Below, piece after piece: positions 1 through 37,584 of a DNA stretch of 37,584 nucleotides. Where the stretch lies: NCBI GenBank assembly GCA_015660855.1, contig JACSDG010000019.1, positions 1 to 37,584 on the forward strand, written 5' to 3'. Numbering within the stretch: position 1 is the first letter of the stretch; each line of letters opens with the position of its first letter. The DNA comes from Magnetococcales bacterium. GTDB lineage: Bacteria; Pseudomonadota; Magnetococcia; Magnetococcales; UBA8363. The translations under genes and the position numbers were made by a program. The notes under the pieces were generated by a model. It saw only the letters and a list, made by a program, of their open reading frames with translations. It made no database searches and had not been told where the DNA came from.

Positions 1-404
1 CCACCAACCAACGATACCCGGTACCGTTCCCCCGCCTCCCCCATCCCTAAAACCAGTTGCTCCACCCACGCCAACGAAGTCGTCGGCGGCAATGCGATGG
101 AAAGCAAATACCAGCGAGGCTCCCCCCCCATAGCGGCAATGTCGGAAAGATTGACACACAAAGCCTTCCATCCCAACTGCCTGGGATCAGCATCCCGGGT
201 AAAATGAACCCCTTCCACCAAGGTATCCGAAGTCGCCAACAGATCCTGTGTCCTGGGAACCCGAAGTACGGCAGCATCATCCCCAATGCCCACGCCTACT
301 CCAGGGACATCACTCCGACCCAAACCCTTGAAACAGTGATCGATGAGTCCAAACTCCCCCAACGATGCCACCGTCCTGTCATTCGCCACGCTCAACTCTC
401 CCAT
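1..404 (-). CDS. thiL: Thiamine-monophosphate kinase ThiL (3' part outside window)
   Basis: Only the first ~134 codons are present; the gene continues beyond base 1. ThiL phosphorylates thiamine monophosphate to the cofactor thiamine diphosphate with ATP in the cytoplasm. My translation shows the family's N-terminal signature: LGEFGLID, then GIGDDAAVL (metal/phosphate-binding Asp pair), SDTLVEGVHF, and the CVNLSDIAAMGGEP segment. These line up with the start of E. coli ThiL. I chose the ATG whose first base is 404. It lies inside the end of nusB, giving a 26-base overlap, so translation is probably coupled. nusB-thiL is a common proteobacterial order. It is the last gene of the rpiB-glyA-rib operon seen here. 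Confidence 0.93.
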   Translation of the reverse strand, partial: MGELSVANDRTVASLGEFGLIDHCFKGLGRSDVPGVGVGIGDDAAVLRVPRTQDLLATSDTLVEGVHFTRDADPRQLGWKALCVNLSDIAAMGGEPRWYLLSIALPPTTSLAWVEQLVLGMGEAGERYRVSLVG

Positions 405-858
405 CCTTTTGGGGCCGAACCTCCCGTGCCAACCGGTCCAGCACCCCATTGACAAAAGCCCCGGATTTTTTATCTCCATAGCGTTTGGAAAGGATAATCG
501 CCTCACTGATGATCACCCTCATATCCAAACCTGGTTCCGTCATAAGTTCAAAGACGGCCTGCCGTAAAACATTACGATCAATGGTGGCAATGCGCTGCAC
601 CGACCAATTATCCGCCGCACGGGAAATCCACTGGTCCAACTCCCCCATCCGTTCCCAAACCCCGGTGGCAATCTTCTGGAAATATCCCAAATCGACGTGC
701 CCACCACGATTTTCCTCGCTCAATTGTTCCACGGCAAAGTGAACATCTTCACCGGTAATATCGCTCTGATAAAGGGCCTGCAACGTCAACTCCCTGGCCT
801 TATGCCGACCCGTCGGAACCTGTCCCGCCACCACCACGCCAAAACTGCCATCGGTCAT
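379..858 (-). CDS. nusB: Transcription antitermination factor NusB
   Basis: About 159 residues. NusB binds the boxA RNA with NusE (ribosomal protein S10) and promotes rRNA antitermination. The sequence has the typical all-helical NusB pattern: RHKARELTLQALYQSD near the N-terminus, a central WERMGELDQWI helix, RIATIDRNVLRQAVFEL, and ISEAIILSKRYGDKKSGAFVNGVLD near the C-terminus. The frame is open further upstream, to 954. I prefer the ATG at 858 because AAAGGTGG sits 4 bases before it and the longer form would run through the end of ribH. The pairing ribH-nusB is widely conserved. Confidence 0.94.
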   Translation of the reverse strand: MTDGSFGVVVAGQVPTGRHKARELTLQALYQSDITGEDVHFAVEQLSEENRGGHVDLGYFQKIATGVWERMGELDQWISRAADNWSVQRIATIDRNVLRQAVFELMTEPGLDMRVIISEAIILSKRYGDKKSGAFVNGVLDRLAREVRPQKDGRVERGE

Positions 859-922
859 ACTACCACCTTTATTACCATCCATCCGAGAGCCTGTCGCCTC
901 CAGGCACCGCATACGGGAAAAA

Positions 923-1399
923 CTAAATTTTGGTAAACAAATCCACCATTTCAATCACCGACAAGGCTGTTTCCCAACCCTTGTTGCCCGCTTTGGTTCC
1001 AGCCCGGTCGATGGCCTGCTCCACCGTATCGGTCGTCAACACCCCAAACCCCACCGCAACGCCACTCTCCATGGCCACCGATGCCACCCCCTTGCTCACC
1101 TCAGCCGCCACATAGTCAAAATGTGGCGTCGAACCACGAATCACCGCCCCAAGACACACAATCCCGGCATATTTCCCGGTCCCAGCCATACGCTTAAGAG
1201 CCATGGGAATCTCGAAGGCCCCAGGAACCCGGACAACAGTTATCGCCTTGTTATCAACCCCATGACGACGAAAACAATCCAGTGCCCCCTCCAACAATCG
1301 TTCCGTGATAAAACCGTTGAAGCGGGAAACAAGAATACCATACTCCCGACCGCCAGCGGTATCCAAATGACCTTCCAAAACCAATACCTGCTCAGACAT
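923..1399 (-). CDS. ribH: 6,7-dimethyl-8-ribityllumazine synthase
   Basis: 158 residues, the usual size. It condenses 3,4-dihydroxy-2-butanone 4-phosphate with the pyrimidine from the RibD branch to make the lumazine precursor of riboflavin. Visible motifs are the substrate loop [20 protein letters not shown], the phosphate-binding and catalytic segment [11 protein letters not shown] with its conserved His, and [23 protein letters not shown] near the C-terminus. It lies between ribBA and nusB on the same strand. The ~70-base gap to ribBA is the largest within the rib section. Confidence 0.96.
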
Positions 1400-1470
1400 G
1401 CTTCGTTTCCCTTCAGTGGAATCGGACCCTTCGATACATCAAGAAAGAATGCCCCAAGCCTTTCCGAAAA

Positions 1471-2727
1471 TCACCCATCTTCCCTGTTCATGCCATCTTT
1501 TTCCTGCATTTCACCCAAAACCTGGGGCAACAGGTGGCCCAGCTTATGCCGTTTGGTGGCCAGATATTGGGCATTGCCGCTCCCGGCAGGGATGGCAATG
1601 GGAACCCGCTCCACCACTTCCATGCCATAGCCCTCCAAACCGATGATTTTTTTAGGATTGTTGGTCATGATTCTGATCTTGCGCACACCCACGTCACGCA
1701 ATATTTGCGCACCGATGCCATAGTCCCGCAAATCAGCCGGGAAACCAAGCTCCCGGTTGGCTTCCACCGTATCCATCCCCCGATCCTGGAGATTATAAGC
1801 GTGCATTTTATTGATCAAACCGATCCCCCGCCCCTCCTGACGCAGATACAACAATACCCCTCGCCCCTCCTGGCCAATGTACTGCATGGCCGCACGCAGT
1901 TGCCCACCGCAATCACAGCGCAACGACCCAAATAAATCACCCGTCAAACATTCACTGTGCACCCGCACCAAAACCGGATCCGCAGGATCAATCTCCCCCT
2001 TGATCAGGGCCACATGCTGAAAATCATCGACATCGTTGGTATAGACATAAAGTTTCCAGTCGCCGCCATACTGGGAAGGCATGCGCGTTTCAACTTGGCG
2101 ATGAATCAATTTTTCATTCTGAGTTCTGAAGGAAATCAGATCGGCGATGGTACCGATCTTCAAACCGTGTTCCCTGGCAAAGGGGATCAGGTCCGGCACT
2201 CGCGCCATCGTGCCATCCTCGTTGAGGATTTCACAAATCACCGCCGCCGGTTTGCGCCCTGCCATCCGTGCCAAGTCCACCGAGGCTTCGGTATGTCCGG
2301 CCCGCACCAACACCCCACCTTCCTTGGCCACCAGAGGAAACACATGCCCAGGCCGCACCAGGTCTTGCGGTTGACTGGCCGGGTCGATGGCTACGGCAAT
2401 GGTTCGGGCACGGTCATGGGCGGAAATGCCGGTGGTCACTCCCGTTTTGGCCTCAATGGAAACAGTGAAAGCGGTTTTAAACTTGGCGTCGTTGTCCACC
2501 ACCATGAGAGGGAGCTGGAGATAATCCACACGCTCACGGGTCAACGCCAAGCACACCAGACCGCGACCAAACCTGGCCATAAAGTTGACCGCCTCGGAGG
2601 TGCAATCCTCGGCGGGAATAATTAAATCACCCTCATTTTCCCGGTTTTCATCATCCACGAGGATGATCATTCGGCCCTGTTGGAAATCTTCGAGGATTTC
2701 CCTGATGGAATTAAATTCCGACGACAT
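1471..2727 (-). CDS. ribBA: Bifunctional DHBP synthase / GTP cyclohydrolase II
   Basis: 418 residues and a two-domain fusion. The N-terminal ~200 residues are 3,4-dihydroxy-2-butanone 4-phosphate synthase: the acidic metal loop DDENRENEGDLI near residues 25-36, TGISAHDRART, and RAGHTEASVDLARM. The C-terminal half is GTP cyclohydrolase II: VHSECLTGDLFGSLRCDCGGQL carries the zinc cysteines and YLRQEGRGIGLINK the catalytic arginine region. Both domains keep their key residues, so both activities that feed riboflavin synthesis are expected. Its ATG is one base after the ribE stop (TAG-C-ATG), indicating translational coupling. Confidence 0.96.
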   Translation of the reverse strand: MSSEFNSIREILEDFQQGRMIILVDDENRENEGDLIIPAEDCTSEAVNFMARFGRGLVCLALTRERVDYLQLPLMVVDNDAKFKTAFTVSIEAKTGVTTGISAHDRARTIAVAIDPASQPQDLVRPGHVFPLVAKEGGVLVRAGHTEASVDLARMAGRKPAAVICEILNEDGTMARVPDLIPFAREHGLKIGTIADLISFRTQNEKLIHRQVETRMPSQYGGDWKLYVYTNDVDDFQHVALIKGEIDPADPVLVRVHSECLTGDLFGSLRCDCGGQLRAAMQYIGQEGRGVLLYLRQEGRGIGLINKMHAYNLQDRGMDTVEANRELGFPADLRDYGIGAQILRDVGVRKIRIMTNNPKKIIGLEGYGMEVVERVPIAIPAGSGNAQYLATKRHKLGHLLPQVLGEMQEKDGMNREDG

Positions 2728-2728
2728 G

Positions 2729-3391
2729 CTATTGGAAACCTTTCTTTAGCAAACCGGCTTCATCAAGAAGCCCCGATGGACGCCCCCATCCCCCCGTCGT
2801 CAGCAACCGTTCCACATAACGCCCCAGAAGATCGGTTTCCACATTCACCAAACCACCGGCAACCAATGCTGACAATGTGGTTTTGTGGCCGGTGTGGGGG
2901 ATGATGTTGACAGTGAAGCGGGTCACCGCTCCCGCATCGACCACCTCGTTAACCGTCAAACTGACCCCATCCACAGCAATGGATCCCTTCGGGATAATAT
3001 AACGGCCAAACGCCGCCGGCACACGGAACCAAATTGCAGTTGATGGACCACGAGGCACCAAACGTTCCACCTGTCCCACGGTGTCCACATGCCCCTGGAC
3101 CAAATGCCCATCCAACCTGCCACCCAACACCATGGCCCGTTCCAGGTTGACCGTCTGTCCCACGCGGATACCCGCCATGGTTGTAACATTCACCGTCTCT
3201 CTGGAAACCTGGACCGTGAAAGCAACGGCGTCCCTGGCCACCACCGTCAGACACACCCCGTTGACGGCCACGGAATCTCCCAGGGCAACTCCCGCCAGGT
3301 CAAACGGAGCCGTTACCCCCAAAGACCAATCGGCCCCCCCCTTTTGCAGGCTCCGCACATGACCCATACCCTCAATCAGACCGGTAAACAT
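2729..3391 (-). CDS. ribE: Riboflavin synthase alpha chain
   Basis: 220 residues. It dismutates two molecules of 6,7-dimethyl-8-ribityllumazine to riboflavin. It starts with the diagnostic MFTGLIEGMGHV and contains two tandem lumazine-binding beta-barrel repeats. The second begins near VQGHVDTVGQVERL, and VNGVCLTV and VDGVSLTVNEV are matching segments of the two repeats. The start overlaps the end of ribD by 16 bases and the stop abuts ribBA. The gene is called ribC in E. coli nomenclature. Confidence 0.95.
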   Translation of the reverse strand: MFTGLIEGMGHVRSLQKGGADWSLGVTAPFDLAGVALGDSVAVNGVCLTVVARDAVAFTVQVSRETVNVTTMAGIRVGQTVNLERAMVLGGRLDGHLVQGHVDTVGQVERLVPRGPSTAIWFRVPAAFGRYIIPKGSIAVDGVSLTVNEVVDAGAVTRFTVNIIPHTGHKTTLSALVAGGLVNVETDLLGRYVERLLTTGGWGRPSGLLDEAGLLKKGFQ

Positions 3392-4503
3392 GATCCATTC
3401 CGCATAAACTCACCCAAGGTCGCGTCAATCAGGACATCCGCACCCAATGGCACCACCCGGACCCCATCCAACCGCAACGCTTCGGACAAACGATCCACCC
3501 CTTTCGCGCCGAAAAGACCCGGCGCATCAAAGCCTCCAATGAGCATGGGGGCCAAGTATAAGGCCAACCGGTCCACCAATCCCGCCTCCATCAATGCCCC
3601 CGTCAATTCGCCGCCCGCCTCCGACAACACACTGTTGATCCCCATGGACCCCAGACGATACATCAGATCCGTCAGGTCCACCCGCCCCCGACCATCGCAA
3701 CGACAAGCGATAAGGGTTGCTCCCCGCTCTCGCAGACGACGCGCTTGGGTACAATTTTCGTCACTCACCGTCGCCAACCACAACGGAGCACTGGTTGAAG
3801 CCGACCAAATCGCCGCGTCCACAGGGGTCCGCAACCGGGAATCCACCACCAGACGAATCGGGTCGCGCCCCCCAGAAATTCGACAATTCAAACGCGGATC
3901 ATCCGCCAGCAGGGTGCCGATACCCACCATAACCACATCGTGAATGTTTCGCAGTTGCCCCACGCTGATCCTGGCTTCGGAACCCGTAATCCACTGACTG
4001 TGACCGGTGCGAGTGGCCGTCTTGCCATCCATAGATGCGGCCATTTTAACCGTCAGCAAAGGCCGACCCCGCAGCACCCGGCTGATGAAAGGGGCATTCA
4101 AATTCCACGCTTCCGCCTCTCTCAGCCCAACCTCAACCACTATACCAGCCTCCCGGAGTCTGGCAAACCCCCCACCCGCCACGCGGGGATCGGGATCGGC
4201 CATCGCCGCGACAACCCGACTGACCCCAAGAGCCACCAGGGCATCGGCACATGGAGGGGTGCGCCCATGATGACTGCACGGTTCCAGGGTGACATAGGCC
4301 GTGGCACCACGCGCCTGTTTTCCCGCCTGTTTCAGGGCATAAACCTCCGCATGCCCCGCACCGGCGCGAGGGTGAAAACCCTGACCCACCACCCGACCGT
4401 CCTTCACCAGCAAACACCCCACCACCGGATTGGGATGGGTCCGGCCCAACCCCCGCGCCGCCAGACGCAAAGCCCGATCCATCATTCCCTGGGGAGACAC
4501 CAC
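3376..4503 (-). CDS. ribD: Riboflavin deaminase/reductase RibD
   Basis: About 375 residues and bifunctional. The N-terminal deaminase domain has the zinc site HAEVYAL and TLEPCSHHGRTPPCADAL (one His, two Cys, and the catalytic Glu). The C-terminal reductase domain starts around residue 145 with LTVKMAASMDGKTATRTGHSQ and includes VSEAGGELTGALMEAGLVD. It acts after GTP cyclohydrolase II in the pyrimidine branch. I favour GTG at 4503, placed 6 bases after GGAG; a TTG two codons earlier would leave no spacing. It follows glyA closely (about 21 bases). No nrdR gene lies between them, although glyA-nrdR-ribD is a common order in other bacteria. Confidence 0.94.
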   Translation of the reverse strand: MVSPQGMMDRALRLAARGLGRTHPNPVVGCLLVKDGRVVGQGFHPRAGAGHAEVYALKQAGKQARGATAYVTLEPCSHHGRTPPCADALVALGVSRVVAAMADPDPRVAGGGFARLREAGIVVEVGLREAEAWNLNAPFISRVLRGRPLLTVKMAASMDGKTATRTGHSQWITGSEARISVGQLRNIHDVVMVGIGTLLADDPRLNCRISGGRDPIRLVVDSRLRTPVDAAIWSASTSAPLWLATVSDENCTQARRLRERGATLIACRCDGRGRVDLTDLMYRLGSMGINSVLSEAGGELTGALMEAGLVDRLALYLAPMLIGGFDAPGLFGAKGVDRLSEALRLDGVRVVPLGADVLIDATLGEFMRNGSCLPV

Positions 4504-4524
4504 AGGCAACTCCAGCCTTGAAAG

Positions 4525-5796
4525 TCACAGATTGGGATAAATGGGATACCGCCGACACAACGCCAAAGTTTGCCTGCGTACCTCCATTTCCACACCCTGC
4601 GCCTCCTGGGGATTGGCCGACACCGCATCCAGCACCCGCACGATCCAACGCCCAACCTCTCTGAAATCTTCCGCGTCAAATCCACGGGAGGTCGCCGCCG
4701 GAGTCCCCAAACGAACGCCGGAGGTGACAAAAGGGGAGCGTGGATCGTTGGGAATGGCGTTTTTGTTACAGGTCATCCCCGCCCTTTCCAAGGCGGCTTC
4801 GGCATCCTTGCCGGTCAGGTTGCGTGAAGTCAGATCGACCAGCATCAGATGATTGTCGGTACCACCAGAAACGATCCGCAACCCTTGCGCCACCAACGTC
4901 TCCGCCAGTGCCACCGCATTAGCCCGGATGCGCCGGGCATAATCCTTGAACTCGGGCGACAACGCCTCACGAAAAGCCACCGCCTTGGCAGCGATGACAT
5001 GTTCCAACGGCCCACCCTGGATCCCGGGGAAAATTTTGGAATTGATCTTTTTGGCCAAGTCTTCCCGATTGGTGAGGATCATGCCTCCACGGGGACCACG
5101 CAAGGTTTTGTGGGTCGTTGTCGTCACAATATCGGCGTAAGGAAAGGGACTCGGATGTTCCCCGGCCGCCACCAAACCGGCAAAATGGGCCATGTCCACC
5201 ACCAAGTCGGCACCCACGGCATCACAAATTTTGCGAAAGCGGGGAAAATCGATGATACGACTGTATGCAGAGGCCCCGGCAACGATAATGCGGGGCCGAC
5301 ATTCCTGGGCCAAACGTTCCACCTCATCATAATCGATGGTTTCCGTTTCGGGGTGCAGACCATACTGCACCGACTTGAACAATTGCCCCGAAAAACTGGG
5401 AGCGGCACCATGCGTCAGGTGACCGCCATGGGCCAAAGACATCCCCAACAGGGTATCTCCCGCCACCGCCAACGCCAAATAGGCCGCCATGTTGGCCTGG
5501 GAACCGGAATGGGGCTGCACGTTGGCGAATTCGCAACCAAACAACACCCTGGCTCGGGCAATGGCCAACGACTCGGCACGATCCACAAAATCGCAGCCGC
5601 CATAATATCGCTTGCCCGGATAACCCTCGGCATACTTGTTGGTCATCACACTTCCCTGGGCCTCAAGCACCGCCCGACTCACAATATTTTCCGAGGCGAT
5701 CAGCTCAATCTGATCCTGCTGTCGCCCCAGTTCATCCTGGATGGCGGCATGGATTTCCGGGTCACTAACACTCAGGGAGGCAGTAGGGTCGATCAT
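4525..5796 (-). CDS. glyA: Serine hydroxymethyltransferase
   Basis: 423 residues, close to the family's ~417. It is a PLP enzyme converting serine and tetrahydrofolate to glycine and 5,10-methylene-THF. Motifs include [11 protein letters not shown] at the N-terminus, [35 protein letters not shown], the [12 protein letters not shown] segment, and the PLP-lysine motif [15 protein letters not shown]. The start at 5796 (MIDPTASLS) was chosen because AGGAG lies just upstream; the open frame extends to 5907 but would overlap rpiB. It follows rpiB by about 50 bases. Confidence 0.96.
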
Positions 5797-5848
5797 GGAA
5801 CTCCTCATCATGGGAATAAAAAATTGAAATAAACTTATGCCATGGCGG

Positions 5849-6295
5849 TCAGACAGAGCCAAAGGCATCCAAACCATCGATACGTCGTTGATGCCGCCCC
5901 CCTTCAAAAGGTTCCGTCAGCCAAATATCAATAATGGAGGCTGCCAATCCCGGTCCGGTCACCCTGCCCCCAATAACCAGAACGTTGGCATCGTTGTGAC
6001 GACGGGACATGCGTGCGGTAAACTCATCATGACACAAGGCGGCGCGTATCCCCTTGAAACGGTTGGCCGCCATGGACATACCCAGGCCGGTACCACATAA
6101 AAGCACACCCCTGCGCGCCTCACCCCGCCCAATCCGACGACACAACTCGGCTGCATAGGCGGGATAATCCACCGATTCCGGCCCATTCACCCCCAAATCG
6201 CAAACATCCAGGGTATGGTTGGCCCGAATATGTTTGACCAGTTCATCCTTGAGAATCCAGGCACCGTGGTCACACGCGACGATCAATTGGTCCAT
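5849..6295 (-). CDS. rpiB: Ribose-5-phosphate isomerase B
   Basis: 148 residues. It interconverts ribose 5-phosphate and ribulose 5-phosphate, the latter being a direct substrate of the RibB domain encoded downstream. Motifs are [11 protein letters not shown] at the N-terminus, [10 protein letters not shown], the active-site cysteine segment [16 protein letters not shown], and [15 protein letters not shown]. The start at 6295 is preceded by GGAGG at good spacing; the frame is open upstream only through repeat DNA. It is the first gene of the minus-strand biosynthetic operon, so a promoter should lie in 6296-6475. Confidence 0.95.
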
Positions 6296-6313
6296 TCCAC
6301 CCTCCATGAACAT

Positions 6314-6408
6314 GATGCCCTGCGGGCATAAAGTCAAAATCAAAACCCTGGGGCTGCGCCCCTAGACCCCCCTTGGGGGGCAGTAAAATCAAAATCAAAG
6401 TCAAAGCC
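6314..6408. repeat. Dispersed intergenic repeat, copy A
   Basis: It starts with the imperfect palindrome TGCCCTGCGGGCA, followed by an A-rich stretch (repeats of CAAAATC/CAAAACC), GGGGCTGCGCCCC, and a CCCCCCTTGGGGGG palindrome. About 75 bases of this match almost exactly the interior of the MITE at 29458-29743. It occupies most of the gap between the diguanylate cyclase gene and rpiB. Confidence 0.8.
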
Positions 6409-6475
6409 ACAACGCTAAAAATCACCCCCCAGAGATAACCCACTTCACCAGCCGTTGACAACGGCCACCAAACTA

Positions 6476-8218
6476 TCAATCAAGCAATTCATCCAAATCC
6501 ACATCATCGATGGGAACTGCGGAACACACCTGGTTGCGCCCCCGATGTTTGGCATCGTAAAGGGCTTCATCCGCCTTTTTCACCATCTCTTCAGGTTTGC
6601 TCACCTCGCACGCGGGCAGGATAACAATCCCTACACTCACCGTCACCTTCAATCCATCCACCACCATCCGTTCGATCCGACGCCGAAAACGTTCCGCAAC
6701 CACATAGGTTCCTCTGGGATCGGTATCGGGGAGTATGACACAAAACTCCTCACCACCAAAACGACATGCAAGATCCACCTTGCGAAAATGTTCCTTTATC
6801 TGGGCGCCAATGGCCCGTAACACACGGTCCCCCTGATCATGGCCATAGGTATCGTTAAATTTTTTAAAATGATCCACATCGAACAGCATAAAACCCAAAA
6901 AATGGTTGTACCGCTGCGAACGTTTGACCTCTTTGATCAAGGATTCGTCCATAAAGCGCCGATTGTAGAGCTGGGTCAAGGCATCGGTAATGGCCAAATG
7001 CCTGAGTTTGTCCTCCAGCATTTTTTCCTCGGTGACATCCCGCAGCATGAACGAGGTGCCGATGGCACGCTGCCCGGCATCCAGCAATGTGTTGGTGTGA
7101 ATTTTCATGGCGCGCTGATTGAAGACCACCAAATCGGGAATATCCCGACTTTGGCGTTTCACCATGGCCAGCATGTACTCGGGATCATCCAAAATTTTTT
7201 CCCAACCATCGGCGATAATCTGGTCTGCTGTTTTCCCCAACAACCGCTCCGCCGATGGGTTGACCAACACCACCCGTTGGGTACCATCGGTCACGATGAT
7301 ACCATCCAACGCCCCAAAGATGATGGTGGAAAGTTTATCCTGCTCCCGACGCAACCCCATATAGGTTTCGTTCAATTTGAAAGTCATTTTATTGAACGAC
7401 CGGGCAATTTCACTGATTTCATCCCCGCCGGGGGCATTGACCGACAGATCCATGCGCCCCCCCGCCACCAGCTCCATGGCACCCTTGAGATGACCCAAAG
7501 GACGCACCAACGCATATCGAATCATCAGGTAGAGCAGGAGCAACAGCAGCAACACCGACACCGTCGCCATGCTCGTTGCCTGAATGCGCGTTTCCAGAAT
7601 ATCCTGTTCCACCCGGTTCAGGGATGTAATCACCTGGACAAGCCCCCGCATCCGCTGCTGCTTGCCATGACAACGAGCACATTTCTCGTCGTTGAGAATG
7701 GGGACCAGGTAAACCAACGTCCGTGATTTCCCTTCCGTCTGCCGGTAACGGGAGACCAGTTTGAGCTGTTCACTCACCCATCGCAAATCGTGATCCTGGG
7801 AATCCAATACAGGGTTCGCGCTTTCCTTTTCTCGCGGAAAAAAATCTTCTTCACCCAGACGGCGGTTGACATCGTTGATGGTTGTGTTATCGAGGAAGGC
7901 TTCCTGGCCATTGGCCCGCAAAATTTGAAATTCCAAAATATTGGGATTGCTCCGAACATCGGCAACAAAATCCTGGGCAATATTGGCATAACCCGCTTTC
8001 ATGATCGTACGCAACGCACTGATCATGTTTTCCACCATCAAGGTCATGGTGCGTTCATTTTGCGCCAGAATGGTTCGTTCCTGGTGATCCACGTAGAAAA
8101 GAATGATCCAAAGCAGCAGCAGACTGACGGTACTGGCCGTGGAAATCAAAACACGGGCACTGATACTGAGGGACTGGTAGGTTTTTTTCGTTAGACCAGC
8201 AACCCGCTTTATACCCAT
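6476..8218 (-). CDS. Membrane diguanylate cyclase with heme-c (CxxCH) periplasmic sensor, HAMP, PAS and GGDEF
   Basis: 580 residues. It has a TM segment near residues 22-44 (VLISTASTVSLLLLWIIL), then a periplasmic domain of ~150 residues ending in a CxxCH motif (C180, C183, H184). A second TM (VSVLLLLLLLYLMI) and a HAMP linker follow, then a PAS domain (around 280-400) and a GGDEF domain. The active site reads GGEEF (488-492), with an RxxD inhibitory I-site (RKVD) five residues before it, so it should make c-di-GMP and be product-inhibited. The CxxCH should bind covalent heme outside the membrane, as in the heme-c PAS-like sensors described for Geobacter chemoreceptors, so redox or gas sensing is inferred. 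ATG 8218 or GTG 8221 could start it; GAGAGG lies just upstream. Confidence 0.9.
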   Translation of the reverse strand: MGIKRVAGLTKKTYQSLSISARVLISTASTVSLLLLWIILFYVDHQERTILAQNERTMTLMVENMISALRTIMKAGYANIAQDFVADVRSNPNILEFQILRANGQEAFLDNTTINDVNRRLGEEDFFPREKESANPVLDSQDHDLRWVSEQLKLVSRYRQTEGKSRTLVYLVPILNDEKCARCHGKQQRMRGLVQVITSLNRVEQDILETRIQATSMATVSVLLLLLLLYLMIRYALVRPLGHLKGAMELVAGGRMDLSVNAPGGDEISEIARSFNKMTFKLNETYMGLRREQDKLSTIIFGALDGIIVTDGTQRVVLVNPSAERLLGKTADQIIADGWEKILDDPEYMLAMVKRQSRDIPDLVVFNQRAMKIHTNTLLDAGQRAIGTSFMLRDVTEEKMLEDKLRHLAITDALTQLYNRRFMDESLIKEVKRSQRYNHFLGFMLFDVDHFKKFNDTYGHDQGDRVLRAIGAQIKEHFRKVDLACRFGGEEFCVILPDTDPRGTYVVAERFRRRIERMVVDGLKVTVSVGIVILPACEVSKPEEMVKKADEALYDAKHRGRNQVCSAVPIDDVDLDELLD

Positions 8219-8282
8219 CACACTTTCAACCTCTCACCTCACAGATAACCCCATATCCCCACACCATCCGCCCTTCAATCCC

Positions 8283-8322
8283 TGCCCTGCGGGCATAAAA
8301 TCAAAACCAAAACCTTGGGTGC
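8283..8322. repeat. Dispersed intergenic repeat, copy B
   Basis: TGCCCTGCGGGCA followed by TAAAATCAAAACCAAAACC and CTTGGG. This is the same left module as copy A, in the 8222-8495 gap between the second propeller gene and the diguanylate cyclase gene. Confidence 0.7.
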
Positions 8323-8392
8323 TCTCGCCACTCTACCAAACAATGAAGCTTTTTATTTCAATACGTGCAAAGAAAAACCTCCGGTTTAAATC

Positions 8393-8437
8393 ATTATGGG
8401 GGCCTGAGAGAGATACCCCCCCCCGGACCCCCATAAT
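8393..8437. terminator. Long-loop hairpin, possible terminator between the propeller and diguanylate cyclase genes
   Basis: ATTATGGGGG (8393-8402) pairs perfectly with CCCCCATAAT (8428-8437), with a 25-base C-rich loop. On the plus strand it is followed by TTTT. It sits about 60 bases after the stop of the minus-strand propeller operon. The GGACCCCC part resembles the right module of the repeat family. A terminator role is inferred and the U-tract is weak on the minus strand. Confidence 0.4.
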
Positions 8438-8495
8438 TTTGTCCCGGCATTCCGTGAAAACCTTGCTTTTCACTATGCCCACCCAACCAAACCGT

Positions 8496-10112
8496 CTATT
8501 TTTCCGGCAACAAGCGGGCAACCCCACCATAACTGCCCACCCACTGCGATCCATCGGGTGAAAAAGCCATGGAAAAAACATTGTTGGAGAAAAGACCGTC
8601 TGTCGTAGTGCGAACAGAAAAGGTTCCATCCGCATTGCGTAAGGCCATTCCTGCGCTGGTTCCCACCCACAAACGATTTTTCTCGTCCATGCGCAACATA
8701 AAAATATGATTCGCCGGCAAGCCATTGTCCTTGGTCAGGTTGGTCCACTTTTCACCATCGAAATGGGCCAAGCCCGCCCCCCAGGTGCCACACCACACCC
8801 CACCTTTGCCATCCGATGCCAGGGAAATGATATAGTTGGGATTATACGCCGTCGTCACATGCCCCAACCCCTGCTCCTGCTTTTGCCGGGCATGATGGCT
8901 GGAAACCGCCCCCGGGTCGCTGTCAAAAGTGTTCTGTCCCTTGACCTGCTCATAAGGGGCACCCACACCGTCCTTGTGGGTCCAATGTTTCCACTGACCA
9001 TTCCGGAAAAGGGCCAACCCCCCCTCCGTCGCCAGCCACACATCGCCGTTCAAACCTTCCGCAAGTCCATAGACCCAGTCGTTGGGCAACCCGCCCTTGG
9101 TATTTTCCACCGTATAGGTGCGCCATTGACTTTGATCCTGAAGATTCCCCCCCACGACATGATTGGCCCCCGACCAGGTGGCGATCCAAACATCACCATT
9201 GGCCACCTTCATGGTATCGTAAACAAAAGCATCGGCCAAACCCTGGGGAATATTGTAGGAAGTCCATTTTTCCGTTGCCGGGTCAAACAGGGAAAGACCT
9301 CCACCGTAAGTCCCTACCGCAATGTCCTTGCCCAGAGGACCCACATGAAACACACCGTTGGCCAACAGGCTGCCGTTGCGAACGTCAAACAGACGATAAT
9401 CATCCTTGTTGATGTCGTAACGAATCACCCCGCCCGATGTCCCAACCCAAACATTATCCCCTTTGGCATACATGGATTTAACGTTGCGATTACCCACCCG
9501 AAAATGGGTAAACTTGCCCTTGGCCGCATCATCCTTGGCCGGCTGGCCCCCCACGGCAACTTCCCCCTGAGGTGCGGAAGGGATAGAGACCGCTGCGGAA
9601 TGCCCCGGAGTACCCACACCAGGATGACCACCCATTCCCCCCGGCCCAACCTCGGGAGACAAAGGATTTCGCCCTTTCATGAGGGGCGACAAAGTCAACT
9701 TGGCGGGAGCTTTTGCCTCGGTAACCACCTTGGCTCCGACAGCAGGCTCTAAAGCAACCGTCTTCTCCCCCACCGCCGCCGGCACCCCGGCAGCCGCAGG
9801 CGTCCCGACAACAGATCTTTCGCCCATCCGGTTCACCGCCGCTGGTGCCCCAGCAACCGCCTTCCCCCCGCGAGGCGGATCCCCGCGCCACGGCTCCACA
9901 ACCCTTTTTTCTCCAAGGGCATTGGCAGGGACATCCCCCCCCCCAATAACCGCTTTCCCTCCCCGGGCGTCAGCATGCGCCGCAGTTCCCATGACAGCCT
10001 TTTGGGCCGGAGCATGGCTGCGGGTTGCCTTCGCTTGGCCCAACTGGTAGGAAATGATCGCAACCACCAGGGCAGCACCCAAAAACATCATGTTCTTCCA
10101 TTGCGTTTGCAC
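8496..10112 (-). CDS. Membrane-anchored beta-propeller protein with long Ala/Gly/Pro/Val linker
   Basis: 538 residues. A single hydrophobic segment at residues 8-24 (MFLGAALVVAIISYQLG) anchors or exports it. It is followed by ~170 residues of low-complexity Ala/Gly/Val/Pro sequence and then a beta-propeller from about residue 200 to the end. The propeller is built of repeats of the two-component-regulator-propeller type: NVWVGTSGGVIRYD, DVWIATWSGANHV, DVWLATEGGLALF, GVWCGTWGAGLAHF, RLWVGTSAGMALR. No output domain is present. The start is GTG, 7 bases after AAGGAG, and begins 4 bases after the stop of the upstream propeller lipoprotein. Its fold is clear; its ligand is unknown, and a periplasmic protein-interaction or scaffold role is inferred. 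Confidence 0.85.
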   Translation of the reverse strand: MQTQWKNMMFLGAALVVAIISYQLGQAKATRSHAPAQKAVMGTAAHADARGGKAVIGGGDVPANALGEKRVVEPWRGDPPRGGKAVAGAPAAVNRMGERSVVGTPAAAGVPAAVGEKTVALEPAVGAKVVTEAKAPAKLTLSPLMKGRNPLSPEVGPGGMGGHPGVGTPGHSAAVSIPSAPQGEVAVGGQPAKDDAAKGKFTHFRVGNRNVKSMYAKGDNVWVGTSGGVIRYDINKDDYRLFDVRNGSLLANGVFHVGPLGKDIAVGTYGGGLSLFDPATEKWTSYNIPQGLADAFVYDTMKVANGDVWIATWSGANHVVGGNLQDQSQWRTYTVENTKGGLPNDWVYGLAEGLNGDVWLATEGGLALFRNGQWKHWTHKDGVGAPYEQVKGQNTFDSDPGAVSSHHARQKQEQGLGHVTTAYNPNYIISLASDGKGGVWCGTWGAGLAHFDGEKWTNLTKDNGLPANHIFMLRMDEKNRLWVGTSAGMALRNADGTFSVRTTTDGLFSNNVFSMAFSPDGSQWVGSYGGVARLLPEK

Positions 10113-10116
10113 TCAA

Positions 10117-11259
10117 TCACTCCTTTTTCTGGCTCGATGTACCTATTCTTAACACTTTCCCTTTGGTCCCGGCCCAAATTTCCCCTGACGGCGTCACCGC
10201 AAGGGCATAAAAATGCTGACCCGCTAACGGATTACCTTGAGGGAAGTAGTTCCAGCTTCCCTTGTCAAACACCCCAATGCCATTGTCGGTGCCAGCCCAT
10301 ATCCGGCCCCTGGGATCGATGACCAAACTGTAAACAACATTGCCAGGCAATCCTTCGTTTCTGGAATAGCTGGTCCAGGTTTTGCCGTCGAAACGACTGA
10401 CTCCACCGCCCCAGGTTCCGGCCCACACCACATCGGCACTCTCCATCGCCAACGAAAACACATAATTGGGATTGTAGGTAGAATCTCCCCCACTCAGAAC
10501 ACCAAGATCGTGGCGACGTCGGGTTCCCAAACCGGTGTTGGAACTGACAGGTGACTCCTCCAGATTTTCCCCTCCCAGACCATCCTTATGGGTCCACGAA
10601 CGCCATTCATGACCATCCAGACGGCTGATTCCACCCTCGGTGCCAAACCAAGTGCGATTGCGCGAGTCCACAACGATGGCATAAACCCACTCGTTGACCA
10701 GCTCCTTGACGAAGGTGTCGAAGCGTCCGGTGACGAGATCCATACGGTTGACCCCCGCCCAGGTGCCGATCCACAAACCACCGTCAGGGTGCTGGGCAAA
10801 CGAATAGACCCAATAGTCCGCCAGACCGTGCATGGGAAAATAGGTCTTCCACGTCCCGTCTTTATAACGCGACGCCCCGCCGGCGTTGGTCCCAAACCAT
10901 TTGTAACCTTCCCGATCCCGGCCAATGGCAAAAACATACTCGTTGGCCAAACCCTGGGCACGGGTCAAGGTATTACGCACATCCAGCTTGTCCAAACCAA
11001 TTTCCAACACCCCCACCGAAGTCCCCACCCACAAGGTATTGTCCTCTTTTTCCACCATCAGTGCCCGCACATAAGCATCGGCCCCGACCTCAAACGAGTC
11101 AAGAATGACCTCCCTGGCGGGGGCGATCCATGATCCGGAAGGGACAACCGGAGTCGTCTTGGCCGTCGTGGCAACAGGCTTTTTCTGCCCCTCATCGGAG
11201 GAGGGGGAACACCCTGTCAACAGTCCAAAAAGTAGCAAAGTAACAATAAGATAGTTCAT
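10117..11259 (-). CDS. Beta-propeller lipoprotein (two-component-regulator-propeller type)
   Basis: 380 residues. The N-terminus is a lipoprotein signal with lipobox LLTGC (lipidated Cys17), so it should be anchored to a membrane from the periplasmic side. The rest is a beta-propeller with repeats such as TLWVGTSVGVLEI, YKWFGTNAGGASRY, GLWIGTWAGVNRM, RTWFGTEGGISRL, VVWAGTWGGGVSRF and RIWAGTDNGIGVF. It is clearly paralogous to the next gene downstream: both contain a W(S/K)HWTHKDG-like blade, an insertion of ~35 residues, then YNPNY. The ATG overlaps the cytochrome stop (ATGA), which argues for this start and for coupled translation. Confidence 0.87.
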   Translation of the reverse strand: MNYLIVTLLLFGLLTGCSPSSDEGQKKPVATTAKTTPVVPSGSWIAPAREVILDSFEVGADAYVRALMVEKEDNTLWVGTSVGVLEIGLDKLDVRNTLTRAQGLANEYVFAIGRDREGYKWFGTNAGGASRYKDGTWKTYFPMHGLADYWVYSFAQHPDGGLWIGTWAGVNRMDLVTGRFDTFVKELVNEWVYAIVVDSRNRTWFGTEGGISRLDGHEWRSWTHKDGLGGENLEESPVSSNTGLGTRRRHDLGVLSGGDSTYNPNYVFSLAMESADVVWAGTWGGGVSRFDGKTWTSYSRNEGLPGNVVYSLVIDPRGRIWAGTDNGIGVFDKGSWNYFPQGNPLAGQHFYALAVTPSGEIWAGTKGKVLRIGTSSQKKE

Positions 11260-11591
11260 CGTTGGAGTCTTCTCAGGTGGGCTATGATGTCCAGGATCTG
11301 GCTTTCTGTGAACATGGAACGGAAAGCGGGGCATGTGGTACCTCCCTGGCGTATGCGCTTGAACAATTCGCGATCTCCCTTCATGAGGCCGTTGTTGGGG
11401 TCGGCGCGACGTGAAAAATCGGGTGCTCCGGGCATGGACCCCCGCCCGGTGGCACCGTGACATTGCGCACAAGCCTGCGCATAAAGCCGCTCTCCCGCAA
11501 AGGGATCTCCCGCCTCAAGCAAAGCCGGGATGGTCAGAAAAACCCCCGCCAACCCCAGGCAAAGATGCCTCGTTGCCCTGGCCAGTTTCAA
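11256..11591 (-). CDS. Small exported cytochrome c with Cys at the usual Met-ligand position
   Basis: About 111 residues. It has an N-terminal signal peptide (hydrophobic core CLGLAGVFLTIPALL) and then a class I cytochrome c domain with CAQCHG (C41, C44, H45). The C-terminal helix ESQILDIIAHLRRL is typical of the family. Where relatives usually read MPAF, this protein reads CPAF (C87), so the sixth heme ligand may be Cys; Met93 is another candidate. I chose the TTG start at 11591 because it forms a TTGA overlap with the stop of the Sel1 gene; the frame is open to 11645. It is a predicted periplasmic electron carrier or redox sensor. Confidence 0.85.
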   Translation of the reverse strand: MKLARATRHLCLGLAGVFLTIPALLEAGDPFAGERLYAQACAQCHGATGRGSMPGAPDFSRRADPNNGLMKGDRELFKRIRQGGTTCPAFRSMFTESQILDIIAHLRRLQR

Positions 11592-12343
11592 GGCTTGGTC
11601 CCAGGCTTTGCAGCAGCGAGGGCCGTTTTGACACGCCCCTGCCATTGACGCACCTTGGCAGGATCAGGTTGCAAACCCCAAAGTCCATCATTATAAATTT
11701 TGATCAATTCCTGCATGGCGGGAACATGACCAATCTCAGCCGCCTCGTTAAGCAGTTTCAGACCCCCTTCAGGATCGGCCTTTTCCTTGTCGGCATAGCG
11801 TCCGGAGGCCAAAATCCCGGCCTGGATAACCATGGCCTCCGCCAGACGCCGGTCCACCGCCTTGCGAATCCATTCCAGCCCCTCTTTGACCCGGTCGGTA
11901 CCCACATCACCGCCGATGAGCAACACCCCCAACCCCAGAAACCCCTGAGGATTGTCGGCCTTGACCGCCTTTTCATACCATTCCAGTGCCTGGGAATTTT
12001 CTTCGGCACGATCCAGAACCTCAGCCAGTTTGACCATGGCGGGAACGTATCCCCCCTCGGCGGCACGACGAAACAGATTCACAGACAAAAGAAAATCGTC
12101 AATTTTCTGGGCTTCAAGTCCCTCGCGATAAATGCCCTCGGGATCGGTCGCCTGCGGTTTAGGCTCTGTCGCCGCCGCCATAGCCGCCGTCGCCGTCGCT
12201 GGAGGCTTGGCATCCGGGGGAGCCGCCTGTCCAGGCTCAACCGCCCACGCCGGCATCACCGTCGAAACAGTCGCAAACATCGTGGCCAGGCAAAAGCCCA
12301 CCCACCCGGATGCTGTCCGTCCCATCCCTTGGCCGATCTTCAT
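11588..12343 (-). CDS. Exported Sel1/TPR-like repeat protein
   Basis: 251 residues. A signal peptide (MKIGQGMGRTASGW..., cleavage likely after AWA near residue 34) is followed by an Ala/Pro-rich segment and about four Sel1-like helical repeats: LFRRAAEGGYVPAMVKLAEV, ALEWYEKAVKADNPQGFLGL, GLEWIRKAVDRRLAEAMV, GLKLLNEAAEIGHVPAMQEL. Such repeats mediate protein-protein contact in the periplasm. The start has an excellent ribosome site (GGAAGGAGGT, 6-base spacing). It is the first gene of a four-gene coupled operon with the cytochrome and the two propellers. Confidence 0.86.
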   Translation of the reverse strand: MKIGQGMGRTASGWVGFCLATMFATVSTVMPAWAVEPGQAAPPDAKPPATATAAMAAATEPKPQATDPEGIYREGLEAQKIDDFLLSVNLFRRAAEGGYVPAMVKLAEVLDRAEENSQALEWYEKAVKADNPQGFLGLGVLLIGGDVGTDRVKEGLEWIRKAVDRRLAEAMVIQAGILASGRYADKEKADPEGGLKLLNEAAEIGHVPAMQELIKIYNDGLWGLQPDPAKVRQWQGRVKTALAAAKPGTKP

Positions 12344-12664
12344 GAGGTACCTCCTTCCAAAGATTGATTTACCGAAAAAAAACCAACCAGCCCCACACAT
12401 CTCCCCTTTGGCCTTCTCGAAGGTGGGAGTGGCATAAAAAGCCGTACCCAAAACATTTTTTACCCGGGCATCCCGGTCACGGCAAACCTTTCACTCACCC
12501 TGCGGCAGCGAGGATACCCCATTTTTAAACTTCCCGCACCCGAACATCATGCCCTGCGAGCAAAAACCAAAACCCTGTGGGCTGCCGCCTCCAAACCCAA
12601 GCCGGGGGGATGCTCCCCCCCGAACCTCCACAAAATTTTTCCTAACTTCGACTTTTCAATACGT
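12344..12664. repeat. Intergenic region with dispersed repeat, copy C
   Basis: This 320-base gap separates the response-regulator stop from the Sel1 operon. The part 12548-12650 carries the repeat family: ATGCCCTGCGAGCA, CAAAAACCAAAACCC, a GGCTGCCGCCTCCAAACC block, and a GGGGGGATGCTCCCCCC hairpin that matches the right half of the MITE. The remainder (12344-12547) should hold the operon promoter. I found no convincing -24/-12 or -35/-10 pair there. Confidence 0.6.
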
Positions 12665-14047
12665 TCAAAGTTTTGGGAGATTGGCCTGTTCCAGTTTACG
12701 GTAGAGGCTGGACAAACCGATCCCAAGGTTACGGGCCGCCTGTTTGCGGTCGCCGCCACATTCGTTGATTACCTCAAGAATGATCTGCACCTCCATCTCC
12801 TGTATTCGATCACGCAACGTCCGCACCGCACGATCCTTTGGGTTGCCATTGGCGGAAGGCTGTGGGGCAAACCCGGCCAACGCTTCCGGCAAATCTTCCA
12901 GACAAATGGCTCCGTCTTCGGTCAACACGCTCGCCCGTTCCAAGGCATTTTCCAACTCCCTGGTATTTCCGGGCCACGGATAAGCCATGATGGCCTCCCG
13001 CGCCTCCGCAGTCAGGGAAAAAACCACCTTGTCACCGAATTTGGCGGCATTCCGGGTTAAAAAGTGGTCCAGAAGCGTTTCCAAATCCTGTCGGCGTTCA
13101 CGCAGGGCAGGAATGTGAATGTTGAACACATTGAGACGGAAATAAAGATCTTCACGGAAAGTCCCATCCCGTACCATGGCTTGAAGATCCTTGTTGGTCG
13201 CCGCCACGATACGCACGTCAACCTTGCGAAATTCTTCACTGCCCACCGGTCGAACCTGGTGTTGTTCCAGGGCATGCAACAGTTTGACCTGTAAATGAAG
13301 CGGCAACTCGCCGATTTCGTCCAGGAACAGGGTGCCATGATCGGCCTGAATGAACAAGCCTTTCTTGATGCGATCGGCACCGGTGAAGGCCCCTTTGACA
13401 TGGCCGAAAAATTCACTTTCCAGGAGTTGCTCCGGGATGGAGCCGCAATTGACCGGAACAAACAACCCCGCCGAACGGACCGAAGCATCGTGGATGGCAC
13501 GAGCATGAACGCTCTTTCCGGTCCCCGACTCTCCGGAAATCAGAACGGTGTGATCGGTGACGGCCACCTTTTGGATTTGCCGTTCCAAACGTTGCATCGC
13601 CGGGGAACGTAGCGAGCAGATGTCCTGCCCCATATGGCGGGCAATCTGGCGCAGGGTGCGATTTTCGTCCTGGAGCCGGATAACGTTGCCCACCTGGGTC
13701 AAGCGATGCAAAACGTCTTCCTTGCGCAAAGGTTTGATCAGATAGTCATAAGCACCGGCCCGCATAGCCTCAATGGCGGTATCGACCGAGGCGAAAGCGG
13801 TAATCATGAGGAACAGAGGATCCAACCCCTGTGCCCGTACCCGGCGAACCAGCTCAATGCCATCCATACGCGGCATTTTTATATCGCTCAACACCACATC
13901 GAAAGATCCCTTTTCGATACGAGCCAAAGCCTCCTCACCATCGCCGGCATGTTCCACCGCATAACCCGCCCGGGTCAACATGCCCACCAAAACCTGCCGG
14001 ATTGCCGGTTCATCATCCACCACCAAAATCTGCAACGAACTTTCCAT
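12665..14047 (-). CDS. NtrC-family sigma-54-dependent response regulator
   Basis: 460 residues. The REC domain (1-120) has the acidic pair D11/D12, phospho-acceptor D55 (VVLSDIKMPRMDG), and K105 (YLIKPL). The AAA+ domain has Walker A GESGTGKS (172-179), the sigma-54 contact loop GAFTGA, and Walker B GTLFLDEIGELP. The C-terminal Fis-type helix-turn-helix reads QAARNLGIGLSSLYRKL. It activates RNA polymerase holding sigma-54. The ATG is 4 bases after the upstream kinase stop, with GGAGTGAG as ribosome site. The kinase is its obvious partner. Likely targets are the neighbouring cytochrome and propeller genes (inference). Confidence 0.94.
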   Translation of the reverse strand: MESSLQILVVDDEPAIRQVLVGMLTRAGYAVEHAGDGEEALARIEKGSFDVVLSDIKMPRMDGIELVRRVRAQGLDPLFLMITAFASVDTAIEAMRAGAYDYLIKPLRKEDVLHRLTQVGNVIRLQDENRTLRQIARHMGQDICSLRSPAMQRLERQIQKVAVTDHTVLISGESGTGKSVHARAIHDASVRSAGLFVPVNCGSIPEQLLESEFFGHVKGAFTGADRIKKGLFIQADHGTLFLDEIGELPLHLQVKLLHALEQHQVRPVGSEEFRKVDVRIVAATNKDLQAMVRDGTFREDLYFRLNVFNIHIPALRERRQDLETLLDHFLTRNAAKFGDKVVFSLTAEAREAIMAYPWPGNTRELENALERASVLTEDGAICLEDLPEALAGFAPQPSANGNPKDRAVRTLRDRIQEMEVQIILEVINECGGDRKQAARNLGIGLSSLYRKLEQANLPKL

Positions 14048-14051
14048 GCAC

Positions 14052-16463
14052 TCACTCCGTAGACGTTGGCACCGGCAGACGCACCGTAAAACAGGCTCCC
14101 GCACCCGGCCGACTGTCAACAACAATATCACCACCATGGTCGCTGATGATGTTGTAGCAAAGTGACAGCCCCAGACCGGTCCCTTTACCCACCGGCTTGG
14201 TGGTAAAGAAGGCGTCGAAGACATGCTTACAAACTTCCGCATCCATCCCCGGCCCGTTATCATCGACCTCGATGATCACCTGCCGGTCCTGGAGGCGGGA
14301 AGTGATCACAATACGGGGTTCCTCGCGCTTGATGGAATCCAGGGCATCGGCGGCATTGATGATAAGGTTGATGAAAACCTGGCGCAGTTGGTCCTCGGAA
14401 CCCTCGATGGCAGGAAGAGCACCATCCAAACGGGTTTGACTGTCCAGATGCCGGACCCGTTTGTCAAAACGCATGAGCCTCAAAGTAGACTCGATGAGGC
14501 CGTTGATGTCGAGCAGATGACGATCATCGTTGATGGGTTGTGAAAAAGCGGAAACTTCCCGGGTAATGTTCAGCAAACGCTTAATCTGTTGCTGAACCAT
14601 ATGGAGAGATTCCTGTAACGGCGCGGCCCCTTCCTGAGCCCCAGTTTCCAACAGTTCCTCCACCAGACCGGAAATAGCGGCGATGGGGTTGCCAATTTCA
14701 TGGACGATGCCTGCCGCCAACGTACCCACCGCCGCCATTTTATCGTGTTGAAACGATTTTTGTCGTGCCGATTCCAATTCCTCCTGCGTCCGCTTGCGTT
14801 CACTGATGTCCCGGACGGTGGCGATAAACTGATCCCGATTGTCATGACATACATGACTGATGGTCAATTCCAGGGGAAAAGGTTCGCCGTTCATGCGCCG
14901 GGCTTCCAGTTCGCGCTCATAGAACAGTTCACTGCGCATCGGATGATCCATGATAACATCCCGGACCCGATCCTTAAACCAGCGCAGATACCTTTTGATG
15001 TGTTCCCCATGCTGCTCCTGAAATTCATGAGGAACCAGCATACGAATGTTACGTCCGACCAGTTCACTGGCCCCGATACAAAAAATGCGCTCCGCCGCCG
15101 GATTGACCGACTCGATGACCCCCGCATTATCGGTGGTGATGATCCCTTCTACCACATTTTCCAGAATGGTACGCAAACGCAATTCATTGCGGCGGATGAT
15201 TTCATCGGAAAGTTTGCGCTGGGTAATGTCCTCCTTCACCGCCAGGTAGTGTGTCGGACGGCCCAGGGGATCACGAATGGTGGAAATGGAAGCCGATTCC
15301 CAGAACAATTCGCCATTTTTTCGCTGGTTGTAGAACTCTCCCCGCCATTCGCCACCGGCGGCGAGAGTTTCCCACATCTGCCGGTACCCATCGGAGGACA
15401 TAAAGTCCGATTTGAGGATACGAGGGTTTTGTCCCAGGACCTCTTCCACCGAATAGCCGGTCAATTGGCAAAATTTGGGATTGACATACTCGATACGGTT
15501 TTCCATATCGGTTATGATGACCGACACTGGGCTTTGTTCCACAGCGCGGGTAAGCTTGCGCAATTCCGCCTCGGTACGTCGGCGTTCCTGGACCTCCCGC
15601 GCCAGTTCCTGATTGGTTTCGGCAAAGCGTCGGGTCCGTTCCTGGACCCGTTCTTCCAGGGAGGCATTGATCTGGCGAATCTGGCCCAGCATCATGACAA
15701 GGACGGAATTTTGTTGCAGAATGAGCTGCTGTGCCCGACGGACAATGAAAAACAAAATCAGGTAGAGCACCAAAAATGCCCCGCCCAAAAACACGATGGC
15801 ATGATTGCGGACCTGACTCAACTCCGAAATGGATGTGGAAACGTCGTAATAGAGTTCAAGAACCCCTTGGATGGCATTGCCATGGTAAAGCGGAATGTAG
15901 CTGGAAATAAGATCGCGGTCCTCGACAACGCCATCCCAGGAAGAAAACTGCTGGCGAAACACCAATTGGCTCTTGACTCCACCCGCCAAGGCTGCCAAAA
16001 ACCCCGGGTTGTGCTTTTGGCTTTGGCCCATATCGGTCGCGTTGGTAGAATAAATGGTGATCCCTTGCCGATCATAGAGCTTGACCTTGACCACATCCAG
16101 ATCCCGCACCAGATGCTTGACGGTATAATCCAGACTGGCGAGCATGGAGTGGACCAGTATTTCATCCGAGCCCAAACGGGCATCTTCGCGCAGAAACCCT
16201 TTCAGCAGCGGCCACAGGGAATTGGCAAAGGCGCGGGTCAGGGCGACGTTCTGCCGTTCCCCCATATGCAGCAGGTTTTCAATCTGCATCCGGTGCAAAA
16301 ACCAACCCAGTGCCGAGCCTACCAGGATCATGGCCAAAAAGCTGGTCAGGGAAAAATAATGCACCAGGGGAAAGGAGGGAGGTATTTCCCCTTCGCCGAC
16401 AGCGACCGATTTAAACGATTCTTCTCCCTTCGGTAGGGAGATTGCAGGGTCAACGGAGTTCAT
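14052..16463 (-). CDS. Membrane PAS-PAS sensor histidine kinase
   Basis: 803 residues. TM1 is near residues 38-58 and TM2 near 222-242 (IVFLGGAFLVLYLILFFIV), flanking a ~165-residue periplasmic sensor domain. A coiled-coil linker (LEERVQERTRRFAETNQEL) leads to two PAS/PAC domains, the first with TDMENRIEYVNPKFCQLTGY and the second with GIITTDNAGVIESVNPAAE. The HisKA phospho-acceptor is H588 in GIVHEIGNPIAA. The ATPase domain has N-box NLIINAADAL, DNGPGM, FFTTKPVGKGTGLGL. The ATG at 16463 was chosen over a TTG one codon earlier. The response-regulator gene follows at 4 bases. It is divergent from the triheme cytochrome. Confidence 0.94.
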   Translation of the reverse strand: MNSVDPAISLPKGEESFKSVAVGEGEIPPSFPLVHYFSLTSFLAMILVGSALGWFLHRMQIENLLHMGERQNVALTRAFANSLWPLLKGFLREDARLGSDEILVHSMLASLDYTVKHLVRDLDVVKVKLYDRQGITIYSTNATDMGQSQKHNPGFLAALAGGVKSQLVFRQQFSSWDGVVEDRDLISSYIPLYHGNAIQGVLELYYDVSTSISELSQVRNHAIVFLGGAFLVLYLILFFIVRRAQQLILQQNSVLVMMLGQIRQINASLEERVQERTRRFAETNQELAREVQERRRTEAELRKLTRAVEQSPVSVIITDMENRIEYVNPKFCQLTGYSVEEVLGQNPRILKSDFMSSDGYRQMWETLAAGGEWRGEFYNQRKNGELFWESASISTIRDPLGRPTHYLAVKEDITQRKLSDEIIRRNELRLRTILENVVEGIITTDNAGVIESVNPAAERIFCIGASELVGRNIRMLVPHEFQEQHGEHIKRYLRWFKDRVRDVIMDHPMRSELFYERELEARRMNGEPFPLELTISHVCHDNRDQFIATVRDISERKRTQEELESARQKSFQHDKMAAVGTLAAGIVHEIGNPIAAISGLVEELLETGAQEGAAPLQESLHMVQQQIKRLLNITREVSAFSQPINDDRHLLDINGLIESTLRLMRFDKRVRHLDSQTRLDGALPAIEGSEDQLRQVFINLIINAADALDSIKREEPRIVITSRLQDRQVIIEVDDNGPGMDAEVCKHVFDAFFTTKPVGKGTGLGLSLCYNIISDHGGDIVVDSRPGAGACFTVRLPVPTSTE
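16431..16446 (+). promoter_or_regulatory. Candidate sigma-54 (-24/-12) promoter for the triheme cytochrome
   Basis: CGGTAGG-GAGA-TTGCA fits the TGGCACG-N4-TTGCW layout: the invariant GG and GC are 10 bases apart and the TTGCA box is perfect, while the -24 box is partial. Transcription would start near 16457, about 40 bases before the cytochrome ATG. The site lies inside the first codons of the divergent kinase gene, whose partner regulator is a sigma-54 activator. It was found by eye and chance occurrence is possible. Confidence 0.33.
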
Positions 16464-16498
16464 CAAAGGTTTTCACCATGGATCAAGGAGCGATTTGC

Positions 16499-17038
16499 AT
16501 GATACGCATCGGCTTGTTGTGGTTGTTGTTCGTCGCAGTCGGAATTTTTGGGCTGCCACGACCGGGCATGGCCAAGGATCCGGCACACGTTCCCCTGGCC
16601 AAGGACGGATTGCATGACTCCGCCAATAAATCCCTGGAGTCTCTGCAAAAACCGGCCCAGGCTCTTGGCACCTTTCCCCATGACCGCTTGGGTGAGGTCA
16701 ACTGGGTTGAGGCACTGGATAAAAACTTGATCAATCCCCGCACCGATAAAGAGGGCAAACAGACCATGAAGGTACTGGATCAGGACATTATCATGACCAA
16801 TACCCGGGCCATGCCCCATGTCCGTTTTCCCCACGCCACCCACACCCGCTGGCTGGACTGCACCAACTGTCATCCCAAACCCTTTTTGCCCGTAGCCAAG
16901 GGCAACGTCGTCCCCATGAACTCCGTCCTGCGTGGTGAATTTTGTGGTGCCTGCCATGGTCGTGTGGCCTTTTCCCCCTTCATATGCGAACGCTGCCACA
17001 GTGTACTGCATCCCGGCTCTCCAAAAAAATGGTGGTAG
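16499..17038 (+). CDS. Periplasmic triheme cytochrome c (c7-type)
   Basis: 179 residues. The signal peptide is MIRIGLLWLLFVAVGIFG with likely cleavage after GMA (residue 25). Three heme-binding motifs are packed in the last 60 residues: C121-C124-H125, C149-C152-H153, and C163-C166-H167. Additional His residues (107, 112, 115, 171) can serve as distal ligands, as in low-potential bis-His c3/c7 cytochromes. The FPHATHTRWLDCTNCH pattern is typical of the c7 triheme family. It should transfer electrons in the periplasm. The start at 16499 has AAGGAG 8 bases upstream; an in-frame ATG at 16478 lacks a good site. It is divergent from the kinase gene with only 35 bases between start codons. Confidence 0.88.
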   Translation: MIRIGLLWLLFVAVGIFGLPRPGMAKDPAHVPLAKDGLHDSANKSLESLQKPAQALGTFPHDRLGEVNWVEALDKNLINPRTDKEGKQTMKVLDQDIIMTNTRAMPHVRFPHATHTRWLDCTNCHPKPFLPVAKGNVVPMNSVLRGEFCGACHGRVAFSPFICERCHSVLHPGSPKKWW

Positions 17039-17510
17039 CCCACGCACCCTACCCTGCTGGTGCAAAGAAAGGACATGAAAAAAGGCAACTTGGTTTCCCG
17101 GATGCGGGAAACCAAGCCGAAAAAACTTCTCAAAGACGGGAAAAAGGCCCCCGTTGGCCCAACGGCAACGATCGCACCCCTAGCCATGGCCGGGTTTGAA
17201 GGTTTTAGCGACCCGCAGGGCAGGAGACCGTTCCACGGCACACACCCTTTTCCCGGAAACGGGAAGTTTGCGGTTCGTTACAAGAAAAAATCAATCCCTA
17301 AAAGCCCTCCCCACGATACCCTGTTTTTGGCCACATCATTGGCCAGATTGAGCACAGAAAAAAAAAACAACACCGTCACTGGAGTGGCATCCAAATTGTA
17401 ACACACTTTATCAACGGCAGCGGAACCTGGATTGTCTTGCGTCCCCAAGGAAATCCAGACTACCCTCCTCTTGACCCTTGAGTTTAACATTCCGACCGGG
17501 AGATTCGTCA
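17039..17510. other. 472-base intergenic region rich in hairpins
   Basis: I see no convincing gene here; the open frames are short, strongly basic and lack ribosome sites. It holds several perfect inverted repeats: a 12-base stem at 17089-17116, CCGTTG/CAACGG near 17150, and TTCCCG-GAAA-CGGGAA near 17255-17270. The last part should contain the promoter of the GGDEF-EAL gene. Confidence 0.5.
17089..17116 (+). terminator. Perfect 12-bp stem-loop downstream of the triheme cytochrome
   Basis: CTTGGTTTCCCG, loop GATG, CGGGAAACCAAG: a perfect 12-base-pair stem, 50 bases past the cytochrome stop. No U-run follows on the plus strand, so it is not a textbook intrinsic terminator. It could be an mRNA 3'-stabilising hairpin or an operator. 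Confidence 0.45.
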
Positions 17511-19550
17511 GTGCGTGTTCGCCTGTGGATATTTATTGGTCTCCCCGCCGCCGTCACCATCGCCAGTCATCTATTTCCCGGTTCGCCACTTCTGGCCATC
17601 ATCCAGGATGGACACGGCATCGCCAGCGTCCCCATACTTTTTGCAGCCATGATGATGGTGTCGTGGCTCGCCTTTCGTACCGCCTATTCAGGGTTTGCCC
17701 TGGGACGGGGGATATTCACCGCTGGACATTCCCCCGAAACCATCCGCAAGGCCATCTCCCGGTCGCGGGTTTCCGACCAAGAGCGTTTTCAGTTGATCCG
17801 AAACCTGCGCCAGAAACTAAAGATTTTACAAGAAAAAGAAGCAGAACTGGAAATGCTCAAAAAGGTTCTGTCCCACATTGACGAGGCCGTGGTCATCACC
17901 AACGCGCAGGGAACCATTTGTTCGGTCAATCCTGCCTTTTGCGCCATTACCGGCTTTGGGGAAAACGAAATTCTTGGCCAAAACATGCGCCTGCTGAAGA
18001 GTGGACGCCACGATCCCGCTTTCTACGCCGACATGTGGCAGACACTGCTGGCCAAGGGGTTGTGGACAGGCAACATATGGAACCAGCGTAAGAACGGCGA
18101 TGTCTACCCGCAATGGACCGTCATCAAGGCCATCCGCAACGGGGGCGGATCCATACGCAATTTTGTGGGGATTTTGTCCGACCTCACCGACATACGCGAG
18201 ACCGAGCAACAGATTGAATTCATCGCCCATTACGATCCCTTGACGGAGCTTCCCAACCGCATTCTTTTCAAGGATCGCCTCAACCAGGCCCTGGCCCAAT
18301 CCAAACGCCACAAACAATGGGTGGGGGTGTTGTGGCTGGGATTGGATCGATTTCAACAGGTCAATGCCAATGGTGGTCGGTTTTTAGGTGACCAGGTACT
18401 CAAAGCCCTGGCCTTGCGGTTGAAAAACGAAATGCGGGAAGAGGATACCGTCGCCCGCATGGGAGGTGATGAATTTGCCATTTTGATCACCCATGTGGAT
18501 GACTTGGCCCCACTGGGCCAAACAGCGGAAAAAGTCCTCACCCTGGTCGGGCGCACCCTGCAATTTGGCGATCATTCCCTGCATTTTTCTGCCAGCATTG
18601 GCATTACCACCTTTCCCATGGATCCAAGCGATGATGCGGAGACCATGTTGAAACATGCCGAAACCGCCATGAAACAAGCCAAGGATCGCGGAGGCAACGC
18701 CTTCAAGTTTTATTCCCAGCAGATGGGTGAGGTGGCGATGCAACGCTGGAATATTGAAAAAGGGTTGAAGAAGGCGTTGGAGCGCAAAGAATTTTTCTTA
18801 CTCTACCAACCCCAGTTTTGCGTTCGCACCGGTGCCCTGACAGGGGTTGAGGCGTTGGTACGCTGGAGGAGCCCTCAGTTTGGCCTGGTTGCCCCTGGGC
18901 AGTTCATATCCCTTGCGGAAGAGAGTGGTCTGATTGTTCCCTTGGGGGAGTGGATCCTCGGTGAAGCCTGTATTCAAAACAAACTATGGCAGGATGCGGG
19001 GTATCCCCCCATCCATGTCGCCGTCAACGTCTCCCCACGGCAGTTTCAAAGCTCCAATCTTGAAGACCATGTGGAAAAAGTACTGCAGAGCACCAAACTT
19101 GATCCCTGCTGGCTGGAACTGGAAATCACCGAAAGCCTGTTCATGGATGATCAGGATCGGGTCATGGGCATCCTGAACCGTTGGCGCGAACGCAACCTGA
19201 TGCTTGCCATCGATGATTTTGGCACGGGTTATTCGTCTTTGAGCTATTTGCGCAATTATCCGGTGCATGCCCTGAAAATTGATCGTTCCTTCATTACCGA
19301 CATTGCCCACGATGACAACAGTGCCGCCATCGTCAACGCCATCCTGTCGGTGGCCCGCAGTCTAAAACTCAAGGTGGTTGCCGAGGGGGTGGCTTCGACA
19401 CAACAATTGGAATTTTTACGTCAATCCGGTTGTGACAAGGTTCAAGGTTTTCTGTTCAGTCCACCAGTTACCGCCGATGAAATCACCCGCATCATGGAAG
19501 AGGGACGCCTAATCACCACCCGCACGTCAAGTCTTCCACCAATCTCCTGA
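17511..19550 (+). CDS. Membrane PAS-GGDEF-EAL c-di-GMP protein
   Basis: 679 residues. Two hydrophobic segments lie in the first ~70 residues (LWIFIGLPAAVTIASHLF and ASVPILFAAMMMVSWLAF), followed by a short coiled coil and a PAS domain (about 110-225). The GGDEF domain has intact GGDEF (318-322) preceded by an RxxD I-site (REED). The EAL domain has EALVRW (from 447), ELEITES, DDFGTGYSSLSYL and VAEGVA. All residues for both synthesis and hydrolysis of c-di-GMP appear present, so either activity is possible. I chose GTG 17511, 8 bases after GGGAG; a TTG at 17478 would be 11 codons longer. The gene stands alone. Confidence 0.92.
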   Translation: MRVRLWIFIGLPAAVTIASHLFPGSPLLAIIQDGHGIASVPILFAAMMMVSWLAFRTAYSGFALGRGIFTAGHSPETIRKAISRSRVSDQERFQLIRNLRQKLKILQEKEAELEMLKKVLSHIDEAVVITNAQGTICSVNPAFCAITGFGENEILGQNMRLLKSGRHDPAFYADMWQTLLAKGLWTGNIWNQRKNGDVYPQWTVIKAIRNGGGSIRNFVGILSDLTDIRETEQQIEFIAHYDPLTELPNRILFKDRLNQALAQSKRHKQWVGVLWLGLDRFQQVNANGGRFLGDQVLKALALRLKNEMREEDTVARMGGDEFAILITHVDDLAPLGQTAEKVLTLVGRTLQFGDHSLHFSASIGITTFPMDPSDDAETMLKHAETAMKQAKDRGGNAFKFYSQQMGEVAMQRWNIEKGLKKALERKEFFLLYQPQFCVRTGALTGVEALVRWRSPQFGLVAPGQFISLAEESGLIVPLGEWILGEACIQNKLWQDAGYPPIHVAVNVSPRQFQSSNLEDHVEKVLQSTKLDPCWLELEITESLFMDDQDRVMGILNRWRERNLMLAIDDFGTGYSSLSYLRNYPVHALKIDRSFITDIAHDDNSAAIVNAILSVARSLKLKVVAEGVASTQQLEFLRQSGCDKVQGFLFSPPVTADEITRIMEEGRLITTRTSSLPPIS

Positions 19551-19880
19551 CTTGATATGGACCATCCTGTCCTGCGGGCAAAAAGTTTAAGCCAAAACAT
19601 TTTCTGGACGTCTTTAAGAGCCGCTCTTCAGCGTTATCAACCACTTTTAAGAATAACCGGACAGGCTAGGGAACAATCCTTGACATCCTCTGGTCTTAAA
19701 GGTCATACTTGCCGACACATGGTCGGATATCTCCAGCATGGACGCGCGCATGCTTACCGTGGTTCTGTTTTTGGTGGCACTGGCCTGGGCCAACAGCTAG
19801 GAGTGGTGTCCCGGTATGCCGCACCAGAGGATGTCTCCCATCGGACAACCCACGCCGGCTCCGGTTTAATGATATCCAGG
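19551..19880. other. Intergenic region with repeat copy D and a possible gene remnant
   Basis: Near 19565-19583 is another copy of the repeat head (TCCTGTCCTGCGGGCAAAAAG). At roughly 19712-19800 one frame reads a short hydrophobic peptide ending MLTVVLFLVALAWANS-stop, which looks like the end of a decayed gene, possibly a transposase tail, but is too short to identify. I see no intact gene. Confidence 0.4.
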
Positions 19881-19909
19881 TTGACATTTTTGTTATACTT
19901 GTCTTCTAA
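19881..19909 (+). promoter_or_regulatory. Sigma-70-like promoter of the NACHT island
   Basis: TTGACA (19881-19886), a 17-base spacer, then TTCTAA (19904-19909). The -35 box is perfect and the -10 box is fair. Transcription would start near 19916, about 10 bases before the NACHT ATG, giving a very short leader. The ribosome site before that ATG is weak. Confidence 0.45.
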
Positions 19910-19925
19910 AATGGGATAGTGTTTT

Positions 19926-22900
19926 ATGGAAAACCTTAATTCAGATTATTTAATAAATCTGCTTTCAGAAAAACTTAAAGACATAGATGAAGGCGATATA
20001 CGCTTTCAACGACTTGCTCATATTATTCTTGCACAAGAAATCTACCAGATTCAAACTAATTCAAATCAGCCATTACCAAATTTTCGCATGGAGGACGGGC
20101 ACATTCTAGCTGGCGACGTGTTACTTGTAATCGAACTGTCTTCAATAAGTTGGGAAAGAAGAATTAATAGTTCACTCCGGGGAAGTCAGGCACATTCATT
20201 TGTAAGTAATCATAAGACAGTTAAGCGTGTTTGCGCGGCGTCGATTAACAAGAGCAATGATAGAGGTTCCGAGTTTGTGAACTATATTAGAAGGATTGGT
20301 GAATTATTAGACAAAAGAGTTAAATTTGAATGGTGGGATCAGAATTTTTTGTTTCAAAAAGTTTTCGATAACCCAGCATTGGCCAGAGTTACTGGATTTT
20401 CTTTTTTAACTGAGGAAGAAAAAGCAAGCTTTGATGACTTGAGATCTAATTATCGAAGAATCTTGGAGAATAAAAATAATCATATTAGTTTCGTAGGTAT
20501 TTCAGTCTACAAGGAGGAGACTGCGAAGAGTATCCCGATGGATAAAATTTACATCCCACTCGATGTCATTCCTGAGGATGAAAACGAAGATGCGTCCCGG
20601 TTCAACCCCTTAAACCTGTCATTGCATCGTGGTAAAAGGTATGTTATCTTGGGTGATCCTGGCTCGGGCAAGTCGTCGATGCTTCGTTTCCTGTCTTTGG
20701 TGGGGAGTGTTCAGAAGCTTCGCGAGCGATATAACTCTGTACAGGATGATCGGTTGTTTCTACTGATTTCATTGCGCGACTATGATACATTTTTTCGCGG
20801 TAACCATTACAAAAATTTTGTAAACTACATCATTGACTTTATCACCTCCTCATTTAATCTGACTGTTAGCCGTAACTTCTTGGAATATTTTTTGTTTAAC
20901 GGTGACGTTGTATTGCTTGTAGATGGAGTTGATGAATTGCCAGACTTGAACTACAGGAAAAACATTCGTGAACTGATCCGAGAGTTCTCAATGCTATATC
21001 CTGGAAACACTATTTTGGTCACATCACGCTTTGTTGGATATGAAAAAGAGGCTAGGTTTGACGGAAATGATTTTAAACACGTAAAAATTGCTGGATTAAC
21101 AGACAAACAAATAGATAATTTTATCCATGATTGGTACACAATTCGTGTTGAAGATGAAAACGATTGCAAAGAGCACATCTCAGATCTCATCCGTATTGTC
21201 CACAACCCTGACGCATCTTCCATCCGCGTTCTTTCGGAAAATCCTTTGCTTCTTGCAATTATCTGCCTTGTTCACCGTATTGAGGCCAAGTTGCCGGATG
21301 AGAGGGTTGTCCTGTATCAAAGATGCGTTGAGACCATATTAAACACTTGGCATACGTGGAAGTATAGGCAACGAAGAGAAAACAACAATAGACGAGGTGA
21401 AACTGAGTCTATTAATAGGGCCCGATTAGAAGCCATTGCCTATTGGATGCAACTTTTAAAGGGAGCTGGTGCTCCCGGACGTGCTACCGTATCAAAAGGT
21501 GAACTAATTGGTTTTCTATCTGAACACATTGTCAGCATTGAAGAGAATAATAAAAGCGATAGCTTTGAAATAGCAAAGGAATTTTTACGTTTCGTCAAGG
21601 AACGTGCTGGCCTGCTGGTTGAAGTGACAGTTGACCGCTACAGCTTTGTTCATCTCACCTTCCAGGAATACCTTGCTTCCGAGCATTTGCTGACACTCAG
21701 TGAGTTTGGTGGTGTGGATGAACTTTGGAAGTTCATAGAGGATAAATGCGAAATCCCTCATTGGCATGAGACTTTACGTCTTTTGGTCAGCTCATTGAAA
21801 AACCCCGCATCAAAAAAAGCTATACTCGGGTGGATTCTAGAAATGGACGCTAAAGACCCCCAACAAAGTGTCAACAGAATATTACTGGCAGGGGGTGCCC
21901 TCTTGGATGGGATTCAAGCTGCGGAAAGCCTGAAAAAAGAAATTATTATTCCTATGCTACATTATGTTTTAACAACAAAGACAGATGATGATATTGCCAT
22001 TAGAAAGATATCGAGTCAGTTAAGCGTATGGATCAGAAAGAGTGAGGAGAATGGGGAATTGTTACTGGGTTATGCTGCAGAAGTTAACAACCATTTGAAG
22101 GGAGATCCTGACGCACGTTTGCGCTTAGTACTGATGCTGACCGCATGGGGGGTAGAGGGAAAGAGTATAGTCAATTTTTTTGGATGTGGAGAACAAGACC
22201 CTGAAGAAAATATACGATTGTTTGCATTGACAGTGGGAGGATGTGATTCAGTTGTAACCCGAGCATCTTCCGGGTTGGATTCTTTGCATTCCCTATGCTC
22301 TACCATGGCTTCATCAGACTCAAATCAAAATTTGTTGTCTACTATTATATTATGCATGCTTATAAAATCAGAAGCCATCCGTGCTCGGTCTGTTTTCTTT
22401 CATCTGCTCTTTTTGGTTCCAAATATCGCATTATTCATTGATACTATGACCAATTTTATATTGTTAGGGCGAAAGAAACCGTTGCCTCAATATGTGACTT
22501 CTCTAATTAACAGATGGGAACAGGATAGGGCTATAGTATCAAATGCTTTAAAAAATCCCAACGTGATTCAGGAAAAGGAAGGATATTTGTATCGCCAAGT
22601 TGATAAACTTACACGGGTATCTGATTCTGTTTCCAAAGCTATGGGTCTTAAGCCGTTTCCAGAGTCAGGACGACATGCGAGAAACAGAGTGCTTTCTTCT
22701 TTGTCAACATATGGAAGTGTTGACCAGATTAAGATTGAAACGGAAAAAAGAAAATTTCGCACTTTACTACAAAAGAAGATGCCTTATCCTCAAAAAGATG
22801 GATTTAGTAGTCAAAGCTCTGGATTGGTTAGTCAACTCGCGATCCCCTCCAAAGGGATTGGTGAATCAAAAATATTGATGGAGTTCCTGACGGATGCTAT

Positions 22901-23312
22901 TTGTCATCACATGAACTTGGAACCTAAAACTCTTTGGATGGATGCCCTGAAAGCCACGAATTCTCCATCTTCGTTTGAAAAAAAATTTGAGTGGGCCGAT
23001 ATGGGGGCTGACAATGCCTCAATTATGTCTGTTTATCGGGAAAACGCCACAAATGATGGTTGTTGGACTGCCGCCAACCAGATTTTTATCGACCTTTGGC
23101 TCAACTTGTTAAAAAATGATAGTGACAATGAGCCCTCCCCTTATGAAACGTTGATCGGTGCAACCAGGGATGTAGAACACTTGCCCTTGCAAATTGCACA
23201 CTGCATTCGCGACATCGCCCGAAGGGACGCAAGTCGAGAAGACAAACTCAAGGACATGCTTAACTCGAATGGCCTTGAACTTACGACATATTTCAAAAAA
23301 CAATTAAGATAA
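19926..23312 (+). CDS. NACHT-type STAND NTPase (NLR-like, putative anti-phage sensor)
   Basis: 1128 residues. The N-terminal ~195 residues are a domain I do not recognise. A linker ending MDKIYIPLDV precedes the NACHT module: Walker A GDPGSGKSS (243-251), Walker B LLVDGVDELPD (330-340) with the extra acidic residue typical of NACHT, and the sensor TSR (366-368). A winged-helix segment FVHLTFQEYLASEHLL follows near 573-588. The remaining ~540 residues are mostly helical and probably the ligand-sensing region. No signal peptide or TM is seen, so it is cytosolic. Codon use is clearly more AT-rich than in flanking genes, indicating transfer. It starts a plus-strand trio with a subtilisin-like protease 40 bases downstream. 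Known bacterial NACHT proteins defend against phage; that role here is inferred. Confidence 0.9.
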   Translation: MENLNSDYLINLLSEKLKDIDEGDIRFQRLAHIILAQEIYQIQTNSNQPLPNFRMEDGHILAGDVLLVIELSSISWERRINSSLRGSQAHSFVSNHKTVKRVCAASINKSNDRGSEFVNYIRRIGELLDKRVKFEWWDQNFLFQKVFDNPALARVTGFSFLTEEEKASFDDLRSNYRRILENKNNHISFVGISVYKEETAKSIPMDKIYIPLDVIPEDENEDASRFNPLNLSLHRGKRYVILGDPGSGKSSMLRFLSLVGSVQKLRERYNSVQDDRLFLLISLRDYDTFFRGNHYKNFVNYIIDFITSSFNLTVSRNFLEYFLFNGDVVLLVDGVDELPDLNYRKNIRELIREFSMLYPGNTILVTSRFVGYEKEARFDGNDFKHVKIAGLTDKQIDNFIHDWYTIRVEDENDCKEHISDLIRIVHNPDASSIRVLSENPLLLAIICLVHRIEAKLPDERVVLYQRCVETILNTWHTWKYRQRRENNNRRGETESINRARLEAIAYWMQLLKGAGAPGRATVSKGELIGFLSEHIVSIEENNKSDSFEIAKEFLRFVKERAGLLVEVTVDRYSFVHLTFQEYLASEHLLTLSEFGGVDELWKFIEDKCEIPHWHETLRLLVSSLKNPASKKAILGWILEMDAKDPQQSVNRILLAGGALLDGIQAAESLKKEIIIPMLHYVLTTKTDDDIAIRKISSQLSVWIRKSEENGELLLGYAAEVNNHLKGDPDARLRLVLMLTAWGVEGKSIVNFFGCGEQDPEENIRLFALTVGGCDSVVTRASSGLDSLHSLCSTMASSDSNQNLLSTIILCMLIKSEAIRARSVFFHLLFLVPNIALFIDTMTNFILLGRKKPLPQYVTSLINRWEQDRAIVSNALKNPNVIQEKEGYLYRQVDKLTRVSDSVSKAMGLKPFPESGRHARNRVLSSLSTYGSVDQIKIETEKRKFRTLLQKKMPYPQKDGFSSQSSGLVSQLAIPSKGIGESKILMEFLTDAICHHMNLEPKTLWMDALKATNSPSSFEKKFEWADMGADNASIMSVYRENATNDGCWTAANQIFIDLWLNLLKNDSDNEPSPYETLIGATRDVEHLPLQIAHCIRDIARRDASREDKLKDMLNSNGLELTTYFKKQLR

Positions 23313-23352
23313 TTTCGTTAGATAGCTATCAAACGGTTGGGGGAAATAACCT

Positions 23353-24894
23353 GTGGAACGAAAAAAAAATTTAATAGCAAAAGCCGATCAGATTCTCGAT
23401 GAATCCCAAGAGTCCGAGTTGGAAGTGATTGTACAATTGATCTCTCCTCATGGAGTGGATCGCCGGTTTGCGATAGGTAACTCAGCTTCGGAACCATCTA
23501 GGTGGAGATTCTGTCTGTCTCCACGAGACTTATTACCTGGTGCCTACATCAAAAAGGAAAAATCTCGCGATCTGGAAGGAGTCGCGAGCGTTTTTGAACA
23601 TCTAAGAGTGACACGCGGCCAGGAAGAATCTCTGAAAATAGCCAGTTTTGGCAAAGCACCTCAGTACCCACCGGATTCGTCTTTTTTTAAATCTAATATA
23701 GTACAAAATGCCGTTTCCCGCATGATGAGAACAAATGTCGCGGCCGAACGAAGCCCATTTTGGTTTAAATCTTCACGGTCTATGCTTTTGCGGCTTGAGC
23801 GTAGTGAAATCCACAAATTGATCATCGACCAGACAGACAAAATCCAGACAATTCACATAAATCGCAAGTTAAGTTTGCCGAGTATAGCACAGTCAAGGGC
23901 ACCCGATATTGAGGAAAATTCAATACTTTCATCAACCTGGGGCCTCGATAAAATCAAGGCTACCTCTGTTTGGGGTGTCTATGGTGCCCGAGGAAAAGGG
24001 GTCACTATCGCGTTGCTTGACACGGGAGTTGATGCCAAACATCCCGACTTGGCTGGGAAAATCCAACATTGGGCCGAATTTAATTCACAAGGTTATCTCA
24101 TAGACGACAATAACGAAAACGCTCGAGACTCTGACGATCATGGCACGCACTGCGGTGGCGTTTTGGTTGGTGGGCGCGAGTCAGGACGTTTTATTGGAGT
24201 AGCTCCAGAGGCTCAGTTAGCTGCGGCTATGGTTTTAAATGCCGGAACTGGAACAGATGCGCAGATCTTAGCCGGGATCGACTGGGCCATTAATAAAAAG
24301 GTCGATGTCATCAGCATGTCCTTGGGAGGGCTGACCATAACCAGCGAAACACCTTCAACCTATACCAGAGCCATATTAACCAGCATAGAAGAAGGAATTC
24401 CAGTGGTTGCTGCTATTGGAAATTCTGGCAATCAGACAACCTTTGCCCCAGGCAACGATTATTTTACCCTGAGTGTTGGCGCAGTTGATCCTAATGATCG
24501 AGTTGCAGGTTTTTCATCGGGTCGCACCCAATTTATTGCGGATTCTGTATTGAATGAATATCCAGGCCTTCCTAAATATTACTTTAAGCCAGATCTGGTC
24601 GCACCGGGGGTGGCTGTCTATTCTTCGGTTCCGGGTCCAGAAAAACATGCATGGTTTAATGGCACTTCCATGGCCACCCCCCACGTGGCGGGTGCCATCG
24701 CTCTGCTTTTGTCGGCTACAGACATCCGCAATAAAACAACCAAGAGCGAACGAGCCTTTTTAATTTCAGACCTGATTACCGGATCGGTTGAAGAGATGGG
24801 CGAGTTTGGTCAGGACCACAGATACGGTTATGGAAGGCTGGATATACTCAGAGCTATCGATATAGCTATAGAAAGGGGTTATGGAAGGTCTTGA
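23353..24894 (+). CDS. Cytosolic subtilisin-like serine protease (S8) with N-terminal prodomain
   Basis: 513 residues. The catalytic triad is complete: D223 in LLDTGVDAKHPDL, H263 in DHGTHCGG, and S439 in FNGTSMATPHVAG, with oxyanion N357 in IGNSGN. The first ~190 residues are an N-terminal region that probably folds as a prodomain (segment MLLRLERSEIHKLIID at 144-159). No signal peptide or TM is visible, which is unusual for S8 proteases and implies intracellular action. The start is GTG, about 9 bases after GGGGGA. It lies 40 bases after the NACHT gene, so they are probably co-transcribed. An effector protease controlled by the NACHT protein is inferred. Confidence 0.93.
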   Translation: MERKKNLIAKADQILDESQESELEVIVQLISPHGVDRRFAIGNSASEPSRWRFCLSPRDLLPGAYIKKEKSRDLEGVASVFEHLRVTRGQEESLKIASFGKAPQYPPDSSFFKSNIVQNAVSRMMRTNVAAERSPFWFKSSRSMLLRLERSEIHKLIIDQTDKIQTIHINRKLSLPSIAQSRAPDIEENSILSSTWGLDKIKATSVWGVYGARGKGVTIALLDTGVDAKHPDLAGKIQHWAEFNSQGYLIDDNNENARDSDDHGTHCGGVLVGGRESGRFIGVAPEAQLAAAMVLNAGTGTDAQILAGIDWAINKKVDVISMSLGGLTITSETPSTYTRAILTSIEEGIPVVAAIGNSGNQTTFAPGNDYFTLSVGAVDPNDRVAGFSSGRTQFIADSVLNEYPGLPKYYFKPDLVAPGVAVYSSVPGPEKHAWFNGTSMATPHVAGAIALLLSATDIRNKTTKSERAFLISDLITGSVEEMGEFGQDHRYGYGRLDILRAIDIAIERGYGRS

Positions 24895-24966
24895 CGTTCC
24901 CTTGATTTTGTGATAGTGTTGGGAGTGGTGTATTCCTCAAGCCTGTAGCCAATAAAAGTTCCCGTG

Positions 24967-25338
24967 ATGACCAAAAAACTAGACGCTGATTTAGAACAAT
25001 GGCTTTCCGAAGATGGTGGGGAGCAGGAGTTGATTTTAGAGGCCGTTTTGCCTAGCCCAAAACTGCGTATGGCCAGGAGAGACCTTGTTGGGATCCGAAT
25101 GCCGGGCCATATAAAAGTTCCCGTGGGTATTGATGCGGTGCCTATGGAATCGCGGGTCGAGGTGCTGCAAAAACTGGCGGAACGACTTTGGATAGAATTA
25201 GGCCTCTCAGCCAATATTCTCAGAGCAGCCGGATCTTTGGTCGTCCGAGCCTCGGCGCAGCAGACTCGAATCATCCTTGATATTCCCGAGGTGGGAAAGA
25301 TCCGTCCCAACCGCGTCGTACATCTCTGTACCTGCTGA
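24967..25338 (+). CDS. Small protein resembling the S8 prodomain (putative protease inhibitor/chaperone)
   Basis: 123 residues, no signal peptide or TM. It has no family I can name. Its layout matches the N-terminal region of the adjacent protease: an acidic start (ADLEQWLSEDGGEQELILEA versus ADQILDESQESELEVIVQL) and a later strand-helix segment (SLVVRASAQQTRIILDIPEV versus SMLLRLERSEIHKLIIDQTD). S8 prodomains (I9-like) act as intramolecular chaperones and inhibitors, and free-standing versions inhibit in trans. GTG at 24964 is an alternative start. The gene follows the protease by about 70 bases on the same strand. Base composition is intermediate between the island and its surroundings. Confidence 0.72.
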   Translation: MTKKLDADLEQWLSEDGGEQELILEAVLPSPKLRMARRDLVGIRMPGHIKVPVGIDAVPMESRVEVLQKLAERLWIELGLSANILRAAGSLVVRASAQQTRIILDIPEVGKIRPNRVVHLCTC

Positions 25339-25422
25339 AGCTTGCCTGTCCATTCCAAAAAAATCCGGAAACCCCGCTTAAATCAGCCCAACCCCGCCAT
25401 TCATGTCAATCTGGCCGCAACA

Positions 25423-25459
25423 CGACAAGGTGCGAAGGAAAACCTTCGGCACCCTGTCG
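25423..25459. terminator. Strong hairpin between converging island and acnB
   Basis: CGACAAGGTGCGAAGG, loop AAAA, CCTTCGGCACCCTGTCG. The arms pair over about 15 bases with one bulge and one mismatch. It sits between the end of the plus-strand island and the end of minus-strand acnB, the expected place for a bidirectional terminator. The U-tracts on both sides are poor. Confidence 0.55.
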
Positions 25460-25489
25460 TTGATTTCAACACCTAGGAGAACCCAAATA

Positions 25490-28045
25490 TCAAGCTTGGA
25501 GGATGGGAATGACCACACCGCGTTTTTCGTAGCCCGGAATATCCTGGAAATTCAGGTAACGATAGGTTTTGTCCGCTTTGGGTAAAACCCGCTCGTTCAT
25601 CGCCTTCATGTATTCCTCGACGGTTGGAATCCGTCCCAGAAGGGCCGTAACCGCAGCAACCTCGGCCGATGAAAGAAAAACCTTGGCCCCCTTCCCCATG
25701 CGATTGTCAAAGTTGCGGGTGGAAGTCGAAACCACTGTGGCATTGTCCTTAACGCGTGCCTGATTGCCCATGCACAAGGAACAACCAGGAACCTCCGTGC
25801 GCGCACCCGCCTTGCCGAAAATGCCGTAAACCCCTTCCTCCTTCAACTGTTGTTCGTCCATGCGCGTTGGTGGTGCCACCCACAACCGGACATCCACCGG
25901 ATTCTGACCCTCAAGAATGTTGCCCGCCGCCCGGAAATGCCCAATATTGGTCATGCACGAGCCAAGAAACACCTCGTCCACCTTGGTACCAGCCACCGCC
26001 GACAATTTTTTCACATCGTCCGGATCGTTGGGACAGGCCAAAATGGGTTCGTTAATGGTATCCAGATCAATCTCAAGGATGTCCTTGTACTGGGCATCCT
26101 TGTCCGGAGTCAAAAGTTGCGGATCGGCCAACCAAGCCTCCATGGCGGCTATGCGACGCTTGATGGCGTCCACCGACCGATAACCCCGGTTCAACATATT
26201 TTTTAGGAGGGTCACGTTGGAACGCAGATATTCCATGACCGGTTCCTTGTTCAACAACACCGTACAGGCCGCAGCCGACCGCTCCGCTGAAGCATCGGCC
26301 AACTCAAAAGCCTGTTCCACCTTCAAGTCTCCCAACCCCTCAATTTCCAGGATGGCCCCGGCAAACATGTTTTTTTTGCCTGCCTTGGCCACCGTCAGAC
26401 GCCCCTGCTGCATGGCCATCCAGGGGATGGCGTTGACCAAATCACGCAGAGTAACCCCCGGTTGCATGTGCCCTTTAAACCGCACCAGAACCGATTCGGG
26501 CATCACCAGAGGCATGGCCCCCGTAGCCGCCGCAAAGGCCACCAGTCCGGAACCCGCCGGAAAAGAAATACCAATGGGAAACCGAGTGTGGGAATCCCCC
26601 CCCGTCCCTACGGTGTCGGGAAGACACAAACGGTTCAACCACGAATGAATCACTCCGTCTCCCGGAGCCAGGGAAATACCACCGCGATGGATCATGAACT
26701 CCGGCAAGGTTTCGTGGGTGCGAATATCCACCGCACGCGGATAGGCGGCAGTGTGACAAAAAGATTGCATCACCAGATCTGCGGAAAAACCCAGGCAGGC
26801 CAATTCCTTGATTTCATCCCGAGTCATGGGGCCGGTGGTATCCTGCGAACCCACCGTGGTCATTTTGGGTTCGCAATATTCTCCCGGACGAACCCCCGCC
26901 TTGCCCACAGCACGTCCGACCATCTTTTGCGCTTGCGAATAACCCCTGCCCGTCTCCGGAGGGCGGTCGGGGAGGACAAACATGGAAGTTGGAGACAACC
27001 CCAACGCCAGCCGCGCCTGCTCGGTCAATTTGCGCCCCACAATCAGGTTGACCCGACCACCCGCACGCACCCCATCGGCCAAAGTGTTGGGTTGCAGCGC
27101 AAATCGAGTCACCTCGACCCCGTCACGGGTGATGACCCCCTTGGTTGTGTGAATGACAATCCGATCCCCTGTGGACAAACCGCTGACGTCACATTGGATG
27201 GGCAACATGCCTGAATCTTCGGCGGTATTGAAAAAAATGGGGGCGATGGTCCCGCCCATGATGACCCCTCCCGTCCGCTTCGCCGGGACATGGGGGATGT
27301 CGTGCCCGACAAACCAAAGCAGGGAATTGACCGCCGATTTGCGTGATGAACCGGTCCCAACCACGTCACCAACAAAAACGATAGGATCACTTTTGGCGCG
27401 CAGTCCGCGCAAAATATCCAGGGCACCTGGAGATCGTGTCCCCAGCATGGATTGGGCATGCAAGGGAATGTCGGGACGACTCCAGGCTTCAGATGCCGGT
27501 GAAAAATCATCGGTATTGATTTCCCCATCCACCTTAAACACCGTCACCACCACTTCCTGGGGCATGGGGGGACGAGAGGTGAACCAAGTGCCATCGGCCC
27601 AATTTTGTAACACCTGCCGGGCAAAAACATTGGACTGGGCCAATTGGACCACCCGTGCGAACGAATCGTAGATCATGAGGGTGTTGGAAAGGGCTGCCAC
27701 GGCATCACCGGCCATGGACGAATCATCCAGCAAGTCGATCAAGGGTATGACATTGAAGCCGCCAATCATGGTTCCCAGGAGAACCACCGCCTCCTTGCGG
27801 TCCATCAGAGGACAAATCGCTTCGCCTTTGGCAATCTTTGCCAAAAATTCCGCCTTGACGCGGGAAGCGTCATCAACTCCCGGCGGCACCTGATTGGCCA
27901 AAAGGTTTTTCAAAAACGCCCCCTCACCAGAGGGAGGAGACAGCAGCATCTGCGTCAGAGCCAAGGTCTGCTCGACAGACAGCGGCAACGGAGGTATACC
28001 CTGCTTTTCCCTTTCGGTCACATGTTGACGATAGGCTTCCAGCAT
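25490..28045 (-). CDS. acnB: Aconitate hydratase B
   Basis: 851 residues, close to E. coli AcnB (865). It interconverts citrate and isocitrate in the TCA cycle using a [4Fe-4S] cluster. The B-type architecture is clear: an N-terminal helical HEAT-like domain (LEAYRQHVTEREKQGIPPLP), the swivel domain with GDVVGTGSSRKSAVNSL, and the catalytic core. Cluster cysteines are seen in FLGSCMTNIGHFR and PGCSLCMGNQ. TGGDSHTRFPIG and STSTRNFDNRMG are further aconitase signatures. It is a single gene converging with the accessory island. Confidence 0.97.
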   Translation of the reverse strand: MLEAYRQHVTEREKQGIPPLPLSVEQTLALTQMLLSPPSGEGAFLKNLLANQVPPGVDDASRVKAEFLAKIAKGEAICPLMDRKEAVVLLGTMIGGFNVIPLIDLLDDSSMAGDAVAALSNTLMIYDSFARVVQLAQSNVFARQVLQNWADGTWFTSRPPMPQEVVVTVFKVDGEINTDDFSPASEAWSRPDIPLHAQSMLGTRSPGALDILRGLRAKSDPIVFVGDVVGTGSSRKSAVNSLLWFVGHDIPHVPAKRTGGVIMGGTIAPIFFNTAEDSGMLPIQCDVSGLSTGDRIVIHTTKGVITRDGVEVTRFALQPNTLADGVRAGGRVNLIVGRKLTEQARLALGLSPTSMFVLPDRPPETGRGYSQAQKMVGRAVGKAGVRPGEYCEPKMTTVGSQDTTGPMTRDEIKELACLGFSADLVMQSFCHTAAYPRAVDIRTHETLPEFMIHRGGISLAPGDGVIHSWLNRLCLPDTVGTGGDSHTRFPIGISFPAGSGLVAFAAATGAMPLVMPESVLVRFKGHMQPGVTLRDLVNAIPWMAMQQGRLTVAKAGKKNMFAGAILEIEGLGDLKVEQAFELADASAERSAAACTVLLNKEPVMEYLRSNVTLLKNMLNRGYRSVDAIKRRIAAMEAWLADPQLLTPDKDAQYKDILEIDLDTINEPILACPNDPDDVKKLSAVAGTKVDEVFLGSCMTNIGHFRAAGNILEGQNPVDVRLWVAPPTRMDEQQLKEEGVYGIFGKAGARTEVPGCSLCMGNQARVKDNATVVSTSTRNFDNRMGKGAKVFLSSAEVAAVTALLGRIPTVEEYMKAMNERVLPKADKTYRYLNFQDIPGYEKRGVVIPILQA

Positions 28046-28219
28046 TGATCATCCCCTTTTTTCATCCATCATGGCAGACAAACGCATCCAGACCACGACA
28101 ACGTCACAAATCCGCAATCGGTTGCGTTGTCAAACAAAACCAACTCATTTGAGGTGAAACAAACCTGACCACCAGATTTTCAATAACGTTCAGATCGTCC
28201 CACAAGGATAGCGACAATT

Positions 28220-28248
28220 TTGACAAAACGAACCGCCTGTAGCATGAT
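28220..28248 (+). promoter_or_regulatory. Sigma-70-like promoter of the FHA gene
   Basis: TTGACA (28220-28225), a 17-base spacer, CATGAT (28243-28248). The expected start near 28255 leaves a leader of about 40 bases before the FHA ATG. It lies in the 250-base gap divergent to acnB; I identified no acnB promoter. Confidence 0.42.
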
Positions 28249-28296
28249 CCTTGGAGAAAAATTAGGCTTAAATCCTCAAACCCATCCGCCACGATC

Positions 28297-29433
28297 ATGC
28301 CCCAGGACGTACACGCCATACAACCTTTTTTCAGAAACTCCGGGCGTCTGGACCTCTATGCCTTGGAGTCTTTCGCCAATGAACACAGTGAACAGGAATT
28401 TGTCCGCCTGCTTCAAGTGCCTGTGCTGATGGGCAACGAGGTGTTGCAAGGGGAATTGTCTTCCCGTTCCGGGGATGCCAGCACATTTTTCCCCACGGAT
28501 CCCAGTATCAACAAACGCCCAATACAATCACGCCCCCCCCTGATGCACCTGATTTTTCCCTTCATCAAACAAACATCGACCGGAAACCCCGATTTTTTTT
28601 CCATCGGATTCGGTGAAAACAATGATTTCATCTTGCCCGATTATACCGTGTCCACAGTCCAGGCAGGCATTCGCCGTACCGGTGCCAATCGCTATCTGCT
28701 ACGCAACGCACCATCGACCAATCCCACCCTGATCAATGGCCGCAGCCATGAAAAAACCGAAGTATTTCTTCACGACGATGATCGTCTGACCTTTGGCCGC
28801 TATGAATTCCTGTTCCTAACCCCAAGTGCACTTTACTACCGTCTCAAGGGGATAGAACTCAAGGTACGCATTCAAAATTTTTTGGATTCTCTCGGAAAAG
28901 CCGACCATGACGCCCTTAAAAATTACGCCATCCGGCATGGGCAGGAAATGTTCGAGCAACTCATCGCCAACCCCAGCCTGGTGGGCTTTGGATTGTTTCG
29001 CGGGTATTCACTGGATCGAGCCTCTGAAGACATCGACACCACCATGGCCTTCCTTCCTGACCTCACTTTTGGTTCCGAAGCCAGGCACATGAAAATGTTG
29101 GAACGGGCCATTTATCCCCTGATCCCTCCCGATGTCGCAGATGTCTCCACGCCAACCCTGCGCATCGGCCGGTCCGAGTCCAACGACATCATCATGCCAG
29201 AAGGTTCCATTTCCAACCAACACGCCACCATCGAGATACCGGGACCGGGACACTACCGCATCCACGATCTGGAATCGACCAACGGAACCTTTATCAACGA
29301 CAGACCCACCCCTGCACAAGGTCAGGATCTCCTCGACGGCCAACGGATCAAACTGGGACGTTTTGAATTTTTATTTCTTTTTCCAGGATCGCTCTATTTT
29401 CACATGACACCGGCCAACATTCGCCGCCCCTGA
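28297..29433 (+). CDS. Double FHA-domain protein
   Basis: 378 residues, soluble. The C-terminal FHA domain (about 285-365) is canonical: LRIGRSESNDIIM, ISNQHATIEI, LESTNGTFIND, which bind phosphothreonine peptides. An internal domain (about 100-180) is a degenerate FHA: FSIGFGENNDFILPD, then TNPTLINGR and LTFGRYEFLFLTPSALYYRL. That last stretch repeats at the C-terminus as KLGRFEFLFLFPGSLYFHM, showing a duplication. The first ~95 and middle ~100 residues have no recognisable domain. No kinase, phosphatase or secretion gene is adjacent, so the partner is unknown. No good ribosome site precedes the ATG. Confidence 0.85.
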   Translation: MPQDVHAIQPFFRNSGRLDLYALESFANEHSEQEFVRLLQVPVLMGNEVLQGELSSRSGDASTFFPTDPSINKRPIQSRPPLMHLIFPFIKQTSTGNPDFFSIGFGENNDFILPDYTVSTVQAGIRRTGANRYLLRNAPSTNPTLINGRSHEKTEVFLHDDDRLTFGRYEFLFLTPSALYYRLKGIELKVRIQNFLDSLGKADHDALKNYAIRHGQEMFEQLIANPSLVGFGLFRGYSLDRASEDIDTTMAFLPDLTFGSEARHMKMLERAIYPLIPPDVADVSTPTLRIGRSESNDIIMPEGSISNQHATIEIPGPGHYRIHDLESTNGTFINDRPTPAQGQDLLDGQRIKLGRFEFLFLFPGSLYFHMTPANIRRP

Positions 29434-29449
29434 TCCGTCGCATCAGACT

Positions 29450-29457
29450 TCGCGACT
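29450..29457. repeat. Left 8-bp target-site duplication of the MITE
   Basis: TCGCGACT, repeated exactly at 29744-29751 immediately outside the other end of the element. Confidence 0.8.
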
Positions 29458-29743
29458 GTAACCGTTCAGCCCCCCCCCTCTTTTTTTAAGGTTGAAACTT
29501 TATTTTGTCTCAGCATCTTGATAATAAGGACATTATACCCTTCAGGCAAAAGAATCAAAATCAAAACCCTGGGGCTGCGCCCCTAGACCCCCCTTGGGGG
29601 GCAGGAAAATCAAAATCAAAGTCAAAAGAAGAACCTTGGAGGGCTGCTGCCTCCAAACCTCCGCCGGGGGGGATGATCCCCCCCGGACCCCCACAATAGT
29701 TTCAACCTAAAAAAAAAAGAGGGGGGGGGGACTGAATGGTTAC
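29458..29743. mobile_element. 286-bp IS66-like MITE (non-autonomous element)
   Basis: The ends are inverted repeats of about 40 bases. Left reads GTAACCGTTCAGC, nine C, TCTTTTTTT, AAGGTTGAAA. The right end, read inward, is GTAACCATTCAGT, eight or nine C, TC, ten T, AGGTTGAAAA. Exact 8-base direct repeats (TCGCGACT) flank it. Termini beginning GTAA with 8-bp duplications are the hallmark of the IS66 family. There is no transposase gene inside. The interior is made of the window's dispersed repeat modules. It is inserted 15 bases beyond the sppA stop, between sppA and the FHA gene. Confidence 0.82.
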
Positions 29744-29751
29744 TCGCGACT
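29744..29751. repeat. Right 8-bp target-site duplication of the MITE
   Basis: TCGCGACT, identical to 29450-29457. Confidence 0.8.
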
Positions 29752-29758
29752 GGCCCAA

Positions 29759-30802
29759 CTACCGCAACGATCCGTAGCCCGGAATTTGCAGGATGACCTG
29801 GGCAACAGCCTGCGCCAAAGTTTCGGAAAAACGCTTGCCAATACGATCAACCCAACGTTCCTCAAAGGTAAAATCGACCACTTTTTCCGCCTTAACCACT
29901 TCACGGGCAACCCAGTCGGCGGAACCAAAACCATCAACCAATCCCAACTCAATGGCCTCATCGGCTGTCCAAAAAAGCCCCTGGAACAATTCTTTTTTCC
30001 CGGGTTTTAACCGTTCACCACGTCCATCCTTGACCGCTTGAACAAATTGGGCATGGATTCTGTCAAGGAGTCCCTTGGCATGATTGACCTCATCTTCCTG
30101 CATAGGTTTGAAAGGATTAAGAAAGGATTTGTTGCGTCCGGCAGCCAGATTGCGATCTTCAACGCCAACTTTTTCCAAAGCCTTTTCAAAACCAAAATTA
30201 AACATGACAACACCGATGGACCCCACGAGCGAAGCCTTGTCGGCGTAGATATTATCGGCCGCAGCCGCCAGATAATACCCACCCGAAAGGCAGGAATCCT
30301 CCACGGCGGCATGGAGGGGAATCGATGGATATTTTTTGCGCAAACGCTTGATTTCATCGTAGATCTGGCCCGCCTGGACCGGAGAGCCGCCCGGAGAATT
30401 AATCCTGAGAATCACGCCACGGGTCTCGGGATCCTTGAAGGCGGCCTTCAATCCTTTGATTACATTTTCAGCACCTGCCGGGGCACCACCACCAATAGGC
30501 CCCATCACATCCACAACCGCCGTATGCCCTTTTTCTTCGGTCAATGGATGTAACGCCATTTTTTCCCATTCTTGGCTCGCCCCCATCCATCCAAGGAAAA
30601 CCAGGTAACCGACAATAAACAGCCTGAAAAACAACTTCCAACGCCGCGCCCGTCGCTGCTCGCTGAGAAACTGGGCAAACATTTCCTCCAGAACACGCCG
30701 TTCCAACGAGCGTTCCTTTTGCATCTGCTCCAGCAATTCATCGCGAAAAGGTGCTTTCCCAGTGTCCACGGGATCGGAAAGTTCCGGTTCCATTTTGTCC
30801 AT
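29759..30802 (-). CDS. sppA: Signal peptide peptidase SppA-type membrane protease (S49)
   Basis: 347 residues. A ~55-residue cytosolic tail is followed by a TM (LFFRLFIVGYLVFLGWMG, 57-74) and then a periplasmic S49 domain. The oxyanion/substrate motif is RINSPGGSPVQAGQIYDEI. The nucleophile is S173 in DSCLSGGYYLAAAAD and the general base is probably K225 in AGRNKSFLNPF. VGSIGVVMFNFG is also conserved. It degrades cleaved signal peptides or membrane-protein fragments. The length is that of the short, single-domain SppA. The long charged N-terminal extension is a little unusual. It follows the MerR gene by about 60 bases. Confidence 0.92.
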   Translation of the reverse strand: MDKMEPELSDPVDTGKAPFRDELLEQMQKERSLERRVLEEMFAQFLSEQRRARRWKLFFRLFIVGYLVFLGWMGASQEWEKMALHPLTEEKGHTAVVDVMGPIGGGAPAGAENVIKGLKAAFKDPETRGVILRINSPGGSPVQAGQIYDEIKRLRKKYPSIPLHAAVEDSCLSGGYYLAAAADNIYADKASLVGSIGVVMFNFGFEKALEKVGVEDRNLAAGRNKSFLNPFKPMQEDEVNHAKGLLDRIHAQFVQAVKDGRGERLKPGKKELFQGLFWTADEAIELGLVDGFGSADWVAREVVKAEKVVDFTFEERWVDRIGKRFSETLAQAVAQVILQIPGYGSLR

Positions 30803-30865
30803 GCTGTGTTAACCCTTTGGATTTGTCTTATAGAAAGCCACCGAACTTTCAACACCGCCGCCTTC

Positions 30866-31309
30866 CTAATTTTTAATCTTGATGTCTACAACATCTTTCA
30901 GGCGGCTCACATTAAAGCGTAACCCATAAACAGCACACTCGCGACATTCCTGCCCGGACTCCTGGCACATTTTTTCGGTATTGGCCCAGCAGGGGGAGTT
31001 TTGATCGGCAATCACCGGGCAATTGTTGCGCGACAGGAAATGGCACTGCCTGACCTCCCAGCAGGGAATCAAGGACAGCAACGCCCGAATCCCGGCAATG
31101 CTGATGCTGGATTTGATCAATTTGCGCAGTTCAACGAACCACTGAATGTCCTGTTGTGAAAAATAGCGTGTCCCCGAACGATTTTTATAGGCGATAAACA
31201 ACCCTTCGCGTTCGTACATATGAATAGTTCGGATGGAGATACCCAAAACCTTGGCCACCTCACCAATCTTGACCATCCCCGAAGGTGTTGCGGAATCAAC
31301 ATTTAACAT
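30866..31309 (-). CDS. MerR-family regulator with Cys-rich C-terminal domain
   Basis: 147 residues from the chosen ATG; the frame is open to 31345. The N-terminal MerR winged helix reads KIGEVAKVLGISIRTIHMYEREGL, followed by NRSGTRYFSQQDIQWF and the ISIAGIRALLSL dimerisation helix. The C-terminus holds nine cysteines including CWEVRQC, NCPV, PCW, MCQESGQECREC and AVYGL. The CW...C...CP...CW pattern resembles CW-type Cys clusters found in some anaerobe regulators, suggesting an Fe-S cluster or metal sensor. It precedes sppA on the same strand. The start is uncertain because no strong ribosome site is seen. Confidence 0.85.
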   Translation of the reverse strand: MLNVDSATPSGMVKIGEVAKVLGISIRTIHMYEREGLFIAYKNRSGTRYFSQQDIQWFVELRKLIKSSISIAGIRALLSLIPCWEVRQCHFLSRNNCPVIADQNSPCWANTEKMCQESGQECRECAVYGLRFNVSRLKDVVDIKIKN

Positions 31310-31367
31310 GGCATCCAGACAGTCCTCCCCAAAAAAGCCGGGCATTCCAGTATTTCAACCAGGCTGC

Positions 31368-31396
31368 ATGCCCTGCGGGCAAGAACCAAAAAAACT
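31368..31396. repeat. Dispersed intergenic repeat, copy F
   Basis: ATGCCCTGCGGGCAAGAACC followed by an A-rich tail: the repeat head only, in the 31346-31538 gap between prfC and the MerR gene. The rest of the gap shows nothing I can identify. Confidence 0.65.
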
Positions 31397-31538
31397 TTAG
31401 CTTATACGATACGCAGACCTCGTGCTGAGAAGGCCCGCGCACCACCCTACGTTATGGCTTCCCCGGAAGATTTGTCAATCCACATCGCAGCCTGACGCAC
31501 ACAATCCCGCACCCACAGGTTTGTTGTGACGGTGAATG

Positions 31539-33125
31539 TCAAAGCTGCTCGCGGGTCGAAAGGAACCGCAGATGCGGCCATTCTTTGGCGGCGTTGTCCA
31601 ACCGCCAGGCGTTGCGCGCCAGATAAACCGGCAAGCCATCGTGATCTTCGGCCATGTCCATGGTATTGGCATCGGCAAAATTTTTAATTTTTACCAGATC
31701 GTCACCATCGACCCAGCGGGCGGTATAAAACGGCGTGGACTCGAAATGGACAACCATCTCATATTCGGTACGGATGCGATCGGCCAGCACCTCAAACTGG
31801 AGTGCCCCCAAAACCCCCACGATCCAATCGGAACCGAAACGCGTTTTAAAGACACGCGCAGCCCCCTCCTCCCACAGTTGAATCAATGTTTTGCCCAAAT
31901 GTTTGGTGCGCATGGGATCATCGGGACGAATACGCCGAAGCATCTCCGGGGCAAAACTGGGAACTCCGGTAAACTTAAGATTTTCCCCCTCGGTCAATGT
32001 GTCGCCGATGCGTAGCACCCCATGGTTGGGAACGCCAATGATGTCCCCAGCCCAGGCTTCCTCCGCCGTTTCCCTCTCCCTGGCGAGAAAAATCATGGGG
32101 TTGTGAACATTCAAACTTTTACCCGTGCGCTGATGGGTCAGCTTCATCCCCCGCCGGAAATGCCCGGAACACAAACGGATGAAGGCAATGCGGTCGCGGT
32201 GTTTGAGATCCATGTTTGCCTGGATCTTGAAAACAAACCCCGTCACCTTGTCCTCGCCCGGATCAACCCGTCGTTCCCTTGCCGGCTGGGGGCGCGGCGG
32301 TGAAGCCATGGTCGCCAACCCCCACAGCAACTCACGCACACCAAAATTATTGACGGCACTACCAAAGAAAACCGGCGACAAATCTCCACGCAAAAAACTG
32401 GCAACATCGAAGGCGGGACACAACTCCCTGGTCATGAGCACTTCCTCGCGCATGGTCGCCCAGGCCTGTGCCGGAAGCAATGCACCCAAAACCGGATCGT
32501 TGAGACCCTGGCAAGGAACAGCTTCCTGCAATTCGGACCCGTCACCCCGCTTCATGAACATCAGACGGTCATGCAGTAGATCGTAACAGCCAAGAAACTC
32601 CCGTCCCATGCCGATGGGCCAGGAAGCCGGTGTCACCTCCAGGGCCAGTTGGTTTTCAATTTCATCCAGCAATTCAAAAGGGCTGCGTCCATCCCGGTCC
32701 AGTTTGTTGATGAACGTAATGATGGGGACGTTGCGCAGACGACAGACCTCGAAAAGTTTCAAAGTCTGGGCCTCGATACCCTTGGCAGCGTCCAATACCA
32801 TGACCGCCGTATCCACCGCCGTCAGGGTTCGGTAGGTATCTTCACTGAAATCCTCATGACCCGGGGTATCGAGCAGATTGAAAACCTTGCCATCGTGCTC
32901 AAAAGTCATGACCGAAGCGGTGACGGAAATGCCCCGTTCCCGTTCCACCTTCATCCAGTCGGACCGGGCACGCCGTGCCTGCCCGCGCGCCTTGACCCGG
33001 CCCGCCATCTGGATGGCACCTCCGAACAGCAACAGTTTTTCAGTCAAGGTGGTTTTGCCGGCGTCGGGATGGGCGATGATGGCAAAGGTGCGCCGGTTGC
33101 CGAAAACAGGGGGATGATCCTTCAT
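31539..33125 (-). CDS. prfC: Peptide chain release factor 3
   Basis: 528 residues, matching E. coli RF3 (529). It is a GTPase that recycles RF1/RF2 from the ribosome after termination. The G domain has P-loop AHPDAGKTTLTEK, the switch I region RERGISVTASVM, DTPGHEDFSEDT, and NKLDRDGR. Domains II and III follow (GDTLTEGENLKFTGVPSFAPE, WIVGVLGALQFEVLADR), distinguishing RF3 from EF-G. GAGGCGAC precedes the ATG. It stands as a separate unit on the minus strand. Confidence 0.96.
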   Translation of the reverse strand: MKDHPPVFGNRRTFAIIAHPDAGKTTLTEKLLLFGGAIQMAGRVKARGQARRARSDWMKVERERGISVTASVMTFEHDGKVFNLLDTPGHEDFSEDTYRTLTAVDTAVMVLDAAKGIEAQTLKLFEVCRLRNVPIITFINKLDRDGRSPFELLDEIENQLALEVTPASWPIGMGREFLGCYDLLHDRLMFMKRGDGSELQEAVPCQGLNDPVLGALLPAQAWATMREEVLMTRELCPAFDVASFLRGDLSPVFFGSAVNNFGVRELLWGLATMASPPRPQPARERRVDPGEDKVTGFVFKIQANMDLKHRDRIAFIRLCSGHFRRGMKLTHQRTGKSLNVHNPMIFLARERETAEEAWAGDIIGVPNHGVLRIGDTLTEGENLKFTGVPSFAPEMLRRIRPDDPMRTKHLGKTLIQLWEEGAARVFKTRFGSDWIVGVLGALQFEVLADRIRTEYEMVVHFESTPFYTARWVDGDDLVKIKNFADANTMDMAEDHDGLPVYLARNAWRLDNAAKEWPHLRFLSTREQL

Positions 33126-33238
33126 GTCGCCTCGAACACCAACTTCAACGATTGCCTCCGAAATCAGTCACCCGCGAAGCAACCGCAAAGGATCCTGATA
33201 CGCTGTCTGGTTCAGGCCGTGGTCCCACATTTCCAGCA

Positions 33239-33400
33239 CTACCGGATCAAAACAGCGTTGACCAACCCAAACGCATACTCCACCCCATGCGAAATGGCAA
33301 CGGCCAGAGTCATAGAACCGCCAATGGCGGTCAACATGATGAAGCTTTGACGGATGGATTCGATAATTTTCACGGCAGCAAACGGTGCTTGTTCGGTCAT
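33239..33400 (-). CDS. 53-residue single-span membrane protein
   Basis: The small frame starts at an ATG 6 bases after GGGGAG. The N-terminus is polar (MTEQAPFAAVKIIESIR), followed by one hydrophobic helix (SFIMLTAIGGSMTLAVAI) and a short amphipathic tail. I do not recognise a family. The ribosome site and TM pattern support a real gene. It lies between prfC and the divergent GAF gene, whose start is about 240 bases away. Confidence 0.6.
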   Translation of the reverse strand: MTEQAPFAAVKIIESIRQSFIMLTAIGGSMTLAVAISHGVEYAFGLVNAVLIR

Positions 33401-33638
33401 GACAGGCTCCCCGAGGCAATAACAACGTTTTTCAAAGTTCGACACTCTGTGCCCCCTTGCATTAAACCCGCCAACGACCGACACAACGCCACAAAACGCG
33501 ATTTTTCCTTAGCCTGGCACCAGAACCGGGTTAGTATGCTTAGCTGTCGATTCACCCACACGAGCAAAACTCTGTCAGTCTGGTCAAAAGACTGCCACCA
33601 CGCGAATGCGCGGACCAAAAGATCACACGGAGAGGAAA

Positions 33639-34325
33639 ATGTTCAAAAAACAGGAACTGGGACAACGCCTCAAACAGTTGATCGCCTGGCAGGAATGTAT
33701 CCACAAAACTTGGCATCCAAACCAGAATCGCGAGCTGCTTGAGTTTTTCATGGAAGTTCTGGCTTCCGCCCTGCATGCCGAACGCTGTAGTATTTTCATC
33801 CATGATCCGGTTACCGATGGTGTCTGGTTAAAGTGCGGTACCGGTCTCGAAGAACGCGCCATCATCATCCCAAAGACGGGTTCCAACGTCGGCAAAGTTA
33901 TCGCCACCGGTCGCTATGTCAGCATCAACACCGACGCAGAACAGTCCAGCTTCGCCAAAAAGGTGGAAGTCATCACCGGCTTCAAAACCCGAAACATGCT
34001 GTGTGTCCCCATCAAAAGCCCCAACCGCAACGAAATCCCCGGAGCCATTCAACTCCTCAATAAATCGGGAGAAGACGCCGCCAAAGGGTTTACCGACAAG
34101 GATCGCATCGTCCTGGAAAAGGCGGCCAGCCACCTGGGAATGGTGATCGAAAACATCTACCTTGGGCAGGAACTGGTTGAAATTACCGGCAAACTCACCG
34201 GTCGTATCGATGTGGCCGAATGGATCATCAAACTTTGGATCGGTTTCATGGGGGTCGTCATCGCCGTCGCCTTCGGTATCATCATTTACTTCACTCCGCA
34301 CATCCTCGACATTCTACAACGCTGA
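33639..34325 (+). CDS. GAF-domain protein with C-terminal membrane anchor
   Basis: 228 residues. A GAF domain covers about residues 35-175: AERCSIFIHDPVTDGVWLKCGTGL, VGKVIATGRYVSINTD, NMLCVPIKSPNRNEIPGAIQLLNK and FTDKDRIVLEKAASHLGMVIEN are all typical. A single TM at about 200-220 (IGFMGVVIAVAFGIIIYF) ends the protein, leaving the GAF domain cytosolic. There is no output domain, so it is a stand-alone ligand-binding sensor or partner. The ATG is preceded by GGAGAGGAAA. The neighbours give no clear function. Confidence 0.85.
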   Translation: MFKKQELGQRLKQLIAWQECIHKTWHPNQNRELLEFFMEVLASALHAERCSIFIHDPVTDGVWLKCGTGLEERAIIIPKTGSNVGKVIATGRYVSINTDAEQSSFAKKVEVITGFKTRNMLCVPIKSPNRNEIPGAIQLLNKSGEDAAKGFTDKDRIVLEKAASHLGMVIENIYLGQELVEITGKLTGRIDVAEWIIKLWIGFMGVVIAVAFGIIIYFTPHILDILQR

Positions 34326-34506
34326 TCCTTGAAACCAACCGTCCCACCCTGCCCGAACTCCGGCATCGTCATTTTTACAACCCCTGAAAAAAAATGACGG
34401 TGCCTCTTCGCAGTATCTTGACACGGTCGGCATTCCCATTCACATTTGCCTTCGATAACCGTTGATTGATGACGAGTCTCACAGGCAACCCATACGGTAC
34501 CATCCA

Positions 34507-35103
34507 TTGGAAATCGTCCTCGCCACGCGCAACAAAAAAAAGGTGGAAGAGATTCGGCGCATGTTTACAGGAATTCGTGTCACCTTCCTTGACCTGAACG
34601 CGTTCCCCGACAGCCCCGAATGCGAAGAAAATGGTGAGACCTTTGCGGACAACGCCGATCTCAAGGCCAGAGCCATCGCCGCCCATACCCTGAGGTATGC
34701 TTTGGCCGACGACTCTGGGCTGGTGGTGGAAGCCCTGGGGGGAGCACCCGGAATCCACTCGGCCCGCTTTGCCGGTCCCGGAGCCTCGGACGAACAAAAC
34801 CTGCAACTGCTGCTTAGGAACCTGAAGGAAAACACCGGCTCCGATCGCAAAGCCCGCTTTGAATGCGTACTTAGCCTTTGCGACCCTCAGGGCCACATCG
34901 AACGCTTCTCAGGGGTGGTCAACGGCGACATCGTCGCAGAGCCACGCGGAGCCAACGGCTTCGGCTATGACCCGGTGTTCGTCCCCGAGGGGGAGCGCGA
35001 AACCTTTGCAGAGATGCCTGCGTGGCGAAAAGATCAGATCAGTCACCGTGGTCGGGCGTTATCCGCCTTGGCGCAAACGTTATCCCGGCGATGGTCGTCA
35101 TAA
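34507..35103 (+). CDS. rdgB: XTP/dITP diphosphatase RdgB (HAM1 family)
   Basis: 198 residues, as in E. coli (197). It hydrolyses ITP and XTP to keep non-canonical purines out of DNA and RNA. Motifs: VLATRNKKKVEEI at the N-terminus, ENGETFADNADLKARA, ADDSGLVVEALGGAPGIHSARFAG, GANGFGYDPVFVPEG and SHRGRAL. The start is TTG at 34507, judged by alignment to the family; a TTG at 34462 would add 15 residues. Neither has a clear ribosome site. sat follows 61 bases downstream. Confidence 0.93.
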   Translation: MEIVLATRNKKKVEEIRRMFTGIRVTFLDLNAFPDSPECEENGETFADNADLKARAIAAHTLRYALADDSGLVVEALGGAPGIHSARFAGPGASDEQNLQLLLRNLKENTGSDRKARFECVLSLCDPQGHIERFSGVVNGDIVAEPRGANGFGYDPVFVPEGERETFAEMPAWRKDQISHRGRALSALAQTLSRRWSS

Positions 35104-35164
35104 CGGGGAACATGCCCCATTTAACTAACGTAACAGCGTTGCTACACACATAGGAGTCCTGATT

Positions 35165-36382
35165 ATGTCAAAGTTGGTTCCACCTCACGGTGGCGGAGAC
35201 TTAAAACCGTTGCTACTGGCCGGAGTTACCCTGGAAACCGCCATGAAAAAGGCCCGTGGGTTGGAATCCATGAAGATTTCCTCACGCGAAGCGGGGGATC
35301 TCATCATGCTGGGAATCGGAGCCTTTACGCCGCTGGACGGGTTCATGAACAAGGCCGATTGGGAGGGCGTTTGTCGCAACACCAAGCTGGCCAATGGTGT
35401 TTTCTGGCCCATCCCCATCACCCTGTCCACATCCAAACAAAAGGCCGACAGTCTGGGAATCGGACAGGAAGTGGCTCTGATTGATGATGAGAGCGGTGAA
35501 ATTCGCGGCATCATCAAGGTGGAAGAAAAATATACCATCGACAAAAATCTGGAATGCCAAAGCGTTTTCCAGACCACCGATGCCGCCCACCCCGGAGTGC
35601 AGATGGTCATGGGCCAGGGGGAAGTCAATATTGGCGGACCGGTCCAGGTTCTGTCCGAAGGTGATTTCCCCGTCAAGTACAAAGACATCTACATGAGGCC
35701 TGCGGAGACCCGTGCTCTGTTCGAGAAAAAAGGCTGGAGCCAGATCGCCGCCTTCCAAACCCGCAACCCCATGCACCGCTCCCATGAATTTCTCGCCAAG
35801 ATTGCCGTGGAAATTCTGGATGGCGTCCTGGTTCATTCGGTTCTGGGCAAGCTCAAAGCGGGCGACATTCCTGCGGAAGTTCGCGCCAAGAGCATTGATG
35901 TTCTCATCGACAAATATTTTGTCAAGGACACCGTGGTGCAAGCCGGCTATCCCATGGACATGCGTTATGCCGGTCCCAAGGAAGCATTGCTGCATGCGTT
36001 GTTTCGGCAGAACTATGGCTGCTCCCACCTGATCGTGGGCCGTGACCATGCCGGAGTCGGCGACTATTATGGTCCTTTCGATGCCCAATATATTTTCGAT
36101 CAGGTGCCGGAATCCATGCTCAAGACCCGGCCCCTCAAGATTGACTGGACTTTTTACTGCTATAAATGCCAAGGAATGGCCTCGATGAAAACCTGCCCCC
36201 ACGGCAAGGATGATCGTCTCCTGCTGTCGGGGACGGCACTGAGGAAAACGCTTTCCGAAGGCAAGGAACCGCCGGCCGAGTTTAGTCGGCCGGAAGTGGT
36301 GAAGATTCTGCAGGCCTATTATGCCGGTATCGAAGAAGGTGACAAGGTGGAAATCAAGCTTAACAAGGCCGCGACCGGCTGA
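35165..36382 (+). CDS. sat: Dissimilatory sulfate adenylyltransferase (ATP sulfurylase)
   Basis: 405 residues, the homo-oligomeric (Sat/MET3-like) type. It interconverts APS plus pyrophosphate with ATP plus sulfate. The nucleotide-binding motifs are [13 protein letters not shown] (HxxH) and [17 protein letters not shown] Cys/His segment near the C-terminus ([19 protein letters not shown]) is found in the dissimilatory type and may bind zinc. TAGGAG precedes the ATG. The linkage to aprBA shows it serves sulfur energy metabolism, either sulfate reduction or, by reverse action, sulfite oxidation with ATP formation. Confidence 0.96.
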
Positions 36383-36441
36383 AACCGACGGTTGGTGGCG
36401 GAATTTCAATCAACTCTCTACACGATTCGGAGGGGCATACA

Positions 36442-36870
36442 ATGCCAAGTTTTGTAATCAATAGTAAGTGTGACGGGTGCAAAGGCCAGGACAAGACGGC
36501 CTGCATGTATATCTGCCCGAACAATCTGATGAAGTTGGACAAGGATCGGATGAAAGGTTTCAACCAGGAACCCGAGCAATGCTGGGAATGTTATTCCTGC
36601 GTTAAGATTTGCCCGCAACAAGCCATTGAAGTGCGCGCCTACGCCGACATCGTCCCCATGGGCGGGGCGGTGATTCCGTTGCGTGGCTCTGATTCCATCA
36701 TGTGGACCATCAAGTTTCGCAACGGCAATGTCAAACGCTTCAAGTTTCCCATCCGCACCACGGCTGAGGGTTCCATCGACCCCTACGCCGGCAAGCCGAA
36801 AGCGGACATGTCGAAATTGAGCGAGCCTGGTTTTTTCAATAGCGACGCCCCTGTCAGGACCATGAAATAG
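36442..36870 (+). CDS. aprB: Adenylylsulfate reductase beta subunit
   Basis: 142 residues. Two [4Fe-4S] clusters are ligated by C10, C13, C21, C25 and C47, C50, C53, C57, the typical AprB ferredoxin fold. The C-terminal tail (from about residue 110) wraps around AprA in known structures. It passes electrons between the membrane or donor system and the AprA flavin. GGAGGGG precedes the ATG. It lies 59 bases after sat and 60 before aprA, in the usual order. Confidence 0.96.
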   Translation: MPSFVINSKCDGCKGQDKTACMYICPNNLMKLDKDRMKGFNQEPEQCWECYSCVKICPQQAIEVRAYADIVPMGGAVIPLRGSDSIMWTIKFRNGNVKRFKFPIRTTAEGSIDPYAGKPKADMSKLSEPGFFNSDAPVRTMK

Positions 36871-36930
36871 TTGGTTTTGGTCATTGGGGATTGCAACGTC
36901 AATTAAAGCAGAACTATAGGAGTGATAAGA

Positions 36931-37584
36931 ATGGGGAGTTTTGGAAATCCGGATATCGTTGAAGTCCAATCCGATATTTTGATCATTGGCGGCGGCATGG
37001 CGGCGTGTGGCTGTGCGTTTGAACTCATGCGTTGGGTTCCCGAAGGGGTGACGGTGCGTCTGGTGGACAAAGCCGCCATGGAGCGCAGTGGTGCGGTGGC
37101 TCAGGGTCTTTCGGCCATCAACACCTACCTGGGCGAACAAGATCCCGCCGATTATGTGCGCATGGTCAGCAACGACCTTATGGGCATCGTTCGTGACGAC
37201 CTGATTTTTGACGTGGGCCGGCATGTGGACAATTCGGTGCAATTGTTTGAAGAGTGGGGTCTGCCCATCTGGAAGCAACCCGGCGATGAAGAAAAAACCC
37301 TGAAAGCGGGTGGCAAACCGGTGCGTTCGGGTAAATGGCAGATCATGATCAACGGCGAGAGCTACAAGACCATTGTCGCCGAAGCGGCCAAGAAAGCCCT
37401 GGGAATGGATCGGATCCAGGAGCGCATTTTCATCGTCAAGCTGTTGCTGGACGCCAACGAATCCAATCGCATTGCCGGCGCGGTGGGTTTTTCCAATCGC
37501 GAAGACAAGATTTATGTTTTCAAAGCCAATGCCATTTTGTGCGTGGCGGGTGGTGCGGTGAACGTATTTCGCCCCCGTTCGGTG
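36931..37584 (+). CDS. aprA: Adenylylsulfate reductase alpha subunit (3' end outside window)
   Basis: The first 218 codons are present. AprA is the FAD subunit that interconverts APS with sulfite and AMP. The FAD-binding motif is IIGGGMAACGCAFEL (18-32), then VDKAAMERSGAVAQGLSAIN and the NDLMGIVRDDLIFD segment characteristic of AprA. AGGAG lies 7 bases before the ATG. The partial sequence does not show whether it is of the oxidative or reductive lineage. Confidence 0.95.
   Translation, partial: MGSFGNPDIVEVQSDILIIGGGMAACGCAFELMRWVPEGVTVRLVDKAAMERSGAVAQGLSAINTYLGEQDPADYVRMVSNDLMGIVRDDLIFDVGRHVDNSVQLFEEWGLPIWKQPGDEEKTLKAGGKPVRSGKWQIMINGESYKTIVAEAAKKALGMDRIQERIFIVKLLLDANESNRIAGAVGFSNREDKIYVFKANAILCVAGGAVNVFRPRSV

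Follow-up and report, generated by a model that had tools for sequence, protein, structure and literature searches.

The window analysed here, a stretch of 37,584 nucleotides from a Magnetococcales bacterium with a genome of 4.5 Mb, contains an operon-like run of three plus-strand genes for a NACHT (STAND) NTPase, an S8 subtilase and a small protein (Table 1). The small open reading frame, whose position and length of 123 residues had been given correctly by an earlier sequence-only reading, starts with an ATG 72 bp after the stop codon of the subtilase gene; translation could alternatively begin at a GTG one codon upstream. No promoter-like site was detected in the interval between these two genes, and neither an RNA family nor a tRNA was found nearby. 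An exact 15-bp direct repeat, ATAAAAGTTCCCGTG, occupies positions 24952–24966 and 25111–25125. The first copy runs right up to the ATG of the small gene, and the second lies within the gene, close to a 7-residue insertion of the window protein relative to its homologues. The next gene 3′ of the small gene is on the opposite strand and, from a reading of its sequence, is presumably that of an aconitase (acnB). On the other side of the run, an uncharacterised 120-amino acid open reading frame (19557–19919) is situated between a GGDEF/EAL gene and the NACHT gene. Approximately 50 matches to one PAS/GGDEF/EAL protein were returned across the whole genome, corresponding to a large cyclic-di-GMP repertoire.

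Table 1. Positions of the genes, domains and residues discussed in the text, numbered from the first nucleotide of the window.
Feature	Position	Strand	Basis
NACHT (STAND) NTPase gene, 1128 aa, optional upstream partner	19926–23312	+	PF05729, E 6e-7
S8 subtilase gene (513 aa), signal peptide not apparent	23353–24894	+	PF00082, solved relatives, hydrophobicity
S8 N-terminal prodomain, residues 1–180	23353–23892	+	AlphaFold2, VIA match, profile similarity
Catalytic Asp223 codon	24019–24021	+	kept in all 32 aligned S8 relatives
Catalytic His263 codon	24139–24141	+	kept in all 32 aligned S8 relatives
Oxyanion Asn357 codon	24421–24423	+	kept in all 32 aligned S8 relatives
Catalytic Ser439 codon (GTSMA)	24667–24669	+	kept in all 32 aligned S8 relatives
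Gene of the small protein (123 aa), free-standing and subtilase-propeptide-like	24967–25338	+	ORF, predicted fold, fold matches, family conservation, selection
Strand beta1, residues 20–26	25024–25044	+	AlphaFold2 model
Helix alpha1, residues 60–78	25144–25200	+	AlphaFold2 model
Hairpin beta2-beta3, residues 82–95, within the C-terminal half, where the family is best conserved	25210–25251	+	AlphaFold2 model, family alignment
alpha2 and beta4, residues 97–114, followed by conserved NR	25255–25308	+	AlphaFold2 model, family alignment
C-terminal tail VVHLCTC after NR, residues 117–123	25315–25335	+	1spb_P alignment, tail lengths

The GC content between positions 19500 and 24000 is 41–43%, versus 51–57% in the flanks. 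No match to the small gene was returned from seven congeneric genomes. Several of these congeners do have the flanking GGDEF/EAL gene and acnB, which, in the stretches read, are joined neither to the module nor to one another. The low-GC block, the absence from the congeners and the unjoined flanking genes fit a horizontal arrival of the module at this locus. The closest relatives possessing the pair of S8 and small genes are Magnetococcales MAGs. A copy of the pair, reached by the S8 search, is also carried by a plasmid of Piscinibacter gummiphilus, where the small open reading frame is absent from the annotation of the record. No relatives were returned when plasmids were searched with the small protein alone, and none were found in viral contigs.

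The catalytic domain of the subtilase was matched by PF00082 over residues 214–494 with an E-value of 5.8e-57. The Asp/His/Ser triad is complete, as is the oxyanion Asn, and these residues are intact in every one of the 32 aligned relatives. The nearest solved chains are intracellular subtilisins, and the hydrophobicity of the N-terminus reveals no obvious signal peptide; the enzyme probably works inside the cell. A WD40 domain was not found in the Pfam search. The AlphaFold2 model of the S8 prodomain has a propeptide fold with a much longer beta1-alpha1 insertion, and its best matches from VIA-align are Tk-subtilisin propeptides, with a middling Z-score of 5.2 over 65 of 66 residues.

The small protein was modelled with AlphaFold2 from an alignment of 28 rows, with a pLDDT of 82.5 overall and approximately 90–98 in the core. 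Four strands (residues 20–26, 82–85, 90–95 and 109–114) and two helices (residues 60–78 and 97–103) are predicted in the order beta-alpha-beta-beta-alpha-beta, which is that of subtilase propeptides. A short helix precedes the first strand, and the beta1-alpha1 loop is modelled with low confidence. A Foldseek search of the PDB returned no match at E ≤ 0.001 for this model (E-values of 0.08 or worse) or for that of the S8 prodomain, and a second look with VIA-align was therefore needed. In the resulting ranking for the small protein, the top 15 solved matches are all subtilase prodomains, headed by that of Tk-SP (PDB code: 3afg; Z-score 9.7, 2.2 Å over 84 residues). Other matches include the BPN′ prosegment (3cnq_P, Z-score 8.2; 1spb_P, 7.7) and the PCSK9 prodomain (2p4e_P, 8.0), and the free-standing inhibitor POIA1 (1v5i_B) is ranked 18th with a Z-score of 7.2 and 2.6 Å over 71 residues. 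Generic ferredoxin-like folds such as ribosomal protein S6 also match, with a Z-score of 6.8, so that the fold alone would not decide the identity of the protein. The AlphaFold2 models and VIA matches give the small protein and the protease prodomain the same propeptide fold, as the sequence-only reading had anticipated, and not different ones. In a viral library, the best structural match was BFVD entry A0A886NJ44, an unnamed viral protein of 102 residues (Foldseek E 2.1e-3, probability 1.00), which may be an example of this predicted fold carried by a virus.

Kinship with the N-terminus of the subtilase had been proposed from two pairs of segments. Both pairs exist and occur in the same order in the two proteins, but a Smith-Waterman comparison of the window sequences gave a score of 31 (z 0.4, p 0.31 against shuffles), which is not significant, and the pairwise similarity was dropped as sole evidence of relationship. 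The proposal holds at the level of family profiles. Comparison of the small family with the cognate S8 prodomains by hhalign gave a probability of 94% and a score of 49.8, whereas 200 column shuffles scored 11.2 ± 2.0 (17.8 at most) and the reversed profile 13.0. The HMM of the small family matches S8 N-termini weakly and in the same order, in both the first strand and the final 40 prodomain residues, and it also matches the prodomain of a different subtilase with an E-value of 1.4e-6 (locus L017). An N-terminal helix and a long beta1-alpha1 loop are common to the small protein and the cognate prodomain, which suggests that the former arose by duplication of the latter.

The comparison with inhibitor family I9 that had also been envisaged was negative for the window protein, to which the Pfam model PF05922 gave no match. 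It is the only Pfam family that matches more than one member of the small family (5 of 28), and since all of these matches are below threshold (best E 0.037) the small protein is not filed under Pfam I9. A match to Phage_tube (PF04985, E 0.021) was rejected, being confined to one member and below threshold. Searches of NCBIfam, PADLOC and PHROGs gave no consistent family for the small protein. No significant match was returned from PDB sequences with either the small-family profile or a combined C-terminal profile, a protease propeptide chain (8c4x_B) having an E-value of 0.4. A literature search, which most subscription papers lay outside, yielded no account of a conserved bacterial cytosolic S8 protease accompanied by a separate prodomain gene.

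The distribution of the family was established from the protease: S8 relatives were collected first, a short open reading frame was seen beside nearly all of them, and an HMM was built from 26 of the small proteins. With this HMM the small gene was detected beside the S8 gene in 27 of 28 testable loci (L020–L050, excluding L044, L047 and L048, where a contig edge was reached), distributed over Pseudomonadota, Acidobacteriota, Planctomycetota, Chloroflexota, Cyanobacteriota and Bacteroidota; the S8 locus in which it was not detected is L043. The two genes are separated by 2–20 bp or overlap in several loci. At L050 they are approximately 1.5 kb apart, and at L024 (7116–10412; a Thiosymbion MAG) a transposase-like gene stands between an early-ending S8 gene (485 aa) and the small gene. 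The small gene of L033 (6005–8008) is convergent with that of the protease, which shows that the pairing does not depend on transcription from the same strand. At L042 (8667–9227), the longest reading of the small frame opens with a hydrophobic stretch and a cysteine resembling a lipoprotein signal, which a later start would remove.

Whole-genome searches of the L023–L050 genomes, including those of L047 and L048, found exactly one copy of the small gene in 26 of 28. Among 398 genomes of the phylum, strong matches were confined to the window and four Magnetococcales loci, all beside an S8 gene. The weak matches L015, L016 and L018 look like chance and were set aside, as was L017, the other subtilase prodomain noted above. 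The family HMM detected no small gene at the more distant S8 loci L051–L061. Distances between S8 proteins and between small proteins are correlated (Mantel r 0.69, 0 of 5000 permutations), as is expected if the two genes are inherited together. The ratio dN/dS for the small gene is 0.05–0.4 in close pairs, indicating purifying selection, and this, with its retention beside the same S8 subfamily in six phyla, identifies the frame as a real gene.

These data bear on whether the likeness could be fortuitous, with an unrelated ferredoxin-like protein happening to follow a protease gene. Ferredoxin-like folds are common among proteins and the pairwise similarity is not significant, as such a coincidence would have it, but it would leave unexplained a profile score well above every shuffle, similarity in the order of the prodomain, pairing across six phyla and the single copy in nearly all genomes, and we regard it as very improbable. 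The profile comparison with its shuffle control, the predicted fold and the constant pairing together bear out the earlier proposal of a free-standing relative of the S8 prodomain, and the small protein is very likely propeptide-like and related to the cognate prodomain.

The same fold and pairing are also consistent with a folding chaperone acting in trans, which would help the S8 catalytic domain to fold and then be degraded, with inhibition as a side effect; in the available text of one report, the propeptides of mesophilic subtilases are described as obligatory folding chaperones (PMC10580911). The subtilase, however, has its own prodomain of the same fold, which should serve folding, and the convergent gene at L033 removes any need for co-expression from one strand. 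A role mainly as a chaperone is accordingly judged unlikely.

The proposal that the small protein is the third-gene inhibitor of a single three-gene system did not survive the comparison of loci. The NACHT gene is present in five examined loci, and relatives of it upstream of S8 were found, besides the window, only at L007, L008/L020, L024 and L027. All of the NACHT-bearing loci fall within one supported clade of nine S8 sequences. The remaining S8 loci have unrelated genes upstream, although some end at a contig edge before the NACHT position. The NACHT relatives at L008 (1–870) and L027 (2455–5552) seem to be split into separate frames. A three-gene core was thus rejected: as the NACHT gene is restricted to one S8 subclade, the core is a two-gene cassette of protease and propeptide, in which the S8 protease and the small protein are the constant unit and the NACHT protein is an optional extra. 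The occurrence of two adjacent genes with a patchy distribution (27 of 28 loci, six phyla, one plasmid) is as seen in toxin-antitoxin modules. In comparison to characterised antiphage NACHT families, the window NACHT protein gave weak partial matches (the P-loop region of EruA, E 4e-4; mad8/mad3).

Alignment of the small protein to the BPN′ prosegment (1spb_P) places its last aligned residue, 121, at chain residue Tyr77 (P1), so that the window protein may be able to reach the S1 pocket. With the end of this alignment as yardstick, the window protein and 13 others have a tail of sufficient length after the NR motif, whereas in 14 of 28 members it is too short for S1, and substrate-like occupation of the active site therefore cannot be general in the family. 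For the short-tail members, either docking is enough by itself or the action is gentler than full inhibition. A solved complex (PDB code: 3a3o) is, by its title, that of a propeptide without its five last residues.

Tails too short to fill S1 point to docking rather than plugging, and would suit a permanent regulatory subunit or specificity factor that stays bound and limits the substrates or partners of the protease, for example the NACHT protein, much as the PCSK9 prodomain is retained; that prodomain is also among the best fold matches. There is no sign of a holoenzyme, however, and most loci lack the NACHT gene; such a subunit is judged improbable. Another conceivable role is that of a substrate or sensor, cleaved by the S8 protease to release the enzyme or a signal, and degradation of the propeptide does occur in subtilase maturation according to the available text of PMC10580911. 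Against this, no conserved cleavage site was seen and conservation in the family lies in the core and not in the tail, and we give this role very little credence.

The explanation that accounts best for the data, and which we consider reasonably probable, is that the small protein is a trans-acting propeptide that inhibits the cytosolic S8 protease. According to the available text of PMC10580911, an isolated subtilase propeptide packs with its sheet against two helices on the surface of the catalytic domain while its tail lies in the cleft, and that of pernisine inhibits in trans, acting on its cognate enzyme only. By analogy, the small protein, a probably duplicated and free-standing version of the prodomain of the upstream subtilase, would use its compact beta-alpha-beta-beta-alpha-beta domain to dock the sheet on two surface helices of the S8 catalytic domain, for which the segments around TDAQILAGIDWA and TYTRAILTSI are candidates. 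In the long-tail members, including the window protein, the C-terminus would extend as far as the cleft of the active site as well. Docking would keep the cytosolic protease inactive in trans until the small protein is broken down, displaced or out-titrated. The trigger may come from the NACHT NTPase in the one subclade that has it, to which the window locus belongs. Binding to the cognate protease is likely. Inhibition as the main role is the outcome we would favour with some reserve, and the short tails in half of the members are the reason for not placing it higher. It also counts against inhibition that the S8 protease already has its own prodomain, so that a second inhibitor is not strictly needed.

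Free-standing propeptide-like inhibitors of the I9 type include POIA1 of Pleurotus, yeast IB2 and SPI-type proteins of plants. To our knowledge, the known free-standing propeptide-like inhibitors of subtilases are eukaryotic, mainly from fungi and plants. Like POIA1, the window small protein stands alone and has a predicted subtilase-propeptide fold, and in its proposed action it most likely resembles this type of inhibitor. It differs in being encoded in a bacterium, beside the protease that it presumably controls, and in having an extra N-terminal helix, a long beta1-alpha1 loop and, in much of the family, a short tail. With the propeptides that act in cis (subtilisin BPN′/E, Tk-subtilisin, Tk-SP and pernisine) it shares the predicted fold, the order of elements and presumably the docking surface, but it is produced from a separate gene, while the S8 protease keeps its own prodomain with the long insertion.

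IetAS and the AAA-ATPase/subtilase toxin-antitoxin modules of mycoplasma are also compact modules with an S8 protease; toxicity of the S8 protein in mycoplasma and neutralisation in E. coli are reported (PMC8562856). The antitoxin of those modules is an AAA-ATPase, whereas in the present family the S8 protease is regularly paired with a propeptide-like protein. IetA models gave no match to the three operon proteins, and the IetS models of PADLOC matched only the generic S8 core of the window subtilase, weakly (E 2.8e-4). The combination of a NACHT NTPase and an S8 peptidase resembles bacterial NACHT/STAND conflict systems with peptidase partners, as far as the available portions of PMC7159879 and PMC10907252 describe them; the latter report includes a NACHT locus beside which an S8-WD40 peptidase is encoded. 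No WD40 domain, in contrast, was found in the window subtilase, and NACHT accompanies only one S8 subclade. No separate propeptide-like gene is mentioned in the available portions of the two reports.

More speculatively, the family may represent a widespread module of two genes, one for a cytosolic subtilase and the other for a free copy of its prodomain that holds the enzyme inactive, a toxin-antitoxin-like switch that in one lineage has come under a NACHT NTPase, in parallel to the control of a protease zymogen by the inflammasome; we put this forward tentatively, as a possibility on the doubtful side. Being short and matching no curated family, the small gene is easily missed. If the proposal is true, six or more phyla would share a simple switch that acts after translation on a potentially self-destructive protease, and through the NACHT-linked subclade a protease-zymogen arm of bacterial NLR-like immunity would become open to direct test.

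Follow-up and report, generated by a model that had tools for sequence, protein, structure and literature searches.

A non-autonomous element with IS66-type ends between two convergent genes of a Magnetococcales bacterium

The element and its insertion site

The DNA analysed here (hereafter the window) is a stretch of 37,584 nucleotides from a Magnetococcales bacterium. Towards its right side two intact, convergent genes, for an FHA-domain protein and an SppA-like peptidase, are separated by a spacer that is largely filled by an element of 286 bp, whose limits (29458-29743) were read directly from the sequence. The features discussed below are the following.

6334-6405, + strand: hairpin module standing free, with no IS66-type ends (sequence comparison in the window)
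28297-29433, + strand: intact gene for an FHA-domain protein, convergent with the next gene (ORF list, domain search)
29450-29457, no strand: left 8-bp target duplication, TCGCGACT, identical to 29744-29751 (read directly)
29458-29499, + strand: left terminal inverted repeat of 42 nt, composed of GTAACCGTTCAG, a C tract, a T tract and GGTTGAAACT (sequence, inverted-repeat search, end alignment)
29500-29697, + strand: interior hairpin array, starting with TTATTTTGTCTCAGCATC; the array is also found free-standing, and comparison of copies suggests a one-sided deletion
29555-29626, + strand: interior stretch of 72 nt with 99% identity to 6334-6405 (sequence comparison in the window)
29664-29686, + strand: hairpin of the CCGGGGGGG-ATGAT-CCCCCCCGG type; the 125-127 bp minimal forms have this hairpin at their centre (read directly, copy comparison)
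29698-29743, - strand: right terminal inverted repeat of 46 nt, GTAACCATTCAG in the minus-strand reading (sequence, inverted-repeat search, end alignment)
29744-29751, no strand: right 8-bp target duplication, TCGCGACT (read directly)
29759-30802, - strand: intact gene for a peptidase of family S49, SppA-like (ORF list, domain search)

An earlier, sequence-only reading had described a 286-base element with inverted ends of about 40 bases, exact duplications outside them and no transposase. These observations are confirmed: the ends measure 42 and 46 nt, TCGCGACT is present as 8 bp on each side, and the ORF list of the window has no entry as long as 80 aa within 29458-29743. With no gene inside it, the element is not classed as an IS66 insertion sequence. 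The two ends can be aligned without gaps over 42 columns, 2 of them mismatched, and differ further by two 2-base indels that fall in the C and T tracts; a separate inverted-repeat search agrees with this alignment. The sequence GTAACCRTTCAG has five matches in the window, exact only at the two element ends and with 2 mismatches at the other three. The element also folds as a single strand far below shuffled sequence (z -7.0, reached by 0 of 200 shuffles).

Comparison with sister genomes indicates how the spacer looks when the element is absent. SppA orthologues are present in six of seven sister genomes, and in five of these six the FHA gene adjoins SppA in the same arrangement; the 4 kb retrieved for the sixth (G007) gave no FHA gene. 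The stop-to-stop spacing of the pair is 21-45 bp in the five sister species versus 325 bp here, and subtraction of the element and one duplication from the latter leaves 31 bp. Empty sites in sister strains had been named beforehand as a check on the insertion, and the orthologous site is indeed without the element in all five sister species that keep the FHA-SppA pair, their flanks being too diverged for a base-by-base comparison. The accompanying claim of a recent insertion holds only in the sense of 'after these species split', as the two ends have already come to differ by 2 mismatches and 2 indels.

Ends shared with IS66

The termini of the element belong to a large family. In the genome (4.52 Mb in 238 contigs) GTAACCNTTCAG occurs 165 times, compared with 3 times for its reversed control; the A and G forms of the terminus occur 83 and 77 times, with 0 control matches, and a DNA search with the whole element returns 73 matches. 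Fetching 147 segments (284 kb) covered 163 of the 165 ends. When nearest facing ends no more than 600 bp apart, with no more than 3 mismatches summed over both, were paired, 43 pairs resulted. Their 8-bp flanks are identical in 12 cases (two of which are units of one tandem on contig C170), differ by one mismatch in 1 and by two in 1, and differ by three or more in 29, implying great age, recombination or false pairing for many copies. As a null for the 12 identical cases, 1,796 cross-contig pairings of flanks gave no match at 0 or 1 mismatch. Reciprocal recombination between copies was considered as a cause of the missing duplications and is not shown by these data, since those 1,796 pairings include no crosswise match of this kind.

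A broader comparison took in all 181 ends of the fetched segments, with G or C accepted as the last base. It identified 19 flank pairs that agree in the way duplications do, whereas shuffling yields 0.24 on average and at most 3, and two controls yield 1 apiece. Four of the 19 belong to the C170 tandem, 7 join different contigs and 1 spans 8.8 kb. The number of genomic ends and of duplicated flanks marks the element in the window as a real non-autonomous mobile element. The tandem itself (C170:5839-6061; L065:2840-3062) consists of MITEs of 100 and 115 bp from the CGTCATTCCCGC subfamily described below, with the duplication ATCCAACC present three times. Matches of 8-bp duplications across contigs, such as C112:41850 with C67:4631 and C123:322 with C66:78031, suggest which contigs join; IS66-type MITEs probably break assemblies, and the seven pairs on different contigs mean that the duplications could help to join them.

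The earlier reading attributed the termini and the 8-bp duplications to IS66, an assignment now supported by IS66 pieces of the same genome and by a complete element in a sister species. The transposase model PF03050 scores 107 bits on contig C223 and also picks up C90, where a decayed IS66 remnant spans GTAACCATTCAGTCTCCCCC to GTAACCGTTCACCCCCC; the same 5' end recurs on C220 and C168, and the 3' end GTAACCGTTCACCCCCC on C223, C35 and C132. A genome search for IS66 with the same termini thus recovered transposase genes with GTAACC(G/A)TTCA ends, all of them contig-end fragments or decayed copies. No intact full-length IS66 is present in the assembly of this genome, in which the middle part was not found, so we can only infer a living source of transposase. 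Sister genome G006 contains a complete IS66 of 1,737 bp whose two ends both read GTAACTATTCAGCACCCCCC (identical in 20 of 20 bases; GTAACTATTCAG ends). Its 8-bp flanks, GGAGGAAG/CGAGGAAG, differ by one mismatch, and its single main ORF (472 aa) carries an IS66 domain. Agreement between MITE and IS66 is limited to about the outer 18-20 bases, and the subterminal 20-40 bases of the element match other MITEs, not IS66. Contig C223 is small and carries, besides the IS66 fragment, an IS91-type transposase gene (Y2_Tnp, Zn_Tnp_IS91; L063:402-1571) close to a hairpin module.

The same termini extend well beyond the genus. A contig scan with GTAACCRTTCAGTCCCCC returned at least 75 loci, a lower bound from which counts are not to be read as rates, mostly in records labelled Sedimenticola, Methylomonas, Crenothrix, Competibacteraceae, Methylococcaceae or plain Pseudomonadota. 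Among the loci listed, 50 candidate end pairs include 21 with exact 8-bp duplications, 57-153 bp in length, and 3 more with one mismatch. The C-terminus of an IS66 transposase lies within about 50 bp of an exact GTAACCRTTCAGTCCCCC terminus in two of the at least 75 loci, in two unrelated genomes. The 12-mer is enriched in six of seven genomes reached through these loci (6 to 57 ends versus 0 to 2 controls); it is not enriched in Methylotuvimicrobium, with 3 ends versus 4 controls. All seven sister species have the ends (4 to 30 each versus 0 to 2 controls). At 16 fetched sister loci, 3 of 12 candidate pairs show exact duplications, all in G004: a form of 227 bp twice and one of 395 bp once, the interior of the latter containing short stretches of the hairpin modules of the window element. 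The two 227-bp copies (L301:410-636 and L302:411-637) represent a different MITE, which again has ends of IS66 type and exact duplications of 8 bp and whose interior contains a CCCTCTCCC palindrome. IS66-type MITEs appear to be common in several environmental genomes as well as in the genus.

Duplications of 8 bp are also produced by other IS families, and the ends could belong to one such transposon family, the link to IS66 being a resemblance. The differing subterminal parts of MITE and IS66, and the small number of foreign loci with a transposase beside the terminus (2 of at least 75), would fit this proposal. Nonetheless, we consider it very unlikely: in this genome GTAACC(G/A)TTCA ends directly border IS66 genes, and in two unrelated genomes such a gene adjoins an exact GTAACCRTTCAGTCCCCC terminus. 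Published IS66 elements, according to the excerpts of the sources consulted, also bear such ends, ISDge4 having GTGACTACTCAGCA/GTAACTGCTCAGCA ends with an 8-bp repeat (PMC12898284) and ISPsy43 showing GTAACCGTCCGGGCA (PMC12888890); 8-bp repeats are likewise given for two IS66 elements of Paracoccus in an excerpt of PMC3281130.

It could also be proposed that a single full IS66 lost its gene at this site, leaving a remnant that has not moved in its present form. The decayed IS66 with both ends on C90 demonstrates that such remnants occur. Here, however, no remnant of a transposase is present in the interior, which recurs in other copies of 125-449 bp with duplications of their own, and the subterminal 20-40 bases resemble those of other MITEs and are unlike IS66. 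In-place decay, already disfavoured on these grounds, has only a slim chance of being correct.

Taken together, the shared IS66 ends, the duplications, the empty sister sites and the occurrence of the same termini on elements of 57-153 bp elsewhere argue that the element is very probably an IS66-type MITE, a non-autonomous element moved by an IS66 transposase made elsewhere in the cell. The same interpretation in the sequence-only reading is thus supported. Under the mechanism we propose, an IS66 transposase supplied in trans would recognise the GTAACC(G/A)TTCAG and C-tract ends, move the element and insert it by an 8-bp staggered cut, producing TCGCGACT on both sides. The landing place would have been the spacer of roughly 31 bp between two convergent genes, so that neither was broken.

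Relation to described elements

Several published systems resemble the element in part, as far as excerpts of the respective papers describe them. ISDge4 (IS66 family, single-ORF ISBst12 group; PMC12898284) is alike in the GTAAC...TTCAG/CTCAGCA type of its ends and in having direct repeats of 8 bp, and its single ORF recalls the G006 element, with its ORF of 472 aa; it differs in encoding its own transposase (449 aa), whereas the element here is 286 bp without one. The Chunjie MITE of Geobacter uraniireducens (PMC10969869) is similar by description, with tens of intergenic copies of variable length, conserved ends and repeats, and partial copies that lack ends. TIMEs, the Tn3-derived miniature elements (PMC4133298), offer a parallel for transposon ends that mobilise other DNA and form mosaic non-autonomous elements, but have Tn3-family ends of 38 bp and duplications of 5-6 bp. 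MITEPye1 of Paracoccus yeei (PMC11578231) is likewise non-autonomous, with IS-like ends, direct repeats, long stem-loops and mostly intergenic positions; its ends are of IS1182 type and it is present in 1-3 copies per chromosome.

Within the accessible text of the open-access literature, no description of an IS66-derived MITE was found; subscription papers and ISfinder lie outside this scope, and we accordingly make no claim to priority. The word IS66 is absent from a 2024 review of prokaryotic MITEs (PMC10969869), the open-access literature yielded no paper joining the IS66 family, non-autonomous and 8 bp, and a search for the end motif in print gave, among the matches listed, titles unrelated to transposons.

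Interior hairpins with and without the ends

The less ordinary side of the element is its modularity, with a middle built from hairpin repeats that the genome also carries outside elements. Interior modules had been said to recur in the window without the ends, and the 99% identity over 72 nt between 29555-29626 and 6334-6405 bears this out. Free-standing intergenic hairpin repeats (GCCCTGCGGGCA... modules) lie at 6316-6405, 8283-8319, 12549-12640 and 31368-31392 of the window; they belong to a genus-wide family and have no IS66-type ends.

The copies with ends range from simple to composite. The simplest are the nearly palindromic copies of C208 (127 bp) and C236 (125 bp), built around a G/C-run hairpin. 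Long forms are found on C201 (449 bp), C177 (438 bp) and C229 (425 bp), each with a pair of hairpin arrays inverted relative to one another. The window copy retains the right array, and its left end is joined directly to TTATTTTGTCTCAGCATC, a sequence that is central in C201 and C229. This comparison suggests that the window copy derives from an inverted dimer of 425-449 bp by deletion on one side. A second subfamily in the genome, mostly 114-117 bp long, has CGTCATTCCCGC hairpins between the same kind of ends.

Given that the interior also stands free in this genome and in sister species and folds strongly, the element could be viewed as mainly a host hairpin repeat, a REP-like or terminator-like unit, with incidental GTAACC ends and duplications. 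We assign this view almost no probability: ends and 8-bp duplications co-occur far beyond chance, the same ends and duplications surround unrelated interiors here and in other genomes, and scans for a host RNA role gave nothing above chance (two Rfam matches, both far below the gathering score, and promoter and terminator predictions near chance).

For the IS66-type MITE, the question then becomes how it acquired this interior. Of 56 long copies, 33 have an IS66-type end, 14 pass through the same hairpins into (T/A)AATTTTTGCCAAACTTTG-like sequence, and 9 are unclassified, including one sister copy and some with degenerate ends. Sister species also carry the hairpins, and none of the sister matches listed covers the 42-nt left end. 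On the tree built from all 56 the classes are intermingled, with 13 changes of the MITE label versus 18.0 when shuffled, at least 3 of them forced by well-supported branches; after removal of the 9 unclassified copies, grouping the 14 free copies into a single clade is still compatible with the data at the 0.05 level (p-AU 0.057). The tree does not decide between MITEs losing their ends to become free hairpins and MITEs capturing host repeats. The mixing of classes, though one clade of free copies is not rejected, makes capture or exchange of host hairpin repeats likely, in either direction and once or more often. The interior of the window copy would accordingly have come from such capture or exchange, followed by the one-sided deletion.

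More generally, we tentatively suggest, as a possibility somewhat short of even, that IS66-type ends repeatedly capture the intergenic hairpin arrays of the genus, palindromic units with conserved boundaries of their own, combine them as inverted dimers and spread them, interiors being traded between host repeat and transposon ends. If true, this would provide a route for REP-like repeats to become mobile. The shared interiors offer a natural case for studying the spread of hairpin repeats that occupy bacterial spacers. A second conserved boundary, AATTTTTGCCAAACTTTGTTTTTCCGATA, terminates free-standing hairpin arrays (L020, L019, L026, L273 and others) and may mark a separate repeat family.
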